From contig NZ_CANMAA010000013.1 in NCBI RefSeq assembly GCF_947495735.1, positions 1 through 64,000 on the forward strand: a stretch of 64,000 bases of DNA, read 5' to 3'. Made by a program: the position numbers and the translations under genes. Of this stretch, positions 1-64,000 are shown piece after piece (the first letter of the stretch is position 1; every line of letters starts with the position of its first letter). The stretch is from an uncultured Pseudokineococcus sp. Its GTDB lineage: Bacteria > Actinomycetota > Actinomycetes > Actinomycetales > Quadrisphaeraceae. A model generated the notes under the pieces. It did no database searches. It was not told the origin of the DNA and saw only the letters and a list, made by a program, of their open reading frames with translations.

Positions 1-73
1 ACCCACGTCACGACGCGCTCACACGCTCACGTCGCACTCACCCGACCAACGTCCCTGGGCAGTACAGCTAGCC

Positions 74-147
74 GACCGCCTACTGGCGCTCCGTCGATCG
101 CTCGAGCACCTGACGGCCGCTCCCCCGCGGCCGTCCCACATCCGATC
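74..147. repeat. 74-bp dispersed repeat, copy 1
   Basis: First full copy of a dispersed intergenic element that starts GACCGCCT and ends GGCCGTCCCACATCCGATC. Copies at 17214, 18873 and 20484 keep exactly the same 74-base spacing between these ends, with substitutions but no indels. The right-hand 19 bases are the best conserved part. This copy overlaps the stop of the small membrane gene on the minus strand, so the element sits at that gene's 3' end. Function unknown; all matches were found by eye. Confidence 0.6.
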
Positions 148-148
148 C

Positions 149-409
149 TCATCCGGTCACGTCACGGCGAGCATCACGGGTCCGCTGTCGCCGGCTCGTG
201 CAGCAGTCCCGAGCCGCACCGCTGAGGCCGTCGTCTGCGGGCATGAGCCACCGCATGAGCACGAAGGTGGCGATCGCGACGAGGAGGCAGATCGCGCCAG
301 AGGTGTGCTTCTTCCGCGCAGCGACGCCCTGCCAGCGCGGGATACCACCGTCAGCGGCGTCGTCTACCGACGCCCGCGACAGCCCTAGCCATGCCATGGC
401 TCGCTCCAT
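149..409 (-). CDS. Small single-pass membrane protein (86 aa)
   Basis: I do not recognise a family. The ATG is preceded by a strong ribosome-binding site (CTGGAGG, five bases before the start), which is the main reason to accept the gene. About residues 37-56 form one clear membrane segment (GAICLLVAIATFVLMRWLM) after a basic RKKH stretch, so the N-terminal half is probably cytoplasmic. The C-terminal 30 residues are charged, contain a CC pair, and end DVTG with the stop lying in repeat copy 1. It runs alone on its strand, with the Abi gene ending 275 bases upstream. Codon use is slightly less G/C-biased than in core genes here. Confidence 0.5.
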   Translation of the reverse strand: MERAMAWLGLSRASVDDAADGGIPRWQGVAARKKHTSGAICLLVAIATFVLMRWLMPADDGLSGAARDCCTSRRQRTRDARRDVTG

Positions 410-593
410 GAGTACCTCCAGTCGTCCATGCGCGTCCCGAATGCCTGACCCGCCGACATACGAGCAGTAGGGGAGACGTCGTCGAGCGCCAGCACTCCTC
501 TCAGCCCGACACAGTCGCGAGCGACAGGACTGACCGGGCCTGCTGGGGACTACTGCACGACGTGGGGCACTCCGTCGGCGGCGCCCGTAAGCC

Positions 594-663
594 GATCACC
601 CGCCGGCGCGGCTGTCAGCGCCGGCGCCGGCGGCGGCGCTGCCTGGCCGTCCCACAGCCGATC
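594..663. repeat. Dispersed repeat, copy 2 (70 bp variant)
   Basis: Contains the full right-hand core GGCCGTCCCACAGCCGATC (645-663) and the left CGCCGGCG block, but is four bases shorter between them than the 74-bp copies. It lies about 20 bases beyond the stop of the Abi_2 gene, again at the 3' end of a minus-strand gene. Confidence 0.5.
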
Positions 664-683
664 GACAACCGGCGCAATCCAAG

Positions 684-1691
684 TCACGCCAGGTGTCGGC
701 GCCAGAACCCGTCGTCTGCCCAGTGCTCTGGGACTCCCATCCCGGCGAGATTCATCGGAGGGCGAGGGTGGAGCAGTGCATGCAGGCGCTGCGCCCAGCT
801 GCTGCGCGGGGACACCGAGTCGAGCACTGCCTGCAGCGAAACGAGCACCGGGTACAGCCGTCTGGTCGATCTTGAGGGGAGAGCGTCCTCGCCCTCTAGC
901 CAGGGGACTGCTCGCGAGTTGGGGATGGCTGGGTAGACGCCGAGCCCGACGTTCCACAAGCGCCCATGGTGGGCGCAGATGTTGCGCACGCGCACGTAGG
1001 TCGGCATCCATGACTCGAGCAGCCGCGCGGGCAAGCCGATGCTCCTGGCGATGGCGGTCCTGTCCGAGCTCCGCTTGATGTTCCGGTAGACGCTGCTCAG
1101 CTGCCCGATGGTCAGGGTCTCGACCATCAGCCACGAGGGCGGTAGATCGGGCAGCCCGTACGTCGTCAGGTAGTGCTCTAGCGCCGACGGGTGGGCCAGC
1201 GCCCGTCGTCCATCGTCCAGGGTTCGCGAAGGCTGCTCCGGCGACCGATCCAGCTGCTCCTCGCAGGTGCGTTGGACCATGCGCAAGAGCTTGGTGTGCT
1301 TGCCGATGTCGCCGAAGTTCGCGCTGTCCACGTACCAGTGAGGGTCGGCGTACGCCGTCGACATGTGGTCGGTCATCGCCGCACGCACGGCTACCTCGAC
1401 GCGCTCAAGCGCGTCCATGACCACAAGACGGAGTGCTCGATCGAAGACGTAGAGGTCGAGGACGTCGTCGAAAGCAGCGCCCTCGTGGAACAGGTGGTCG
1501 GGACCGCCCTGCTGAAAGGGGATCGCGTACGGCGAGAGCCGGTAGTAACCGATGTGCCGCAGGTACCGACGAGCCCTGTCCGGGTCGGGGATGCTCAAGC
1601 CTCGGTCGGCGAGGCGAGCCACGAGCTCGTCGAGGGTCAACGACGGCTTCTCGTATGTCAGCTCGCCGCGGGCCCGGGGCGATCGAGGCAC
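684..1691 (-). CDS. Abi_2 family (AbiD/AbiF-like) abortive infection protein
   Basis: A 335-residue protein that looks full length for the Abi_2 family, HEPN-related proteins in which one member is a toxin-like effector of phage-induced abortive infection. Family marks are KPSLTLDELVARLADRGL near the N-terminus, RYLRHIGYYRLSPYAIPF, FDRALRLVVMDALERVEV in the middle, and the HEPN-type R-x(4-6)-H motif in RVRNICAHHGRLWN. The ORF track starts at 1733 inside a hairpin; I prefer GTG at 1691 because GGGGAGG lies seven bases upstream and the extra 14 residues are unlike the family. The gene is followed by a dispersed repeat and preceded by a hairpin with a T tract, so the gene may be controlled by, or paired with, a small RNA. 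No methylase or other defence gene is adjacent. Confidence 0.85.
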   Translation of the reverse strand: MPRSPRARGELTYEKPSLTLDELVARLADRGLSIPDPDRARRYLRHIGYYRLSPYAIPFQQGGPDHLFHEGAAFDDVLDLYVFDRALRLVVMDALERVEVAVRAAMTDHMSTAYADPHWYVDSANFGDIGKHTKLLRMVQRTCEEQLDRSPEQPSRTLDDGRRALAHPSALEHYLTTYGLPDLPPSWLMVETLTIGQLSSVYRNIKRSSDRTAIARSIGLPARLLESWMPTYVRVRNICAHHGRLWNVGLGVYPAIPNSRAVPWLEGEDALPSRSTRRLYPVLVSLQAVLDSVSPRSSWAQRLHALLHPRPPMNLAGMGVPEHWADDGFWRRHLA

Positions 1692-1707
1692 TGACGCTCC
1701 TCCCCGG

Positions 1708-1775
1708 GCAAGAAAAATCCCCCAAGTGCGCATCGTCGAGAGGCGTGGGGGATGTGGTGGGCAGAACGTAGCACG
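1708..1775 (-). ncRNA. Candidate small RNA or attenuator upstream of abi
   Basis: On the minus strand, just upstream of the Abi start, ATCCCCCA and TGGGGGAT form a perfect 8-bp stem (1746-1753 with 1717-1724) around a 21-base loop, followed directly by TTTTTC. This is the only classic hairpin-plus-T-tract I saw in this GC-rich window. A TACGTT box (1765-1770) sits where a -10 element would put the RNA start just before the stem. Either a short terminated RNA of about 40-50 nt or an attenuator would fit. Conserved abiF RNAs upstream of Abi_2 genes are known in other bacteria; membership here is inference. Confidence 0.5.
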
Positions 1776-2363
1776 AGCACCTGCTGGGCGCCCCCGTGCG
1801 CTGATGACAACTCTGCCGTTACGTGGCGGTCACCCGGTCGGCCCTCAGCGACCGCTCTCCTCGGTGCCGCCGTCCCAGCAGCCGACCCCCTGCCGGCGAC
1901 GGGCCAGGTCACAGTTGCGGCGAGGCGCTACCTCGCGGCGACGTCGCCAGCAGCCCTGTCCGGATGCGATGTCCGCACACGTGCGTCATGCGGGACGGCC
2001 CCGACCGTGGTGAGGCCGTCCGGTCGTGCGTTCCCCGTCACCGGCCGCCTGGCCACTCCCCCGCCCTCCTGAGGGTCGCCTCGAGGCCCGTGGCCGGGCG
2101 AAGTGGTCCGGCTGAGGATCGCGACGAGATCGTGAGACGGCGGCGCTGGCGCGACGGTGGGACGTCGCAGGTCCGCCGTGCGCGCCTACGACGAGATCAG
2201 CCAGTCACTACAGGGGCGGGGCCGGGCCCGCCGCCGCAGCAGCTGCTGCTGCTGGAGGCGCTCTGGGTCCTGCCGGCCGGGCGGCCCTCGCCGCCGGAGA
2301 CCCGGCGGTGCTCGCCCGGGCCCACGCGGCGCCCGCCCCCGCCGTCGGGCGGGGCCCGTCCGC
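1754..2363. other. Gene-poor spacer with degenerate repeat cores
   Basis: No convincing gene in about 600 bases; the overlapping ORFs here are arginine- and proline-rich shadows. It contains one core of the dispersed repeat (CCGCCGTCCCAGCAGCCGACC, about 1866-1887) without the left half, and a partial inverted core (GCGGGACGGCC, around 1990). Confidence 0.5.
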
Positions 2364-3047
2364 TCAGCCCCGTGCAGCGCCGCTCCCGGCCACCCCGCAC
2401 TCGTACGCGATGATCACCGCCTGGACGCGGTCTCGGGCGCCGAGCTTGGCGAACACGTTCCCCACGTGCGTCTTCACCGTGGTCTCGGAGACCACGAGCT
2501 CGGCGGCGATCTCGGAGTTGGACGCGCCCTCCGCGATGAGGCGCAGGACGTCGTGCTCGCGCGGCGTGAGCGCGGCGAGGCGGGGGTCCGGGCCCTCGTC
2601 GACCAGCGCCTCACCGGGAGCCGGCAGGTGAGGCGCGAAGAGGTCGAGCATGCGGCGCAGCACCCGCGGCGCCACGACCGCCGTGCCCGCGGCGACCGTG
2701 CGGATCGCGTCGACGAGCTCGTCGGGACGCGCGGACTTCAGCAGGAAGCCGCTCGCGCCGGCGCGCAGCGCGGCGAACGCGAGGTCGTCGACGTCGAACG
2801 TCGTCAGGACGAGCACCCGGGACCCGGGGTGGTCAGCGACCACGCGCCGGGTGGCCTCGATGCCGTCCATGCCGGGCATGCGGATGTCCATGAGGACGAC
2901 GTCGGGGGCGAGCGCGGCCACCTGGTCGAGCGCGACCCGGCCGTCGGCGGCCTCGCCGACCACCTCGAGGTCCGGCTCGGACTCCAGGACCAGCCGGAAG
3001 CCGACGCGCAGCAGCGCCTGGTCGTCCACGAGCAGCACCGTCGTCAC
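2364..3047 (-). CDS. NarL/FixJ-family response regulator
   Basis: A 227-residue regulator: receiver domain (about 1-118) with acidic pocket DD at 8-9, phospho-acceptor Asp54 in VVLMDIRMPGMDG and Lys104 in FLLKSA, then a LuxR-type helix-turn-helix (about 155-215; LTPREHDVLRLIAEGASNSEIA and VSETTVKTHVGNVFAKLG). It overlaps the histidine kinase stop by ATGA and is the last gene of the five-gene exporter operon, so it probably receives phosphate from that kinase and controls the transporter. LuxR-type regulators bind inverted repeats; the large palindrome upstream of the first operon gene is a natural candidate site. Confidence 0.95.
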   Translation of the reverse strand: MTTVLLVDDQALLRVGFRLVLESEPDLEVVGEAADGRVALDQVAALAPDVVLMDIRMPGMDGIEATRRVVADHPGSRVLVLTTFDVDDLAFAALRAGASGFLLKSARPDELVDAIRTVAAGTAVVAPRVLRRMLDLFAPHLPAPGEALVDEGPDPRLAALTPREHDVLRLIAEGASNSEIAAELVVSETTVKTHVGNVFAKLGARDRVQAVIIAYECGVAGSGAARG

Positions 3048-4573
3048 GCCCGTCCTCCGTCCTGGTCGTCATCGTCGCTCCACGGCAGGACCGCGTGCAC
3101 GTGCCAGCCCCCGCCCGGCCGGGGGCCGGCGTCGACGTGGCCGCCCAGCAGCGCCGCGCGCTCCCGCATCCCGACGACGCCGCGCCCCGTGCCCTCGCCG
3201 CCGCCGGGGCGCGTGCCGCCCGCGTCGACGACGTCGACCTCGACCGTCGTCGGGGTGCGCCGCACCGACACCTCGACGGAACGGGCGCCCGGCGCGTGCC
3301 GCAGGACGTTCGTCAGCGCCTCCCCCAGGATGCGCACCACCGCCAGGCGCACCGACGTGTCCTGCGGCAGCGCGGTGTCCAGGCCGGACGCGGTCACGGG
3401 GACGCCCGCGACCCTCAACCGCTCGACGAGGGTGGGCAGGTCCACCTCTGCCGGCTCCTGACGCCGCTCGGTGCCGTCGTCGGCGGCGGGTCCCAGCGCC
3501 CCGAGGACGCGCTGCATGTCGGCGAGCGCGGAGCGCCCGGTCCGCGCGGCCTGCCGCACGGCGTCCCGGGACCGGTCGGGAGCGCGCTCGAACGCGGCGT
3601 CGGCGCCGTCGGCCAGCGCCACCATGACGGACAGGTTGTGGGCGACGACGTCGTGCATCTCGCGGGCGATGTGCGCGCGCTCGGCGGCGCGCGCGAGCGC
3701 GGCGCTCTGGTCCCGCTCGCGGACCAGCGTCCGGTAGCGCTCGACCAGGTCCGCCCTGTGCAGGCGCCGCGACCGGGCCTCCGACCCGACGGCCATCCCC
3801 AGCAGCAGCAGTGCGAGCAGGAGCAGCACCGACGCGGTGCGGCCGGCCGCCGAGAACAGCGGCTCCTGCAGGTCGGGGCCCCACTCCGAGCGCGGCAGGG
3901 TCGCGGCGCCGAACCACCCGATGACCTCGAGGAGCCCGAGGTCCTGCCAGCGCCACAGCGCGGCCGTCAGGACCACCAGGACGCCGCCGAAGACCGCCCA
4001 CGCGGTCCTCGTGCCGCGGTCCGCCGCGACGCTGCAGAGGGCGCACGCCAGGCAGACCCCGAGGACGCCGAGCACGCCGCCGACCAGCAGCGACGCCAGG
4101 ACCGCGACGGTCAGCAGCACCGTGACCGTGATCGGTCGGGCTCGCCGCAGGAGCAGCAGCGCCGCACCGACCGCGGTCCCGACCAGCCAGGTCGCGGGGA
4201 CGAGGGCGACGACGTCGGAGTCCTCCGGGTACAGGCCGAGGGCGACGGCGCCCAGGGCTGCCTCCCCCGCGAACACCGAGCCGACGAGTCCGACCACCGC
4301 GATCGCGACGGCGACGGTCGCGTCCACGACCCCGCGGCGGGCGGTGACGAGCCGGGCGACCGGGCTGCCCCCGCGCACCTGCTCCTCGGTCAGCGGCTCG
4401 TCGGTCAGCGACTCGTCGGCGGGACGTCCCGACCGCACCGCGGTCGCGGGTCGGGTCAGCACCGGCTCACTGTCCCATCCCAGAAGGCCGGTGCCGCCGG
4501 GCTCCGGTGGCGGCGCCACGACCTCCGCTGACCGGGCCACCTCCCGGGAGCCGGCTCCCTCAGCGGAGGTCAT
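3044..4573 (-). CDS. Two-component sensor histidine kinase (HisKA_3 type)
   Basis: About 509 residues with a long, poorly conserved cytoplasmic N-terminus (1-80), several membrane segments between about 82 and 262, then a dimerisation domain with the phospho-acceptor His307 in EMHDVVAHNLSVMVALADG and a HATPase_c domain (N-box EALTNVLRHAPGA, G-box GRGVVGMRERAALLGG). This is the DesK/NarX-like class that pairs with LuxR-type regulators. I chose ATG at 4573 because it overlaps the upstream permease stop; the track start at 4600 would run 40 bases into that gene. Its ligand is not obvious, but co-transcription with an ABC exporter suggests sensing of a drug, peptide or membrane stress. Confidence 0.93.
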   Translation of the reverse strand: MTSAEGAGSREVARSAEVVAPPPEPGGTGLLGWDSEPVLTRPATAVRSGRPADESLTDEPLTEEQVRGGSPVARLVTARRGVVDATVAVAIAVVGLVGSVFAGEAALGAVALGLYPEDSDVVALVPATWLVGTAVGAALLLLRRARPITVTVLLTVAVLASLLVGGVLGVLGVCLACALCSVAADRGTRTAWAVFGGVLVVLTAALWRWQDLGLLEVIGWFGAATLPRSEWGPDLQEPLFSAAGRTASVLLLLALLLLGMAVGSEARSRRLHRADLVERYRTLVRERDQSAALARAAERAHIAREMHDVVAHNLSVMVALADGADAAFERAPDRSRDAVRQAARTGRSALADMQRVLGALGPAADDGTERRQEPAEVDLPTLVERLRVAGVPVTASGLDTALPQDTSVRLAVVRILGEALTNVLRHAPGARSVEVSVRRTPTTVEVDVVDAGGTRPGGGEGTGRGVVGMRERAALLGGHVDAGPRPGGGWHVHAVLPWSDDDDQDGGRA

Positions 4574-5393
4574 GGCGCCGCAGGCGGTACGCCGCCGCAC
4601 CGAGCACCACGAGGACCCAGGCCCCGACGACCGCTCCGCCGCCCCACACCCCGAGCCGGGGCCCCAGGGTCGCGGCGTCCAGCGCCGCCAGCGCGGCGTC
4701 GTCCTGCAGGAGCCGGGCGCCCGACGACGGCAGCAGCGCTCGGACCGTGTCGGTCAACCGCCCGGGGTTGGCCGCGAGGAGCTGGTCGCCGACGACCAGG
4801 AGCACCAGCCCGCCGACGATCGTGTCGGCGGGACGGCGCAGCAGCGCACCGAGGCCCAGCCCGAGCAGCGCGACCGCGACGGACGCGACCACGAAGCCCA
4901 GCAGGGCACGGGACGCCCCGGGCACGGACGGGTCGAGCGCCGGGGCGTCGCCCGCGCGCGCCGGTGACGTCGCGAGGTACGAGGCACCGAGCGCGACGAG
5001 GGCGGTCACGAGCGCCGCCGCCGCCGTGACCCCGACCTGCCCGGCGAGGACGAGGAGCCGGCGGGGCACCGCGGCGAAGGTCGTCCGGGCCGTCCCGGTC
5101 GTGTGCTCCGACGTCCCCACCAGCGCCCCCAGGACGAGGAAGCCGACCTGGGCGACCACGAAGCCCGAGGTCACGACCCAGGAGCCCGACCGGCCGTCCT
5201 CGGGCCGGACGAACAGGCCCAGCCCGGACGCGGTGACGGCGGTGGCCGCGACGGTGCCGAGCGCGAGCCAGGCGTTCGACCGCACGCTGACGAGCTTGGT
5301 CCACTCGGCGCGGAGCACCCGGGTCGGCGTGGGCCCCCTGCGGGCCGGGTCGGCGCGGCCGGCCGGCCGGGTCCCCGCCGGGTCCGTCCTCAT
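4560..5393 (-). CDS. ABC-2 type transporter permease (second of two)
   Basis: A 277-residue integral membrane protein with about six hydrophobic segments. The N-terminal VLRAEWTKLVSVRS and the mid-section TTFAAVPRRLLVLAGQ are typical of ABC-2 permeases of the NatB/DrrB-like kind and are shared with the neighbouring permease, so the pair probably arose by duplication and forms a heterodimeric channel. The start at 5393 overlaps the upstream stop by ATGA. The long ORF listed in this frame up to 5939 is a read-through over the other permease. Confidence 0.88.
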   Translation of the reverse strand: MRTDPAGTRPAGRADPARRGPTPTRVLRAEWTKLVSVRSNAWLALGTVAATAVTASGLGLFVRPEDGRSGSWVVTSGFVVAQVGFLVLGALVGTSEHTTGTARTTFAAVPRRLLVLAGQVGVTAAAALVTALVALGASYLATSPARAGDAPALDPSVPGASRALLGFVVASVAVALLGLGLGALLRRPADTIVGGLVLLVVGDQLLAANPGRLTDTVRALLPSSGARLLQDDAALAALDAATLGPRLGVWGGGAVVGAWVLVVLGAAAYRLRRHDLR

Positions 5394-6274
5394 CGCACGT
5401 CCCGCGCCCGCAGCCGCGCGGCCGCCGCCACGAGCAGGACGACGACCCAGGCCGCGAGGACCAGACCGCCGCCCACCGGGCCGAGGTCGGGCGCACCCGC
5501 CACCGGGGTGGCGGAGGCGGGCTCGGTCATCAGGAACCCGGCGGCGAGGGGCGTGAGGGCCTCGAGCGTGCCGAGGACCGTGGTCCCCGTGACCTCCTCG
5601 GCGAGGGGGAGAGATGCCGGGTCGCCGCCGGTCAGCAGCGGGTCGCTCGCCAGGCCGAGCACGAGCGGCAGCACCACCACGAGGCCCAGCGTCGTCACCA
5701 GGGCCGGGACCGTCCGGCGCAGCAGCGCGCCCACCGCCTGCCCGAGGAGCGCCAGCCCGACGACCAGCAGGACCATGCCGAGGAGGACTCCAGGGGTGTC
5801 GCCGGCGGTGAGGTCGAGGGCGATGCCGCGCGACCGCGCCGCGGGGAGGATCCCCAGGACGCTGGCCGCCGTCGCGAGCACCCCCATGAGCAGCGCGAAC
5901 GCCGCCATGACGAGCGTCTGCGCGCCGAGCACCGTCCACCGTCGCGGGACCACCGCGAAGGTCGTCCGGAACGCCCCGGTGCGGAACTCGCCCGTTCCCA
6001 TCAGGACGCCCAGGACCAGGGCGCCCAGCTGGGCGAGCACCAGCCCGACGGTCAGGTCACCGAGGGGCTGGTACCCGGGGTCGCTCGAGGACGCCTGCGC
6101 GGCGAGGTAGGCAGTGGCACCGGTCACCACCACGGTCACGGCGGCGACCCACCACGGGGAGCGCAGCGAGGTGAGCTTGGTCCACTCGGCCGCGACGACG
6201 CGTCCGAGGGTCGGGCCCGGCGCCGGGGTCGACGCGACCCGGCTGTGGTGGGGTCCCGTGGTCGCGGCGCTCAT
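5390..6274 (-). CDS. ABC-2 type transporter permease (first of two)
   Basis: A 294-residue membrane protein with about six transmembrane segments and the ABC-2 permease marks VVAAEWTKLTSLRSPWW near the N-terminus and TTFAVVPRRWTVLGAQ in the middle. It overlaps the ATPase stop (ATGA at 6271-6274) and the second permease start, so translation of all three transporter genes is probably coupled. It is likely an exporter component for a hydrophobic compound or peptide; the substrate cannot be read from the sequence. Confidence 0.9.
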   Translation of the reverse strand: MSAATTGPHHSRVASTPAPGPTLGRVVAAEWTKLTSLRSPWWVAAVTVVVTGATAYLAAQASSSDPGYQPLGDLTVGLVLAQLGALVLGVLMGTGEFRTGAFRTTFAVVPRRWTVLGAQTLVMAAFALLMGVLATAASVLGILPAARSRGIALDLTAGDTPGVLLGMVLLVVGLALLGQAVGALLRRTVPALVTTLGLVVVLPLVLGLASDPLLTGGDPASLPLAEEVTGTTVLGTLEALTPLAAGFLMTEPASATPVAGAPDLGPVGGGLVLAAWVVVLLVAAAARLRARDVR

Positions 6275-7197
6275 CGGGCACCTTCCCGGTCGTCGGCCGT
6301 GCGGTACTCGACGGCGTCACGGGTCAGCTGCAGGTACGCCTCCTCGAGCGTCCCGGACTCGGCGCCGAGCTCGAGGACGGTCGCGCCGCACCGGCGCGCG
6401 GCGGTGCCGACGTCGTCGACCGTCGCGCCGCGCACGTGCAGCGCCCCGCCCTCCTGCGGTGCCACGTCCGCGCCGGCGGCCAGCAGCTCGCGGGCCAGCG
6501 GCTGGGGGTCGCTCGTCCGCACCCGCACGACGCCGGCGCGCTCGGAGCGGGCGACGACCTCCTGGACCGGGGCGTCGGCGAGCAGCCGCCCGCGGCCGAT
6601 GACCACGACGCGGTCGGCGCACAGCGCGAGCTCGTGCATGAGGTGCGAGGAGAGGAGCACCGTGCGGCCCTCGGCCGCGAGCTCGCGCACCAGGCGGCGC
6701 ACCCACAGCACGCCGTCGGGGTCCAGGCCGTTGACCGGCTCGTCGAGGACGAGCGTCGCGGCGTCGCCCAGCAGCGCCCCGGCGATGCCGAGCCGCTGGC
6801 CCATCCCGAGCGAGAACGTGCCGGCGCGGCGGTGCGCCACCGGCTCCAGACCGGTCTGCTCGAGGACCTCGCGCACGCGCGCCCGGCCGATGCCGTGCGT
6901 CTGCGCCATCGCCAGCAGGTGCTTGTGCGCCGTGCGGCCCGGGTGCACCGAGCGGGCGTCGAGCATGACGCCCACCGCCCGCATCGGGGCGGGCAGGTCG
7001 GCGTAGCGGCGGCCGTCGACCCTCGCCGTGCCGGACGTCGGGCGCTCGAGCCCGACGACGACGCGCATCGTCGTCGACTTGCCCGCACCGTTGGGCCCGA
7101 GGAAGCCCGTGACCGTCCCGGGCCGGGCGGTGAAGGTCAGCCCGTCCACCGCTGCCGCCCTGCCGTAGCGCTTGGTCAGCGCCTCCACCTCGATCAT
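6271..7197 (-). CDS. ABC transporter ATP-binding protein (exporter type)
   Basis: A 308-residue nucleotide-binding subunit with Walker A GPNGAGKST near residue 33, signature FSLGMGQRLGIAGALL, Walker B LVLDEPVNGLDP and the switch histidine in LLSSHLMHEL. The C-terminal 90 residues are the regulatory extension common in DrrA/NatA/CcmA-like exporters. I start it at ATG 7197 (MIEVEALTKRYG), with GGGAG a few bases upstream; GTG at 7200 is equally possible. It is the first gene of an operon reading ATPase - permease - permease - kinase - regulator, all joined by overlaps. Confidence 0.93.
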   Translation of the reverse strand: MIEVEALTKRYGRAAAVDGLTFTARPGTVTGFLGPNGAGKSTTMRVVVGLERPTSGTARVDGRRYADLPAPMRAVGVMLDARSVHPGRTAHKHLLAMAQTHGIGRARVREVLEQTGLEPVAHRRAGTFSLGMGQRLGIAGALLGDAATLVLDEPVNGLDPDGVLWVRRLVRELAAEGRTVLLSSHLMHELALCADRVVVIGRGRLLADAPVQEVVARSERAGVVRVRTSDPQPLARELLAAGADVAPQEGGALHVRGATVDDVGTAARRCGATVLELGAESGTLEEAYLQLTRDAVEYRTADDREGAR

Positions 7198-7284
7198 CAC
7201 GTCTCCCTGTCGTCGCTCGACCGCCCTGCTGGGCACCCGCCGGCGACGCTAAGGAGAGGGGTCGCGCACCCGGCACCTGCTGGT

Positions 7285-7329
7285 GGAGGAGACCTGCACC
7301 TGGTCTCCTCCTCCCGCGGGAGGAGGAGA
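7285..7329. promoter_or_regulatory. Overlapping inverted repeats upstream of the exporter operon
   Basis: Three related arms lie about 90-130 bases upstream of the ATPase start. GGAGGAGACC (7285-7294) is the exact reverse complement of GGTCTCCTCC (7302-7311), and the second arm is also part of a perfect 26-bp palindrome (7304-7329) centred on CCCGCGGG. The two hairpins share bases and cannot form together. This could be a tandem operator for the operon's own regulator or a switchable mRNA leader. Confidence 0.5.
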
Positions 7330-7457
7330 ACCAGCCTGACCCGGAGGTCGGCGTCGGCCGGGCAGGCCCGTGCCACCGGCGCCTCCTCGGGCAGCCGAAC
7401 ATCTCGACCACGGCCGCAGCCGGTCACGCGTCGACGAGCGGATCCGACCTGCGCCCC

Positions 7458-8075
7458 TCACGCCCTGGCGAGGGCGAGGTCCAGCTCCCGGACGGCCTCG
7501 TCGGTGGTCAGCGCGCCGGTGAGCGTGCGCAGCGCCAGCCCGTCGGCGAGGGCGACCAGGTGCCGGGCGCCCTCGGGGTCATGACCGGCGTGGCCGAGCA
7601 GACGCGCGACCTCGTCCTCGAGCCCGGTCTGAGCCTGGACGACGACGTCAGCGATGTGGGCGTCGACCACGGAGTGGGCGACGAAGGCGGCCCACACCCG
7701 AGCGCCGAGCCGGAAGGGCGTGGACTGGTCGAAGGAGCGGCCCAGCAGCGTGCGCACCTGGTCCCAGGACCCCCCGAGCTCGGCGGCCGATCCGGTGGGA
7801 GCCGAGGAGGCGTCCCCTGCCGGCGCGGAGGTGGTGGCGGCGAGGTCGACCATGGCCCGGCAGGAGAAGCGGAGCATCTCCTCCCGGCTGGGGAAGTAGT
7901 GCTGGATCCGCCCCACCGAGATGCTCCCGGCCGCAGCCACCCGACGCATGGTGGTCCCCTCGATCCCGTGCTCGCTGACCGTCGCCCACACCGCGTGGGC
8001 GATGGCCCGGCGGCGGGCGTCGTGGTCGGTAGACGGCGGCACGACGCCACGGTAGCAATACAGATGACTTGCCAC
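7458..8075 (-). CDS. TetR/AcrR-family transcriptional regulator
   Basis: About 205 residues. The N-terminal TetR helix-turn-helix is clear (RRRAIAHAVWATVSEHGIEGTTMRRVAAAGSIS then VGRIQHYFPSREEMLRF), followed by an all-helical ligand domain of normal length ending with DEAVRELDLALA. It is divergent from the alpha/beta hydrolase gene, whose start lies only 30 bases away, so it probably represses that gene and itself. Start choice is uncertain: GTG 8075 has AGGAGG 12 bases upstream, while GTG 8042 gives a more typical N-terminus. Confidence 0.9.
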   Translation of the reverse strand: MASHLYCYRGVVPPSTDHDARRRAIAHAVWATVSEHGIEGTTMRRVAAAGSISVGRIQHYFPSREEMLRFSCRAMVDLAATTSAPAGDASSAPTGSAAELGGSWDQVRTLLGRSFDQSTPFRLGARVWAAFVAHSVVDAHIADVVVQAQTGLEDEVARLLGHAGHDPEGARHLVALADGLALRTLTGALTTDEAVRELDLALARA

Positions 8076-8104
8076 GGGGGATGACCGCCTCCTAGCGTGC
8101 CTCC

Positions 8105-9172
8105 ATGCAGTACGGGCGTATTGAATCCGTGGGCGCTCCGTCACGCAGAGCCGGCTGGGCCCGGAGGGGTCGCCGGTTGCTGCGTGCGGTCGTCGTCGTC
8201 CTGGCCGTGATCGCACTGGTCGGGCTGGTCGTGCCCGGCGAGGCGCAGGTCGGCCACTTCCGCACGGCGGCCGGCCGCGCGGACTACCTCGACGCCTACG
8301 AGCAGGTCCTGCAGCAGCTGCCCGCCCCGTCCAGCACGACGGACGTGCCCACCGCATACGGCAGCGTCCGGGTCTACGAGTGGTCGGCCTCGCCGTCCCA
8401 GCCCGTCGCCGACGCAGCGCCCCCGGTGCTGCTCCTGCCGGGCCGGACCAGCGGCGCCCCGATGTGGCGGGACAACCTGCCGGCTCTCCTCGGCCACCGG
8501 CGGGTCCTCGCCGTGGACGCCCTGGGTGATGCCGGCCTCTCCGCCCAGACCGTCCCCATCACCAGCACGGCCGACCAGGCCGCCTGGCTCGACGACGTCC
8601 TCGACGACGTCTCCCCCGGCGCGCCGGTCCACCTCGTCGGCCACTCCTTCGGCGGCGCGACGGCGGCCGCCTACGCCCGGACCCGTCCCGACCGGGTGGC
8701 GAGCCTGGCCCTGCTGGAGCCCGTCTTCACCCTCGGCTCCCCGCCGGCCAGCATCTACCTCTGGTCCGCGCTCGTCCTGCTGCCCGCACCTCGGTCCTGG
8801 CGCGACGAAGCCCTGCGCCGGATCGGCGGCACCGACGAGGAACCCCGTGGAGACCTCGGCGGCCGCTCAGCAACCGCCGACGACCCGCTGACCCGCATGA
8901 TCGACGTCGGCGCCGAGCAGTACACCGCGAAGCTGCCCACCCCCGCGGTCCTGGACGACACCGACCTCGCCCGGCTCACGATGCCGGTCTACGTGGCGAT
9001 CGGCGGCGCGGAGTCCCTCGCCGGCGGACGCGCCGCGGCGCGCACCGCGCGCACGCACCTGCCGGACCCGACGGTGCGGGTGTGGCCCGGGACCAGCCAC
9101 TCCCTGCCCTTCCAGGTACCGGGCGAGCTCGGCGCCGAGCTCGCCGACTTCTGGCGCAGCGCTGATCACTGA
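8105..9172 (+). CDS. Membrane-anchored or secreted alpha/beta hydrolase
   Basis: A 355-residue alpha/beta-hydrolase fold protein. A basic stretch and one hydrophobic segment (about 27-43) form a signal anchor. The fold contains an oxyanion region PVLLLPGRTSGAPMW, the nucleophile elbow GHSFGG with Ser181, an acidic strand VDALGDAG, and a C-terminal histidine in GTSHSLPFQ, so the triad looks intact. The substrate is unknown; esterase or lipase activity on the outer side of the membrane is likely. It is divergent from a TetR regulator. Confidence 0.88.
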   Translation: MQYGRIESVGAPSRRAGWARRGRRLLRAVVVVLAVIALVGLVVPGEAQVGHFRTAAGRADYLDAYEQVLQQLPAPSSTTDVPTAYGSVRVYEWSASPSQPVADAAPPVLLLPGRTSGAPMWRDNLPALLGHRRVLAVDALGDAGLSAQTVPITSTADQAAWLDDVLDDVSPGAPVHLVGHSFGGATAAAYARTRPDRVASLALLEPVFTLGSPPASIYLWSALVLLPAPRSWRDEALRRIGGTDEEPRGDLGGRSATADDPLTRMIDVGAEQYTAKLPTPAVLDDTDLARLTMPVYVAIGGAESLAGGRAAARTARTHLPDPTVRVWPGTSHSLPFQVPGELGAELADFWRSADH

Positions 9173-9353
9173 CCGCCGGCCGATCACCGCCCCGGTCGCG
9201 GAGCTGTCCGTGGAACCGCCCGTGCCGCTGGCTCTGCTCGTGCCCCTGGTGCGAAGACGACAGCACCTCCGAGGTGGGTGCGGCGACGCCCCCGGAGACC
9301 GTCGACCGCCGGCCAGGACGATCCCGGAGGGACGCCGTCGCCCTTGACACCGC

Positions 9354-9842
9354 GTGTCCCAGTCGGACCACACTCCGGGCATGGCTGGCCCCGCGCACGG
9401 TCTGCGTCCGACATCGGCACACGCAGCCACGTCAGCGGGCGTCCCCAGGGTCCGTCTCATGCCGACCTGGGTGTCGGTCGGCGCCCTCGTGGTGACCCTG
9501 GTCGTGCTGGGCAGCCACGCCTTCTTCGTCCTCGGCCTCATGGACGCCGGAGTGACCTGGACCGACGGGGAAGGGGCCTACGGCGTCGCGGGCCGCGACC
9601 TGCCTGATGCGCTGCCGCAGGGGGTCGCCCACGTGCTCATGGTCGTCATGGTGCTCGCCGTGCCGTTCGGTCCCTTCGCGGTGCTGGCGAGCGCGGCAGC
9701 AGCCCTGGCGTCGCTCCGGGCGTCTCGGGGCGCGCGGGACGCTGTCGACGCCCTCGCCGTCAGCACCGTCGTGCTCGCCCTGATGCTGCTCGTCCTGCTG
9801 ATCACCTGGGGGGACGAGCTGTGGATCTGGATCCTCGACTGA
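9354..9842 (+). CDS. Hypothetical membrane protein with three hydrophobic segments
   Basis: A 162-residue protein with three good membrane helices (about 38-62, 92-122 and 133-155) and a short acidic WGDELWIWILD end. No family recognised. The N-terminal 35 residues before MPTWVSV are low-complexity, and the ATG at 9459 may be the true start; neither has a convincing ribosome-binding site. It stands alone between the hydrolase and the convergent SDR genes. Confidence 0.6.
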   Translation: MSQSDHTPGMAGPAHGLRPTSAHAATSAGVPRVRLMPTWVSVGALVVTLVVLGSHAFFVLGLMDAGVTWTDGEGAYGVAGRDLPDALPQGVAHVLMVVMVLAVPFGPFAVLASAAAALASLRASRGARDAVDALAVSTVVLALMLLVLLITWGDELWIWILD

Positions 9843-9997
9843 CCACCTCAGCGCGGGGACTGCCGACGAGCTGCTGACACCCGACCCTGGGTGCCTGCTG
9901 GTCGACCCGCCTCTGGCACGGCTGACCCGCTGGACGACGGCGGCGAGGGCGCCGGACCCTTCCACAACCGATGGGGTGGGGGGAACTGCTGCGAGGC

Positions 9998-10816
9998 TCA
10001 GCCGGCGATGACGGCAGTGCTGGTCCTGCCGCCGTCGACGTCGAGGCGGACGCCGTGGACCCCGGTGGCGTCGTCGCTGGCGAGGTAGGCCACCGCAGCG
10101 GCGACCTGCTCGGGGCGGACGAAAGCACCCAGGGGTGTGCCGACGACAGCGGGCCAGCCCGGGTCGCCGGGGTCGTCGACCGGTCGCACCACTCCAGGGC
10201 TGACGGTGTTGACGCGGACCCCGGCGGGCCCGAGCTCCGCGGCCCAGTTCCGGGTCAGCGCGTCGGCGGCGGCCTTGGACGCGGAGCAGGCGGGCACGAA
10301 GGTGGTGCCGCCCTGGGCCATCCAGGAGCTGATGCTGATGACGGCGCCACCGCGCGGGCGGCCATCACCGGGGCGAGGCGGGCCACCAGGAAGAAGGGGC
10401 CGGTGACGTCGACCGCCCACGCCGCGGCGAGCTGGGCCTCGGTCGTCTCGGCGGTGGTGGCCACCGCGACCACCGCGGCGCTGTTGACCAGGACGTCGAC
10501 ACGGCCCCCGGGAGGCCGCCTCGGCGCGGTCGGCGATGTCGCGGGAGGTGGCCCTGGTGCCGTCGAGGTCGGCGGGGACGAACACCGCGCGACCGCCGGC
10601 GGCGGTGATCTCGGCGACCACGGCGGCCCCGCGCCGGGCGTCGCGACCGCCGACAGCCACGTGCGCCCCCTCGGCGGCGAGACGCAGGGCGGTGACACGG
10701 CCGATGCCGCTGGTGGCGCCGGTGATCAACGCGGTCTTGCCGTGGAGCCGTGCGAGCACGTGCCCTCCCGAGGTCTGCGTCGTGGGTGTAGACGTGGCGG
10801 ACACGGGCGACGTCAT
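9998..10816 (-). pseudogene. SDR-family oxidoreductase with two compensating frameshifts
   Basis: The frame is open for 272 codons and both ends are clearly a short-chain dehydrogenase: cofactor motif TGATSGIG near the N-terminus and VRVNTVSPGVV plus LDVDGG near the C-terminus. The middle 50 or so residues are an arginine/glycine shadow. The true middle (RVDVLVNSAAVVAVATTAET and WAVDVTGPFFLVARL) is in another frame, entered by one extra base near 10520 in a CCCGGGGG run and left by one missing base near 10358. In the restored protein the active-site tyrosine position reads C (PACSASKAA instead of YSASKAA). It is three bases downstream of the SDR gene at 10820 and is its paralogue. Decay or sequencing indels. 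Confidence 0.75.
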
Positions 10817-10819
10817 GGC

Positions 10820-11626
10820 TCAGGCGGCGCCGAGGAAGCGGGTCGCGGACAGGCCGCCGTCGACGTCGAGCAGGGCGCCGTGGACGAACGCGGCCTCGTC
10901 GGTGACGAGCCAGCGCACGGCGGTGGCGATGTCGACCGGCCGCACCGGCTGCCCCGCGGGGGTGGTCGAGGTCATCGCGGCCAGGACCGCCTCGGAGCCG
11001 GCGTTGCCCGGGGTGGCGGTGGCGCCCGGCGCGACGGTGTTCACGCGCACCCCGGACGGGCCGTACTCGGCGGCCCAGGTGCGGGTGAACTGCTCGACGG
11101 CGGCCCTGCTCGCCGCGTACACGGCGCCGAACGGGACGCCGGTGCGGGCCATCCACGACCCCACGGTGACGATCGAGCCGCTGCCCCGCTCGGCCATCGC
11201 GGGCGCCAGCGCGGCTACCAGCACGTGCGGAGCGCGGATGTTGGTGGCCCACACGGCCTCGAGGTCGGCGTCGGAGGTCGCCGCGGTGGGCGCGACGGGG
11301 TAGACGCCGGCGTTGTTGACCATGACGTCGACCCGGCCGCCCAGTGCGGCGGTCGCCTCACGGGCGAAGGCCCGGACGGCCTCGGGCGAGGCGCCCAGGT
11401 CGGCCGTCACGGCGTGCGCGGCGCCGCCGTCGGCGCGAACGGCCTCGGCGACCGCCTGGACACGGGCGGTGTCGCGGCCGGTGATGACGACCTCGGCGCC
11501 GGAGGCCGCGAGCACGCGGGCGACGGCCTCGCCGATGCCGCTGGAGGAGCCGGTGACGACGGCGGTTCGGTCCGCCAGCCGGGTGTCACGGGGCAGGGAC
11601 CGGAGGAGCTCGCTGTTGGACTGCAT
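10820..11626 (-). CDS. SDR-family oxidoreductase with YxxxR catalytic pair
   Basis: A 268-residue short-chain dehydrogenase with the cofactor motif TGSSSGIG (25-32), NNAG (104-107), Ser157 and Tyr170. The usual lysine four residues after the tyrosine is arginine (YAASR, 170-174), which may lower or change activity. The end LDVDGGLSATRFLG is normal. It is in an operon with the broken SDR downstream and divergent from a TetR regulator, with a palindromic operator between them. This layout suggests inducible conversion of a small carbonyl compound or drug. Confidence 0.92.
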   Translation of the reverse strand: MQSNSELLRSLPRDTRLADRTAVVTGSSSGIGEAVARVLAASGAEVVITGRDTARVQAVAEAVRADGGAAHAVTADLGASPEAVRAFAREATAALGGRVDVMVNNAGVYPVAPTAATSDADLEAVWATNIRAPHVLVAALAPAMAERGSGSIVTVGSWMARTGVPFGAVYAASRAAVEQFTRTWAAEYGPSGVRVNTVAPGATATPGNAGSEAVLAAMTSTTPAGQPVRPVDIATAVRWLVTDEAAFVHGALLDVDGGLSATRFLGAA

Positions 11627-11644
11627 GGTCCATTACTAGCAGGA

Positions 11645-11662
11645 CTGGACCTAACGGTCCAG
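11645..11662. promoter_or_regulatory. TetR operator between SDR operon and tetR
   Basis: CTGGACC and GGTCCAG form a perfect 7-bp inverted repeat around TAAC, 18 bases before the TetR start and 19 before the SDR start, overlapping both promoters. Layout and symmetry are as expected for autoregulation by a LmrA/YxaF-like TetR protein. A further GGTCC half-site lies at the SDR start codon side (around 11628). Confidence 0.6.
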
Positions 11663-11679
11663 ACACCTACGCTGGAGGG

Positions 11680-12303
11680 GTGGCGGAGCTGACGGACAAG
11701 GGACGGCGCACGCGCCAGCGGATCGTCGAGGCGACGGCGCTGCGGATCCTCGACGCCGGCATCGACGGCACGAGCCTGGACGACGTCCGCGCCGAGACCC
11801 TGACCAGCAAGAGCCAGCTCTTCCACTACTTCCCCGGCGGCAAGGCCGAGCTCGTGCGCGCCGTCGCGGTGTGGGAGGGCGAGCAGCTGCTCGCCGCGCA
11901 GGAGCCGCACCTGTCCGACCTGTCGACGTGGGAGTCCTGGGCCGCGTGGCGCCGCGGGCTGGAGGAGTACTACTTCGACCGGGGTCGCTGGGCCTGCCCC
12001 ATCGGGTCGCTGACCGCCCAGATGGCCGCCGCGGACGCCGAGACCGCCGCGTTCCTGCGCGAGGCGTGGACGTCGTGGCGCACCCGCCTCGCCGACGGGG
12101 TCCGCCGCATGCAGGCCGCCGGCCACATCGACCCGGGCGCCGACGCGGAGCGGCTCGCCACCTCCGTGCTTGCCGCCATCCAGGGCGGACTCCTGCTCAG
12201 CCAGCCCGAACGGGCGACCTGGCCCCTGGAAGCCGCCCTCGACACGGCGTGGACGACGCTCCACGCCCTCCCGCCGACCACTACGCCCCCTGCCGAGCCG
12301 TGA
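11680..12303 (+). CDS. TetR-family regulator (LmrA/YxaF-like)
   Basis: A 207-residue regulator with a normal TetR DNA-binding domain (RQRIVEATALRILDAGIDGTSLDDVRAE, then SKSQLFHYFPGGKAELVRAV) and a ligand domain containing DRGRWACPIGSLTAQM, which is typical of the LmrA/YxaF C-terminal domain. It is divergent from the two SDR genes and shares a palindromic site with them, so it is probably their repressor. The GTG start lies very close to GGAGGG, so initiation may be weak or the start slightly downstream. Confidence 0.93.
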   Translation: MAELTDKGRRTRQRIVEATALRILDAGIDGTSLDDVRAETLTSKSQLFHYFPGGKAELVRAVAVWEGEQLLAAQEPHLSDLSTWESWAAWRRGLEEYYFDRGRWACPIGSLTAQMAAADAETAAFLREAWTSWRTRLADGVRRMQAAGHIDPGADAERLATSVLAAIQGGLLLSQPERATWPLEAALDTAWTTLHALPPTTTPPAEP

Positions 12304-12345
12304 CTGCCGTCAGAGCTGGTCGCACGAGCAGGTGCCACCCGACCT

Positions 12346-12381
12346 GCGCGTCCCAGCAGCCGATCCTCATCCGGTCACGTC
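12346..12381. repeat. Dispersed repeat core, copy at 12.3 kb
   Basis: GCGCGTCCCAGCAGCCGATC matches the right-hand core of the 74-bp element. The bases that follow (12360-12381) are identical over 22 positions to 142-163 next to copy 1, so these two copies share flanking sequence that the other copies lack. The left half is not recognisable here. It lies downstream of the TetR gene. Confidence 0.5.
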
Positions 12382-12445
12382 GTCCGGACGGTGGTGTGCG
12401 GTTGAAAGGCGCCTGACATCTCGGACGGACTGCGATGGTGGGCCG

Positions 12446-13279
12446 GTGCTGCCCTCGTGCCGGTTGAGCCTGGACGGCGGCCGTCCACACGTCGTCGTCG
12501 ACGGCGGTGTCGCGCCCCGACCCGGGTACCTGCGCGCCCTGGCTCGGGTCACTAAGCGCGTCGGCGTCCTGCAGATGCCCGAGGGACACCAGAGCCTGAA
12601 CTGGCTGACGCCGATCGCCGATCGCGTGGAAGAGCTGCTCGTCTTCGGCTACGAATGCGAGGACCTCAGCGCGCTGCAGCACTTCACCAGCCTGCGAAGC
12701 CTCACCCTCGTCGGGCGCCCGCACGCCAGGAACCCGCCGCTGACCCAGACGGCGTCCACCCTGCGCGAGTACGCCGGACCGTGGTTCCCCGCGCTCGACC
12801 CCGTCCTGGCTTCCCCGGCCCTCACCACCCTGATGCTCGAGCAACCACCCCGAGACCTCGCGGCCCGCCTCACCGCGCCCCTGACCGACCTGCGGCTGCT
12901 CAGCGCGCGCAAACTCGCCACCGTGCCGGACCTGGCCTGCGCCGACACCCTCACCTCGCTGCAGATCGCCGGCGGCAAGGACCTGGACCTGACCGGCGTC
13001 GCCGCCTACACCCGGCTGGCCAGCCTGTCCCTGTACGGGCGGACCCCGCTGACCTCCTTCGCCCAACTCACCCGCTCCCCTGCGCTCCGGCGCCTGTTCC
13101 TGGAGGAGTGCTACGCCGTCGACGACATCGACGCCCTCGAGCAGCTGACTCTCGACGAGCTCCGCGTCGTCGGGCGCCCCGAGAGCCTGGACCCACGCTT
13201 CCTGCGCACCGCCCGAGAGCTCGGCGTCCGCCGCTTCTCCGCGCCGTCGCCGCCTGCCGAGGGCAGGGCCCGGAGATGA
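12446..13279 (+). CDS. Leucine-rich-repeat-like protein
   Basis: About 277 residues from GTG 12446. It has a loose leucine-rich repeat pattern of about 20-22 residues from residue 60 on (for example LQHFTSLRSLTLVG, LTSLQIAGGKDLDLTGV, YTRLASLSLYGR, SPALRRLFLEECYAVDDIDAL). There is no signal peptide or membrane segment, so it is probably a cytoplasmic binding protein. Its stop overlaps the start of the DUF6584 gene by ATGA, so the two are translated together. A repeat core lies just upstream of its start. Confidence 0.72.
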   Translation: MLPSCRLSLDGGRPHVVVDGGVAPRPGYLRALARVTKRVGVLQMPEGHQSLNWLTPIADRVEELLVFGYECEDLSALQHFTSLRSLTLVGRPHARNPPLTQTASTLREYAGPWFPALDPVLASPALTTLMLEQPPRDLAARLTAPLTDLRLLSARKLATVPDLACADTLTSLQIAGGKDLDLTGVAAYTRLASLSLYGRTPLTSFAQLTRSPALRRLFLEECYAVDDIDALEQLTLDELRVVGRPESLDPRFLRTARELGVRRFSAPSPPAEGRARR

Positions 13280-14091
13280 GCACCGAAGAGCGCGGCGACG
13301 TCTTCGACCGGGCACGCGCCGACCTACGCACCGGACGGACCACCACCGCCAGGACCCGCCTGAAGAGCTACCTCGCCCACGTGCCCCGGTCGATACCCGC
13401 CCGCGCCCTCCTCGCCCACGCCTACCGCCTCGACGGCCACCTCGACGAAGCCGGCCGCTGGGGCTACCTGTCCCCCACCGCCTGCACCCCCGCCGAACGG
13501 GCCGCCTACGAGCACTCCTGCCGGCACCGGTGGGGGCGGCACTGGACCGCCACCTCGACCCTGCGCGGACTGCACTGGCCCACCGGCGCCGCCGGAGGAG
13601 ACCCCCACGCCGACGCGGTCCTGGCCGACCTCGACGTCCGCGCCGCGGCCGAACTGCACAGCTGGAGCTACGTCCCCTTGCACCGCCGGCTCCTCGCGCG
13701 CGTGCGCCGGCAGCAGCCGGCGCCCCCGCCCGCGCCGCCGCCCAGGACCAGCGGCCCGCTCCCGGACATGCACCACGCGCTCACCCAGGACGAGCACCTC
13801 GCCCGTCTCGTCACCGGCCTACGAGCCCACCGCGACGGACTCACCACCGCAGCCACCACCCCCGAGGAGCTGCACACGGCTGTCCGTCAGGCCGCAGTCG
13901 CCCTCGACCACGCCCATCCACAGTGGAAAGACCTACTCGAGCGCCTCGCAATCGACCTCGACGCAGACCTCCACCCACGGGACCCAACGGCCACGCACGA
14001 CGCTCAGGGCATCGCCATCGACGTCATGAACCAGCTGGATCGCGCAGCCACCGGCCGCGGCAGCCCGGGAGACCGCCGAGGCCAGCCCTGA
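13276..14091 (+). CDS. DUF6584 family protein
   Basis: A 271-residue protein. The first 100 residues match the actinobacterial DUF6584 pattern: a TPR-like start (FDRARADLRTGRTTTARTRLKSYLAHVP), ALLAHAYRLDGHLDEAGRWGYL, then TPAERAAYEHSC. After a proline-rich linker (about 150-165) comes a second helical part of unknown nature (DEHLARLVTGLRAHRDGL to LERLAIDLDADLHP). It is translationally coupled to the LRR-like gene upstream. Members of this family are often near immunity or neighbour-sensing genes, but no toxin is visible here. Confidence 0.7.
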   Translation: MSTEERGDVFDRARADLRTGRTTTARTRLKSYLAHVPRSIPARALLAHAYRLDGHLDEAGRWGYLSPTACTPAERAAYEHSCRHRWGRHWTATSTLRGLHWPTGAAGGDPHADAVLADLDVRAAAELHSWSYVPLHRRLLARVRRQQPAPPPAPPPRTSGPLPDMHHALTQDEHLARLVTGLRAHRDGLTTAATTPEELHTAVRQAAVALDHAHPQWKDLLERLAIDLDADLHPRDPTATHDAQGIAIDVMNQLDRAATGRGSPGDRRGQP

Positions 14092-14162
14092 CGCCGGAGC
14101 CAGCTGCCTCTCTCGTGGTCAGGCCTGGGCGTCCGGGGGACCTCAACCGGATGCTTGGTTTG

Positions 14163-14549
14163 CTAGTAGACCGCTACGTCGAGGCCCTCTCGCTGACGCA
14201 GGGCGCGCGATGCCTCGTCGTCGAGCCAGAAGACCTGCAGGTCCTCGCCGTGGAGCCGGAAGGTGCCGCTGGGCCAAAGCTGCAGGTCCTCCTCGAGCCC
14301 TTCCCCGTACTCGTAGAAGTCGTCGAAGCGGCCGTCGGCGTAGAAGAGGAGCCCGTGCACGTGCTCGTCCGGGTCCGTCCAGCGGCGCCACCACAGCAGG
14401 CCGCGGCTCGTCCAGTAGACGATCGGCTGCAAGTAGACCTCGCCGACCAGCTGTCCGTCGCTGCGATGCAGACGCCCGCCGCGCTCTCGAAAGGGGGCCA
14501 GCCGAGAGTCGAGGTCTCCTGGCCTTGCTGAGGGCGGTCTCCACGGCAT
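14163..14549 (-). CDS. Hypothetical protein, WWRRW family (member 1)
   Basis: A 128-residue soluble protein. I chose ATG 14549 because GGGAG lies nine bases upstream. It shares a pattern with the gene at 17999: a beta-rich start, GLLWWRRWTDPDEHVHG, then a tyrosine-rich FDDFYEYGEG and the end LHGEDLQVFWLDDEASRALRQREG. The other copy reads HLWWRRWGPVHDV and YYGEALRVVWTDREASRRLRES. The two are clear paralogues of a small family I cannot name. Function unknown. Confidence 0.65.
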   Translation of the reverse strand: MPWRPPSARPGDLDSRLAPFRERGGRLHRSDGQLVGEVYLQPIVYWTSRGLLWWRRWTDPDEHVHGLLFYADGRFDDFYEYGEGLEEDLQLWPSGTFRLHGEDLQVFWLDDEASRALRQREGLDVAVY

Positions 14550-14629
14550 CAGCACACGCTCCCGTCCTGCTCGATGCTGCGGGCTGACCATCCCACTCGG
14601 GATCGGCGACTGGGACGGTTCTGACTACC

Positions 14630-15544
14630 TCAGTAGGGGACGTCGGTGAGGCGGGTCGAGTCCTGCCACAGCATCTGGCGCAGGTCGGTGTCGTGGGCTG
14701 CAGGTGGCAGGTCGGCGAGGTGTGGTGGTCCTCCGAGCTCGAGGAGCCCGCTGGGCGTGATGAGGCGATCCGTGCGGGGGGTGGGGGCCGTGGCGGCGTA
14801 GGTGAGGGGTTCGGCGACCCGGTCGAGGGGCTGTCCGAGCACCCGCATGATCTGCCGGCCGGCCCACTTGGTGACCGCTCCGCGTTGGTGCTGCTGGATG
14901 CCTGTCTGGGCGGTGCCTGGGTGCACGGGCAAGCTCAGGACGTCGGCGCCGCTGACGTGCTGGTTCAGCTCGACCGCGAAGAGGATGTTGGCCAGCTTGG
15001 AGCGGCTGTACGCCCGCATCGGGGCGTAGGACCGCTCGGACTGCCAGTCGTCGGGGTCCAGGCGGGCGGTGCGGGCGGCTTGGGCGCTGACGGTGACGAC
15101 CCGGCTGCGCCGCCTCGTGCCCATGAGCGGGAGCAGGAGCCCGGTGAGGGCGAAGTGCCCGAGGTGGTTGGTGCCCCAGTGCCGTTCGAAGCCATCGGTC
15201 GTCAGCTCCCGCTCCGGGATGGCCATCACGCCGGCGCAGTTGACGAGCACGTCGATGGGATCGCCGCGGCGAGCCAGCTCGGTGGCGCAGGCGCGCACCG
15301 AGTCGAGGTCGGCCAGGTCGAGCAGCATGTGGTGGGCGACCGTCGCCGCGCCGCCCGCTGCGGCGCGAATAGCGGCGGTCGCCTCCTCGCCCTTGCGGTG
15401 GCTGCGCGCTCCTACGGTCACCGAGGCCCCGGCGGCGGCGAGGGCCTGCGCGGTCCGCAGCCCGATGCCACCAGTGCCGCCGGTGATGACGACGTGGTGG
15501 CCGGCCAGCGAGGGCAGCGGGGTGGGCGGCCAGGCGCGGGTCAT
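14630..15544 (-). CDS. SDR-family oxidoreductase (retinol dehydrogenase/WWOX-like)
   Basis: A 304-residue classical SDR with cofactor motif TGGTGGIG, acidic DLADLDSVR, NCAGVM, and the catalytic YSRSK intact. The longer C-terminus (after HPGTAQTG) and the RSYAPMRAYSRSKLAN region resemble the retinol dehydrogenase/protochlorophyllide-reductase-like branch. Its ATG overlaps the MerR stop by ATGA, so it is co-transcribed with, and probably controlled by, that regulator. Likely an NADP-dependent alcohol/ketone enzyme; substrate unknown. Confidence 0.92.
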   Translation of the reverse strand: MTRAWPPTPLPSLAGHHVVITGGTGGIGLRTAQALAAAGASVTVGARSHRKGEEATAAIRAAAGGAATVAHHMLLDLADLDSVRACATELARRGDPIDVLVNCAGVMAIPERELTTDGFERHWGTNHLGHFALTGLLLPLMGTRRRSRVVTVSAQAARTARLDPDDWQSERSYAPMRAYSRSKLANILFAVELNQHVSGADVLSLPVHPGTAQTGIQQHQRGAVTKWAGRQIMRVLGQPLDRVAEPLTYAATAPTPRTDRLITPSGLLELGGPPHLADLPPAAHDTDLRQMLWQDSTRLTDVPY

Positions 15545-16443
15545 CGCAGGGTCCCGGTCGCCGAGGTCTTCGTCGTCGTGCGGCTGACGGACGGCGGTGG
15601 CGCCTCGGCGTCCCGTGCGGTGCTCGTCGTCGGCGCCGCGCCGGCGGCGTCGGCGAGGCTGAAGACCGGCCAGCCGATCTGGGTGCGCCACTGGTCGGGG
15701 GCCGGGGTCTCGCGGGGGCCGACGAGGTAGGTCTCGTGCACGGGGCCGGCGACGACGAGCGCGTGCTCGCTGACCCACCGACCGAGCTCGCCGTAGGTGA
15801 CGTCGATGGTGTCGTGGGTGCCGTGGTGGACCGTGGCCGCGAGCTCGACGGCGGCCAGCTCGACTCCGTGCACCCGCCCGACGCGGGGCACGGGCCCGGC
15901 GACGGGCAGGTAGACCAGCGCGTGCCCCCGGTCGTCAGTGAACAAGGCGTTGTCGTAGAGGCCACCGGCGGGTCCCGCTGGCGCGTGGACGACGGCGTGC
16001 AGCTCGGCCATCGCGCCGGCGTACCAGTCGAGGACCTCATCGCAGCCGACCGTGGCCTCGACGGCGGCGGCGGCACGCGCTGGCGTCCGGACCAGCTCGA
16101 CGTCCAGGACGTCCGGGTCCGGGCGCAGGAGCCGCTGCAGGGACCCGACCGCCGCCTGGGTGCGGGCGAGCTGGGTCTCGAGCCGGTCGAGGTGCTGAGC
16201 GACCAGGGCCGAGCGCGTGCCCGGGTCCGGTGCCAGCAGGATCTGGCGCACCTCGGCCAGAGGGACGTCCAGCTCCCGCAGCCGGGCGATGACCTGCGCG
16301 GTGGGGATCTGGGAAGGCTCGTAGTACCGGTATCCACTGCTGGAGCCCACCCGGGCGGGTTCCAGCAGACCGGCCTCGTGGTAGCGCCGCAGGGTCCGCA
16401 CGCTCAGGTGCGTCAGCCGCGCGAAGTCGCCGATGGTCAGCAC
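15541..16443 (-). CDS. MerR-family regulator with effector-binding C-terminus
   Basis: About 300 residues from GTG 16443. The N-terminal MerR winged helix is clear (LTIGDFARLTHLSVRTLRRYHEAGLLEPARV, GYRYYEPSQI), followed by a coiled-coil linker (LDRLETQLARTQAAVGSLQRLL) and a GyrI-like ligand domain from about 115 to 270. The last 30 residues are low-complexity. It forms an operon with the SDR downstream and is divergent from the SDR-SnoaL fusion gene; a GC-rich palindrome lies between them. Probably a drug- or small-molecule-sensing activator. Confidence 0.93.
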   Translation of the reverse strand: MLTIGDFARLTHLSVRTLRRYHEAGLLEPARVGSSSGYRYYEPSQIPTAQVIARLRELDVPLAEVRQILLAPDPGTRSALVAQHLDRLETQLARTQAAVGSLQRLLRPDPDVLDVELVRTPARAAAAVEATVGCDEVLDWYAGAMAELHAVVHAPAGPAGGLYDNALFTDDRGHALVYLPVAGPVPRVGRVHGVELAAVELAATVHHGTHDTIDVTYGELGRWVSEHALVVAGPVHETYLVGPRETPAPDQWRTQIGWPVFSLADAAGAAPTTSTARDAEAPPPSVSRTTTKTSATGTLR

Positions 16444-16458
16444 CCGCGCACTGTGCAC

Positions 16459-16475
16459 CCTCCCCCGGGGGGAGG
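16459..16475. promoter_or_regulatory. MerR-type operator
   Basis: CCTCCCCC and GGGGGAGG form a perfect 8-bp inverted repeat with one central base, 16 bases upstream of the MerR start and about 48 bases upstream of the divergent gene. GC-rich dyads of this sort lie in the long spacer of MerR-regulated promoters. No clear -35 or -10 could be assigned. Confidence 0.5.
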
Positions 16476-16522
16476 CTCCAGCCCTTGCCCCTCCCTGCGG
16501 GAGACGCCCCAAGGTCCCCGCC

Positions 16523-17212
16523 ATGAGCACAACGACGCACACCGTCCGCGACCTCGACGGCCGACGGGTCCTGGTCACCGGCGCCGGCCGCGGCACCGGC
16601 GCCGCCATCGCCGCCCGCCTGCGGGAGGCCGGCGCCACGGTTCTGGCCACGGCCCGCACACCTCCCGGTGCCGTCGACGACGGCTTCGTGACCGCCGACC
16701 TCACGACGACCTCCGGTGTCGACCTGGTCGTCGCCAGCGTCCACCAGCGGCTCGGCACCCCGGACGCCCTCGTGCACACCCTGGGCGGCTCTCGTGCCCC
16801 GGCGGGCGGCTTCACCGCGCTCACCGACGAGCACTGGTGCGACGAGCTCGCCCTGAACCTGCTCGCCGCTGTCCGCCTCGACACCCCCGAGCTCACCCTC
16901 ATCGAGACCTACCTCGACGCGCACGCACGAGCCGACGTCGCCGCTGCCACCGCGGCGTTCTCCCCCACCGGTGTCGTCACCGACGACGGGCACACCCACC
17001 GCGGACGGGAGCAGATCAGCTCTTGGCTCGAGCAGACCACGACCGACTACACCTACACCGCGGCCACCACGACCTCCCCTGTACGCCGCGGCGAGCAGTG
17101 GACCGTCACGCGCCACCTCGAGGGCGACTTCCCCGGCGGGGTCGTCGACCTCGACTACGCCTTCACCATCGCCGAAGAGCAGATCACCGCTCTCATCATC
17201 CGACCCGTATGA
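16523..17212 (+). CDS. Chimeric protein: truncated SDR half fused to SnoaL-like domain
   Basis: A 229-residue protein that joins two unrelated pieces. Residues 1 to about 120 are the first half of a short-chain dehydrogenase (LDGRRVLVTGAGRGTGAAIA and TPDALVHTLGGS, ELALNLLAAVRLD), ending before the catalytic Ser, Tyr and Lys. From about 122 on it is a nuclear-transport-factor-2/SnoaL-like domain (LTLIETYLDAHARADVAAAT, FSPTGVVTDDGHTHRGREQI, VVDLDYAFTIAEEQITALIIRP). The likeliest origin is an in-frame deletion between two adjacent genes. The cofactor fold cannot be catalytically complete; the NTF2-like pocket may still work. It is divergent from a MerR regulator, and a 74-bp repeat follows its stop. 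Confidence 0.8.
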   Translation: MSTTTHTVRDLDGRRVLVTGAGRGTGAAIAARLREAGATVLATARTPPGAVDDGFVTADLTTTSGVDLVVASVHQRLGTPDALVHTLGGSRAPAGGFTALTDEHWCDELALNLLAAVRLDTPELTLIETYLDAHARADVAAATAAFSPTGVVTDDGHTHRGREQISSWLEQTTTDYTYTAATTTSPVRRGEQWTVTRHLEGDFPGGVVDLDYAFTIAEEQITALIIRPV

Positions 17213-17213
17213 C

Positions 17214-17287
17214 GACCGCCTGCCGGCGAGCCCCGGCCGACTCGAGGAACCTGGCGGCGATGACGCCCGGCCGTCCCACATCCGATC
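17214..17287. repeat. 74-bp dispersed repeat, copy 3
   Basis: Full copy starting GACCGCCTGCCGGCG, with CTCGAG at offset 28 and the core GGCCGTCCCACATCCGATC at the end, identical in core to copy 1. It begins two bases after the stop of the SDR-SnoaL gene and ends 50 bases before the 3' end of the peroxiredoxin pseudogene. Confidence 0.65.
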
Positions 17288-17336
17288 GTCAGATGGGCCG
17301 GGTCGGCCCGGACCCGGGGAAGCCGCCCGCTCCCCT

Positions 17337-17903
17337 CTACCTGACCTGGCGCTCCAGGTGACGCAGGACCTGCTCCGCGTGCTGGTCTGGTGGGAAGACG
17401 GGGTAGAAGACGTGCTCCACCGCGCCGTCACGCACGAGCATGGTCAGCCGCCGGTGCAGCCGCTAACCGTCCGCGGTGAAGGTCGGCAGCCCGAGGGCGT
17501 CGGCCAGCAGCAGACCGGGGTCGGCGAGCATCGTGAACGGCAGGTGCAGGCGCTCGACGACCTCGCGCTGGTACTCCGTCGTCTGGCTGGAGATGCCGTG
17601 CACGGCAGAGGCACCGGCGGCGAGGAGGTCGGCGTGGTGGTCCCTGAACGCGCAGGCCTCGGGGGTGCACCCGCGGGCCCCGGGGATGGCGTCCCACCCG
17701 GTCGGCGCCTCGGTCCCGGGTCGTGCAGTGAGCGGGTAGACGTACAGCACCGTCACCCCAGGCCCGAGGTCGGCGAGATCAACCGTCCCGCCGTCACTGG
17801 CGCCGAGGACGAGAGCAGGCAGCTCGGCACCGAGCAGGTGATCGGCGGCGCCGTCGTCGACCGGGGCGGGCAGGTCAGCGGGCAGCGTCGCGGGGTCGGT
17901 CAC
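17337..17903 (-). pseudogene. Peroxiredoxin interrupted by a single amber codon
   Basis: Codons 1-146 encode a peroxiredoxin of the redoxin/Bcp-like group with YPLTARPGTEAPTGWDAIPGARGC, the peroxidatic Cys79 and resolving Cys84 in GCTPEACAFRDHH. Translation stops at a TAG (17463-17465) after PTFTADG, but the same frame continues with RLHRRLTMLVRDGAVEHVFY, PVFPPDQHAEQVLRHLERQVR and a natural TAG at 17337. This is the expected C-terminus of the family, so a GAG to TAG change is the simplest explanation. Both active cysteines are in the truncated part. The ORF track shows only the first 146 residues. Confidence 0.85.
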
Positions 17904-17934
17904 CGAGCCAGTCTGGCGCGGCGGCGATCCACAC

Positions 17935-17953
17935 CGCCGCCCCGCAGCCGATC
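17935..17953. repeat. Dispersed repeat core, copy at 17.9 kb
   Basis: GCCGCCCCGCAGCCGATC matches the right-hand core of the 74-bp element. The left half is not recognisable. It lies between the divergent peroxiredoxin and WWRRW-family genes. Confidence 0.4.
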
Positions 17954-17998
17954 GTCTGCTGGGGACAGGCAGCTCGGTCGGCTGGCCTCGTAGCCTTG

Positions 17999-18373
17999 AT
18001 GCTCATGCCTCACCGCCCCGACTTCTCGCAGCACCGTCCCGACCAGCGCTTCGACAGCTACCGCCAGCGTGTCGGCCGGCTGCACCGGGGCGAGACGGAG
18101 GTCGGCTTCCTTCTGATCGAGGTGAAGCCCTACTACGAGCAAGTCGGCGGGCACCTGTGGTGGCGCCGGTGGGGTCCGGTGCACGACGTCCTCTGGGAGT
18201 CGACCCTCGTCGATGGCAAGCACTCAGACTCCCTGGTGCCCGACGACACCTCGACGGACGTGCTCCGTGCGTATGGCGCGGGCTGCTTCGACTACTACGG
18301 CGAAGCTCTGCGCGTGGTCTGGACGGACCGCGAGGCGTCCAGGCGCCTGCGGGAGTCCCACTTCGGCAGGTAG
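17999..18373 (+). CDS. Hypothetical protein, WWRRW family (member 2)
   Basis: About 124 residues (ATG 17999; ATG 18005 is also possible). It is the paralogue of the gene at 14163: both have a short charged N-terminus, an xLWWRRW centre, acidic and aromatic segments, and a nearly identical end pattern (GEALRVVWTDREASRRLRES here, GEDLQVFWLDDEASRALRQ there). No signal peptide or membrane segment. The two copies lie 3.5 kb apart on opposite strands, both inside the repeat-rich region. Function unknown. Confidence 0.65.
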   Translation: MLMPHRPDFSQHRPDQRFDSYRQRVGRLHRGETEVGFLLIEVKPYYEQVGGHLWWRRWGPVHDVLWESTLVDGKHSDSLVPDDTSTDVLRAYGAGCFDYYGEALRVVWTDREASRRLRESHFGR

Positions 18374-18435
18374 TCCCGCGCACGATCGCTCACCGAACAC
18401 CGCCAGATCACTCCCATCGCCTCGTGCAGCAGTCG

Positions 18436-18639
18436 CTACCGATGCTCAGGCGCTGACGCTGCACGGTCGAGTTGTGTCCGCAGCGCCTCCTCGCGCTGCC
18501 GCCACTTCCCCCGCGCCCGGATCACGTACGCACCCATGGCCGCCGCCCCGCACGCAGAAGCGCCCCACAGCCCGAGCTCGGCGCCCTCGTACCGGAACAG
18601 CAGCTGAGAGAGAACGACGGCAGAGCCCAGCGCCAGCAC
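18436..18639 (-). CDS. Small membrane protein, possibly N-terminally truncated
   Basis: A 67-residue ORF with two hydrophobic segments (LALGSAVVLSQLLF and GLWGASACGAAAMGAYVI) and a charged, coiled-coil-like tail (KWRQREEALRTQLDRAA). Coding character continues upstream of the GTG (VVRDSVAF) to a stop just before, without any usable start codon, so the real N-terminus may have been lost or initiation is unusual. It lies directly downstream of the small CxxC ORF on the same strand. Confidence 0.4.
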   Translation of the reverse strand: MLALGSAVVLSQLLFRYEGAELGLWGASACGAAAMGAYVIRARGKWRQREEALRTQLDRAASAPEHR

Positions 18640-18684
18640 GAAGGCAACCGAGTCCCGGACTACGCCGAGGCGCCCGTGCGACGA

Positions 18685-18837
18685 CTACTGAACCCCTGCC
18701 TCCTGCGTCTCCGCCATCGCTCCACGCTGATGCCGCTCGAGCCGATGGTCAAGGCTCTCGCCGCGGCAAGACAACGGCAACGCCTCCCGCGTCCGTCTGA
18801 CGAGCTGCCGCCATCCGCAGTGAAGGCACTTCCGCAC
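18685..18837 (-). CDS. Possible 50-aa zinc-ribbon-like protein
   Basis: From GTG 18837 the frame reads MRKCLHCGWRQLVRRTREAL, then PLSCRGESLDHRLERHQRG. The CxxCGW pair followed by Cys24 and several histidines suggests a small metal-binding fold. It is too short to stand out in the track, where it is the tail of a longer shadow ORF. No good ribosome-binding site. It ends right before the small membrane ORF, so the two may form a unit. Weak call. Confidence 0.3.
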   Translation of the reverse strand: MRKCLHCGWRQLVRRTREALPLSCRGESLDHRLERHQRGAMAETQEAGVQ

Positions 18838-18872
18838 CGCCGAGCTGTAGCGATGAGGCCGTCCCGGCAACC

Positions 18873-18946
18873 GACCGCTCGCCGGCGAACCGCGGCCCGC
18901 TCGAGGACCTCGGCGACGGCGACGGCTGGCCGTCCCCGCATCCGGG
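18873..18946. repeat. 74-bp dispersed repeat, copy 4
   Basis: Full-length copy in the same 74-base register: GACCGCTCGCCGGCG at the start, CTCGAG at offset 28, and the diverged core GGCCGTCCCCGCATCCGGGC at the end. It lies in the 250-base spacer between the CxxC ORF and the small membrane gene at 19093; nothing else was recognised in that spacer. Confidence 0.55.
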
Positions 18947-19092
18947 CAGCGTGCCGCTGCCGGTCGTCGACCGGGCCTGCTCAGCACACGTGCTACCTGC
19001 GCGCACGGCAGTCCCGGCTGGCGGACAGCTGGAGCGCACCGATCGTCAAGGCTGGGTTGACAGTTCGAGCCGAGGCGTCGACGCTCGGGGAC

Positions 19093-19344
19093 ATGGACCC
19101 CCACCAGCGCGTGCGCACCGTCCGTCGTACCGCCGCCGGGCTGGCGGCCGTCGCAGTGATCCTCGTGCCCGTCGCGATGTTCGTCGGCCTCCCCATCCCC
19201 GGCATGGTCGTCACCCTCGGGCTCTGCCTGGCCGTCATCGCGGCGGTCATCTGGCTCGTGACGGCTCGGCTGGAGCGCCGCGACGCCCACCACCACGCCG
19301 CGCAGGGCCAGTCCTGGCGACCAGACGGCGGCACCACCCGATGA
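19093..19344 (+). CDS. Small membrane protein, two transmembrane segments
   Basis: 83 residues with two strong membrane helices (about 18-36, AAVAVILVPVAMFVGL, and 42-61, VVTLGLCLAVIAAVIWLV) and a short histidine-rich cytoplasmic tail. No family recognised. The stop overlaps the next start by ATGA, so it is co-translated with the helix-turn-helix protein downstream, which makes a regulatory or anchoring partnership plausible. Start at ATG 19093; the longer track ORF upstream is arginine- and serine-rich shadow. Confidence 0.65.
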   Translation: MDPHQRVRTVRRTAAGLAAVAVILVPVAMFVGLPIPGMVVTLGLCLAVIAAVIWLVTARLERRDAHHHAAQGQSWRPDGGTTR

Positions 19345-19886
19345 GCGCCGACGATCTCGAGGTGGTCCTGGCGCGGCTGGCAGCACACCCCGGCGCCAAG
19401 AGCGCAGACCCCGGGCCAGAGACCGATGACGGCGCCGGGGGCGCGGACGCCCACCTGGGCACCGCCGTGCGGTTGGGGGAGATCGCCGGGGTCGCCGAGC
19501 ACCTGCAGCGGGGCGCCGTCGACGCGGCGCGCGAGGCCGGCGCCAGCTGGGCCCACGTCGGCCGGGCCCTGGGCATCACCCGACAGGCGGCGCAGCAGCG
19601 CTTCGGGACCCGCGAGCACGCAGCACTGGCGTCTCAGCAGCGTCTGCTGGGACCGGTGACCCGAGCTCGTGAGGTCGAGGAGCTGGCGTCCGCTGGTCGC
19701 CAGGGCTGGCGCCCGGTGGTGTCGCGTCACGGCGAGCACGTCCTGGTCCGCGACGAGAGAGCCCTCGAGGTCCGACGGGTCTCCATGCTCGGCCCATCGG
19801 CCCTCGGCGGGCGAGACGGCTGGCTCCTGGCCACCACGCGCTTCCCCGACTGCTTCCAGATCCGTCCCTTGGACTCAGCGATCTGA
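19341..19886 (+). CDS. Helix-turn-helix hypothetical protein
   Basis: A 181-residue protein. Residues about 63-95 (AAREAGASWAHVGRALGITRQAAQQRF) are a convincing helix-turn-helix of the kind found in many short actinobacterial regulators. The N-terminal 45 residues are acidic and low-complexity; the C-terminal half (RPVVSRHGEHVLVRDERALE and so on) looks like a small beta domain. Coupled by ATGA to a small two-helix membrane protein. Probably DNA-binding, target unknown. Confidence 0.7.
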   Translation: MSADDLEVVLARLAAHPGAKSADPGPETDDGAGGADAHLGTAVRLGEIAGVAEHLQRGAVDAAREAGASWAHVGRALGITRQAAQQRFGTREHAALASQQRLLGPVTRAREVEELASAGRQGWRPVVSRHGEHVLVRDERALEVRRVSMLGPSALGGRDGWLLATTRFPDCFQIRPLDSAI

Positions 19887-20172
19887 CGGACCTGCTCGTC
19901 CCGCTGACGATGACCCATCGGCGCCTCGGCCAACCACCAGCGACAGCCCCTCGTGTCCGCAGAGGATCGTCCACCGAGGGGGCTCCTTCGCCCAGCGGCG
20001 CGGGACGAGGGGCAGGGGCAGGTGAGGGCAGCTGCGTCCGGGGACGTGCGGGCGCTGCTGGGCGGATGCGCACGTCCCTCGATCGTCGGGGTGCTCGGGT
20101 CCGTGGCGTCTGCCGTGGAGCGGGCTGCTGGCTCGACCCCGGTGCCGGAGCCCTGGTCCTGGGCGTCGGACC

Positions 20173-20328
20173 TCAGTCGCAGCAGCCCGTGGCGCAGTCG
20201 GGGTCGGCGCTGCGCTGCGCGGCCGCGGCGACGGCGGCGCTCTGGGCAGCGAGGGCCCTGGCCTGCTCCCTGGACGCCGCCTCGGCCTGACGCGCCGGGT
20301 TGCCGAAGCGGGTCTTCCTCGTAGCCAT
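20173..20328 (-). CDS. 51-aa alanine-rich small protein with cysteine tail
   Basis: Starts MATRKTRFGNPARQAEA, continues as an alanine-rich amphipathic helix (EQARALAAQSAAVAAAAQ) and ends DCATGCCD. Other in-frame ATGs 9 and 12 bases upstream are also possible. The composition differs strongly from shadow ORFs here, and the cysteine end could bind a metal or form disulfides. No family recognised. The 286 bases between 19887 and 20172 show no gene. Confidence 0.45.
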   Translation of the reverse strand: MATRKTRFGNPARQAEAASREQARALAAQSAAVAAAAQRSADPDCATGCCD

Positions 20329-20483
20329 GGGACCCATCATCACCTGGCGCCAGGCGGACGGGGCTCGAGCACCGGGGGCTTCCCCGCCGGCCGGAGCACG
20401 CAGCACCGGTTCGCGCGAACCCCGCGGGCAGCACCACCCCGACCAGCAGAGGACCGGCAGCCGCCGGGTGCGTCCCGCTGACC

Positions 20484-20557
20484 GACCGACCGCCGGCGGC
20501 TCAGCCGGCTCCCGGCGACGTCGTCAGCGACGGCGCCCGACCGTCCCGCAGTCGATC
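20484..20557. repeat. 74-bp dispersed repeat, copy 5 (last seen)
   Basis: Full-length copy in the same register, starting GACCGACCGCCGGCG and ending GACCGTCCCGCAGTCGATC; the middle is the most diverged of the four. It covers the last 57 bases of the GlxA-like regulator gene, so it encodes that protein's C-terminal tail. I saw no further copy to the right of this point. Confidence 0.55.
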
Positions 20558-21523
20558 CCCGGTCGGACCTCCCGGCGACCGACCGCCCTCCATCGGCGGC
20601 CCGGGCATGCGGCTGCCGTCTCGTCGCCGCAGCCGGCGCAGCATCCGCGCGTCACCGAAGCCGACGTCACGCGCTGCGGCCTCCAGGGTCGCGCCCTGCC
20701 CGATGAGGTGCTCGGCGCGTTCCAGCCGGAGCTCCTGCTGGTAGCGCAGCGGGGTCGTCCCCGTGGTGGCGGCGAAGACCCGGGTGAGGGTGCGCTCGCT
20801 GACGCCCACGGCCGCCGCGAGCTCCGAGAGGGGCAGCGGCGTGGTGAAGCGGGCGTCGACGACGTCCAGCGCCCGGTGCACGACGTCGGCGAGGTGGTCG
20901 CGGTGGCGCAGCATCGCGCTCACCTGCGGACCGGACCCGTCGCGCCGCAGCGGCACGACCATCGCCCGGGCCACGCGCGCGGCCAGCGCGGGCCCGTGGT
21001 CGACGGCGAGCAGGTGCAGCGCGAGGTCGACGCCGCTCGCGACCCCCGCCGAGGTGGCCACCGCGCCGTCGACCACGAACAGCACGTCGCGCACCACCCG
21101 CACCCGCGGGTAGCGGGCCGTGAGCACGTCCTGGACGTCGTGGTGGGTGGTGGCGCGGCGACCGTCGAGCACCCCGGCCTCGGCGAGGGCGAAGGCGCCG
21201 GTGCAGATGCCGACCACCCGCCCGCCGGCGGCGGCGTGGGCGGCGACCCGCTCCAGCAGCTGCGGAGGGAGCCCGGCCGCCGGCGCACCGGCGCCGACCC
21301 GACGGCCGGGCACGACGACGAGGGCGTCACGGCCGAGCGCCGGCCAGTGCGTGTCGACCTGCAGCGGCACGCCCTGGTGGCTGGCCACTGCGGGGGTGGC
21401 ACCGACGTAGGCCAGCCGACCGGCGGAGCCCTCGTCGTGGGCGGTGGAGAACACCTGGGCCGGACCGGCCAGGTCCAGCAGGTGCACCTGGTCGGGGACC
21501 ACGAACAGGACCGTGCTCACCAT
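20501..21523 (-). CDS. GlxA-family AraC-type transcriptional regulator
   Basis: A 340-residue regulator with an N-terminal DJ-1/PfpI-like (class I glutamine amidotransferase-like) ligand domain (about 1-180; GRVVGICTGAFALAEAGVLDG) and a C-terminal AraC/XylS double helix-turn-helix (about 215-310; LSELAAAVGVSERTLTRVFAATTGTTPLRYQQELRLERAEHLI). The second helix-turn-helix ends ARMLRRLRRRDG, and the last 25 residues come from repeat copy 5, so the natural C-terminus may be altered. It is followed on the same strand by upstream neighbours of the isochorismatase and RidA genes, which it may control. Confidence 0.93.
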   Translation of the reverse strand: MVSTVLFVVPDQVHLLDLAGPAQVFSTAHDEGSAGRLAYVGATPAVASHQGVPLQVDTHWPALGRDALVVVPGRRVGAGAPAAGLPPQLLERVAAHAAAGGRVVGICTGAFALAEAGVLDGRRATTHHDVQDVLTARYPRVRVVRDVLFVVDGAVATSAGVASGVDLALHLLAVDHGPALAARVARAMVVPLRRDGSGPQVSAMLRHRDHLADVVHRALDVVDARFTTPLPLSELAAAVGVSERTLTRVFAATTGTTPLRYQQELRLERAEHLIGQGATLEAAARDVGFGDARMLRRLRRRDGSRMPGPPMEGGRSPGGPTGDRLRDGRAPSLTTSPGAG

Positions 21524-21550
21524 CCGGTCACCCTCCCAGGAGGACGGTGA

Positions 21551-22099
21551 TCAGGCGGCGAGGACGTCGGCGATGGTCACGACGTCGGCGAAGCGCCCCT
21601 GCAGCGCGCTCGCGGTGCGCTCGACGACCTCCGCGGTGCTCAGCGTCCCCTCGCCGCCCCACCGCTCGAGCGGCGTCGTGGCCGTGGCGTCGACGACGAA
21701 GCGCACCCGGTAGCCCAGGTCGCTGGCGACCCGAGCGGTGGTCTCGCAGCACTGCTCGGTGCGGATGCCGGTCACGACCACCTCGTCCACCCCGCGGGCG
21801 GTCAGCTGCTGGCCCAGGTCCGTGCTGGTGAACGGGTTGTGCGTCGTCTTGGTCACCTGCAGCTCGCCCTCCTGCGGCTCGAGGCCGCCCATGAGGCGCA
21901 CGTGCCCGAGGGTCGGGTCGAACACCGTGCCGGTGCCGGGCTCGCTGTGCAGCACCCAGACCACCTCCTGCCCCGCCCCGCGGGCGTGCTCCACCAGCCG
22001 GGCGACGCGCTCGGCGATGTCGGGTGCGGAGATGTCGGCCCAGCTGTCCCGCAGGCGGAACGACTCCTGGACGTCGATGACGAGCAGCGCGGTTCTCAT
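21551..22099 (-). CDS. Isochorismatase-like cysteine hydrolase
   Basis: A 182-residue cysteine hydrolase with the intact triad of the isochorismatase superfamily: Asp9 (VIDVQESF), Lys84 (VTKTTHNPF) and Cys117 (GIRTEQCCETT). Typical activities are hydrolysis of amide or enol-ether bonds of small metabolites (nicotinamidase, N-carbamoylsarcosine amidase, isochorismatase); the exact substrate cannot be told. It lies upstream of the GlxA-like regulator on the same strand with a 27-base gap, a pairing seen often for GlxA/DJ-1 regulators. Confidence 0.93.
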   Translation of the reverse strand: MRTALLVIDVQESFRLRDSWADISAPDIAERVARLVEHARGAGQEVVWVLHSEPGTGTVFDPTLGHVRLMGGLEPQEGELQVTKTTHNPFTSTDLGQQLTARGVDEVVVTGIRTEQCCETTARVASDLGYRVRFVVDATATTPLERWGGEGTLSTAEVVERTASALQGRFADVVTIADVLAA

Positions 22100-22221
22100 G
22101 GAGCCAGCCTCGTCGCGCCGAGCGGTCGCCAGAAGGGCTGCGCCGGTCGAGGACCGGAACGGTCCGGTCACCGACGAGGTGGGCCTGAGCGCCCTGGACG
22201 CGCGGCTGTGCCGCGGGGCGG

Positions 22222-22644
22222 TCAGGCGCGTGCGCTCTCGTCGTCGTGCGGGACGTGCGGGACGACGGCGTCCGCCTCGACCTCCACCAGCAGCGCGGGA
22301 TCGATCAGGCGGCCGACCTCGACCATCGAGCTGGCCGGGCGGATGTCGGCGAAGAACTCGCCGTGTGCGCGCCCGACCTCCTCCCAGCGGCTGATGTCGG
22401 TGACGTAGATCCGCGTGCGCACGACGTCCTGCAGGCTCGCGCCGACCTCCGCGAGAGCGGCGGCGATCCGGCGGATCGCCTCGCGGGTCTGCTCGGCGGG
22501 GTCGCCGGGGCCCACGACGCCCCCGTCGGGCGCGGCGGCGGTGGTGCCGGCGACGCTGACCCACGGGCCCACCCTCACCGCCCGGGAGTACCCGACCACG
22601 GGCTCCCACACCGCTCCCGACCCGACCAGCTGCCGATCTGCCAC
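22222..22644 (-). CDS. RidA/YjgF/Rid family protein
   Basis: About 140 residues from GTG 22644. It shows the Rid-family pattern: SRAVRVGPWVSVAGTTA, EQTREAIRRIAAALAEVGASLQDVVRTRIYVTDI, FFADIRPASSMVEVGRLIDPALLVEVEADAVV, including the arginine of the active-site cavity (RPASSMVEV). These proteins hydrolyse reactive enamine/imine intermediates. A role with the adjacent isochorismatase-like hydrolase in breaking down a nitrogenous compound is plausible. The longer track start adds an unlikely arginine-rich extension. Confidence 0.92.
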   Translation of the reverse strand: MADRQLVGSGAVWEPVVGYSRAVRVGPWVSVAGTTAAAPDGGVVGPGDPAEQTREAIRRIAAALAEVGASLQDVVRTRIYVTDISRWEEVGRAHGEFFADIRPASSMVEVGRLIDPALLVEVEADAVVPHVPHDDESARA

Positions 22645-22779
22645 GGAGCCAGCATGGAGGACGACCCGTCGTCCTCCCCGGCAGCGCACGCACTCGGCAC
22701 CGGGCCGGGTGCGCCTCGTCACCGGGAGCGGGACGTGAGGCCGGAAGCCGCGCACGCGGTCCCGGGTCCCGCCGAGGCG

Positions 22780-23019
22780 TCACCGCCTCGACCTCGGCGG
22801 GACCGGCGGAGGTCCGACCGGGTCGATCCCGGTCCTGCGCCAGCGGGCGCGGTGGAGGCGGGTCAGCTCCCGGCACCCGAGCGCGGCGTCGCGGCCGAGC
22901 TCACGCGCCGTGGCGGACCGCAGCGGCACGCGCAGCGAGCGGGGCAGCGACTGCCGCCCCAAGGTGATCGCCCAGGCCAGCGACGCCGCGAGGACCAGTG
23001 CGGTGAACAGCACCGTCAT
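22780..23019 (-). CDS. Small membrane-anchored hypothetical protein
   Basis: 79 residues: a hydrophobic N-terminus (MTVLFTALVLAASLAWAITLG) that is either a signal peptide or an anchor, followed by a basic, helical soluble part (ARELGRDAALGCRELTRLHRARWRRTG) and a proline-rich end. Its ATG overlaps the upstream stop by ATGA, which supports both genes. No family recognised. Confidence 0.55.
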   Translation of the reverse strand: MTVLFTALVLAASLAWAITLGRQSLPRSLRVPLRSATARELGRDAALGCRELTRLHRARWRRTGIDPVGPPPVPPRSRR

Positions 23020-23390
23020 CGCCCCTGCGCGGTCGTCGTGCCCTGGTCCCCCGCGGCCGCCGCCCTGAGCAGCGCAGCGCACGGGTCGTGCAGGTCGGCG
23101 GTCATGGCGCGCAGCGCAGCGGGGTCTGCGGTCGCGCCGCCCCGGTGCAGCACGCGCAGCGCCCGCGCGGCCCGCCGCTGCAGCACGACGACCGGCTCCC
23201 CGTCGGTGGCGCCCAGCGGCGCCCCCGCTCGCGCCTCCAGCTGCGCGACGACGGCGACGAGCACCTCGGCCGCCAGGTGACCTCCGACGTCGGCCAGCGC
23301 GGCGGCGAGCTCGTGGAGCACGTCGTCTCGGACGGGAGCCCCGTCCGCACAGGTGCTCTCGGCTCGTCGGGTCTGGTGCGCGAGGGCCAT
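23016..23390 (-). CDS. Hypothetical helical protein
   Basis: 124 residues from ATG 23390, with AGGAAGAG eight bases upstream. Almost entirely helical (VRDDVLHELAAALADVGGHLAAEVLVAVVAQLEARAG, then QRRAARALRVLHRGGATADPAALRAMTADLHDP). No known domain seen. It is coupled to the small membrane-anchored protein downstream and divergent from a GlxA-like activator, so both may be that regulator's targets. Confidence 0.6.
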   Translation of the reverse strand: MALAHQTRRAESTCADGAPVRDDVLHELAAALADVGGHLAAEVLVAVVAQLEARAGAPLGATDGEPVVVLQRRAARALRVLHRGGATADPAALRAMTADLHDPCAALLRAAAAGDQGTTTAQGR

Positions 23391-23511
23391 GACGCTCTTC
23401 CTGCGGCGACCGGAGGGCCGGCGCCGTCTGCCTCGGATCGGGTGGTGGACCGAGCCTCGTCGCGGAGGGACACCACCGACGAGTGGCAGGAACGACATGA
23501 TGCGAGCACTT

Positions 23512-23531
23512 CCTGCCACGACCGTGGCAGG
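23512..23531. promoter_or_regulatory. 20-bp palindrome between divergent genes
   Basis: CCTGCCACG and CGTGGCAGG form a perfect inverted repeat with AC in the centre, 26 bases upstream of the GlxA-like gene. A third half-site, GTGGCAGGAAC, lies 22 bases to the left (23483-23493). Direct plus inverted half-sites are the usual layout for AraC-type activators. Confidence 0.5.
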
Positions 23532-23556
23532 CTGACGCGGTGACCGCGGAGCAGTC

Positions 23557-24543
23557 GTGCTGAAGGACGTCGTGGCCCTCGCCCACGACGGCACCGGAGC
23601 CTTCGGCCTGGGCCTGGTCTCCGACGTCTTCGGGTACGACCGCAGCGACGACGGCCTGCCCGTCTACGACTTCGCCGTCGCCACCGAGCGACCCGGGCGG
23701 GTGCGCACCGACACCGGTCTGGTCGTGCACGTCGAGCACGGGCTCGAGCGCGCCGCGAGCGCCGACCTGGTCATCGTCCTCGGCTGGGAGCACGAGGACG
23801 TGGACCCGCCGGCGGCCTACGGGCAGGTGCTGCGGGCGGCGGTCGCTCGCGGGGCCCGGGTGATGAGCCACTGCACGGGCGCGTTCGTCGTCGCGGCCTC
23901 CGGCATCGCCGACGGGCGCACCCTGGCCACGCACTGGCGGCACGCGGACGCCCTGGCCCGGCGCTACCCCGCGGTGACCGTCGACCGCGACGTCCTCTAC
24001 GTCGACGACGACCCCGTCTTCTCCAGCGCCGGGTCAGCGGCGGGCATCGACACCTGCCTGCACCTGCTGCGCCGCGAGCACGGCGTCGCCGTCGCGAACA
24101 CGGTCGCGCGCCGCCTCGTCGTCCCGCCGCACCGCGACGGCGGGCAGGCCCAGTACGTCGAGGGTCCGTCGCTGCCCGCCGACGACGGCCAGCGCCTGCG
24201 CGAGGTCCTCCCCTGGGCCCTCGAGCGCCTCGACCAACCCCTGTCGGTGGGCCAGCTCGCCGCCCGAGCGATGACCTCGCCCCGCAGCTTCGCCCGCCAC
24301 TTCCGCGCCCTCACCGGGACCACGCCCCACGCCTGGCTGCTGGCCCAGCGCGTCGCCCTGGCGCAGCAGCTCCTGGAGAGCACCGACCTGCCCGTCGAGG
24401 AGGTCGCCCGCCGCTCCGGCTTCGGCGCCGCCACGACGCTGCGCCACCACTTCACCCGGCGCGTCAGCACCTCCCCCCAGGCCTACCGGCACACCTTCCG
24501 CGGGACGCCGGCAGCCGCAGGGAGCACACGTCCCGCCGGCTGA
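23557..24543 (+). CDS. GlxA/FtrA-family AraC-type regulator
   Basis: A 328-residue regulator with an N-terminal DJ-1/PfpI-like domain (about 1-190; ARVMSHCTGAFVVAASGIADGRTLATHW is the typical elbow region) and a C-terminal AraC double helix-turn-helix (about 215-315; LSVGQLAARAMTSPRSFARHFRALTGTTPHAWLLAQRVALAQQLLE, VARRSGFGAATTLRHHFTRRVSTSPQAYRHTF). It closely follows the FtrA pattern. Divergent from two small unknown genes, with a palindrome between. It overlaps the extended 3' end of the convergent QorB-like gene by 61 bases. Confidence 0.95.
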   Translation: MLKDVVALAHDGTGAFGLGLVSDVFGYDRSDDGLPVYDFAVATERPGRVRTDTGLVVHVEHGLERAASADLVIVLGWEHEDVDPPAAYGQVLRAAVARGARVMSHCTGAFVVAASGIADGRTLATHWRHADALARRYPAVTVDRDVLYVDDDPVFSSAGSAAGIDTCLHLLRREHGVAVANTVARRLVVPPHRDGGQAQYVEGPSLPADDGQRLREVLPWALERLDQPLSVGQLAARAMTSPRSFARHFRALTGTTPHAWLLAQRVALAQQLLESTDLPVEEVARRSGFGAATTLRHHFTRRVSTSPQAYRHTFRGTPAAAGSTRPAG

Positions 24544-25508
24544 GGGCGGCCTGAGCGCCCTTCTCCCCCGCAGCGACGAGGTCGCCGTCCTGTGGGCCGA
24601 GCACGCCGTGACCAGCTGCAGCGAGGGCACCGAGCACCGCCCGCAGGACCACGTGAGGACGACGGCTGGGCACCGACCTCTCCCTCGTCGCACTGGCCGC
24701 CTTCGCTCAGCCCTGAGCGGCGGCGAGGGCGATCGGCCCAGGCGAGCGGGACGTCCAGCAGGTCGGCCAGGTCACCGCCGGTGCCGGCGAGGAGCCCGGC
24801 CGCGACGGAGGAGTAGACCGACATGAGCATCGCGGGCTGGAACGGCAGCAGCCCGGCCGAGGCCAGCTCGGTGCGGCGGCGGGCCAGCGAGGTCGGCGAG
24901 CACGTCGCACCCAGACCAGCGGCCAGGCCCGCGGCGTCCACGGTCGTCGTGCCGGCCAGCTCGTAGGTCCGGCCCCGGTGGGCGCTCGGGTCGGCGGCGA
25001 CCGCGGCGGCGACGTCGGCGAGGCCCTCCCGGGCGGCCGCGGCGAGGGCGCCGTCGCCGAACGGCGCGCTGACGACGGCGTCCACGGGGGCGGCGAGCGC
25101 GCCGAACAGCTCCGCGTACAGGCCGTTGCGCAGGACGGTCCACGCCAGGCCGCTGCGCTGGAGGCGGCGCTCGGTCCAGCGATGGGCCAGGGCGAAGCCC
25201 AGGTGGTCTCCCGCGCCGGTCAGGCTCGTGCAGACGACGTGCCCGACGCCGTGGGACTGCGCGGCGGTGATGACGCGGTCGTGGTGGGCGATGACGACGT
25301 CGTCCTCGTCGTACCCGGCCGAGACCAGCACGAGGGTGCTCACCCCGGCCAGGTCCAGCATGCTCGGGTCGTCGAAGTCCACGCGCCGGCCCAGGTCACC
25401 GAAGCGCTCCGGGGCGCGGGTGCCGGCCAGCGGGGACAGCCCCCGCTCCATCAGCCGGTGGTGGACGAGGGAGCCGAGCTGACCGGAAGCACCGGTGACC
25501 ATGATCAT
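24483..25508 (-). CDS. QorB-like NAD(P)H:quinone oxidoreductase (NmrA family), 3' extended
   Basis: The first 265 or so residues are an atypical SDR/NmrA protein of the QorB type: MIMVTGASGQLGSLVHHRLM, RVDFDDPSMLDLAGVSTLVLVSA, VGHVVCTSLTGA, TVLRNGLYAE. The expected C-terminus would read LDVPLAWAD then ALAAAQG and stop at 24707, which is present in the next frame. Here the ORF runs on for about 75 more low-complexity residues and overlaps the convergent AraC gene, so a one-base insertion near 24730 is likely. Divergent from an HxlR regulator, as E. coli qorB is from ytfH, so redox or quinone stress is the likely trigger. Confidence 0.82.
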   Translation of the reverse strand: MIMVTGASGQLGSLVHHRLMERGLSPLAGTRAPERFGDLGRRVDFDDPSMLDLAGVSTLVLVSAGYDEDDVVIAHHDRVITAAQSHGVGHVVCTSLTGAGDHLGFALAHRWTERRLQRSGLAWTVLRNGLYAELFGALAAPVDAVVSAPFGDGALAAAAREGLADVAAAVAADPSAHRGRTYELAGTTTVDAAGLAAGLGATCSPTSLARRRTELASAGLLPFQPAMLMSVYSSVAAGLLAGTGGDLADLLDVPLAWADRPRRRSGLSEGGQCDEGEVGAQPSSSRGPAGGARCPRCSWSRRARPTGRRPRRCGGEGRSGRPQPAGRVLPAAAGVPRKVCR

Positions 25509-25586
25509 GAGACGTCCTCTGTGGTGGAGTGGCTGCGCAGGGCCAGCCTCAGGAGCCCCGCGCCCGGTCCACAAGGAGGCGCTTCC

Positions 25587-26048
25587 GTGTCAGCAGGGCA
25601 CACCGCGGTGACCGACCAGGTCAGCGACCCGGGCGCCACCGAGGCCGTCGAGGACGAGCTCGTCGCGCTGGAGCCCTGCGGCCTCCCGGAGCACCCCGAC
25701 TGCGGCATCCGCGACGTCCTGGACCGCTTGGGTGACACGTGGTCGGTGCTGGCGGTGGTCGAGCTGTCCAGCGGCACCCGCCGCTCCAGCGAGCTCAAGC
25801 GCGCCCTGCACGGCGTCTCGCAGCGGATGCTCACGCTGACCCTGCGCCGCCTCGAGCGCGACGGTCTGGTGCTGCGGACGGTCTACCCGACCGTGCCCGC
25901 GACGGTGACCTACGAGCTCACGGACCGGGGGCGCAGCCTGACCCCGCTGGTGCAGCAGCTGGCCGACTGGTCCCTGCGCCACCGCGCCGCCATCGCCGAG
26001 TCCCGCCGGGAGTACGACCGGGCCACCACGGCCAGCGACCGCGCCTGA
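25587..26048 (+). CDS. HxlR-family transcriptional regulator
   Basis: 153 residues from GTG 25587, with AAGGAGG eight bases upstream. The HxlR winged helix is complete: PDCGIRDVLDRLGDTWSVLAVVELSSGTRRSSELKRAL, GVSQRMLTLTLRRLERDGLVLRTVYPTVPATVTYELTDRGRSLTPLV. The conserved cysteine before the domain (HPDCGI) is the residue that senses quinones or oxidants in related regulators such as YodB. Divergent from the QorB-like gene, its probable target. Confidence 0.94.
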   Translation: MSAGHTAVTDQVSDPGATEAVEDELVALEPCGLPEHPDCGIRDVLDRLGDTWSVLAVVELSSGTRRSSELKRALHGVSQRMLTLTLRRLERDGLVLRTVYPTVPATVTYELTDRGRSLTPLVQQLADWSLRHRAAIAESRREYDRATTASDRA

Positions 26049-26086
26049 GACCGGCTCGCGCGGGCACTCGCGGACGACTCGTCGCG

Positions 26087-26443
26087 TCACAGCTCGTCTC
26101 GGTCGCGCAGCGAGTCGATGACCTCCTCGAGCACGCCACGCGCCCGTCGGATCTCCTTCTCGGTCGCCTCGAGGCGGCGGCGCTGCTCGACCAGGTCGGC
26201 CAGCAGCGCCGGGGTGCGCTCTGCCGGCGGGGCCTGCAGGCACGGCAGCAGCTGGGCGATCTTGGAGCTGCACAGGCCGGCGGCGAAGAGCTCCTGCACC
26301 CGGATGACCGTGTCCACGGAGCCTGCGTCGTAGCGCCGGTGGCCCGCAGGGGTGCGCACGCTGGCGATCAGGCCCTGCTGCTCGTAGTACCGCAGCGACC
26401 TGGGGCTGACCCCGGTGCTCGCGGCCAGCTCACCGATCCTCAC
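26087..26443 (-). CDS. MerR-family regulator (short)
   Basis: About 118 residues from GTG 26443 (GTG 26449 also possible). MerR helix-turn-helix and wing (RIGELAASTGVSPRSLRYYEQQGLIASVRTPAGHRRYDAGSVDTVIRVQELFAAGLCSSKIAQLL), then a dimerisation coiled coil. Two cysteines (LCSSKIAQLLPC) lie near the metal/ligand position but the C-terminus is too short for a SoxR cluster. Divergent from the VOC gene with an inverted repeat between. Confidence 0.93.
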   Translation of the reverse strand: MRIGELAASTGVSPRSLRYYEQQGLIASVRTPAGHRRYDAGSVDTVIRVQELFAAGLCSSKIAQLLPCLQAPPAERTPALLADLVEQRRRLEATEKEIRRARGVLEEVIDSLRDRDEL

Positions 26444-26477
26444 ACCCACCCCTCCCCTCGCTGATCTGGTGCTGATG

Positions 26478-26500
26478 CTGGCACCTGCCACTGGTGTCAG
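26478..26500. promoter_or_regulatory. MerR operator between merR and VOC gene
   Basis: CTGGCACC and GGTGTCAG form an inverted repeat (seven of eight pairs) around TGCCACT, 17 bases upstream of the VOC start and 35 upstream of the MerR start. A TACCGT box follows at 26504-26509. MerR proteins bind this sort of dyad in promoters with long spacers. Confidence 0.5.
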
Positions 26501-26516
26501 CTCCTACCGTCCCGCC

Positions 26517-27026
26517 ATGACGAACCAGGACCCGACCACCGACGCGACGACCAGCAGCACCACGACCAGCCCCGCCACCGGCGGGGTGCGGCAGCTGCGG
26601 CTGGTCGTCGAGGCCGTCGACTACGACGAGGCCGTCGCGTTCTACCGCGACGTCCTCGGCCTGCCCGAGCAGGCGGCCTTCCAGGGCGAGGGCGGTGCCC
26701 GCGTCGCCATCCTCGACGCCGGGCGGGCGACCCTGGAGATCGCCGACCCGGCGCAGAAGCGCATGATCGACGACGTCGAGGTCGGCCGGCAGGTCGCGCC
26801 CGCCCTCCGCGTGGCCTTCGAGGTCGACGACGCCGCCGCGACCACGAGCACCTTGGTCGAGGCCGGTGCCGAGGAGATCGCCCCGCCGACCGAGACGCCG
26901 TGGCGGTCGGTCAACGCCCGCCTCAAGGCGCCCGCCGGGCTGCAGATCACGGTCTTCCAGGAGCTGGAGCCGCTCGAGAACCGTAGCGCGCGAACCGAGC
27001 TCGGAACCGACGGCAACCGCAGCTGA
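26517..27026 (+). CDS. VOC-family (glyoxalase/bleomycin-resistance-like) protein
   Basis: 169 residues: a threonine/serine-rich leader (1-25), then one VOC unit (QLRLVVEAVDYDEAVAFYRDVLGLPEQAAFQGEGGARVAILDAGRATLEIADP, APALRVAFEVDDAAATTSTLVEAGAEEIAPPTETPWRSVNARLKAPAGLQITVFQ). It probably acts as a dimer on a small toxic compound. Divergent from a short MerR regulator that likely induces it. Confidence 0.92.
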   Translation: MTNQDPTTDATTSSTTTSPATGGVRQLRLVVEAVDYDEAVAFYRDVLGLPEQAAFQGEGGARVAILDAGRATLEIADPAQKRMIDDVEVGRQVAPALRVAFEVDDAAATTSTLVEAGAEEIAPPTETPWRSVNARLKAPAGLQITVFQELEPLENRSARTELGTDGNRS

Positions 27027-27125
27027 CTGCAGTCGATCGCGTCCGCCTCGGGCGTGGAGCCCGAGCAGGCCCTGATGGTCGGCGGCCGCTCCCGCCCCGA
27101 CGGCGTCGCCGGCTGCCGCCTGCAC
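27027..27125 (+). pseudogene. Remnant of a HAD-family hydrolase
   Basis: Directly after the VOC stop, the frame reads IASASGVEPEQALMVGGRSR, then PDGVAGCRLHHVT. VEPEQALMVGDRSRPDG is the typical motif III/IV region of actinobacterial HAD hydrolases; here the essential aspartate of VGD is glycine and no other HAD motif is present. The 350-base spacer to the next gene holds nothing else except two inverted repeats (27222-27287). Confidence 0.4.
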
Positions 27126-27376
27126 CACGTCACCGCGCTGTGCAGCGTCTCCGGACGGACGTCACCGCTAGATCCGGGGAGGCCGGTGCCGGCGACCACG
27201 ACGACCTGGGACTGTCGCGGGACGGGTCGGCGTCTCGCCCTCTCGTCGGAGACGCCACGTGCTGCCCGTGCCACCCTGCCGACCCGTGACGGTCCGGATC
27301 CTTCCTGACTACGGTGGAACGGCGACGGACGCGACGCCGCGTCCGGTCCACATCTCCCCCCTGCTGGAGGACCGAC

Positions 27377-28591
27377 ATGCCGATCTCCATCGCCCTCGTG
27401 GGCGCCGGGCAGTTCGCCAGGCACTTCGGCACGCTCTTCAAGATCCACCCCGACGTCGACCGCGTGGTGGTCACCGACGTCGTCCGCGAGCGGGCCGAGG
27501 AGGTCGACGCACGGCTCGGGGGCGACGGGGTGCTGGACGACTTCGAGGCCGTCCTCGCCTCGGACGTCGACGCGGTGGCGATCTTCACGCAGCGGTGGAC
27601 GCACGGTCCGCTCGTCCTGGCGGCCCTGCGAGCGGGCAAGCACGTGTACAGCGCGGTGCCGATGGCCGTGTCCGAGGAGGAGATCGCCGCCATCGTCGAG
27701 GCCGTCCGCGAGACCGGCCTCGTCTACATGATGGGCGAGACGAGCTACTACAACCCGGCGACCGTCTTCGCGCGCCAGCAGCTCGCCGGCGGGAAGCTCG
27801 GCCGGGTCTTCTACTCCGAGGGCGACTACGTCCACGACATGGACCTGGGCTTCTACGAGGCCTACCAGTACAGCGGCGGGGCGGACTGGAAGAGGACCGC
27901 GAGCTACCCGCCGATGCTCTACCCGACGCACGCCCTGGGGGGCGTGCTGGGCGCGCTGCCCGCGCACGTGGTCAGCGTCAGCTGCCTCGGGGTCCGGGAC
28001 GACCGCGGCGACGGGGTCTTCGACCGCGAGGTCAGCATGTTCGACAACGACTTCTCCAACGCCACAGCGCTGTTCGAGCTGTCCGACGGCGGCGCGCTGC
28101 GCACGAACGAGATGCGGCGCGTCGGGTACCCCTCGCCGCTGCGGGAGTCCCGGTTCCGCTTCTTCGGCACCGAGGGCAGCTTCGAGCAGCTGGCCACGGT
28201 CTCCGTGTGGCAGGACAAGCACGACGTCCACGACGTCTCCGCCCAGCTGGAGACTCGCGCGACGATGTCCGAGGACGACCCCGCCCTGGCGCACGTCGCC
28301 CCGTCGCTGCGCGCCGCCTTCGTCTCGGGGCACGCTCCCGTGCACGACGTCGCCCGCCTGCCGACCGAGTACCACGGTGCGCCGAACGGGCACGAGGGCA
28401 GCCACCACTTCCTCGCCGACGACTTCGTCTCCGCCGTGCGCGACGGCACCCTCCCGACCGTGAACGCCTGGGTGGCAGCGCGCTTCACGCTCCCCGGCAT
28501 CGTCGCGCACCAGTCGGCCAACCAGGGCGGCGCGCGCCTGCCCGTCCGCGACCTCGGCGACCCGCCGGCCGGCCTCGCGGAGCGGGGCTGA
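27377..28591 (+). CDS. Gfo/Idh/MocA-family oxidoreductase
   Basis: 404 residues with a Rossmann domain at the N-terminus (IALVGAGQFARHFGTLFKIHPD) and the family motif AGKHVYSAVPMAVSEEE (equivalent of AGKHVxxEKP, with the usual EK changed to SA). The C-terminal alpha/beta domain is complete (GRVFYSEGDYVHD, FRFFGTEGSFEQ, HFLADDFVSAVRDGTLPTVNAWVAARFTLPGIVAHQSA). Probably an NAD(P)-dependent sugar or inositol dehydrogenase; the lysine change makes its catalysis uncertain. GGAGG lies six bases before the ATG. Stands alone. Confidence 0.92.
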   Translation: MPISIALVGAGQFARHFGTLFKIHPDVDRVVVTDVVRERAEEVDARLGGDGVLDDFEAVLASDVDAVAIFTQRWTHGPLVLAALRAGKHVYSAVPMAVSEEEIAAIVEAVRETGLVYMMGETSYYNPATVFARQQLAGGKLGRVFYSEGDYVHDMDLGFYEAYQYSGGADWKRTASYPPMLYPTHALGGVLGALPAHVVSVSCLGVRDDRGDGVFDREVSMFDNDFSNATALFELSDGGALRTNEMRRVGYPSPLRESRFRFFGTEGSFEQLATVSVWQDKHDVHDVSAQLETRATMSEDDPALAHVAPSLRAAFVSGHAPVHDVARLPTEYHGAPNGHEGSHHFLADDFVSAVRDGTLPTVNAWVAARFTLPGIVAHQSANQGGARLPVRDLGDPPAGLAERG

Positions 28592-28742
28592 GAGCGACCC
28601 GCGCGCCGAGGACCGTGGTGGTCGCACGACGCCCCTGGTGGGTGATCCCCGACCCGTCACGCGGACAGGGGCTCAGGGCACGATCCCTGCAGCGGCGCTG
28701 CACCGGTCCGACGTCCGCGGCGACGTGACCCGCGGCGCCCCC

Positions 28743-29377
28743 GTGACCGCCCCCGGTGCGCCCGACGCCGGCAGGGTCCCGGCCCACGTCCTGGCCGCCT
28801 TCGGCCTGTCCGGTCGCCAGGAGCGGCTGCCCGGGGGCGGGGGCGGGCCGTCCGGGTCGGCGACGCCGTCCTGGTGCCGGCGACCGACGTCGCCGCGAGC
28901 GCGTGGGCCGTCGAGGTCGCCGAGCGCCTCGGCGCCCGCGACGTCCGGTCGCCGCGCTCGCTGCGCGGCCACGACGGGCGCTGGGTCGTCGACGGGTGGA
29001 GCGCCGCGCAGCACGTCGAGGGGGCCGACAGCCCCGCCGGCCGGTGGCGCGAGCTCCTGGCCGCGGGCCGCTCCCTGCACCGCGCGCTGGCGCCCGAGCC
29101 CGCCCCGGCGTGGCTGGCGGGGCGTCGGGACCCGTGGGCGGTCGCCGACCGCGCCGCCCGGGGCGAGGAGGCGCCGACGCCGGGCCCGGTGACGGCGCCG
29201 CAGGTCGAGCGCCTGCTCGCAGCGCGCCGGCCGCTGCCCGAGTCGCTGGCGGACCAGCTCGTCCACGGGGACCTGCTCCTCGCGATGGACGTGCTGACCC
29301 GGGACCAGCCCGCCGCTGCGGTCGCCGAGCTCCCCGCGCACGAGGCAGCCGTCCGCCTCGTGCTCGACGCGGACTGA
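28743..29377 (+). pseudogene. TIGR02569-like protein, frameshifted and internally deleted
   Basis: The N-terminus (VPAHVLAAFGLSGRQERLPGG) is in one frame; one base is missing in the G-rich run near 28848, and the protein continues as RAVRVGDAVLVPATDVAASA, WAVEVAERLGARDVRSPRSL, with WVVDGWSAAQHVEG and DQLVHGDL, the nucleotide-binding core of a phosphotransferase-like family. After HGDL the sequence jumps to LLAMDVLTRDQPAAAVAELP, which resembles the last 35 residues, so about 100 residues are missing. The ORF track shows only the second frame from 28874. Confidence 0.6.
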
Positions 29378-29420
29378 CGGCGGCCGCAGGGCAGGTCTCC
29401 CGGCCTGCAGGGTCCCGGGC

Positions 29421-30251
29421 GTGGGAGGACCCGTGGTGTGGCCCGTGCGCCCGGATCTGCACGGGCTGGTCGACCTCGGCTTCAGCGTGCGGACGCGTCG
29501 AGGCAGCGGCCCGGTGCTGCCGGACGCGCGAGCCGCGGTCGTCCGGCTCGGTGACGGGACCGTCCGCGTCTGCGGACCGCGGACGCGGCCGTGGGCCCCG
29601 CGTCGTGCCGGCGTCGACATCGTCGGCCTCGCGCTGGCCCTGGGGGCGGTCCCCGCGGTGCTGGGGGTGCCGGCGCACGTCCTGACCGATCGTCGGGTGC
29701 ACCTGCACGACCTCTGGGGCTCAGCCGCGACGGAGCTCGTCGAGCGCACGGCCGGCGCACCCGACGAGGGCGCACGAGCGGCGCTGCTGCAGCAGGCCGT
29801 CCTGGCGCGCGGCGCGGACGCCTCCGGCGTCGACCCGTCGGTCCGGCACCTCGTGCGGCGTCTGGGCGGGACCGACGCCGGGGTCAGGGCGATCGCGGGC
29901 GAGGTCGGGCTGTCGGAGCGGCAGCTGCGACGCCGCTGCGAGGTGGCCGTCGGCGTCCCACCCTCCGTCCTCAGACGGCTGCTGAGGCTGCACCGCTTCC
30001 TGGACAGCGCCAGGACGGCCTCTGCGCAGACGAGTCTCACCGACCTGGCCAGTGGCGCCGGGTACGCCGACCAGGCGCACCTGAGCCGGGAGACCCGAGC
30101 GCTCACCGGACGGAGCCCGTCGCAGTGCCTGGCCCGCTCCGCGGGACGTCCGATCCGTTCACGACCCCGCCCGCAGGGGCTCCCTAGCGTCCCTGGCTCA
30201 GCCGTCGGAGGAGCCGGGGAGTGGACGTGGACGCACCTGACCAGACCATGA
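29421..30251 (+). CDS. AraC-family regulator with DUF6597-like N-terminus
   Basis: 276 residues. The N-terminal half resembles the DUF6597 ligand domain (VVWPVRPDLHGLVDLGFSV, GVDIVGLALALGAVPAVLG, LHDLWGSAATELVERTAGA), and the C-terminal part is an AraC helix-turn-helix pair (IAGEVGLSERQLRRRCEVAVGVPPSVLRRLLRLHRFLDSA, LTDLASGAGYADQAHLSRETRALTGRSPSQCLA). The next gene starts inside its end, so the two are coupled. Related in layout to the regulator at 61185. Confidence 0.9.
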   Translation: MGGPVVWPVRPDLHGLVDLGFSVRTRRGSGPVLPDARAAVVRLGDGTVRVCGPRTRPWAPRRAGVDIVGLALALGAVPAVLGVPAHVLTDRRVHLHDLWGSAATELVERTAGAPDEGARAALLQQAVLARGADASGVDPSVRHLVRRLGGTDAGVRAIAGEVGLSERQLRRRCEVAVGVPPSVLRRLLRLHRFLDSARTASAQTSLTDLASGAGYADQAHLSRETRALTGRSPSQCLARSAGRPIRSRPRPQGLPSVPGSAVGGAGEWTWTHLTRP

Positions 30252-30685
30252 GCGGACTCGGGGAGGCGATCGAGATGGTCGGGCGCGGAGAGCGCCTGGC
30301 AGCTCGCGAGCTCCTCCTCGAGCTGTGGGAGGGGGTCGGGCCCACCGGCGACCCGTTGCACCGGTGCGCGCTGGCCCACCACCTGGCCGACGTCCAGGAC
30401 GACCTCGTCGAGGAGCTCGCCTGGGACGAGCGAGCCCTGCTGGCGGCGGACTCGATCACCGCAGAGCGAGCCGCGGAGGCCGGCGTCGCGGGCTCGGTCG
30501 CCGGCCTCTACCCCTCCCTGCACCTCAACCTCGGCGACGACCACCGCCGGCTCGGCGACCTGGACGCCGCCCGCCGCCACCTCGCCCTCGGCCAGGACGC
30601 AGCGGGCGCGCTGGGCGAGGACGGCTACAGCGCCATGATCAGGCGCGGGCTCGAGCGCCTCGCCGCCCGCCTCACGGACGAGTGA
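30221..30685 (+). CDS. TPR-like hypothetical protein
   Basis: 154 residues from GTG 30221 (GGGGAG six bases upstream); ATG 30248, overlapping the AraC stop, is an alternative. It is all helical with tetratricopeptide-like pairs (EAIEMVGRGERLAARELLLELWEGVGPTGDPLHRCALAHHLADVQDD; PSLHLNLGDDHRRLGDLDAARRHLALGQ). Similar short TPR proteins occur across actinobacteria without a known role. Probably a protein-protein interaction module. Confidence 0.75.
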   Translation: MDVDAPDQTMSGLGEAIEMVGRGERLAARELLLELWEGVGPTGDPLHRCALAHHLADVQDDLVEELAWDERALLAADSITAERAAEAGVAGSVAGLYPSLHLNLGDDHRRLGDLDAARRHLALGQDAAGALGEDGYSAMIRRGLERLAARLTDE

Positions 30686-30785
30686 GGGGGCCGCCGCACA
30701 GGAGGACGGCCGCCGGCTGTCGACCGGGCGCGGCGGGGACGAGAGCTGACCGGAGGCGCGGCGTGAGTGCTCGTGGGGTGGCGCG

Positions 30786-30824
30786 GCGGTGCGGTGAGGT
30801 GCGGTGCGGTGCGGTGCGGTGCGG
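30786..30824. repeat. GGTGC tandem repeat
   Basis: About seven and a half units of the pentamer GGTGC (one unit altered to GGTGA), in the 327-base spacer between the convergent TPR-like and GGDEF-EAL genes. No gene was recognised in the spacer. Because the unit is not a multiple of three, slippage would change any frame through it, but none of the ORFs there looks real. Confidence 0.7.
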
Positions 30825-31012
30825 GACCGTCCTGCTGGTCCTGGCGCGGGCCCTCGTGGTCCTGGTCGGCCGGCGTCGTCCCCCGGCACGTCGTGGGCTT
30901 CGCTGCGCGCGCGCAGGTCCGGCAGGGCCCCGACGGCGTCCAGGTGCTGGCGACCGGACCCGTCACGCGCTCGGGCCTCGCGGGCCTCTGCCGGCCAGCG
31001 GCAGTCGCCGGG

Positions 31013-33208
31013 TCAGCTGCCGTACCGGCGGACCGCCGTCGGCGGGACCGCCGACCCCGCCGCTGCAGCCGCCAGCTCCCGCTGCGGGGACGGGGGAAGG
31101 GGCAGTCGGGGCTGCCCGACGGCGTGCAGCGCCTCGAGGAAGGGCATGGGCCGGGCGAAGTGGAACCCCTGGCCGAACGGGCAGCCGAGGCGGGCCAGCG
31201 CCGCGGCCTGCTCGGCGGTCTCGACGCCCTCGGCCACCACCTGCAGGCCGAGGGTGCCGCCGAGGTCGACGATGCCGCGCACGAGCGCCTCGTCCCGGAC
31301 GTCGCCGGGGACCTCGTCGAGGAAGGACCTGTCCATCTTGAGGATGTCGATGGGGAAGCGGCGCAGGTAGCTCAGGGAGGAGTAGCCGGTCCCGAAGTCG
31401 TCCAGCGCCAGCGTGACTCCGAGCTCGCGCAGGCCCTCGATCCGCCGCGTCGTGACCGAGCTGTCCTGCAGCAGCAGCGTCTCGGTCAGCTCGACCGTGA
31501 GCAGCCGGGGATCCAGGTGCGCGGCGCGGACGGCCCGGGCGACCTCCTCGACGAGCGCCTGGTCGCGGAACTGGCGCGCGCTGAGGTTGACGCTGACCCT
31601 CACGCCGGCGCCGCGCGACCCGCTGCGCTGCCAGTCGCCGGCGTGCTGGCACGCCTGGTGCAGCACCCAGCGCCCGATGGGCAGGATGAGGTCGCTCTCC
31701 TCCGCGAGCGGGACGAACTCCCCCGGCGGCAGCAGGCCCAGGGTCGGGTGCTCCCACCGCAGCAGCGCCTCGAAGCCCGTGATGCGGCCGGTCACGAGGT
31801 CCACGACGGGCTGGTAGTGCAGCACGAACTGGTCCCCGTCCAGGGCCTGCTGCAGGTCGGCGCGCAGCTGCTGCCGGGCCATCTCGGCCCGGTGGTGGCT
31901 GGGCCGGTGGACCTCCACGCGACCCTTGCCGGCCCGCTTGGCCGCGTACATGGCGCCGTCGGCCGCCCGGACGAGGTCCGTCGCCCCGCCGAGCGAGTCG
32001 CTGGTGGCGACGCCGATGCTCACGCCCGGCCGGATCTGGCGACCGGCGACGAGCGCCGGCTGCGCCAGGTCGGCGAGCAGCTGCTCGGCGAACTCCGACG
32101 CCCGGGTCGCGGTGCCCGGCGCGACCAGGAGGACGGCGAACTCGTCGCCCCCGAGCCGGGCCGCGGTGTCCTCCGGGGCGACGCCCGCGGACAGGCGCTC
32201 GGCGACCGTCGCCAGCAGCGCGTCGCCCGCCTGGTGACCGGCCGCGTCGTTGACGATCTTGAGGTTGTCGAGGTCGATGTACAGGACGGCCACCGTGGCA
32301 CCGGACACCTGGCTCCCGGCGTCCGCCTGGGCGACGCGCTCCATGAACAGCGCCCGGTTCGGCAGGCCGGTGAGGGAGTCGTGGAAGGCCTGGTGCCGCA
32401 GCCGCTCCTCCAGGACCAGCCGGTCGCTGATGTCGCGGGTGGTCAGGACGACGCCGCTGACCGCCGGGTCGTCGAGCAGGTTGCTCGCCGCGGTCTCCAC
32501 GGAGCGCCACGAGCCGTCGCTGTGCCGCATCCGCACCCTCACGGGCGCCGGCGGAGGTGCGCTCCGGTCGCGGACCGTCGCCAGGTACAGGTCGAAGCCG
32601 GCGGCGTCGTCGGGGTGCACCAGGTCGCGGACGGGCCGGCCGATCAGCGTCGCCGGCGGCAGTCCCAGCACCCACCCGACGGAGGGGGTCTGGTAGCGGA
32701 CCTCGCCCGCGCGGTCGACGACGGTGATGATGTCGGAGGAGTTGTGGACGAGCGAGCGCGAGTGCTCGCCGGCGGCCAGCGCGTCCAGCAGGCTGTTGAA
32801 GGCCCGGGCGGTCTCGCCGAGCTCGTCGTCGGAGTCGACCGCGATCCTGCTCGCCCTCGCCTCGAGCTGGCCCCACTCGCCGGTCAGGCTCGCCGTCGCG
32901 ATGGTGTCGGCGACCGACCGCAGCCGAGCGCTGAGGACGCCCAGGCGCCTGCCGACGACGACCCGCGACAGGCCGTGGTTCAGCGCACCGACCAAGAACC
33001 CCGCGAGCAGGCACGCGACCACGAAGACCGGCCTCGACGCCTCCTCGGGCCGCACGCCGAGCAGGACCGCGAACGGCGGGAACACCGCTCCCACGACCAG
33101 CCCGAGCCCGACCATGTAGATCGCCAGGTCCCAGAACACCCGTCGGGTCAGTCGCCGCGGGCCCGGTCCCCGGCGGTCGGACCAGCCGGCGGCTGCGGGC
33201 GAAGGCAT
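31013..33208 (-). CDS. Membrane-bound PAS-GGDEF-EAL cyclic-di-GMP enzyme
   Basis: 731 residues from ATG 33208. Order: two transmembrane helices (about 22-75), a HAMP-like linker, a PAS domain (about 140-260; VHNSSDIITVVDRAGEVRYQTPSVGWVLG), a GGDEF domain with intact LGGDEFAVLL, and an EAL domain with GFEALLRWEHP, DDFGTGYSSLSYL and EGVET. Both catalytic sites look intact, so it could make and break c-di-GMP; no RxxD inhibitory site precedes GGDEF. It stands alone and is convergent with the TPR gene. The C-terminal 20 residues are low-complexity. Confidence 0.95.
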   Translation of the reverse strand: MPSPAAAGWSDRRGPGPRRLTRRVFWDLAIYMVGLGLVVGAVFPPFAVLLGVRPEEASRPVFVVACLLAGFLVGALNHGLSRVVVGRRLGVLSARLRSVADTIATASLTGEWGQLEARASRIAVDSDDELGETARAFNSLLDALAAGEHSRSLVHNSSDIITVVDRAGEVRYQTPSVGWVLGLPPATLIGRPVRDLVHPDDAAGFDLYLATVRDRSAPPPAPVRVRMRHSDGSWRSVETAASNLLDDPAVSGVVLTTRDISDRLVLEERLRHQAFHDSLTGLPNRALFMERVAQADAGSQVSGATVAVLYIDLDNLKIVNDAAGHQAGDALLATVAERLSAGVAPEDTAARLGGDEFAVLLVAPGTATRASEFAEQLLADLAQPALVAGRQIRPGVSIGVATSDSLGGATDLVRAADGAMYAAKRAGKGRVEVHRPSHHRAEMARQQLRADLQQALDGDQFVLHYQPVVDLVTGRITGFEALLRWEHPTLGLLPPGEFVPLAEESDLILPIGRWVLHQACQHAGDWQRSGSRGAGVRVSVNLSARQFRDQALVEEVARAVRAAHLDPRLLTVELTETLLLQDSSVTTRRIEGLRELGVTLALDDFGTGYSSLSYLRRFPIDILKMDRSFLDEVPGDVRDEALVRGIVDLGGTLGLQVVAEGVETAEQAAALARLGCPFGQGFHFARPMPFLEALHAVGQPRLPLPPSPQRELAAAAAGSAVPPTAVRRYGS

Positions 33209-33371
33209 GTCCTCCCCCTCGGCGCCCGGGCACGCGGACTTGAGCCCCCGACGAGGTCCGGTGCGCGGGCGCCGTCGTCGGCACGCGCACGGGTGAGAGC
33301 GGTCAAGCAGGGGCCGGCACCTGCCGACGCTGGTCGTGACCCGCCAGACCGCTTCCGACGGACGGAGCTCC

Positions 33372-34715
33372 ATGCACCTCGACGTCATCGGCGACCGCAC
33401 GCTCGTGCCGGTGCACGGCGGCCGGACGCGGCCGTACGTCAACCTCGACTGCGCGGCGAGCACGCCGCCCTCCGTGCGCGTCGCCGCCGCGGTCGAGGAG
33501 TTCCTCCCCTGGTACTCGAGCATCCACCGGGGCGCCGGGGCCAAGTCGCGGTACTCCAGCGAGCGCTACGAGCAGGCCCGCGACACGATGCTGCGCTTCG
33601 TGGGCGCCGACCCCGCGACGCACGCCGTCCTCTTCCCCCGGAACACGACCGAGGCGATGAACCTCCTCGCGTTCCGCCTCGACCTCGACCGCGACGACGT
33701 CGTGGTGACCACCGTCGCCGAGCACCACTCCAACCTGCTCCCCTGGCGCCGCCACGCGCAGGTGCGCTACGTCGACGTGGCCGACGACGGCACCTTCACC
33801 GTCGAGCAGGTCGTCGCCGTGCTGGACCAGCAGCCCGCCCCGCGGGTCCTCGCGATCACCGGCGCGTCGAACGTCACGGGCTGGCTGCCGCCGATCGCCG
33901 CCATCGCGTCCGCGGCCCGCGCGCGCGGCGTCCTCGTCGTGGTCGACGCCGCCCAGCTGGCGCCGCACCGGCCGATCAGCATGACCGAGATGGGCATCGA
34001 CGTGCTGGCGCTGTCCGGGCACAAGATGCACGCCCCCTACGGGGCCGGCGCGCTCGTCGGCCCGCAGGCGGTGTTCCGGACCGGCGAGCCGATGCTCGTC
34101 GGCGGCGGCGCCGTCACCTCCGTCGGCCTGGACGAGGTGCTGTGGGCCGCGGGCCCGGACCGCGACGAGGCCGGCTCGCCGAACGTCATCGGCGTCGTCG
34201 CCCTGGACGCCGCCGTCCGCGAGCTGTCGCAGCGCGGCTGGGCCGGCACCCTGCGGCACGAGCGCCAGCTCCTGGACGAGCTCGACCGGCAGCTCGCCGG
34301 CGTCCCCGGCCTGGTCCGCTACGGCCCCCTCGGCGGTGCCGACCGGCTGCCCGTGGCGGCCTTCAACCTCGAGGGGGTCCCGCACGCCCTCGTGGCCAGC
34401 CGGCTGTCCCACGAGTTCGGCATCGGGGTCCGCAGCGGCTGCTTCTGCGCCCACCCCTACCTCGAGCGGCTGCTCGGCCTCGACGAGGAGCAGACGCAGC
34501 AGTACCGGGACCAGGTGCGCCAGGGGCAGCACCGGCTCCTGCCCGGTGCCGTCCGCGCGAGCACCGGCCCCGGGACGCCGCTGGAGCACCTCGCCGAGCT
34601 GGGCCACGCCCTGCGCCACATCGCCGCCACCCCGGAGCGCGCCAGGGGGTACGACCTCACCGACAGCGGCGAGTACCTGCCCGCGGACGACACGCACGCG
34701 CTCCTCAGCGCCTGA
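33372..34715 (+). CDS. Class V aminotransferase / cysteine desulfurase-like protein
   Basis: 447 residues. PLP-enzyme marks of the SufS/CsdA-like group: NLDCAASTPPSVRVAAA, TVAEHHSNLLPW (His stacking on PLP), VVDAAQLAPHRPISM (Asp), ALSGHKMHAPYGAGALVG (Schiff-base lysine) and RSGCFCAHPY, where a cysteine lies in the active-site loop. The C-terminus adds about 60 residues (LLPGAVRASTGPGTPLEHLAELGHAL). No suf or isc genes are adjacent, so it is probably a stand-alone enzyme of the SufS-like family, not the housekeeping desulfurase. Confidence 0.92.
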   Translation: MHLDVIGDRTLVPVHGGRTRPYVNLDCAASTPPSVRVAAAVEEFLPWYSSIHRGAGAKSRYSSERYEQARDTMLRFVGADPATHAVLFPRNTTEAMNLLAFRLDLDRDDVVVTTVAEHHSNLLPWRRHAQVRYVDVADDGTFTVEQVVAVLDQQPAPRVLAITGASNVTGWLPPIAAIASAARARGVLVVVDAAQLAPHRPISMTEMGIDVLALSGHKMHAPYGAGALVGPQAVFRTGEPMLVGGGAVTSVGLDEVLWAAGPDRDEAGSPNVIGVVALDAAVRELSQRGWAGTLRHERQLLDELDRQLAGVPGLVRYGPLGGADRLPVAAFNLEGVPHALVASRLSHEFGIGVRSGCFCAHPYLERLLGLDEEQTQQYRDQVRQGQHRLLPGAVRASTGPGTPLEHLAELGHALRHIAATPERARGYDLTDSGEYLPADDTHALLSA

Positions 34716-34803
34716 GGAGTCGGGACGGCCGGGACCGGGGAGCCCTCGCCACCGCTGCCCCGTCGCACGGCGCTGCGGGAGGAGCCGGGTCCCGTCGCCC
34801 CCG

Positions 34804-36444
34804 TCACCGCACGTAGACGACGTCTCCGACGGGGCGCTCGCCGGTCGCGTCCGAGACGCTGGTGACGAGGTCGCCGCCGACCACCATGGCGGTCGAGCCG
34901 CCGCCGTCGAGGTTGACGGCCTCCCGCATGCCGAGGGCCTCGGCGACGGCGGCGGCCTCGCCGACGGACAGGCCCATCTCGCCCAGCTGGCGCCCCGCCA
35001 CGGTGACGAGCAGCGTCCGCCCGGCGCTGTCGACACCCGCGAACGTGCGCGGGTTGCGCTGCAGCGCCCAGCCGTAGGCGAAGGAGGGGTTGCCGGGGTG
35101 CGTCATGCCGTCGCGCGCCTGCGTCACGTGCTGGCGGCCGCCCCGGACCAGCTCGGGCCCCCCGTTGACCACCGAGGTGCCCTCCCGGGCCAGGGAGCGA
35201 CCGCCGGCCACCATCGCGGTGCGCACGCGCAGCCGGTCCCCGGGCCGGGCGCCCGCGAGCTCCTCGACGCGGTCGCCGATCGCCTGCACCGAGCGGTGCC
35301 CCGGTGCGAGAGCGACCCCCCGGGCCTCGTGCACGGCCACGACGGAGCCAGCGGCGTCGACGACGACCTCACGCCCCGGGCCGGACGGCGTCCGGGCGCC
35401 GAAGGCGTCCGTGAAGGCGACGAGCTCGTCGTCGTCGGTGCACGTCACGTCGTGGCGCGGCTCGTCGGTCGGCCGGTCCCCGGTCCCGCCGCAGTTGCGC
35501 ACGAGCCCCGGGACCCTGTTCACCCCGTCGAGCACGAGGTGCTCCCCCCGGGCGCCCGGACGCTGCGGGCGGGCCGACAGCGCGACGGTCCCCCGCCACG
35601 AGGGCCGGACGACCCCCGCACCGCCGTCCTCGTCCAGCACCAGGACCGGGCGGTCCCCCACCGGCTCGGACAGCACCACCCCGTCGTGGACGCCGCCACC
35701 GGCCGGGTCCCCCGGCGCTCCTGCCGCCGGGTCGAGCACGAAGAAGCCGCCGTTGACCGCTGCGGCCGCGCCGAGGGAGGCGCTGAGGCCGCTCACCGTC
35801 TCCCGCCGCTCGAGGTCCGGGCCGTAGGAGGCGCCCAGCTCGCCCGCGAAGGTCGCCGGGTCGATCGCCAGGACGTCGAGCACCCAGCGGCCGGACGCGT
35901 CGCTGCCGCCGTCCCAGCCGCTGTACCAGTCCCGGCCGCTGAAGCCCGCGGCCCTCAGCCGCGCCACGGCCTCCCGGGCGGACGCCTGGTCCTCGAAGGG
36001 CTCGGCGAGCCGCACGCGCTGCCCCAGCACCGACGCCGGCAGGTCCGCCGTGGCCGGCTGCCGCACCGGCTGCGCCCGCGCGGCGAAGCCCGCGGCGCCG
36101 AGGCGGTCGACGAGCTGCTGCGCGGCGGCGGCGTCCTGCACGCTGCGCGCGGGCGCGTCCGGGTCGGGGCTCGTGCTCAGCGCCGGGACGGCCAGCTCCA
36201 CCACCCAGGGGACGTCCGGGTCGACGGCGCCGCGCACGACGCGCGTGCGCGTCAGCCCCGGCGCGAGCTGCTGGACCTCCACCTCCTGCGGCAGCTCCGC
36301 CGGGCCCAGCGGCAGGTCGGGCACGGTCAGGCCCGGGCTCGCGGCGGGCGCGGCGGGCTGGGCGGCGACGGGGGCACCGCCCGCGACGAGCGCCGTCACG
36401 GTGGCGGCGACGAGGAGCAGCGGGGCGGGGCGGCGACGGGTCAC
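34804..36444 (-). CDS. Secreted phosphodiester glycosidase family protein
   Basis: 546 residues from GTG 36444, with a Sec signal peptide (PAPLLLVAATVTALVAGGAPVAAQ). The middle has an SPOR-like section (SVQDAAAAQQLVDRLGAAGF, SAREAVARLRAAGF) and the C-terminus the NAGPA domain: AVNGGFFV, AMVAGGRSLAREG, SVVNGGPELVRGGRQHVTQARDGMTHPGNPSFAYGWALQRNPRT, VNLDGGGSTAMVVGG. It is probably exported and acts on cell-wall or exopolysaccharide phosphodiesters. It is convergent with the aminotransferase-like gene. Confidence 0.92.
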   Translation of the reverse strand: MTRRRPAPLLLVAATVTALVAGGAPVAAQPAAPAASPGLTVPDLPLGPAELPQEVEVQQLAPGLTRTRVVRGAVDPDVPWVVELAVPALSTSPDPDAPARSVQDAAAAQQLVDRLGAAGFAARAQPVRQPATADLPASVLGQRVRLAEPFEDQASAREAVARLRAAGFSGRDWYSGWDGGSDASGRWVLDVLAIDPATFAGELGASYGPDLERRETVSGLSASLGAAAAVNGGFFVLDPAAGAPGDPAGGGVHDGVVLSEPVGDRPVLVLDEDGGAGVVRPSWRGTVALSARPQRPGARGEHLVLDGVNRVPGLVRNCGGTGDRPTDEPRHDVTCTDDDELVAFTDAFGARTPSGPGREVVVDAAGSVVAVHEARGVALAPGHRSVQAIGDRVEELAGARPGDRLRVRTAMVAGGRSLAREGTSVVNGGPELVRGGRQHVTQARDGMTHPGNPSFAYGWALQRNPRTFAGVDSAGRTLLVTVAGRQLGEMGLSVGEAAAVAEALGMREAVNLDGGGSTAMVVGGDLVTSVSDATGERPVGDVVYVR

Positions 36445-36466
36445 CCCGTCACCCTGCCGCGTCGAG

Positions 36467-36771
36467 ATGGCGGACGGAAGGCGTCGAGACCACCACCGGG
36501 TGGACGACCGGAGGGGCTGCTCGACGAGCGGGAGGTCGGGCCGCGGGACCGGGCGCACCGCCGGGCCCGCCACCTGGCGCTGGGGCTGCTGCTCGCGCTC
36601 CTCGCGCTGGCCGTCGCCGACCGCGTCGTCGACGGGGTCCGGGGCACGGGCCTCGTCGAGGGCGGCGGCTGGGTCCGCCTCGTCTGCGCGGCCTCCTCCA
36701 CGGCCACGGCCCTGCCCGCCGCGGTCCCGACCCGGCATTGGCGGGCGCCGGTGGACGACCACGACGACTGA
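36467..36771 (+). pseudogene. Small membrane protein broken at a G run
   Basis: From ATG 36467 the frame reads MADGRRRDHHRVDDRR; after the AGGGGC run near 36505 the coding frame continues as GLLDEREVGPRDRAHRRARH, LALGLLLALLALAVADRVVD and WVRLVCAASSTATALPAAV to a stop at 36771. The downstream part has nearly all G/C third positions and one or two membrane helices. One added G would restore the frame. Nothing else was seen in the 400-base spacer. Confidence 0.4.
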
Positions 36772-36852
36772 CCGGGGGCACGAGCCCTGCCCCGTGCGCG
36801 GCCGAGCAGCCGGCGCCCCGGCGACGAGCGCTCTCCCAGTACCGTCGCCGGC

Positions 36853-37752
36853 GTGCCCGCCGCCGAGACCGCGCGCCCCTTCGGAGCCCTGCTGACCGCG
36901 ATGGTCACGCCGATGACGACCGACGGCGACGTCGACCTCGAGGCCGCCGCCGCGCTGGCCGTGCACCTCGTCGAGCACGGGCACGACGGCCTGGTCGTCA
37001 ACGGCACGACGGGCGAGTCGACCACCACCTCCGACGCCGAGAAGGCCCACCTCGTCCGGGTGGTCGTCGACGCGGTCGAGGGCCGTGCGGCCGTGCTCGC
37101 CGGCGCCGGATCACCCGACACGCGACACGCCGTCGCCCTGGCCGAGCAGGCCGCCGACGCCGGCGCCACCGGCCTGCTGGCGGTGACGCCGTACTACTCC
37201 CGCCCTTCCCAGGACGGCGTCGTCGCCCACCTGGCCGCGACCGCCGACGCCACCGACCTGCCGGTGATGCTCTACGACGTCCCACCCCGCACCGGTCTGC
37301 GGCTGAGCGCGGACTCCTACGCCCGCTTGGCGGAGCACCCCCAGGTCGTCGCGGTCAAGGACGCCACCGGTGACGTCGCCGCCGCCACCCGCCTGATCCC
37401 CGACACGGGGCTGGCCTGGTACTCCGGCGACGAGGCCCTGCTGCTGCCCTTCCTCGCCGTCGGCGCCGTCGGGCTGGTCAGCACGGCCGGCCACCTCGTC
37501 GGCGACGAGCTCGCCGAGGTCATCGCCCTGGTCGACGCCGGCGACCTGCCCGCCGCCCGGGAGGCCTTCGCCCGGCTGCTGCCCGTCGTCGACGTCGTCT
37601 GCGGCTCGGGGAACGGCGCGCTGCGCTCGAAGCTGGCCCTGGCGCTGCTCGGGCGCATCCCCTCCCCGACCATGCGCCTCCCCCAGGCGCCGGCCGGCGA
37701 GGACGAGGTCGCCCAGGTCCGCTCGGCGCTGGTCGCCGCAGGACTCACCTGA
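36853..37752 (+). CDS. DapA-family aldolase (4-hydroxy-tetrahydrodipicolinate synthase-like)
   Basis: 299 residues, full length for the DHDPS/N-acetylneuraminate lyase family. Signature GLVVNGTTGESTTTSDAEK, VTPYYSRPSQDGVVAHL with the catalytic tyrosine, VMLYDVPPRTG, and the Schiff-base lysine in VVAVKDATGD. These match DHDPS best. In actinobacteria dapA usually lies near dapB and a ribonuclease J gene; neither is here, so this may be a second copy or a related aldolase. GTG start. Confidence 0.92.
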   Translation: MPAAETARPFGALLTAMVTPMTTDGDVDLEAAAALAVHLVEHGHDGLVVNGTTGESTTTSDAEKAHLVRVVVDAVEGRAAVLAGAGSPDTRHAVALAEQAADAGATGLLAVTPYYSRPSQDGVVAHLAATADATDLPVMLYDVPPRTGLRLSADSYARLAEHPQVVAVKDATGDVAAATRLIPDTGLAWYSGDEALLLPFLAVGAVGLVSTAGHLVGDELAEVIALVDAGDLPAAREAFARLLPVVDVVCGSGNGALRSKLALALLGRIPSPTMRLPQAPAGEDEVAQVRSALVAAGLT

Positions 37753-37962
37753 CCGGTGGCCGCCGGGCTGGGCCGGGACGGCGCAGGGTGAAGAGGGTGC
37801 GCACGTCCCGTACCGCCGTCTGCGCACGTCGACGTGGCGGTGCTCGCACCGGAGGCAGCGGTGCATACCGGTCGGGTAACGATCGATCGATCACCTGAGC
37901 GAGGGATCGGCCGGACCCAGTCAGATGTGCTGCCGCGCGGTTCGCCGGCGACGGGCTGACCC

Positions 37963-37971
37963 GGGGGGGGG
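37963..37971. repeat. Nine-base G tract upstream of haloperoxidase gene
   Basis: Nine consecutive G bases, 28 bases before the ATG at 38000 and four before an alternative GTG at 37976. Long mononucleotide tracts are prone to slippage and could vary expression. A GATCGATCGATC palindrome lies further upstream (37881-37892). Confidence 0.6.
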
Positions 37972-37999
37972 CGTTGTGGCCGTGCTCGACGAGGACCTG

Positions 38000-39361
38000 A
38001 TGAGTCGTCGGTCTCTGCTGCGGACCGGCATGGGGCTGGGCCTGGCGGCCGGCTCGGCGGCGGTGAGCGCTGCCGTCGCGGCACCGGCGGCGGCGGCCGG
38101 GAGCGGCACGGCCGCGACCGCGTCGGCGGAGGTGGCCCACACGTGGATGGCGGCCGCCTACCAGGCCGTGCTGCACGAGAACCTCACCCCGCCGACGGCG
38201 GCCCGCGCGTACGCCCACCTGGCCGTGGCCATGTACGAGGCCGCGGTGGTCGGCATGCCCCGCCACCGCAGCCTCGGCGGGCAGCTGAGCGGCCTGCCCG
38301 CGCCGGGGGGCCACCCCCGGCACCGGGGCGGCACGGACTGGGCCGTCGCCGTGTCCGCCGCTGCGCAGCAGTGCCTGTCGGACGTCCTGCCGCTCCGCTC
38401 CCCGTTGACGGCCGCTGTGCTCTCGACCACGCACGACGAGGTCGTCCGGGGCCGCCGGGCCGCGGGGGTGCCGTCGTCGCGGGTGGGCGCCTCGCTGGCC
38501 CACGGTCGTGGCGTCGCGACCCGGCTGCGGTCGTGGCAGCGCTCCGACGGCCACGCCGAGGCCTCGGCCCGGCCGTACGTGCCGCCGACCGGGCAGCCGT
38601 GGCTGTGGGAGTCCACCCCGCCCAACTACCGCCCGGCCATCGAGCCGTTCTGCCACGAGGTCCGGCCGATGGTCCTGCGCAGCACCGACGAGGTCGCCGC
38701 GGCGCCGCACGTGCCGTTCTCGGACCAGCCCGGATCGCCGTTCCACGCCCAGGCGATGGCCGTGCTGGAGCAGAGCCGGGCCAACGGGGACGAGGAGAGG
38801 GCCATCTCCCGCTCCTGGACCGACAACCCGGGCTCCTGGACCCCGCCGCTCGGGAGCCCCACCGGCCTCCCGTCGGGTCACTGGATGCTCATCGCCTCCC
38901 AGACCGCGCGGAGCCGGGGACTGCGGCTGGACCGCACCCTCGAGGCGTTCGTGCGGCTCGGGGTCGCCCTGCACGACGCGTTCCTGGCCTGCTGGACCGA
39001 GAAGTACCGCAGCAACCTGCTGCGGCCCATCACCTACCTCCAGCGCTACGTGGACCCCACCTGGACCTCCTTCGTCAACACGCCGCAGTTCCCGGAGCAC
39101 ACGTCGGGCCACTCGGTGTCCTCGGCCGCGGCGGCGGTGGTGCTCACCGACCTGATGGGCTCCTTCGCCTTCGTCGACGACTCGCACGCCGCGCGCGGCC
39201 ACCCCGCCCGCTCCTTCACCTCCTTCGACGACGCGGCCCTGGAGGCCGCCGGTTCCCGGTTGTTCGGCGGCATCCACTACCCGTGGGCCATCGAGGCGGG
39301 CCTGGACCAGGGCCGCCGGATCGGAGACCTCGTCGTGCACCGGCTCCGCACCCGCCGCTGA
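38000..39361 (+). CDS. Tat-exported vanadium-dependent haloperoxidase / PAP2 protein
   Basis: 453 residues from ATG 38000 (GAGG five bases upstream). The N-terminus SRRSLLRTGMGLGLAAG is a twin-arginine signal ending about residue 40. The three PAP2/vanadium-peroxidase motifs are intact: KYRSNLLRPITYL (Lys and Arg), FPEHTSGHSVSSAAAAVVL (Ser-Gly-His), and SRLFGGIHYPWAIEAG (Arg and His). It lies in the family of bacterial secreted vanadium haloperoxidase-like phosphatases. The first of several exported proteins in a row; the two downstream genes may share its transcript. Confidence 0.9.
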   Translation: MSRRSLLRTGMGLGLAAGSAAVSAAVAAPAAAAGSGTAATASAEVAHTWMAAAYQAVLHENLTPPTAARAYAHLAVAMYEAAVVGMPRHRSLGGQLSGLPAPGGHPRHRGGTDWAVAVSAAAQQCLSDVLPLRSPLTAAVLSTTHDEVVRGRRAAGVPSSRVGASLAHGRGVATRLRSWQRSDGHAEASARPYVPPTGQPWLWESTPPNYRPAIEPFCHEVRPMVLRSTDEVAAAPHVPFSDQPGSPFHAQAMAVLEQSRANGDEERAISRSWTDNPGSWTPPLGSPTGLPSGHWMLIASQTARSRGLRLDRTLEAFVRLGVALHDAFLACWTEKYRSNLLRPITYLQRYVDPTWTSFVNTPQFPEHTSGHSVSSAAAAVVLTDLMGSFAFVDDSHAARGHPARSFTSFDDAALEAAGSRLFGGIHYPWAIEAGLDQGRRIGDLVVHRLRTRR

Positions 39362-39399
39362 CCGCTCCCCCCACGCCCAGCCCACCCCAGGAGACCGCC

Positions 39400-40110
39400 A
39401 TGTCCCCCGCCCCCCGCCGCCTCGCGACCGCAGCCACCGCCACCGCCACCGCGGTGTGCCTCGCCCTCACCGCCGCTCCGGCCGCGCACGCCGCCGAGGT
39501 CGAGCCGCCCGTCAACGAGCGCCACGCCTCGTCCGGGCAGTCGGTGAGCATGGACTGGATGGAGGTCGGCCGCCTGCCCGGCGGCGTGCTGGGCAACTAC
39601 CACCAGGGCTGGCTGACGGTCGAGACCCCCGCCGACGGCAGCGGCACCTACGTCTACGGCTACGTCACCGACTACGAGTGCCCGCCCGGTGTGACGCCCG
39701 ACGACGGGCACGGCTGGCACGGGGAGGAGGGCGAGGAGGAGCCCGAGGGTCCGTTCTGCGAGGACGTCGCCTACCGGTCCATCGACGACGGCGACCTCAC
39801 GGTCGTCGCCGACAAGCGCCACCGCAACGCCCGCATCACCGGCACCCTCGCCGTCACCGACCACGGCACCCCGCTCGGCAACCCGGTGGTCGACATCCGC
39901 GTCAAGGGCGGCCGCGACACCTTCCTGGAGCGCTCGACCTCCCGCTACAGGCAGGACGGCGTCACGTACACGTCCAGCTACAGCACGACCGGACGGACGG
40001 GGACCGTCACCGGCCGCATCGGGCAGATGGTCTTCGACGACGCCGAGGGCGAGTACTCCTCCGCGCGCCTGAGCTCCTGGACCGAGGTCTCGCGCGTCCG
40101 CGTGCGCTGA
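39400..40110 (+). CDS. Secreted hypothetical beta-rich protein
   Basis: 236 residues with a Sec signal peptide (RLATAATATATAVCLALTAAPAAHA). The mature part has two cysteines (YECPPGV and PFCEDVAY) that could form a disulfide, an acidic HGEEGEEEPEG segment, and beta-rich repeats (LTVVADKRHRNARITGTLAVTDHG, TSSYSTTGRTGTVTGRIGQ). No family recognised. CAGGAG lies seven bases before the ATG. Only 38 bases from the haloperoxidase gene, so probably co-transcribed. Confidence 0.82.
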   Translation: MSPAPRRLATAATATATAVCLALTAAPAAHAAEVEPPVNERHASSGQSVSMDWMEVGRLPGGVLGNYHQGWLTVETPADGSGTYVYGYVTDYECPPGVTPDDGHGWHGEEGEEEPEGPFCEDVAYRSIDDGDLTVVADKRHRNARITGTLAVTDHGTPLGNPVVDIRVKGGRDTFLERSTSRYRQDGVTYTSSYSTTGRTGTVTGRIGQMVFDDAEGEYSSARLSSWTEVSRVRVR

Positions 40111-40375
40111 CCCGCTCAGCGCGGTCGCGGCCCGGGCCGCCGCCCGCGGCGAGAGGGGCTCTCGCCGCACGACGACGGGCACGGACCAAACCCTCCGGCC
40201 GTCGACGCCGAACACCAGGCGGCAGGCCCGGGCATCCGGGTGACGGAGCACCACGACCACGGCGGTGAGCAGCACTCGACCACGAGAGGTGGTCGGCTCA
40301 GCACCGGGTCGCGCTCCGGCCTCGCACCACGGACCGCGACGACGCGGGCTCATCCGACGACCGATGGAGACACGC

Positions 40376-41137
40376 ATGACCACGTTCAAGCGCACCCTGG
40401 CCCTGGCCGCCGCCCTCACCGTCACCGCGATGCCGCTGGCGGCACCGGCGATGGCCTCGACGTCGGGCACGACGGACCTGTCCGCCTCGCTGACCCAGCT
40501 CAACGACTCCGGCGTGACCGCCGACGTCACCGGCAGCGTGGACGGCAACGAGGTGACCATCGAGATCACCCCCAACGGGCTCCTGGCCGACGCCCCGCAC
40601 GCCCAGCACATCCACATCGGCGGCACCAACAGCTGCCCCTCCCCCGACCAGGAGGGCTCCGGCGCGGACGGCGCCCTGCAGGTCACCGACGCCGCCGGCT
40701 CCTACGGCGCCATCGCGGTCTCCCTCACCACCGAGGGCGACAGCAGCGCCGACTCCGGCCTGGCCGTCGACCGCTTCCCGGTCGGCGACGCCTCCTACTC
40801 GCGCACCCTCGAGGTCTCCGACGAGGTCGCCGCCCAGATCGCCGCCGGCGACGGCGTCGTCGTGATCCACGGCGTGGACCTGGACGGCAGCGGCGCCTAC
40901 GACGGCGACGTCATGTCCGACCTCGACCCCTCCCTGCCCGAGGAGGCCACCAACCCGGCCGCCTGCGGCACCCTCGACGTCGCCTCCATGGCCATGCCCG
41001 GCGGCGGCGTGGACACCGGCGTCGGCGGCACCGCCGGCGACTCGAGCCTGACCTACGTCGTCGGCGGTGCGGCGCTGGCCGCCGCCGGCGCCGCGGGCGT
41101 CGTCCTGCTCCGTCGCCGCACGGCCCAGGACAGCTGA
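40376..41137 (+). CDS. CHRD-domain exported protein with C-terminal anchor
   Basis: 253 residues: signal peptide (FKRTLALAAALTVTAMPLAAPAMA), a CHRD-like domain (LTQLNDSGVTADVTGSVDGNEVTIEITPNGLLADAPHAQHIHIGG; DGVVVIHGVDLDGSGAYDG), then a flexible stretch and a C-terminal membrane helix with basic stop (YVVGGAALAAAGAAGVVLLRRR). It resembles cell-surface anchoring without a visible LPxTG signal. Histidines in HAQHIHIGG could bind metal. A strong terminator follows at once. Confidence 0.85.
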   Translation: MTTFKRTLALAAALTVTAMPLAAPAMASTSGTTDLSASLTQLNDSGVTADVTGSVDGNEVTIEITPNGLLADAPHAQHIHIGGTNSCPSPDQEGSGADGALQVTDAAGSYGAIAVSLTTEGDSSADSGLAVDRFPVGDASYSRTLEVSDEVAAQIAAGDGVVVIHGVDLDGSGAYDGDVMSDLDPSLPEEATNPAACGTLDVASMAMPGGGVDTGVGGTAGDSSLTYVVGGAALAAAGAAGVVLLRRRTAQDS

Positions 41138-41142
41138 CACCC

Positions 41143-41210
41143 GTGAGCGCGGCGCCTCGGCGCCGCGCTCACGCCCCCGGGGCCGCGGCACCCGCCGTGG
41201 CCCCGGGGGC
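41143..41210 (+). terminator. Double hairpin terminator
   Basis: Two strong hairpins in a row begin six bases after the CHRD stop. The first has perfect 14-bp arms (GTGAGCGCGGCGCC / GGCGCCGCGCTCAC) around TC; the second has perfect 12-bp arms (GCCCCCGGGGCC, 41173-41184, with GGCCCCGGGGGC, 41199-41210). No T tract, as is usual in very GC-rich actinobacteria. It probably ends the exported-protein transcript. Confidence 0.75.
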
Positions 41211-41290
41211 ACCCCGGGCCGCCCCGCCTCGACCGCCCACCCGTCCCGGCGGCCCGACCTGACAGCATGGGCGCGAGGGAAGGACGAGCG

Positions 41291-41839
41291 ATGACCCCCA
41301 CGGCCCGCACCGCGACCGTCGGCCCCGTGGCCCGTGCGCTCCAGTGCACCGCCGCCGCCACCGCCGTCGCCCTGAGCAGCGCCCTGGTCCTCGGCGTGCA
41401 GGCCGGTCGCGCGGACGAGGCGCCCGCCACCGCGAGCGCCGCTCTCGTCCAGGCCTCGAGCAGCCACCACGGAGCGCCCCCCGCCGCGGTCACCGGCGAC
41501 GGACCGCAGACCGCGTCCCCGGCCGACGGCCCCCCGGCGCCCGGCGCCGAGGCCCACGACCACGGCGACCTCGAGGTCACGGTCATGCTCGGCGCCGACG
41601 GCACCACGGAGGTCCTGGGACCCGTGCGCTCCGGCGCCTTCATCTCCTTCGTCAACCACACCCCCACCGACCAGGTGCTCTCCACCTCCGACGGCGCCCT
41701 GGTCGTCGAGGTCCCACTCCGCCGCCTCGTGACCGTGCAGGTCCCCGACGCCGCGGACACCTACGAGCTGGTCTCGAGCACCGACCCGACGGTCAGCGCC
41801 GACCTGGTCGTCACCAGCTCCGACGCCCTGCCGCGCTGA
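41291..41839 (+). CDS. Exported hypothetical protein
   Basis: 182 residues from ATG 41291. A signal peptide (ARALQCTAAATAVALSSALVLGVQAGRA) is followed by a low-complexity Ala/Pro/His linker (about 45-90) and a compact beta domain (LEVTVMLGADGTTEVLGPVRSGAFISFVNHTPTDQVLSTSDGALVVEVPLRRLVTVQVPDAADTYELVSSTDP) that resembles a small cupredoxin-like or Ig-like fold. No copper ligands can be assigned. The 315-base spacer downstream shows no gene. Confidence 0.75.
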   Translation: MTPTARTATVGPVARALQCTAAATAVALSSALVLGVQAGRADEAPATASAALVQASSSHHGAPPAAVTGDGPQTASPADGPPAPGAEAHDHGDLEVTVMLGADGTTEVLGPVRSGAFISFVNHTPTDQVLSTSDGALVVEVPLRRLVTVQVPDAADTYELVSSTDPTVSADLVVTSSDALPR

Positions 41840-42154
41840 GCGACCGAGCACCCCACCGCGGTCCGGACGTCGGCGGCGGGCGGGGTCACCGCGCTGCTCC
41901 TCCGCCCCCAGCTCTCGACGGGCCCGTCGCGGTCGACGCCCGTGGAGGAGGACGTGCACGCAGCGGGCCGGGAACCAGTCACCGGCCAGCACCGGGCTGT
42001 CCCGCCGGCCGTGGCCTCCGCTGACGAAGGACCCGACGGGCGCCCCGGCCGCAGCCGTCAGCAGGACGGGTGGTCCCGGCAGCGGCGAGGACGAGCCGAG
42101 GTGCGGGGCGCCCGCCGCCTGCGCAGCGGCAGCTCCCCTGGACGGGGCGACAGC

Positions 42155-42751
42155 TCAGGTGGTCGGCGCCGGCCGCTGCCGGACCTCGTTGGGCGACGCG
42201 CGCACCGTCGCCCCGGCCGGCACGTCGGTGAGGACCGTGACGTTGGGGGCGATGCGCGCCCCGGCACCGATGCGCACGGCGCCGGCCACCACCGCGCCCG
42301 TCCCGAGCGAGACACCCGCCCCGAGCTGGGGCGCCTGGTCGGCGTAGGTCTCGGGGTCGTCGCTGCGGGCGCCGAGCGTCACGTTGTGCCGCAGGACGCA
42401 GTCGTCGCCGATGACCGCGAAGCGGTGGATCACGACGCCGGTGTGGTGGGCGATGCGGACCCGGCGTCCGAGCTGCACGGTCGCGGGGATCTCGATGCCG
42501 TAGACGTTGCGCAGGAAGACGTAGGCGAGTCGGTGGAGGACGCGTGCTGCCCGCTGCGAGCTCCTCGGCATCCGCGGGAGAGCGGCGCCGAAGCGGTGCA
42601 CGAGCACGGCGTGCAGTCCCGGGGACGTGAGCTCACCGCGGTGGGCGCGGACGTCCTCGCGCAGGACCTCGCGCCACCCGGGGCGCGCGTCCGCCGCCTC
42701 GGCCTCCTCGTCAGCGGGCCGTGACCCTGCGCTGCCGTCCTCCGGTGCCAT
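42155..42751 (-). CDS. Serine acetyltransferase-like hexapeptide acyltransferase
   Basis: 198 residues. After a charged N-terminus comes a CysE-like helical part (WREVLREDVRAHRGELTSPGLHAVLVHRFGAAL) and then left-handed beta-helix hexapeptide repeats (IPATVQLGRRVRIAHHTGVVIHRFAVIGDDCVLRHNVTLGA, LGAGVSLGTGAVVAGAVRIGAGARIAPNVTVLTDV). HHTGVVIH matches the active-site region of serine O-acetyltransferases. It is shorter than housekeeping CysE and lacks a neighbouring cysK, so it may acetylate a sugar or another small molecule. A perfect palindrome lies 44 bases upstream. Confidence 0.9.
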   Translation of the reverse strand: MAPEDGSAGSRPADEEAEAADARPGWREVLREDVRAHRGELTSPGLHAVLVHRFGAALPRMPRSSQRAARVLHRLAYVFLRNVYGIEIPATVQLGRRVRIAHHTGVVIHRFAVIGDDCVLRHNVTLGARSDDPETYADQAPQLGAGVSLGTGAVVAGAVRIGAGARIAPNVTVLTDVPAGATVRASPNEVRQRPAPTT

Positions 42752-42794
42752 GAACCCCCCTCAGGAGCATCGATCGCTCTCGGTGACGCCAACC

Positions 42795-42814
42795 CTACTG
42801 TCGCCCGACAGTAG
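42795..42814. promoter_or_regulatory. 20-bp operator-like palindrome
   Basis: CTACTGTCG and CGACAGTAG form a perfect inverted repeat with CC in the centre, 44 bases upstream of the acyltransferase start and 73 bases beyond the stop of the STAS reading frame. The TACTGTCG half-site resembles sites of BlaI/MecI-like repressors, but no such gene is in the window, so the binding protein is unknown. Confidence 0.5.
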
Positions 42815-42886
42815 AGTCGCGGCAGGAGCGGCGACGGCGACGACGTGCACCCGTTCGAGTCCCTCGGGGCGGGCGAGCGCGGCGGG

Positions 42887-43394
42887 TCAGCGCGAGTCGT
42901 GCAGGTCGACCAGCTCCAGCACCCCGAGCAGCGCCAGGTCCTCGCGGACGTGGGCGGAGGCCCCGACCAGGCGCAGACGGCCCTCGACCCCGTCCCGGGC
43001 GTGCTGCACGCACCGCACGACCAGCGTGAGCGCCGCGCGGTCGAAGGAGGTGACCGCCGACAGGTCCACCACCCGGACCTGCGCCAGCTGCTCGTCGCCG
43101 ACGGCGGATCCCCGCACCACACCGACGTCGATGCCCCCCGAGCACACCAGTCGCGCTCCCGTGCAGCCGCACCCTCCCCGGCGCACTCCCTCCGGGCACG
43201 GGTGACGGCTCGGCCACCGGGACGGCGAGGCCGCCCGCCGGGGTCCGCACCGACGCCTCGAAGAGGCTCTGCTCGAGCACGGCGCAGTCGTGCTCGCTCA
43301 GCTCGCGCCGCCCGGCGAGGGCGTCGACGAGCTGCCCGAGCCCCAGGTCGCCGCCGACCTGCAGCTGCTCGACCCACAGCTGCAGGGTCGTCAT
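42887..43394 (-). pseudogene. STAS-domain protein split between two frames
   Basis: From ATG 43394 one frame gives a short helical domain (MTTLQLWVEQLQVGGDLGLG, DALAGRRELSEHDCAVLEQSLFEASVRTP). Near 43165 the reading shifts to a frame with a complete STAS domain (ARLVCSGGIDVGVVRGSAVG, VRVVDLSAVTSFDRAALTLV, LRLVGASAHVREDLALLGVLELV). The serine of VTSFDRAAL is the position phosphorylated in SpoIIAA-like antagonists. The STAS part could also be its own gene from GTG 43186 (99 aa). The rest of the first frame, down to 42795, is an arginine-rich shadow. Confidence 0.6.
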
Positions 43395-43846
43395 CTCGCT
43401 GGCCGTCACGGCCGAGCGCAGCAGGGACGCGCGCGAGGGGGCCGGCGCCCGGTCCGGGGCAGCCGCTCGATCACGACCGGGTGCTGGACCGGGTGCCGGC
43501 GACCCGGTGCTGCCGGGGACCTCACGGGGGTCGTCGTCGACGGGGAGGGGACGGGAAGCCACGGGAGCGTCTCCAGGGACGGCACCGGCGGCAGGCGCCT
43601 CGTGGTCTGGACCCGCTCCGCCGGCTCACGAGCACGCTAGGCCGTTCGCCCGTCGACGTCCTGTCGCAGCGGTCCGGCGCAGCCCGCCCCCGCGGCCCTC
43701 TGCGACCTCACGAGCGAGGGCTCAGCGCTCGACGCGGCCTGCGACCCCGGATCGGTCACCATCGTCGCGAGGTGCGACATAAGGTTGCCCCAGCGACCCG
43801 GTGGCGCACGTGTCGAGGCTCGCCCTCGACCGCTGCCCGGCCGCCG
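43395..43846. other. Spacer between two STAS genes
   Basis: About 450 bases with no convincing gene on either strand. The minus-strand frame of the split STAS gene remains open up to 43562 with a proline/alanine-rich sequence and could extend that protein. The short ORFs listed here are shadows. Confidence 0.4.
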
Positions 43847-44404
43847 ATGTCGAGCCGACGGCAGCGAGGACGCGCGGCGCACCCGTCCCAGGCGGCCGCG
43901 CCGCCCCGGGGAGGGCTGGCCAGCATCGAGGACGCACACCGCCGTCGACCGCCATCGCGCCGGACGACGCTCGCTGACCGCCCTGCACGACCCCCGCAGC
44001 CGCCTCCGGACCTCCGGGCCTGCGACGCCAGCGGCGACCTGCGCCTGCTCGAGCGCCCCCGGCACGACGGCGACGGGCCCTCCCCCGGGGAGGAGCCGGG
44101 CGCGGCGGGCGGTCTCGTGCTCGCGCTGTCGGGGCGCATCACCCACCAGGTGCTGGACCGGTGCGGCTACCCCACGGGCGCCGTGCTCGCGCGGGTCCAC
44201 ACCGTCGAGGCCTCGGCGGTGGAGGGCCTGGACCAGGCCGGCGCAGGTCTGCTGGTCCGGGTCCACCTCGCCGCGCGCGGCCGGGGGACGTCGGTCCACC
44301 TGCCCTCCCCCTCGCGTGCCGTCGTCGAGGCCCTGGCGCGCTACGGCCGACTGAGCTTCTTCGACCCCGCGCCGCACGGGCAGGACCGCGCGCTCCTCCC
44401 CTGA
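43847..44404 (+). CDS. STAS-domain-like protein
   Basis: The C-terminal 95 residues form a STAS-like domain (LVLALSGRITHQVLDRCGYPTGAVLARVHTVEASAVEGLDQAGAGLLVRVHLAARGRGTSVHLPSPSRAVVEALARYG). VEASAVEGLD is the position of the DxSG/phosphoserine loop. Coding character extends upstream through ACDASGDLRLLERP, but the only starts are ATG 43847, which adds an arginine-rich stretch, and GTG 44117 inside the domain, so the N-terminus is uncertain. It lies head to head with the other STAS gene; neither a kinase (RsbW-like) nor a sigma factor is nearby. Confidence 0.6.
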   Translation: MSSRRQRGRAAHPSQAAAPPRGGLASIEDAHRRRPPSRRTTLADRPARPPQPPPDLRACDASGDLRLLERPRHDGDGPSPGEEPGAAGGLVLALSGRITHQVLDRCGYPTGAVLARVHTVEASAVEGLDQAGAGLLVRVHLAARGRGTSVHLPSPSRAVVEALARYGRLSFFDPAPHGQDRALLP

Positions 44405-44532
44405 CCCGCGCCGAGCCGCGGGCTCGCAGGGGCGGACCGCACGGCGGTCAGGCGCGTCCCCGCGACCGGGTCGGGTCCGCCCGCCGCGGAGGGCGCTGAA
44501 CAGCCCGCGCCCGTCGGCGCCACGGTGCGGTC

Positions 44533-44919
44533 ATGACCGCCGTCATCTCGCACACGCCCTTCGACAGCCGGGTCGCCCACGCCCGGTCCGTTCTCTGGGC
44601 CGAGGTCCTGGGCTTCCACGAGGACCCCGAGGACCCGGACGAGCCGGGCCACGAGGAGTGCGGCATCTGGTCGCCCGACGGCACGCAGCGGCTGCTGCTC
44701 GTCGAGGTGCCGGAGGCCAAGACGGTGGAGAGCCGCGTGCACCTGGACCTGGAGCCGACCGAGGGCTCCCGTGACGAGGAGCTGGCCCGGCTCCTCGCCC
44801 TCGGCGCCCGGCAGGTCGCCGACCGCCGCCGTCCCGACGGCTCCGGCTGGGTCCTCCTGGCCGACCCCGAGGGGAACGAGCTCTGCATCCTGCGCGACGA
44901 CGCCGAGCGGTCCGCCTGA
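44533..44919 (+). CDS. VOC-family glyoxalase-like protein
   Basis: 128 residues forming one glyoxalase-like unit of the type often annotated as glyoxalase_6: SVLWAEVLGFHEDPEDPDEPGHEECGIWSPDGTQRLLLVEVPEAKTVESRVHLDLEPTEGSRDEELARLLALGARQV, then WVLLADPEGNELCILRDD. Its substrate is unknown. Convergent with the ArsR-type regulator, 12 bases away. Confidence 0.9.
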   Translation: MTAVISHTPFDSRVAHARSVLWAEVLGFHEDPEDPDEPGHEECGIWSPDGTQRLLLVEVPEAKTVESRVHLDLEPTEGSRDEELARLLALGARQVADRRRPDGSGWVLLADPEGNELCILRDDAERSA

Positions 44920-44931
44920 GAGGGCCCCTGG

Positions 44932-45903
44932 TCAGCGCACCCCGCCGGCCAGGAGGTGGTCCCCCAGCTCCGAGCGGCGGTAGAGCACCGAGCGCCCGTA
45001 CCGGGACGACGTCAGGAGACCGGCCGCGCGCAGCGCCCGCAGGTGCTGGTTCACGGCCGCCGGGGTGACGCCCGCCCGGGCGGCCAGCTCGGTGCTCGAC
45101 GCGGGCGTGGCCAGGCGGACCAGCAGCCCGGCGCGCACGGCACCGACCAGCCCGGTGAGCGCCGCGGGCGCCGGAGCCCGCTCGCTCTGCCACAGCGTCC
45201 CGAGACCCCGCGCGCCGTACATGACGAGCGGCGGCTCGACGGGCGAGATGGGCGCTGACACCCCGCGGGAGAAGAGCGTGGGCACCAGCGTGAGGCCGAC
45301 ACCCGTCGTCGAGCGCGTGTAGGCCACCTCCGAGGCCAGGCGCAGGCTCACGACCCCGTCGGCGAACGAGACGCGCTCGGCCAGACCGGCGAACATCGCC
45401 GCCAGGCCACGGCTCGCCATCTCGCGGCCGCGGTGCATGACGTCCGCCTCGAGGAGGGCGCGCATGCGCGGCCACGAGCCGGCGAAGCACCGCTCCCAGT
45501 ACCCGGCCAGCGCGTCGACGACCCGCTGCCGCACCACGGGGACCGGGCCGCGCAGCGCGGCGGGCAGGGCGTCCGGGCCGGGGTGGACGGCGGCCAGGTC
45601 GGAGGCGACGACGTCGGGCGGGACGGCGAGGAGTCCCTCCAGCTCGTCCTCGATGCGCGTGAGCGGGGAGCGCGGGCGCGGGGTGAGGAAGTCCGGCGTC
45701 CACAGGCGCGCGTCGGTCAGCGCGAGCAGCACCTCGGCGTCGAGGTCGGTCCGCGCGGCGTCGACCTCCCGCGGCCACGGCAGGTGCAGCGGGAAGCGGC
45801 CGGGGTCGCGCCAGGTGCGCAGCGACAGGGCGAGCTCGTTGAGCGGGGAGACCGCGAAGCGCACGTCCGCCAGGTCCATGCCGGCGAGCTCGTAACGGAT
45901 CAT
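44932..45903 (-). CDS. ArsR-family winged-helix regulator (DUF5937-like)
   Basis: About 323 residues from ATG 45903 (ATG 45918 also possible). The long N-terminal part (IRYELAGMDLADVRFAVSPLNELALSLRTWRDPGRFPLHLPW) is typical of actinobacterial ArsR proteins with an extra domain, and the winged helix is at the C-terminus (AGLLVRLATPASSTELAARAGVTPAAVNQHLRALRAAGLLTSSRYGRSVLYRRSELGDHLL). Divergent from an MFS transporter with 56 bases between, so it probably controls that efflux gene. Confidence 0.9.
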   Translation of the reverse strand: MIRYELAGMDLADVRFAVSPLNELALSLRTWRDPGRFPLHLPWPREVDAARTDLDAEVLLALTDARLWTPDFLTPRPRSPLTRIEDELEGLLAVPPDVVASDLAAVHPGPDALPAALRGPVPVVRQRVVDALAGYWERCFAGSWPRMRALLEADVMHRGREMASRGLAAMFAGLAERVSFADGVVSLRLASEVAYTRSTTGVGLTLVPTLFSRGVSAPISPVEPPLVMYGARGLGTLWQSERAPAPAALTGLVGAVRAGLLVRLATPASSTELAARAGVTPAAVNQHLRALRAAGLLTSSRYGRSVLYRRSELGDHLLAGGVR

Positions 45904-45959
45904 CAAGCACAACGCCATCTCCGTGGTGCCGGGCGGCCGGATCGGGGAGAACTGGCGCC

Positions 45960-47282
45960 GTGCCCTCCCCCACCCCGCCGCCCCCGGCCCCACCGCGGCG
46001 CGCGCTCGACGCCGTCCGCTCCACCCTCGCGCCGACCGGGCCGGTCGCCCGGCCCCTGACGACCGCGACGATGGCGACCTCGCTCAGCAGCGGCCTCTTC
46101 TACACGGTCAGCGCCCTGTTCTTCACGACGGTCGTCGGGCTCGGAGCCACCACCGTCGGCCTCGGCCTCACGGTCGCCGGCGCGGTCGGCGTCGCGGGCT
46201 CCTTCGGGGCGGGCTACCTCGCGGACCGCGTCGGCGCCTCGCGCCTGCTCCTGGGGGCGACCCTGGGCCAGGGCCTGGCCCTCCTGGCGTACGTGCTCGC
46301 GACCAGCACGACGGCGTTCGTCGTCACGGCCTGCTGCGCGGTCGGCTTCCGCTCGATGCAGGGGACCGCCCGCCAGGCCGTGCTGGCCCGCACCTCCACC
46401 GGGCCCGAGCGCATGGCCGTGCGGGCGAGGCTGCGCGTCGTCACGAACGTCTTCATCGGGCTGGGCACCGTCCTCGCCGGGGCCGCGCTGCTCGTCGGCA
46501 CCGCCGCGGCGTACCGCTCGACGATGCTCCTCGCCGGAGCGCTCGTCCTGGCCTCCTGCGTCCCGCTCGCCCGGCTCGTCCGCGGAGCCGGCCCGCCACC
46601 CGAGCCGCTGGACCTCGCGTCGGCCACCACCACGACGCCGACGGCGCCCACGACGACCGGCCGCTCCCCCCTGCGCGACCGCACCTACCTGGCCGTGACC
46701 GGCCTGAACGCGGTGATGGCCATGCAGTTCGGCCTGCAGACCGTCGGGGTGCCCCTGTGGGTCGTCACGCGCACGCCGGCGCCGCCCGTCACGGTCTCGG
46801 CGCTGCTGGTGCTCAACACGGTCCTCATCGCCTGCTTCCAGGTCCGGGCCTCGCGGGGCACCGACGACGTCAGGGCCGCGGGGCGCGCCGTCGCCCGCGG
46901 CGGCGTGCTGCTGGCCCTCGCGTGCGGGCTGCACGCCGCCGCCGCGACGGGGAGCGTCGTCCTCGCCGTCGTCCTGCTCGTGCTGGCCGCGACGGCGCAC
47001 ACGGCCGCCGAGATGCTGACGGAGGCCGGGAGCTGGGGCCTGGCCTTCGAGCTCGCCGACCCCCGCAGCGCGGGCGCCTACCAGGGCGTGAGCCAGACGG
47101 GGTACTCGATCGGCACCATGCTCGCCCCGCTCGTGGTGACGGCCACCGCCGTCGACCACGGCACGCCCGGCTGGGCCCTGCTCGGGACGGCGTTCGCGAC
47201 GGTCGGCGCCCTCACGTGGGTGGTGGCGCGCACCGCCCGGCGCCCCGAGGCGGCGCAGGTCCTGCAGCACGAGCGCGGCTGA
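45960..47282 (+). CDS. MFS transporter (efflux type)
   Basis: 440 residues with about 12 hydrophobic segments. The N-terminal half has the MFS motif A-like loop (AGYLADRVGASRLLLGATLGQGL) and RSMQGTARQAVLARTSTGPERMAVRARLRVVTNV, seen in a group of actinobacterial MFS proteins related to macrolide or drug efflux. It lacks an obvious substrate signature. GTG start, divergent from an ArsR-type regulator. The end at 47282 is followed by a 196-base spacer with no gene. Confidence 0.92.
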   Translation: MPSPTPPPPAPPRRALDAVRSTLAPTGPVARPLTTATMATSLSSGLFYTVSALFFTTVVGLGATTVGLGLTVAGAVGVAGSFGAGYLADRVGASRLLLGATLGQGLALLAYVLATSTTAFVVTACCAVGFRSMQGTARQAVLARTSTGPERMAVRARLRVVTNVFIGLGTVLAGAALLVGTAAAYRSTMLLAGALVLASCVPLARLVRGAGPPPEPLDLASATTTTPTAPTTTGRSPLRDRTYLAVTGLNAVMAMQFGLQTVGVPLWVVTRTPAPPVTVSALLVLNTVLIACFQVRASRGTDDVRAAGRAVARGGVLLALACGLHAAAATGSVVLAVVLLVLAATAHTAAEMLTEAGSWGLAFELADPRSAGAYQGVSQTGYSIGTMLAPLVVTATAVDHGTPGWALLGTAFATVGALTWVVARTARRPEAAQVLQHERG

Positions 47283-47478
47283 GGACCTGGCGCACCTCGC
47301 CCACCGCCTGGTCCCCGCTGACCAGGGCGGAGGACTCCGGCGCCGGCGCACCTGGACGGGCACGGCGACCTCTGCCGCGAGCACGCCGACCGGCTCGCCG
47401 CTCCGCCCCGCCCCGCCGCGAACGCCCCTAGCCTTCGCGCATGAGCGACGGGGAGCTCGGGCAGGAACAGCTCCCGGC

Positions 47479-48375
47479 ATGACCCCGTCCCCGGCGGACG
47501 CCCCGACGTCGAGCCCCCGGTCGCGGTCGCTGCCGGGGCTGGCGGTGCTCGTGGTCGGGCTCCTGCTGCTCTCGCTCTCCGTCGCCTGGCTGGCGGCCAG
47601 CGGCCACACGTCCGTCCGCTACCGCGCCGACAGCGCCGAGACCGTCGAGGTGTGGCGGCGCTGGGTGCCCGCCCTCGCCGGCATCGCGGTCGTGCGCCTG
47701 CTCCCCGTGCGTGGACGTCCGGCCGTGGTCGGCTCCTCGTCGGAGCCGGCGGCCCGGCGGGAGGGGCTCGTCCTGGTCGCGATCGCCGTCGTCTTCGCCG
47801 TCGGGCTGCACGCCGCGGGCGGGGGCGAGCCGGCCCACACCGCCGGGAAGCTCGCCCTCCTGGTCGCGCTCCCCCTGCTGGTGCTGCGCCGCCGTCGCCG
47901 GCGCGGGACCGCGTGGCGGGCCGCCGTGGTGACCGGCTCCCGCCGGTGGCGCCTGGCGGGGCCCGTGGTCGCCCTGCTGGCGTGGGGGCTGCTCGCCTTC
48001 GCCAGCCCGCTCGCCATGCCCGGCGGCGACCTCGCGAGCACCGTGACGCTCGCCGAGCTCGTCGCCACCGTCGTCGTCGGCTTCCTCGTCAACGCCGTGG
48101 TCGAGGAGGTCTTCTACCGGCGGTGGCTGCTCTCGCGGGTCCAGGCCTGGCTCGGCCCGTGGCCCGCGATCGTCCTGTCGTCGCTGCTCTGGTCCGTGTG
48201 GCACGCCGCCATCCAGGGCACGGGGGACCTCGGCCTCGACGTCCCCTCGGCCCTGGTGACCCACATGCCGCTCGGCGTCTTCCTCGGCTGCCTGTGGAGC
48301 CGGTACCGCCGGATGTGGCCGCTGCTGGCCGCGCACGGCGCGGTGAACTCGCTGGGGCTCTTCGTCGGCACCTGA
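47479..48375 (+). CDS. CPBP-family intramembrane glutamic endopeptidase
   Basis: 298 residues with about eight membrane segments. The CAAX/CPBP (ABI) motifs are present: VVEEVFYRRW (Glu209-Glu210-x3-Arg214), SSLLWSVWHAAIQG (His of motif 2), and WPLLAAHGAVNSLGL (motif 3 His/Asn). These proteases process prenylated or bacteriocin-like peptides or serve in self-immunity; no peptide gene is adjacent. The ORF begins 15 bases after an ATG-led stretch (47441) that has a stop. Confidence 0.9.
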   Translation: MTPSPADAPTSSPRSRSLPGLAVLVVGLLLLSLSVAWLAASGHTSVRYRADSAETVEVWRRWVPALAGIAVVRLLPVRGRPAVVGSSSEPAARREGLVLVAIAVVFAVGLHAAGGGEPAHTAGKLALLVALPLLVLRRRRRRGTAWRAAVVTGSRRWRLAGPVVALLAWGLLAFASPLAMPGGDLASTVTLAELVATVVVGFLVNAVVEEVFYRRWLLSRVQAWLGPWPAIVLSSLLWSVWHAAIQGTGDLGLDVPSALVTHMPLGVFLGCLWSRYRRMWPLLAAHGAVNSLGLFVGT

Positions 48376-48417
48376 AACAGGCTGTCGACGCCGGACGGGG
48401 CCTGGTACCAAGCGCTG

Positions 48418-49164
48418 GTGGACCGTCGCGCCGTCTCTGACATCGCTCATCGCCGTCATCCCGTGGCGGCCCCGGTGGCTCTGAGCCGGGTGCGCGAGCT
48501 GCTCGGCTGGCTGAGGCCACCGGCGGCAGGACGGGTGCTGGACCTGGGCAGCGGCTACGGGGTGTGGCTGAGCGAGCTCCTCGCCGCCCGGGAGGACCTC
48601 ACCGGCGTCGGGGTGGACCTGTCGCTGCCCGACGGGCTGGCGCAGACCGCCCAGGACCTCGGGGTGGGCGCCCGGGTGGAGTGGCAGCAGGCGGACGCGG
48701 CGCAGTGGAGCGGCGGGTCCTTCGACGTGGTCGTGTGCGTGGGGGCCAGCCACGCCTTCGGGGGCCTGGGCCCCACGCTGGCAGCGGTGCGCCGGCACCT
48801 GCGACCCGGCGGGCAGGTGCTGCTCGGCGACGGGTTCTGGGAGGTGACGCCGACCCCGCAGGCCCTGTCCGCGCTGGAGGCGGCCCCGGAGGACCTCCCC
48901 GACCTGGACGGCTTCCTGCACCAGGTCCGGGAGGCCTCCTTCGAGCCGGGCCCCGGGCACATCAGCACCCTGGCGGAGTGGGACGACTACGAGTGGTCCT
49001 GGACGGGCTCGCTCGTCGACTGGGCCCTGCACGACGCACCCACCGGCGCTGACCGCGAGCAGGCCCTCGCGGCAGCTCGGGAGCACCGCCGGCAGTGGCT
49101 GGGCGGGTACCGCTCCGTCCTCGGCTTCGCCACGGTGGTCCTGCACGACGTCGCGGCGGCGTAG
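48418..49164 (+). CDS. SAM-dependent methyltransferase
   Basis: 248 residues with a class I methyltransferase core: motif I VLDLGSGYGVWLSELLA, motif II-like TGVGVDLSLPDG, FDVVVCVGASHAFGG and the post-motif LRPGGQVLLGDGFW. The C-terminus (SEWDDYEWSWTGS-like, here AEWDDYEWSWTGSLVDWALHD) is typical of a group of small-molecule methyltransferases in actinobacteria. The substrate is unknown. GTG start. A strong hairpin lies about 110 bases past its stop. Confidence 0.9.
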   Translation: MDRRAVSDIAHRRHPVAAPVALSRVRELLGWLRPPAAGRVLDLGSGYGVWLSELLAAREDLTGVGVDLSLPDGLAQTAQDLGVGARVEWQQADAAQWSGGSFDVVVCVGASHAFGGLGPTLAAVRRHLRPGGQVLLGDGFWEVTPTPQALSALEAAPEDLPDLDGFLHQVREASFEPGPGHISTLAEWDDYEWSWTGSLVDWALHDAPTGADREQALAAAREHRRQWLGGYRSVLGFATVVLHDVAAA

Positions 49165-49271
49165 GACGCCCGTGACCGAGCCCGGGGAGCGGCCACCGGC
49201 TGCGGTGGCGCGCGCTGGTGCAGGGGTGTCCTCGACGGCGGCGGTGCAGCGGGCATGGGCGGCCCTCGCCG

Positions 49272-49299
49272 GCGGGGGAGCCGGCTTCGGCTCCCCCGC
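49272..49299. terminator. Perfect 12-bp hairpin, probable terminator
   Basis: GCGGGGGAGCCG and CGGCTCCCCCGC pair perfectly around GCTT, between the methyltransferase and acetyltransferase genes. No T tract. Being symmetrical it could stop transcription from either side. Confidence 0.6.
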
Positions 49300-49356
49300 G
49301 ACCGCTCGCGTCGTCGTGGCCCCGGCTCGCGGCTGTGCCCGCCGGGGTGGTGCGGC

Positions 49357-49986
49357 GTGCTGACGATCGCCGGGGCCACCGTCGCGACCGCCCCGGACGC
49401 CGGCCGGGCCGACGCCCTGGCACGGGCGCTGGACCGCCTGGCGCCCGAGGAGCGCACCGCGCCGTCGGCGCTGGGCGAGCACGTCGTGCTCGAGGAGGTC
49501 CTCGGACCGGCCCGGCTGGCGTACCTGCCGTCGCAGCACCGGCCGGTGGTCCCGCTCGACGCCGCCGGCGAGCTCGTCGCGGTCCCCGCGCGCTCGGCGC
49601 CCGTGGCCGCGCTGCTGGACGCCTGCCCCGCCGAGGACGTCGCGGAGAGCGGGGTCCGCGACCTCGACTCCCCCGCCTTCGTCCTCGCCGTGGACGGGCG
49701 GCCCGTGGCCGTCGCCGGCTACGAGCGCTGGCCCAGCGGCGTCGCGCACCTGTGCGTGCTCACCCGCCCCGGGGCCCGCGGCGCACGGCGGGCGCGCGCG
49801 GTCGCCGCCGCCGCGGCCGCCCACGCTCTCGACGCCGGCCTCCTGCCGCAGTGGCGGGCCCGCCCCGAGGCCTCGGTGCGCCTCGCGCGGGCCCTGGGCT
49901 TCGTCGTCCTCGGCCAGCAGCTCAGCGTCCGCACCGGCCGGGAGCAGCACCGCGCCGGCCGCGACGGACGGCCCCCCGGGGCCTGA
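49357..49986 (+). CDS. GNAT-like N-acetyltransferase
   Basis: About 209 residues from GTG 49357. The C-terminal half shows the acetyltransferase fold ([87 protein letters not shown]), where [13 protein letters not shown] stands for the CoA-binding RGRGLG-type loop. The N-terminal half ([15 protein letters not shown]) is typical of two-part acetyltransferases. The 464-base spacer downstream has no convincing gene. Confidence 0.78.
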
Positions 49987-50450
49987 GCGCCCGCCCGGTC
50001 CTCGTTCCCACGACCCTCCGCGAGGCGGGCGACGGCCGCCGGCTCCACGGGGACGCCCTCGTGCGCCGCCCGGGTGCGGTCGGCGACCTGCTCCGGGGCG
50101 CCCTCCCCGCACCGCTCGGCGAGCATCGCCGGACCGGCGGGCAGACGTGCCACGACCCGGTCAGGCGCGGCCCGCTGTCGACGGGGGCCGGGGTGGAGCC
50201 CCACCGCACCAGGTCCCCGCCGACGACGACGGCGAGCTCACGGCCGCTCCGCCGACACCACCTGGCTGCGGGTCCCGCGCACCCGTCGCCGCAGCGGCGC
50301 GCGCGAGCGCGGCGAGCGGACGACGTCGCCGCGGCGGACGGGGTGACGAGGTGCTCCTGCGTTCAACGACCGAGCGGCGCGGTCGACAGGACGGGTACGG
50401 CCTCGTGGGCGCCCGGAGAGGAGCGCCGGCCGTGGAGCAGGGAGCAGCAC

Positions 50451-52046
50451 ATGAGCGTCACCAGGTGGAGCGTCGGTCAGCGGCTGGCTGCGGGCTTCGC
50501 GCTCGTCGCCCTGGGCGTCGTCCTCGTGACCGTCCTCGGGATCCTCCGGGTGGCGGCCATCAACGACAGGCTGTCGACGATCGAGGAGAACAGCGTCAAG
50601 CAGCGGTACGCGATCGACTTCCGGGGCAGCGTCCACGACCGGTCGATCGCGCTGCGCGACGTCGTGCTGGACGACGCGCCCCCCGAGGTGCAGGAGGACG
50701 TGGCGACGATCGAGGAGCTCCGCGCCGCCTACGAGGAGGCAGCCGCCCCGCTGGACGCCCTCATGGCCGACGAGAGCGCCACCACCGCGGCGGAGCGCGA
50801 GGCGTACGCCGTGGTGCAGGACGTCGAGGCCCGCACCACGCCGGTGGTCGAGCGCGTCGTCGAGCTGCGCGCCAGCGGCCAGGTGGACGAGGCGCGGGAG
50901 CTCGTGCTCACCGAGGCCCGACCGCTCTTCGAGGAGTGGCTGGCCTCGATCAACGCGGTCATCGACCTGGAGGAGTCCGCCAACGTGGTGCAGGCGGAGC
51001 AGGCCCGCTCCATCGGCGCCACCTTCGTGACGCTCATGCTCGTCATCTGCGCAGCGGTCGTGGCCGCGGCGTCCGGCGTCGCCTGGGTCATCACCCGCAG
51101 CATCACGCACCCGATGCGCGACGCGGTCGGCGTCTTCGCCGCCGTCGCCCGGGGCGACCTGACCCGGCGCCTGGACACCGCCTCGAAAGACGGGCTCGGC
51201 GAGCTGGGCACCCACGCCAACGCCGCCCTGGCGCGCGTGGCCGAGGCCATGAGCGCCGTGGCCGACCACGCGAGCACCCTGGCGGCGACCAGCCAGCGCG
51301 TGGGCTCCGCGTCCGAGCAGATCGCCGCCGACGCCCGCGCCTCCAGCGCCCGCGTCGACGAGGTGGCCGTCGCCACCGACGAGGTCGCCTCGCACGTGGC
51401 GAGCGCGGCGTCGGGCAGCGAGCAGATGGGCGCCTCGATCCACGAGATCGCCGCCAGCGCCACCGAGGCCACGCACGTCGCCGGCCGGGCCGTCACCGCC
51501 GCCGAGCTCACGAACAGCACGATCGCCAAGCTCGGGGAGTCCTCCCGCCAGATCGGGGAGGTCGTCACCGCCATCAAGACCATCGCCGGCCAGACCAACC
51601 TGCTCGCCCTCAACGCGACGATCGAGGCCGCCCGCGCCGGCGAGGTCGGCCGCGGCTTCGCCGTGGTGGCCGGGGAGGTCAAGGACCTCGCCGGCGAGAC
51701 GGCCCAGGCGACCGACGACATCACCCGGCGGGTCGAGGCCATCCAGGCGGACACGGCCAGCGCCGCGAGCGCCATCGAGGAGGTCTCGGCGATCATCCAG
51801 GCGATCGACGACCACCAGAGCACCATCGCCGCCGCGGTCGAGGAGCAGACGGCGACCACGGCCGAGATGAGCCGCAGCATGAACCAGGCCGCGAGCCACT
51901 CCCAGGACATCGCCGCCAGCATCACCGGCGTCGCGACGGCCACCCGGTCCACCGCCGAGTCCGTCAGCGCCGCCCAGGACGCGGCGACCGACCTCGCCGA
52001 CGTCTCCGACCGCCTGCGCGACCTCACCCGGCAGTTCACCGTGTGA
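50451..52046 (+). CDS. Methyl-accepting chemotaxis protein (membrane)
   Basis: 531 residues: transmembrane helix 1 (about 12-33), a four-helix-bundle periplasmic-type sensor domain (about 35-185), helix 2 (about 190-213), HAMP (about 215-265), then a signalling domain with the hairpin tip [49 protein letters not shown]. The C-terminus lacks a CheR/CheB pentapeptide. It would send signals to CheA/CheW, which are not in the window. GGAG lies six to nine bases before the ATG. The ligand is unknown. Confidence 0.95.
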
Positions 52047-52051
52047 CCGGG

Positions 52052-52079
52052 CCGGGCGCGGGCGCGGGCCCGCGCCCGG
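52052..52079. terminator. Bidirectional hairpin terminator
   Basis: CCGGGCGCGGGC and GCCCGCGCCCGG form a perfect 12-bp stem with a GCGG loop, six bases after the chemoreceptor stop and 15 bases beyond the convergent dehalogenase-like stop. Position and symmetry suggest a shared terminator. Confidence 0.7.
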
Positions 52080-52093
52080 TGGTGACGGGCGCC

Positions 52094-52978
52094 TCAGCCG
52101 CGGCCGAGGAGCTCCAGCAGCGCCGCGGTCAGCTCGGCGGGGGCCTCCTCGGCCATGTGGTGGCCGCTCGGGACGGTCGCGCCGCGCAGGTCCGGCGCCC
52201 ACGGGCGCCAGACGGCGAGGACGTCGCCGTAGAGGTCCTCCAGGTCGTCCTCGGTCGACCAGACGACGAGCGTCGGGCACGCGAGCTGCCGCCCGGCCGC
52301 GCGGTCGGCGTCGTCGGCGGCCCGGTCGACCCCCAGGCCCGCCCGGTAGTCCTCGAGCACGGCGCGCACGACGGCCGGGTCCCGGACGGCCGCGAGGTGG
52401 TCGGCGTAGTTCTCCTCCCCCATGCGCGCCGCCCGGCCGGGGTCGGTGGCCTCCGTGCCGTACCAGGCGTCGGGGTCGGCGGTGATGACGCGCTCGGCCA
52501 CCCCGGGGCGGGCGGAGGAGGACCAGTGCCACCAGGCGGTGGCGAAGCGCGCGTCGGCGCGGGCGAGCGCCTCGCCGATCGGGACGCCGTCGAGGACGGC
52601 GAGGTGCGTGACGACCTCGGGGTGGTCCATCGCCAGGCGGTGGGCGACGTAGCCGCCGCGGTCGTGGCCGACGACGGCGAACCGCTCGTGCCCCAGCTCC
52701 CGCAGGAGGGTCACGACGTCGCCGGCCATGGCCCGCTTCGAGGCCTGCGCCGCGTCGGGCAGCGGGGCCGGCGCCGTCGAGCGCCCGTAGCCCCGCAGGT
52801 CCGGGCACACGACCGAGAAGCCCGCGGCGACGAGCCGAGGCGCCACGCGGTGCCAGGTGGTGTGCGTGCGCGGGTGGCCGTGCAGCAGCACCACCGGCGG
52901 GCCCTGCCCGCCGGTGCGGAACCGCAGCCGGACGCCGTCGCCGACGTCCGCGGAGCGGAGCGAGAAGCCCTCGAGCAC
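52094..52978 (-). CDS. Alpha/beta hydrolase, haloacetate dehalogenase-like
   Basis: 294 residues. The nucleophile elbow is GHDRGG, giving Asp106 (not Ser), followed by Arg107, as in haloacetate dehalogenases and epoxide hydrolases. Other marks are HGHPRTHTTWHRVAP (oxyanion part), DLRGYGRS, the cap His151-Trp152 pair in TAWWHWSSSARPG (halide-binding in fluoroacetate dehalogenases), and the catalytic His in PSGHHMAEEAP. The pattern fits the fluoroacetate dehalogenase group well. Forms an operon with the PNPOx-like gene upstream (26-base gap). Confidence 0.92.
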   Translation of the reverse strand: MLEGFSLRSADVGDGVRLRFRTGGQGPPVVLLHGHPRTHTTWHRVAPRLVAAGFSVVCPDLRGYGRSTAPAPLPDAAQASKRAMAGDVVTLLRELGHERFAVVGHDRGGYVAHRLAMDHPEVVTHLAVLDGVPIGEALARADARFATAWWHWSSSARPGVAERVITADPDAWYGTEATDPGRAARMGEENYADHLAAVRDPAVVRAVLEDYRAGLGVDRAADDADRAAGRQLACPTLVVWSTEDDLEDLYGDVLAVWRPWAPDLRGATVPSGHHMAEEAPAELTAALLELLGRG

Positions 52979-53004
52979 CTCGGGTCCCTGCTGGTCGCGC
53001 GGGC

Positions 53005-53562
53005 TCAGCGGCCGGGCATGGCGGGGAGGCCGTCGATGCTCTCGGCGTTCGCCGTCTCCCAGTACCCGGGGTAGTAGTCCTCGCCGCTGCGCTCCTGGAC
53101 CCGGTCGAGGACGTCGCGGTCCCCGCGGAAGTCCATGAGCGGCACGGAGAACCCGCAGGAGTCCGAGATGCGCCCGACGTCGACCACGACGATCGCGCGC
53201 TGCCCGACCGTGCGCTCCTTGCCGAAGCGCTCGCGGAGCCCGGCGAACTCCTCGTCCGTCGTGAGCACCACGCGGCCGCGACCGTGGAGGCGCACGATGG
53301 TCGGCCTGCCGTCGAAGGCGGTGAACATGACGACGATGCGCCCGTTCTCGCGCACGTGGGCGATGGTCTCGGCGCCGGAGCCGCTGTAGTCCAGGTAGGC
53401 GACGGTGCGCCCGTCGAGCACGGCGAAGGTTCCGTCCATGCCCTTCGGCGAGACGTTGACGTGGCCGTCGGCCGCGAGGGGGGCGGTGGCGACGAAGTAG
53501 ACCGGCTGCCGAGCCATCCAGCCCGCGAGGTCGTCGCTGATCGCGTCGTAGACGGTGGCCAT
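53005..53562 (-). CDS. Pyridoxamine 5'-phosphate oxidase family protein
   Basis: 185 residues with a split-barrel flavin/F420-binding fold: VYFVATAPLAADGHVNVSPKGMDGTFAVLDGRTVAYLDYSGSGAETIAHVRENGRIVVMFTAFDGRPTIVRLHGRGRVV. This arrangement is shared by many actinobacterial FMN- or F420-dependent proteins of unknown reaction. It is the first gene of a two-gene unit with the dehalogenase-like hydrolase. Confidence 0.92.
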   Translation of the reverse strand: MATVYDAISDDLAGWMARQPVYFVATAPLAADGHVNVSPKGMDGTFAVLDGRTVAYLDYSGSGAETIAHVRENGRIVVMFTAFDGRPTIVRLHGRGRVVLTTDEEFAGLRERFGKERTVGQRAIVVVDVGRISDSCGFSVPLMDFRGDRDVLDRVQERSGEDYYPGYWETANAESIDGLPAMPGR

Positions 53563-53654
53563 GGGCTCATCGTGGCAGCACCCGCCGCGAGCACGAGCGC
53601 GCGCGGCCCGGGCCGGCCCCGCCCCGGCACGGCCCCCCGGGGGGCGCGCGGAGG

Positions 53655-55193
53655 TCAGCCGCGGGCGGCGAAGTTCTCGGCCATCGCCGCCTGCTGCGCG
53701 AGGACGTCGGCGATGCGCGACTGGACGACGTCCATCTGGCTGATGATCTCGCTCGTCTCGTGGATGCCCGCGGAGACGGCGACGCTGCTCGCCTGGATGG
53801 TCCGCACCTGCTCGGCGACGCGCTCGGTCGCGGCGGCCGTCTCGCGCGCCAGCTCCTTCACCTCGCCCGCGACGACGGCGAAGCCGCGCCCCACCTCACC
53901 GGCGCGGGCGGCCTCGATCGTCGCGTTGAGGGCCAGGAGGTTCGTCTGCGCCGCGATCTTGGAGATGACGTCGATGACGTCGCTGATGGCCGCCGACGCG
54001 CTGGCCAGGGCGTCGACCTCCGTGGTCAGCGTCGCCGTCCGGGCGACCGCCGCTCCGGCCACGGCGTGCGCGTCCTCGGTCGCCCCGCGGACGAGCGACA
54101 CCGTGCCCAGGAGCTCCTGCGCCTTCTCCGCGTCGGAGTGCGTCCGCCGCATGCGCTCGAGGTGCTGGGACAGGAGCTGCTGGACGTTCCGCAGCGCAGA
54201 CCCCCGCGACTCGGACAGGTCCATGACCTCGGTGGTGAAGAAGTCCATCGTCCCGACGACCCGGTCGTCCACGAGCACGGGCAGGCACACCCCCGAGCGG
54301 ACGCCCGCGCGGCCCGCGGCGGGAGCGCGGACGCAGTCGGTCAGCTGGCTGAGGTCGCGGACGAACACCATGTCGCGGGCGCGCCACGCGCGTCCGGCGA
54401 GGCCGACGCCCTCGGCGAAGGTGGCCGCGCGGGTGACCTGGCGGAACTCCTCCCCCGCCGAGCCCGACTCGACGGCGAAGCGCAGGACGTCGCCGTCCAC
54501 GGCCCAGAAGGAGCCGTACGCCCAGCCGAAGGCGTCGCGCACGGTGTCCAGCGCCGTCGTGATGGCCGAGGCCTCGTCGGTGGTGGTGGCGATCTGGCTG
54601 ACGACGGTCGTGACCGCCAGGCGGGAGCTGGAGACCTCCTCGAGCTCGCGAGCCGCCAGCGCGCGCTGGCGCGCGTGGGCGGCGATGCGGCCGATCGCCT
54701 CCCACTTCTCGGCGCGGGCGCCGAAGAAGGGCAGACCCTCGCGGGTGTAGAACTCCTGGACCGCCACGACCTGGCCGCCCTGCAGGACGGGCAGGCAGCA
54801 GCCGCCGGTCATGCCCGCGTCCGCGGCGGCGCGCCAGCGCTGGCAGGAGAGGTCGCCGCCGCTCCCGGCGGCCAGCACGGGCTTGCGCGTGCGCACGGCC
54901 TGCCCGACGAGGCCGGCGTCCCGGTCGATGACGCGCGCGCCCCCGGCGGCCGTCGCCATCGCGGGGACCAGGTCACCGGTCTCGTGGGCCAGCGCGAACC
55001 GGCCGTCGTCGGTGGGCAGCCAGACGGCGCCGTAGGTGAGCGCCAGCGCGGGCACCAGCGCCCCGATGATCCGCGCGTGCGCGTCGGCCTCGCTGTCCAC
55101 CCCCTCGTCCAGGGCGGACATGATCTCCTCGAGGGCCTCGACGTCGCGGGGCGTGGTGGGAGCCTGGTGGCCTTGGGCACGTGTGCGTCTCAC
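53655..55193 (-). CDS. Soluble GAF-GAF methyl-accepting chemotaxis protein
   Basis: 512 residues from GTG 55193 (GAGGAGAG upstream). No membrane segment. GAF domain 1 (about 25-175; [30 protein letters not shown]), GAF domain 2 (about 190-345; [38 protein letters not shown]), then a signalling domain with [48 protein letters not shown]. The tip is almost identical to the membrane chemoreceptor at 50451. The signalling domain is shorter than usual. It probably senses a cytoplasmic ligand. Confidence 0.93.
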
Positions 55194-55399
55194 AGTGCTC
55201 TCCTCGTCCGGGGAGGCCCGCACCTTGACCCCGGGCGCCGCGAGTGCCGGCCGCGCGCTGGACCGTCCGGGTGACCCGCTCGCCCCGCCCGCCAGGCTCC
55301 TCCACCCCTCGGCACGGCCGGCTCCGCCGAGCAGGCCCGTCGTCGCGGCCCTACCCTCAGGCACCCCCCGCGACCGCGCGAGGGCGAGGAGGGACAGCC

Positions 55400-55582
55400 A
55401 TGGGCATCGTGAACAAGCTGCTGCGCTCAGCCAAGCAGGCCGCGGCGCGCGGCGGCAGCACCGGCAGGACCCGCGGGACGACCGGGGCCCCGCGCCGATC
55501 GGGCACGGGTCGTCCGGCGACCGGGGGCGGCGCCGGCGGCGGCGCCGTCGGGAAGGTCCTCCGGGGCCTGCGCAAGCGCTGA
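55400..55582 (+). CDS. Small basic protein (60 aa)
   Basis: From ATG 55400, with GAGGAGGGA eight bases upstream: [20 protein letters not shown], then a Gly/Thr/Arg-rich linker and [12 protein letters not shown]. Net charge is strongly positive, with short amphipathic helices at both ends, so it may bind nucleic acid or membranes. No family recognised. A strong terminator follows directly. Confidence 0.55.
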
Positions 55583-55589
55583 CCGACCG

Positions 55590-55618
55590 GCCACCGGGGC
55601 GGTCTCCGCCCCGGTGGC
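55590..55618. terminator. Bidirectional hairpin terminator
   Basis: GCCACCGGGGCG and CGCCCCGGTGGC pair perfectly (12 bp) around GTCTC, between the convergent stops of the small basic protein and the acetyltransferase. Confidence 0.7.
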
Positions 55619-56128
55619 TCAGGCCGGTCGCCGCATCCGCCGCTCGCAGCGGTCGTCCGGCGCCGGACCGGCGTCGACGAAGCCGTGGCGCACGTACAGG
55701 CGCCGCGCCGCCTCGTTGCCGGCCATGACCGAGAGGGCCACGGCCGCCCCGGGGAGCTCCCGGGAGGCCCACCCGAGGACCCCCTCCACCGCGGCGTCGC
55801 CGACGCCGCGGCCCCGCGCCCCGGGCGCCACCCACATCGAGATGAGCTCGACCTCGGGCTCCCCGACGGGCGAGGGCGCGGTGGCCGCGACGACGCCCAC
55901 GGGCTCCCCCGCGAGCTCGACCACGAGGTGGAGCGCCACGTCGCGCAGGCGCGCGCGCCAGCGCTCCTCCCGGTCGCCGTCACCGCTCCACTGGGCGAGC
56001 GTCGAGCCGAAGGCCTCCGGGGCGTCCTCGAGCGACGCCCGGCGCAGCCGGCGCCACAGCGGCCAGTCCTCCTCGCCGAGGCGGCGCAGCGACGGCGAGG
56101 GCCGGTCCGCGGGCGGGCGGGTGCTCAC
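55619..56128 (-). CDS. GNAT-family N-acetyltransferase
   Basis: 169 residues from GTG 56128. Full GNAT fold: [53 protein letters not shown], the CoA-binding [28 protein letters not shown], and [17 protein letters not shown]. The opening ([10 protein letters not shown]) is common in GNATs acting on ribosomal or small-molecule amines. Coupled by GTGA to the interrupted GNAT gene upstream. Confidence 0.93.
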
Positions 56129-56737
56129 GAGCGCACCAGCAGGGCGAGCGCGTCGGCCGGCACCGGCCGGTCGGCCCAGACCAGCCGGACGGCCCCGGGG
56201 TCCGAGGTCCCGACGTCGGCCCCCCGCCAGACGAGGTCCAGGCCGGCGTGCTCGACGGCGCGCCGCGAGCCCCCGTCGTGCTCCAGCAGGTCGGCGACGA
56301 CCGGCAGGTCGGGCCGCACGGCCGCCGCGGCGCTCCGGGCGGCGACGAGCTCCTGCGCCAGACCGCGGCCCCGCACCCCGTCGGAGGAGGCGGTGGCGGT
56401 GGCGGTGGCGGTGGCGGTGGCGGTGGCGGTGGCGGTGGCGGTGGCGGTGGTTCCACACCACGCCGTGGCGGACGTCGCAGCCGCCGACGCCCAGCAGGCG
56501 CCCCGCCTCCTCGCCGTCCCGGCCGCGAGCGACCCAGCTGCCGAGGCCGCAGTCGTCCCAGCCCTGCTGCCACCGGGCGACCACCACGCGGGTCTGCTGC
56601 CCGAGCACCTGTCGGCCGCTCGGCAGGCGCTCCTCCGCCCCGAGGTCGGCGTGCAGGGCGTGCACCTCGCCGAGGTCGTCGTCGGTCGGGCGCCGCAGCT
56701 CCAGCCGCTCGGCCAGCACCCGCTCGAGGTCCCCCAC
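56125..56737 (-). pseudogene. GNAT acetyltransferase interrupted by a hexanucleotide repeat
   Basis: The N-terminal part (GDLERVLAERLELRRPTDDD, LPSGRQVLGQQTRVVVARWQ, GRLLGVGGCDVRHGVVWN) is in one frame. After a run of ten GGCGGT units (56389-56450) the CoA-binding part continues in another frame (DGVRGRGLAQELVAARSAAA, VVADLLEHDGGSRRAVEHAG, LDLVWRGADVG) to the stop at 56125. The hexamer keeps frame by itself, so the shift must lie at its edge. The joined halves make a normal-length GNAT. Its stop overlaps the next start by GTGA. Confidence 0.65.
56389..56450. repeat. Hexanucleotide repeat (GGCGGT)10
   Basis: Ten perfect head-to-tail copies of GGCGGT plus two bases, at the place in the GNAT gene where the loop before the CoA-binding helix would be. 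On the gene's strand it encodes a His-Arg or Thr-Ala dipeptide run depending on frame. It is the longest simple repeat in the window. Confidence 0.9.
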
Positions 56738-56805
56738 GCGGGCGAGCCTCGCACGGGCGCCGCCGCTCTCGCCGCGACGGACGGCCGTCGGAGCGCCGCG
56801 CCGCG

Positions 56806-57333
56806 TCAGCCCTCGCGGAGCTCGGCCGGCAGCGCGTCGAACCACTCGACCACGGCCGTCTCGTAGCGGGTCCCGAAGTCCAGGGTCACCAGGTCGACCG
56901 GTCGCGCCCCGGCCGCCAGCGCCTCGACCCGCGCCTGGTGGTAGCCCTCCAGCCGAGCCGCGTGCACGGCGCGGTGCTGGGCGACGAAGGCGGCGAGCTC
57001 TCCCGGCGGCAGGTGCCGGGCGAAGGCCAGCACGAGCAGCAGCGGGTACCGGATCTGCTCCTCGGCGGGGAGACGGGACAGCCACTGCCGGAACGCCTCC
57101 CGCCCCTCGTCGGTCACGGCGTACGCCCGGCGGTCGCGGGCGCCGACCTCGGCGGCGACCACCAGCCCGTCGTCGGCCATGGCGGCGAGCTCCCGGTAGA
57201 CCTGGCTGCGGGTGAGGCTCCAGAAGTCGCCGATGGCGCGCTCGGCCGTCCGGAGGAGGTCGTAGCCCGACTGCGGCCCGTCGTGGAGGAACCCGAGCAG
57301 GGACGCCGCGGTGGCGTTGAGAGCCCTCGGCAT
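56806..57333 (-). CDS. PadR-family transcriptional regulator
   Basis: 175 residues from ATG 57333. PadR winged helix (LLGFLHDGPQSGYDLLRTAERAIGDFWSLTRSQVYRELAAMADDGLVVAAEVGARDRRAYAVTDEGREAFRQWLSRLP) and the C-terminal dimerisation helices (QIRYPLLLVLAFARHLPPGELAAFVAQHRAVHAARL). It is divergent from a four-helix membrane protein, and two matching palindromes lie between, so it probably represses both. Confidence 0.94.
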   Translation of the reverse strand: MPRALNATAASLLGFLHDGPQSGYDLLRTAERAIGDFWSLTRSQVYRELAAMADDGLVVAAEVGARDRRAYAVTDEGREAFRQWLSRLPAEEQIRYPLLLVLAFARHLPPGELAAFVAQHRAVHAARLEGYHQARVEALAAGARPVDLVTLDFGTRYETAVVEWFDALPAELREG

Positions 57334-57366
57334 CGCCACCCCCTCCCTGCGCCCGGGTCTTGACCA

Positions 57367-57415
57367 TCCACTGTAGACCGTGCCACGCTCCCGGCATCGA
57401 CAGTCCACAGTGGAC
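57367..57415. promoter_or_regulatory. Two PadR operator sites
   Basis: GTCCACAGTGGAC (57403-57415) is a perfect 13-bp palindrome, and TCCACTGTAGA (57367-57377) is a near-copy of its core in the same phase; centres are 37 bases apart. Together they cover the divergent promoters. TACAGT/ACTGTA-like cores are typical of PadR sites. Confidence 0.6.
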
Positions 57416-57427
57416 ACGGGAGCCGAG

Positions 57428-57925
57428 ATGGACCTGCACACCGCCCTGCTCGTGCCGCACGTCGTCGCCGGCGGCCTCGGGCTGCTGCTCGGCCCCGTCG
57501 TCATGGCGCTGCCCAAGCGGCGCGACCGCCACGGCCTCGCCGGCCGGGTCTACGTGCCCGTCGCGGTCGTCATGACCACGACGGCGCTGGGCCTGTTCGC
57601 CCTCGACCCCGGGCGCCTGTGGGGCCTCGCCCTGATCGCCGCCGCGACGCTCGTCACCGCACTCTCGGGGGCGTCCCTGGCCCGCCGCCGGCCGCGCGGC
57701 TGGGTGCCGGCGCACATCCGCCTCATGGGCGCGTCCTACCTGTCCTTCGTCACGGCCTTCCTGCTCACGCAGTGGTCGAGCCCGCTCGCCTGGATCCTCC
57801 CGACCGCCGTCGGCACGCCCCTCATGGCCCTGGCGGTCTCCCGGCTCCCGCCCGGGATGCGCGCGACGGGCGGGCGACCGCGGAGCGCCGCCGCCCGCCC
57901 CGCCGAGACGGTGCCCGGCACCTGA
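57428..57925 (+). CDS. Membrane protein (DUF2306-like), PadR-controlled
   Basis: 165 residues from ATG 57428, with four hydrophobic segments (about 5-25, 40-58, 62-82 and 98-135). The starting HxxxGxxGLLxGP pattern (PHVVAGGLGLLLGPVVMALPKRRDRHGLAGRVYV) and HIRLMGASYLSFVTAFLL match the DUF2306 kind of integral membrane protein. Function unknown. The first bases overlap the PadR sites, so expression should be PadR-dependent. Confidence 0.85.
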   Translation: MDLHTALLVPHVVAGGLGLLLGPVVMALPKRRDRHGLAGRVYVPVAVVMTTTALGLFALDPGRLWGLALIAAATLVTALSGASLARRRPRGWVPAHIRLMGASYLSFVTAFLLTQWSSPLAWILPTAVGTPLMALAVSRLPPGMRATGGRPRSAAARPAETVPGT

Positions 57926-58059
57926 GGCCGCGCGTCACGGTGCCGTCACGACGTGCGCGGCACGGACCCGCGCGCACCCGGGGCCCCGCGAGCGGTGGCA
58001 GAGTTCGGCCACTCGCCCGTCGACGCCGGCGGGCCGCACCCCGAGCACCGGAGGATCCC

Positions 58060-58884
58060 GTGACCAGGACCAGGACGACCGTCGCCGCCGCCGTGAGCGC
58101 GCTCGCGCTGCTGGGCGCCGCCGCCTGCGGGAGCGAGGAGGAGCCGGCGACCACCGAGGGCGGCGTCGAGCTCATCTCGGCCGGGACGCTGACGACGTGC
58201 ACGCACCTGCCCTACGAGCCCTTCCAGTTCGAGGACGGCGGAGAGATCGTCGGCTTCGACGTGGACGTCGTCGACGCGATCGCGGCCGACCTGGGGGTGG
58301 AGCAGGAGGTCATCGACATCCCCTTCGAGACCATCCAGTCGGGCGAGGCGCTCAACGCCGGCCAGTGCGACCTCGCGGCCGCCGGCATGACGATCACGGA
58401 CGTGCGCGAGGAGAACATGGACTTCTCCACGCCGTACTTCGAGGCCACGCAGGCCCTCATCACCCCCGTGGGCTCCGGCCTCGACTCCGCCGACGCGCTG
58501 GAGGGGCGCCGCCTCGCGGTCCAGTCCGGCACGACCGGCGCCGTCTACGCCGAGGAGCAGATCCCCGGCGCCGAGCTGGTCACCTTCGAGGACCTCGCGC
58601 TGCTCCTCACCGCGGTCGAGAGCGGCCAGGTGGACGCCGCCATCAACGACAACGGCGTGCTGCTCGACTACGCCGCCGACAACCCCGACCTCGAGGTGAC
58701 CACCGAGTTCAACACCGGCGAGCAGTACGGCATCGGGGTCCGCACGGGCAACACCGCGCTGCTCGAGCAGGTCGACGCCACCCTCGCGCGCCTCGACGAC
58801 GACGGGAGCTACGACGAGATCTACACGACGTGGTTCGGGGCGGCGCCGGGCGAGGCGGCGAGCGCCGCGCCGACCGGCAGCTGA
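58060..58884 (+). CDS. Polar amino-acid ABC transporter, substrate-binding lipoprotein
   Basis: 274 residues from GTG 58060 (GGAGGATCCC upstream). Lipoprotein signal with lipobox LLGAAACG. Mature part is a SBP_bac_3 protein: TLTTCTHLPYEPFQFEDGGEIVGFDVDVVDAIAADLGVE, CDLAAAGMTITDVREENMDFSTPYFEATQALI, LAVQSGTTGAVYAEEQI, GIGVRTGNTALLEQVDATLARLDDDGSYDEIYTTWFG. The contact residues suggest a glutamine/polar amino-acid or cystine-like ligand. First gene of the three-gene importer. Confidence 0.95.
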   Translation: MTRTRTTVAAAVSALALLGAAACGSEEEPATTEGGVELISAGTLTTCTHLPYEPFQFEDGGEIVGFDVDVVDAIAADLGVEQEVIDIPFETIQSGEALNAGQCDLAAAGMTITDVREENMDFSTPYFEATQALITPVGSGLDSADALEGRRLAVQSGTTGAVYAEEQIPGAELVTFEDLALLLTAVESGQVDAAINDNGVLLDYAADNPDLEVTTEFNTGEQYGIGVRTGNTALLEQVDATLARLDDDGSYDEIYTTWFGAAPGEAASAAPTGS

Positions 58885-58912
58885 CGCGGCCGGTGAGCAG
58901 CAGGAGGTCACG

Positions 58913-59752
58913 GTGACGTCCGCCGGGTCGGCGCGACCGGCGGCGCCGCGGGCGGGGCTGCGGGAGCTGCTGCGCAGCCCCCGCCGCCGCGCCCGCGTCA
59001 TCCGCGGGGTGCAGTACGCCGTCCTGGTCGCGGCGCTCGTCGCCATCGCCCTGGTCGCGGACTGGGGCGAGATCCGCCGCGCCTTCCTCGACCCCGAGGT
59101 CGCCGCGGCCCAGTTCCCCGACGTGCTGACCGTGGCGCTGGTCAACACGGTCGTCTACACGCTGCTGGGCTTCACCTTCGGCCTGGCGCTCGGCCTCGTG
59201 CTGGCGCTCATGCGGCTGTCCAGCGTGGCCCCCTACCGCTGGCTCGCGACGATCTACATCGAGTTCTTCCGCGGGCTCCCGGCCCTGCTGGTCTTCATCG
59301 CCATCGGCAACGGCATCCCGCTGGCCTTCGGCGTCTTCCTCAACCGCTACGTCGTCGTGACCCTCGCGCTCGGCCTCGTCGGCGCCGCCTACATCGGGGA
59401 GACCATCCGCGCGGGCATCCAGGCCGTCCCGAGGGGGCAGGTCGAGGCGGCTCGGTCGCTGGGCATGTCGGCGGGTCGGGCGACGCTGACCATCGTCATC
59501 CCCCAGGCCTTCCGCATCATCCTGCCGCCGCTCACCAACGAGCTGATCATGCTGACGAAGGACTCCTCGCTCGCCTACCTGCTCGGCGCGACGATCGCTG
59601 AGCGAGAGCTGGCGCAGTTCGGGCGCGCGGCGCTCAACGACTACCGGAGCCTGACCCCCGTCCTCGTGGCTGGGCTCTGCTACCTGATCATCACCGTGCC
59701 GCTCGGCTTCGTCGTGCGGCGTCTCGAGTCCAGGACGGCGAGGTCGCGATGA
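58913..59752 (+). CDS. Polar amino-acid ABC transporter permease
   Basis: 279 residues from GTG 58913 (AGGAGG upstream). HisM/GlnP-type permease with about five membrane segments and the EAA loop [69 protein letters not shown] single permease gene suggests a homodimer. Its stop overlaps the ATPase start by ATGA. Confidence 0.95.
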
Positions 59753-60555
59753 GCGCCTCCGGCACCAGCAGCTCCCTCGAGGCGCCGGGCGCCTCCCGCG
59801 GCGAGGACGACGCGGTCGTCGTCCTCGACGGCCTCGTCAAGCGCTTCGGCGAGACCGAGGTGCTCACCGGCATCGACCTCGAGGTCCGCCGCGGCGAGGT
59901 CGTGTGCGTCATCGGGCCGTCGGGCTCCGGCAAGTCGACGCTGCTGCGCTGCGTCAACCTCCTCGAGGAGCCGAGCGGCGGGCGCGTCGTCGTCCGCGGC
60001 ACGGACGTCACCGACCCGGACTGCGACATCGACGCGGTCCGCCGGCACGTCGGCATGGTCTTCCAGTCCTTCAACCTCTTCCCCCACCTCACCGTGCTGG
60101 AGAACTGCACGGTGGCCCAGCGGAAGGTGGCGAAGATCGGGAAGGCGGAGGCCGACGAGCGCGCGCGGGCGAACCTCGAGCGCGTGGGCCTGGGCGAGCG
60201 CGGCGACGCCTATCCCGCCGAGCTCTCCGGGGGCCAGCAGCAGCGCGTGGCGATCGCCCGGGCGCTGAGCATGGAGCCCGACCTCATGCTCTTCGACGAG
60301 CCGACCTCCGCCCTCGACCCCGAGCTCGTGGGCGACGTCCTCGAGGTGATGCGCGACCTCGCCGACGAGGGCATGACCATGCTCGTGGTGACCCACGAGA
60401 TGGAGTTCGCCCGTCAGGTGGCCGACCGCGTCGTGTTCATGGACGGCGGCGTCGTGGTCGAGGAGGGCCCGCCCTCGCAGGTCATCGGGGCGCCGCGCGA
60501 GGCCCGCACCCGCGACTTCCTCGACCGGGTGCTCAACCCGACGCACGAGCGCTGA
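59749..60555 (+). CDS. Polar amino-acid ABC transporter ATP-binding protein
   Basis: 268 residues, GlnQ-type. Walker [11 protein letters not shown]-loop [16 protein letters not shown], signature [15 protein letters not shown], Walker [15 protein letters not shown], switch histidine [22 protein letters not shown]. The N-terminal 20 residues are low-complexity. Last gene of the importer operon, coupled to the permease. Confidence 0.96.
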
Positions 60556-60587
60556 CCGGGCGCGACGACCGGACTCGCGTGCTGGGC

Positions 60588-61145
60588 TCAGGCGGTGCGA
60601 CCGAGGCGGGCGAGCACGCGCACCTCGCGTGGCGCGCCGACGGGGGCCTCCACGCCGGGCCGGCAGACGCCCTCCCCGTGGATCGCCTCGCCGAAGCCGT
60701 CCGCGCCGCCCTCGACCCGGTCCAGCTCGGCCTCGGAGAAGGTGCCGCCCGTCGAGCCGGCGCCGACGGCGCGGGCCACGTCCCAGCGGTGCACGAGCAT
60801 GTCCCAGACGTAGAACTGCTCGAGCGTCGCGCCCAGCGTCGTGGGGCCGAACCAGCCGTCGTAGGCGATGGCGGGGACGGAGGGGTCCGCGAGGGCTGCG
60901 GCCACCCGACGGGCGTGCTCCCGCCACGCCGCGGCCGGGTCCGCGCTCAGGTCGGGCGCCTCGCCCAGGTCCACCCCGTGGGTGGCGAACAGCTCGCGCT
61001 GGGTGTCGACGAGGTGGGCTACCACGTCGCGGGCGGTCCACCCCTCGCACGGCGACGGCGCCTCCCAGCCCCCGGCAGGGACGGCGTCGAGGACGGCGGT
61101 GAGAGGTCGGTCGGCGGACTGGTGCTGCTGCAGCGTCGTGGTCAT
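60588..61145 (-). CDS. TIGR03086-family metal-binding protein (mycothiol-type DinB)
   Basis: 185 residues with the TIGR03086/maleylpyruvate isomerase-like helical bundle: PSPCEGWTARDVVAHLVDTQRELF (first metal-ligand His), YDGWFGPTTLGATLEQFYVWDMLVHRWDVARAVGA (HxxxD-type second ligands). Such proteins use mycothiol or bind divalent metal in actinobacteria. Divergent from an AraC-type regulator 40 bases away, which may control it. Confidence 0.92.
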   Translation of the reverse strand: MTTTLQQHQSADRPLTAVLDAVPAGGWEAPSPCEGWTARDVVAHLVDTQRELFATHGVDLGEAPDLSADPAAAWREHARRVAAALADPSVPAIAYDGWFGPTTLGATLEQFYVWDMLVHRWDVARAVGAGSTGGTFSEAELDRVEGGADGFGEAIHGEGVCRPGVEAPVGAPREVRVLARLGRTA

Positions 61146-61184
61146 GCCGCCGGACCGTAGGGACTGCGAGCAGGCTGGGTCTTG

Positions 61185-62072
61185 ATGGAACCCGACAGCA
61201 CCCCGCCGCGAGCGCCGGCGCGCGCCGACCTCGTCGAGCGGGCCCACCTCAGGGACCCGCGGGACACCTCCCACGTCATGTCCCGCTACGACCCCGACCC
61301 GGGCCTGGCGCCCCTGGTGCGGCGCTTCTGGATCCCGGTCTGGTCGGTGCCGCCGGGGCAGGAGGCCCCGCAGCAGGTGCTGCAGCACCCCGTGTGCCTG
61401 CTGGTCGTGACACCGGACTACGCGCGCTTCTACGGCGTCACCTCGGGGCTGTCCACGACGGTGCTGGCCGGCGACGGCTGGGCGGTCGGCGTCATGTGCA
61501 CCCCGGCGGCCGGGCACCTCCTCGCGCGACGGCCGCTCGCCGAGCACGCGGACCGCGCGGTCGACGTCGGGGAGGTCCTCGGCGCAGCGGCCGGCCCCCT
61601 CGTCGAGCGGGTGCGCACGGCGATGGCCGCCGACCCGCTCGACCCGGCGGCGCACGCAGCCGCGATGGCGGCCTACGGCGACGCGCTGCGCCCCCTCCTG
61701 CCCGTGGACGCCGAGGGCGAGCTCGTCGACCGCGTGGTCGCCTTCGTCGAGGAGCGCACCGACGTGACGCGCGTGTCCCAGGTCTGCGAGGCGTTCGGCC
61801 TGTCGGAGCGGGCGCTGCAGCGCCTCGTGCACCGGCGGGTCGGCCTCACGCCGAAGTGGCTGATCCAGCGCCGACGCCTCCACGAGGCCGTGGGGCGGCT
61901 GCGGGCCGGCGGGACCACGCACGCGGAGATCGCGGCGGACCTCGGCTACGCCGACCAGGCCCACCTCGTCCGCGACTTCTCGAGGGTGACGGGCACGACC
62001 CCCGGGCGCTTCGCCGCCGTCCACCGCACCGGTGTCGCGCAGGCTCAGGCGGACGACGCGGCGCGCCCGTAG
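61185..62072 (+). CDS. AraC-family regulator with DUF6597-like N-terminus
   Basis: 295 residues from ATG 61185. The N-terminal DUF6597-like domain (SRYDPDPGLAPLVRRFWIPVWSVPPGQEAPQQVLQHPVCLLVVTPDYARFYG) is followed by an AraC helix-turn-helix pair (VSQVCEAFGLSERALQRLVHRRVGLTPKWLIQRRRLHEAVGRL, AEIAADLGYADQAHLVRDFSRVTGTTPGRFA). Divergent from a TIGR03086 gene. Its last 28 bases overlap the convergent DUF418 gene. Confidence 0.94.
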   Translation: MEPDSTPPRAPARADLVERAHLRDPRDTSHVMSRYDPDPGLAPLVRRFWIPVWSVPPGQEAPQQVLQHPVCLLVVTPDYARFYGVTSGLSTTVLAGDGWAVGVMCTPAAGHLLARRPLAEHADRAVDVGEVLGAAAGPLVERVRTAMAADPLDPAAHAAAMAAYGDALRPLLPVDAEGELVDRVVAFVEERTDVTRVSQVCEAFGLSERALQRLVHRRVGLTPKWLIQRRRLHEAVGRLRAGGTTHAEIAADLGYADQAHLVRDFSRVTGTTPGRFAAVHRTGVAQAQADDAARP

Positions 62073-63382
62073 ACGAGCCGGCGGAGCAGCACCTCGGCGG
62101 GGCCGGCGCGACCGGCGCGCTCCAGCGCGACGGCGACGACCGCGGTGAGCGCGTACGTCGCCACGCCGACGGCCGCCACGAGCGCCGTGCCGGCACCGAC
62201 GCCGAGACCCGCGCCCCACGGCGCCAGCAGCGGCGCCATGACCACGGACTGCAGGAGGCAGCTCGTCAGCGAGCGCTTCCCGACGGCGGCCGCGACCCAC
62301 CAGGCCCGGCGGGGCGCCCACGGGCGGCCCTGCGACGTCGCGCGCTCCTGGCGGGCGCCCACGAGCCACCCCACCAGCGCCACGAGGGCGACGGCACCGG
62401 CACCGGCACCGGCCAGGCCCGTCCCGGCGTGCAGGACGCCGAGCAGGTACCCGACGGCCGGCCCGACCTCGCGCACCTGCACGGACGCGAGCACCAGCGG
62501 CACGGCGCCGGGCGCGCTCAGGGCGAAGCCGCCGACGGCGAGGCGGCGCAGGAGCGCCCGGTGCTCGACGGGGCGCTCGAGGACGCGGCGTCGGGCGAGC
62601 AGCAGACCCACGACCGCCGGGCTGGGGAAGCACACCACGAGGAGCGGGCCGCCGAGGAGGACGACGACCGCGCCCAGCGCCCGCGTCGCCGAGGACGCGA
62701 GGTAGGTGTCCGGGGCGAGGGGCAGCCCGTCGGTCGCACCGTCCTCGCCGAGGGCCACGCCGTCGAGCCCGCCGACGGCGAGGAACGGCAGCAGGCCCGC
62801 GGCCCCGACCCGGAGCAGCACCCGGTCGGACGCCCGCACGAGGAGCACGAGGGCCAGGTCGAGCAGCCCGTACGTGAGCAGGACGTCGCCCTCGAGCAGC
62901 AGGACGAGGTGCGCCAGCCCGAAGGCGCCGAGCCACAGCGACCGCCGCAGCAGCAGGGACCGGGCCTGCGGCCAGGGCGCGCCCCGCTCGGCCGAGCGCC
63001 GCACCACCACGGCGAGGCCGTGCGCCACGAGGAGCGTGAACATCGGGAACGCGCGGTTGTCGACGAGCAGGCCCACGACGCCGTCGGTCGCGCGGTCGGC
63101 CCCGGTGCCGTCGACGGGGCGGAAGCCCGGCCCCAGCACCCGGTCGGTGACGTGGGAGGTGCTGTTCGCGAGCGCGATGCCCAGCAGCGCCACCCCGCGG
63201 GCGACGTCGGGCACGGGCGAGCGCTCCGCGGCGGTCAGCGGGGCGGCGCGCGGGACGGGCGGGATGGCCGGCGGTGCGGTCGTCGCGACCCGCAGGCCGG
63301 CAGAGGCGGGCTCCGCCCGGGGGCGCCCGGCGCCCGCGCGGTGCCGGGGGGGCGTCGACGCCGAGACCGAGGTCCGCGTCAC
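62045..63382 (-). CDS. DUF418 domain membrane protein
   Basis: About 445 residues from GTG 63382, with roughly ten membrane segments. N-terminal DVARGVALLGIALANSTS and the C-terminal DUF418 part (GKRSLTSCLLQSVVMAPLLAPWGAGLGVG) are typical; homologues are putative transporters or acyltransferase-like membrane proteins with no proven role. The first 40 residues are low-complexity, so the start could be further in. Convergent overlap with the AraC gene. Confidence 0.9.
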   Translation of the reverse strand: MTRTSVSASTPPRHRAGAGRPRAEPASAGLRVATTAPPAIPPVPRAAPLTAAERSPVPDVARGVALLGIALANSTSHVTDRVLGPGFRPVDGTGADRATDGVVGLLVDNRAFPMFTLLVAHGLAVVVRRSAERGAPWPQARSLLLRRSLWLGAFGLAHLVLLLEGDVLLTYGLLDLALVLLVRASDRVLLRVGAAGLLPFLAVGGLDGVALGEDGATDGLPLAPDTYLASSATRALGAVVVLLGGPLLVVCFPSPAVVGLLLARRRVLERPVEHRALLRRLAVGGFALSAPGAVPLVLASVQVREVGPAVGYLLGVLHAGTGLAGAGAGAVALVALVGWLVGARQERATSQGRPWAPRRAWWVAAAVGKRSLTSCLLQSVVMAPLLAPWGAGLGVGAGTALVAAVGVATYALTAVVAVALERAGRAGPAEVLLRRLVYGRAASSA

Positions 63383-63530
63383 CCCTCGACGTCCGCCGCG
63401 GCGCGGGCCTCCCCCTCGGCGCGCGGGTGCGGAAGACTCCGGGCCGCGCCGGCCCACCCGCGCACCCGCCCGCCGGAGGGGCGGCAGGACGCCCCCCGGC
63501 CCCCGCGCGACGACCCCAGGAGGAGCCGCG

Positions 63531-64000
63531 ATGAGCCGGCCTCGCTGCCCGGAGCGCCTCGAGCCCGTCCGCGGCTGGCAGGCCCTGTGGCGCGGGGCGT
63601 ACGAGGTCGAGCACGCCGGCTCGACGTGGACGGTCGACGTCGACTTCTTCGACTGGCAGGAGCGCGTGGGCCTGTACCGCGACGGGGTGCGCGTGGACGA
63701 GCGCCGCTCGCGGGCGCGCTTCGCCCTCCCCGGCGGAGCCCACCTCGACGCCCGGCTGTCCACCTTCGGCATGCGCCGCGCCCACCTCGTCGTCGAGGGG
63801 CGCGAGGAGCAGATGCGGCCCCTGCCCGGGACGGGCGAGGCGTGGCGGGCCGACCTCGGCCGACGGCGCCCGCGGCTGGCGAGGGCCCTCGCCGCGCTGT
63901 CGTGGGTCGTGCTCGCCGTCGCCCTGGTCACGCAGGTGCCCGGCTGGGTCGACGGCGCCGCGGGCCTGCTCGGCGCCGAGCCCGTCGTGGGCTGGGAGCT
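63531..64000 (+). CDS. Membrane-anchored hypothetical protein, runs off the window
   Basis: The ATG at 63531 has AGGAGGAG upstream, and the frame stays open to the last base, so the ORF track missed it. The start is soluble and beta-rich (LEPVRGWQALWRGAYEVEHAGSTWTVDVDFFDWQERVGLYRDGVRVDERRSRARFALPGGAHLDARLSTFGMRRAHLVVEG), followed by a membrane segment (ALAALSWVVLAVALVTQVPGW). Partial at the 3' side; no family recognised. Confidence 0.75.
   Translation, partial: MSRPRCPERLEPVRGWQALWRGAYEVEHAGSTWTVDVDFFDWQERVGLYRDGVRVDERRSRARFALPGGAHLDARLSTFGMRRAHLVVEGREEQMRPLPGTGEAWRADLGRRRPRLARALAALSWVVLAVALVTQVPGWVDGAAGLLGAEPVVGWE

Follow-up and report, generated by a model that had tools for sequence, protein, structure and literature searches.

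The first two kilobases of a 64,000-nucleotide stretch of DNA from an uncultured Pseudokineococcus sp. (the whole stretch is referred to as the window) hold an Abi_2 gene with a small hairpin directly ahead of its ribosome-binding site, which raises the question of whether the two form an RNA-controlled toxin unit and whether such a unit would be a new kind. An earlier note, made from the letters of the window, had proposed an RNA antitoxin or attenuator of the abiF type and, in this high-GC host, a new branch of it. The reading favoured here, with a probability of about 0.86, makes the locus a type III-like toxin-antitoxin unit of the AbiF type, with RNA as the antitoxin.

The gene (684–1691, minus strand; 335 amino acids from a GTG start) matches Pfam Abi_2 over the complete profile (169.3 bits against a cut-off of 25.6; positions 1–184 of 184), the PADLOC AbiD model (E 2e-59) and, across nearly its full length (phmmer, residues 12–332, E 1.7e-49), PbAbiF (8vz6_A). 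An AlphaFold model of the protein (mean pLDDT 89) returned 8vz6_A as the top Foldseek match (E 9.2e-18; TM 0.79/0.89) and no other significant match in the PDB. The HEPN-type motif, which the earlier note had described as kept, is intact: R-N-I-C-A-H fits R(N/H/D)xxxH at the expected place, R237 and H242 align with R210 and H215 of PbAbiF, and R237, N238 and H242 are invariant among 33 homologues. Replacing R210 and H215 inactivates PbAbiF, as does replacing R202 and H207 in the C. difficile AbiF (PMC12373285). The window carries an intact AbiF-type (Abi_2) HEPN gene, for which RNase activity and a capacity for growth arrest are predicted by analogy with these relatives.

Read along the minus strand, the locus runs from an extended -10 element (TGCTACGTT, 1765–1773) through a CACCAC leader, the hairpin (1717–1753), a T5 tract (1713–1717) and the ribosome-binding site GGGGAGGAG (1697–1705, 5 nt ahead of the start) to the GTG at 1691 and an open frame that ends at 684. 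The first ATG of the frame, its mechanical start, is at 1733 in the hairpin region, and because it falls within the RNA, the GTG at 1691 is the likely start codon, 21 nt from the end of the T tract; a G-rich ribosome-binding site between the T tract and the start is also seen in homologues. The contig ends at position 1, 684 bp downstream of the gene, and no prophage genes were seen beside the unit in the sequence up to that end. An 86-amino-acid open reading frame downstream of abiF (149–409, minus strand) has one likely membrane helix and no Pfam match.

The hairpin reads AUCCCCCA-CGC-CUCUCGACGAU-GCG-CACU-UGGGGGAU, in which AUCCCCCA and UGGGGGAU form an outer stem of 8 bp whose 21-nt loop encloses an inner CGC/GCG stem closed by the loop CUCUCGACGAU. 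The earlier note had recognised the 8-bp stem and T5 directly before the Abi ribosome-binding site, an arrangement confirmed on the minus strand, and had called it the only canonical intrinsic terminator in the window; a custom terminator search across the full 64 kb, which asked for a stem of ≥7 bp and at least four T and allowed loops of up to 30, likewise returned this site and no other. The standard promoter and terminator scan, which accepts loops of 8 nt at most, passes over it. Shuffled windows contain 0.2–0.3 such sites each and single-sequence folding gives no significant excess stability (z −1.15); the stem and T tract alone are not beyond chance. The RNA is also recognised at the level of a family. 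The Rfam abiF model (RF03085), a search suggested by the earlier note, scores 42 bits at 1717–1752 in cmscan against a gathering score of 37 (E 2.6e-4 for the whole window against all Rfam families), and this is the sole RNA-family match in the 64 kb and the sole abiF match in the 4.2-Mb genome to which the window belongs.

Among 50 loci encoding relatives of the protein, 48 of them actinobacterial, RF03085 alone marks 32. A second model, R1, for which the window and 15 of the relatives' loci served as input, finds abiF RNA directly upstream of the gene in 42 loci, corresponding to 42 of the 46 actinobacterial homologues with upstream DNA; since some of these 42 went into R1, independent support is provided by RF03085 and by the loci not used for the model. 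The RNA is kept while the homologous proteins are 51 to 76% identical. The eight loci without an R1 match are two from the Pseudomonadota (Zoogloea), two that are partial (L044 and L052) and four that lack the RNA (L041, L043, L045 and L048). Two loci (L046 and L049) look frameshifted and several others truncated.

A column profile of the 39 distinct loci reveals a sharp conserved island flanked by columns that are near random, with the leader A-C-n-A, the stem, and CUCUC with its following G invariant and only the -10 element conserved further upstream. In an alignment of 46 sequences (36 distinct), which was fitted to the structure and thereby favours pairing, 97.5% of cells are paired, both partners vary in eight of the 11 pairs and 16 cells are double changes; none of 500 shuffles reached any of these measures and slid controls were 33–58% paired. 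The comparison of upstream regions proposed in the earlier note thus finds the stem conserved and compensatory changes present. The covariation derives largely from L047 and more distant genomes, and in the close set the stem is nearly fixed in sequence, suggesting that the stem letters themselves, and not only their pairing, are under constraint.

Conservation extends to the elements that would produce a short transcript. The promoter-like TACGTT box of the earlier note (1770–1765) proved to be part of an extended -10 element, TGnTAnnnT, held at the same distance in homologues: TAnnnT lies 11–12 nt before the RNA leader in all 39 distinct loci, with the extended form in 32, occupying one of two adjacent positions between unconserved flanks. 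The A at 1758 is invariant, seven nt after the -10 element, and the boundaries of conservation in the 39 loci are sharp, making this A the natural start site of a predicted antitoxin RNA of about 42–48 nt (1711–1758, minus strand; leader ACCAC, hairpin and U tail), in agreement with the 40–50 nt estimated previously. R1 matches the window at 1711–1759 (77 bits), and the T-rich tail after the hairpin is retained in the aligned homologues; the abiF hairpin itself doubles as a predicted intrinsic terminator.

The mechanism ascribed to this unit is carried over from characterized relatives. In the AbiF system of C. difficile, the order promoter, RNA, terminator and toxin yields an abundant short RNA through termination and a minor read-through transcript; the RNA neutralises AbiF by direct binding, both in cis and in trans, and changes to its stem abolish neutralisation while compensatory stem changes keep it (PMC12373285). 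PbAbiF, from a member of the Prevotellaceae, was solved in the form of a dimer with two RNAs (8VZ6; reviewed in PMC12737573). In the fold and catalytic pair of its protein, as in the family of its RNA and the order of its parts, the window unit agrees with these relatives, and their mechanism is much the most probable one for it. The single promoter at 1773–1765 would give an abiF RNA of about 45 nt that mostly ends at its own hairpin, with occasional read-through supplying the toxin mRNA. Folded into a stem with the conserved CUCUC-N-ACGAU loop, the RNA would bind the dimeric HEPN ribonuclease and keep it inactive, and if transcription were disturbed the short RNA would fall below the level of the toxin, leaving free AbiF to cut RNA and stop growth. 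For the window unit, RNA production, binding, neutralisation and toxicity are each predicted from the relatives, and the idea that the disturbance is, for example, a phage takeover is a guess. Counted against this explanation are the differing architecture of the C. difficile unit, the four homologues that lack the RNA, and the frameshifted or truncated loci.

It is improbable, though the best placed of the alternatives, that the hairpin is solely a cis-acting attenuator, either as a terminator or as the target of a phage protein, with no free RNA acting on AbiF. The hairpin is a terminator located directly before the ribosome-binding site, and there is a precedent in the lactococcal abiD1 leader, to which a phage protein reportedly binds, activating translation (as cited in PMC12373285). 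Termination alone would not require the loop to be conserved. CUCUC, GA and the leader ACnA nevertheless do not vary among the 39 loci, and the loop fits a family for which binding to the protein was shown in a relative (PMC12373285).

Of four genomes from the genus, two have the gene, one of them being that of Pseudokineococcus marinus, and Abi_2 occurs in 32 of 397 genomes of an even sample of the phylum. The window and P. marinus are homologous over 680–1800 at 77%, after which homology largely stops, placing the two units in different surroundings. Between Microbacterium luticocti and Metallococcus carri, members of different families, a segment of 4.4 kb that includes the abiF unit is 98% identical (L019 1–4391, L022 1–4391), pointing to a recent transfer or to an assembly mix-up. 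In Rhodococcus ruber, a 72% homologue lies next to a transposase on a megaplasmid. Based on this patchy presence, the differing surroundings, the shared 4.4 kb and the megaplasmid homologue, the distribution has the appearance of a mobile defence gene. An exact 46-nt pattern of the RNA had no match in viral contigs, and the homologues in phage records were all distant, at less than 60% identity and either from phages of Bacillota or unassigned. A unit that has decayed or been domesticated, its protein without RNase activity in this organism and its RNA a leftover, would fit the presence in only two of the four genus genomes and the frameshifts in some relatives; it is very unlikely given that the open reading frame and catalytic motif are intact and that the RNA, -10 element, tail and ribosome-binding site are all intact and match the consensus. 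A chance hairpin ahead of an unrelated Abi-like gene, for which a stem and T tract at about 0.2 per shuffled window and a z of only −1.15 might speak, is already refuted, since the Rfam match, the conservation upstream of homologues and the covariation put the hairpin beyond chance.

Repeats around the P. marinus gene had suggested an integron cassette, an explanation that was rejected as the repeats belong to a dispersed 29-bp palindromic family found in both orientations, and no integron integrase exceeded the cut-off in the genome (TIGR02249, best 75.8 bits against 265). This repeat (CGATCGTCAGCGGGACGCTGACCGGCCAG) lies between genes across the genus, with 4–25 matches a genome, often near contig ends (e.g., L003 at 4042, 4844 and 6203; L123, L124 and L126; L127 at 1291–1534), and in one genome forms an array of about eight head-to-tail copies. 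Weakly related copies occur in the window at 129–156 and 645–672.

Placed among known systems, the putative RNA-antitoxin unit of the window is a member of a recognised family. Its RNA has the sequence, loop core and two-stem structure of RF03085 and likewise lies upstream of an Abi_2 gene; it differs in that the stem of the actinobacterial RNAs is nearly always AUCCCCCA/UGGGGGAU, with a 3' side one nucleotide short of the Rfam consensus, and that a conserved CACYAC leader and a T tail lie outside the 37-position model. The protein shares with PbAbiF (8VZ6) nearly full-length homology, the fold and the catalytic R...H pair, while identity over the structural alignment is about 32% and the host is a high-GC actinobacterium. 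AbiF-RCd22 from the C. difficile prophage phi027 has the same order of promoter, abiF RNA, terminator and toxin gene and the same catalytic R/H, whereas it carries two abiF motifs and a separate terminator within a prophage lysis module and the window has a single motif that is its own terminator. Distant matches (L053–L056) also have the abiF motif followed by a T-rich tract, indicating that the merger of motif and terminator is probably common and not a local invention. ToxIN and its kin likewise place an RNA antitoxin upstream of the toxin with a terminator in between. ToxIN antitoxins are generally tandem repeats and ToxIN toxins are not known to be HEPN proteins; with the Rfam abiF model, a single motif and no tandem-repeat antitoxin RNA was found in the window and its genome. 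The window unit would work like a type III toxin-antitoxin system, but is not a member of ToxIN. From the earlier note, then, the abiF RNA ahead of Abi_2, as antitoxin and/or attenuator, is upheld by the Rfam match and by the conserved stem with its compensatory changes, while the new branch is the weaker part, the window RNA being recognised by RF03085 as it stands. These are actinobacterial members and not a new kind, because RF03085 already marks 32 of the 50 loci and the mechanism was demonstrated in relatives in 2025 (PMC12373285; PbAbiF 8VZ6). The details worth keeping are the hairpin that is itself the terminator, the unvarying 5' leader, the loop variant with GGAA and the argF-linked clade that lacks the RNA.

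The RNA varies among the actinobacterial loci in two respects: the bulge that precedes the 3' arm comes in two lengths, and the loop is of either the ACGAU or the GGAA/GAA class. The latter (L012, L023, L024, L027, L032 and L047; at about 2893–2973 of the loci, 1566–1614 in L024) ends in GAAGC or GGAAGC and not ACGAUGC, and scores below the Rfam gathering score. On the protein tree the members of the bulge class group together (100/98), and at least two changes, poorly resolved, are required to account for the GGAA class. The toxin columns best associated with GGAA (200, 203 and 207) are in or next to one helix; so tight a cluster arose in 0.25% of trials with six random rows, a post hoc figure that ignores relatedness, and the association is of a strength that is not unusual (8% of trials). 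The putative association of loop and toxin residues is a lead only. A speculative and rather doubtful extension would have a single 37-nt fold of the actinobacterial abiF RNA serve as antitoxin and terminator at once. Binding of the nascent hairpin by the toxin could then alter read-through (autoregulation), and the loops, of at least two recognition types (ACGAU and GGAA), would be matched to changes at helix residues 200, 203 and 207 as pairs that do not cross-react.

The four homologues without the RNA (L041, L043, L045 and L048; at about 1930–3950) belong to Tessaracoccus and Arachnia, where the Abi_2 gene follows, within about 25 bases, an argF-like ornithine carbamoyltransferase gene identified by eye from its sequence and not by a family search. 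They form one group (100/100) on a long branch with RNxxxH intact. Searches of these genomes with R1 and RF03085 found no abiF RNA among the limited number of candidates scored, a result compatible with a divergent RNA. Apparently, this is an RNA-less AbiF relative that is vertically inherited, and the retention of RNxxxH in four homologues with no detectable RNA suggests that the RNA is not always needed. The more distant Zoogloea homologues (L050 and L051; 32% identity) have a hairpin upstream of 3001 with CCCGCCA/TGGCGGG arms, a T-rich tail and a longer, different interior, which is perhaps another abiF-like type of RNA.

AbiF units are regarded as ancestors of Cas13. Those whose mechanism is compared here come from the Bacillota and Bacteroidota, and the present set spans about thirty actinobacterial genera. 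Its RNA is compact, hardly varies and has a predicted promoter. The natural variants in the set, namely the shorter bulge, the GGAA loop and the RNA-less, argF-linked toxin, may be used to map the letters of the RNA that are read by the toxin and to learn how such a toxin lives without its RNA.
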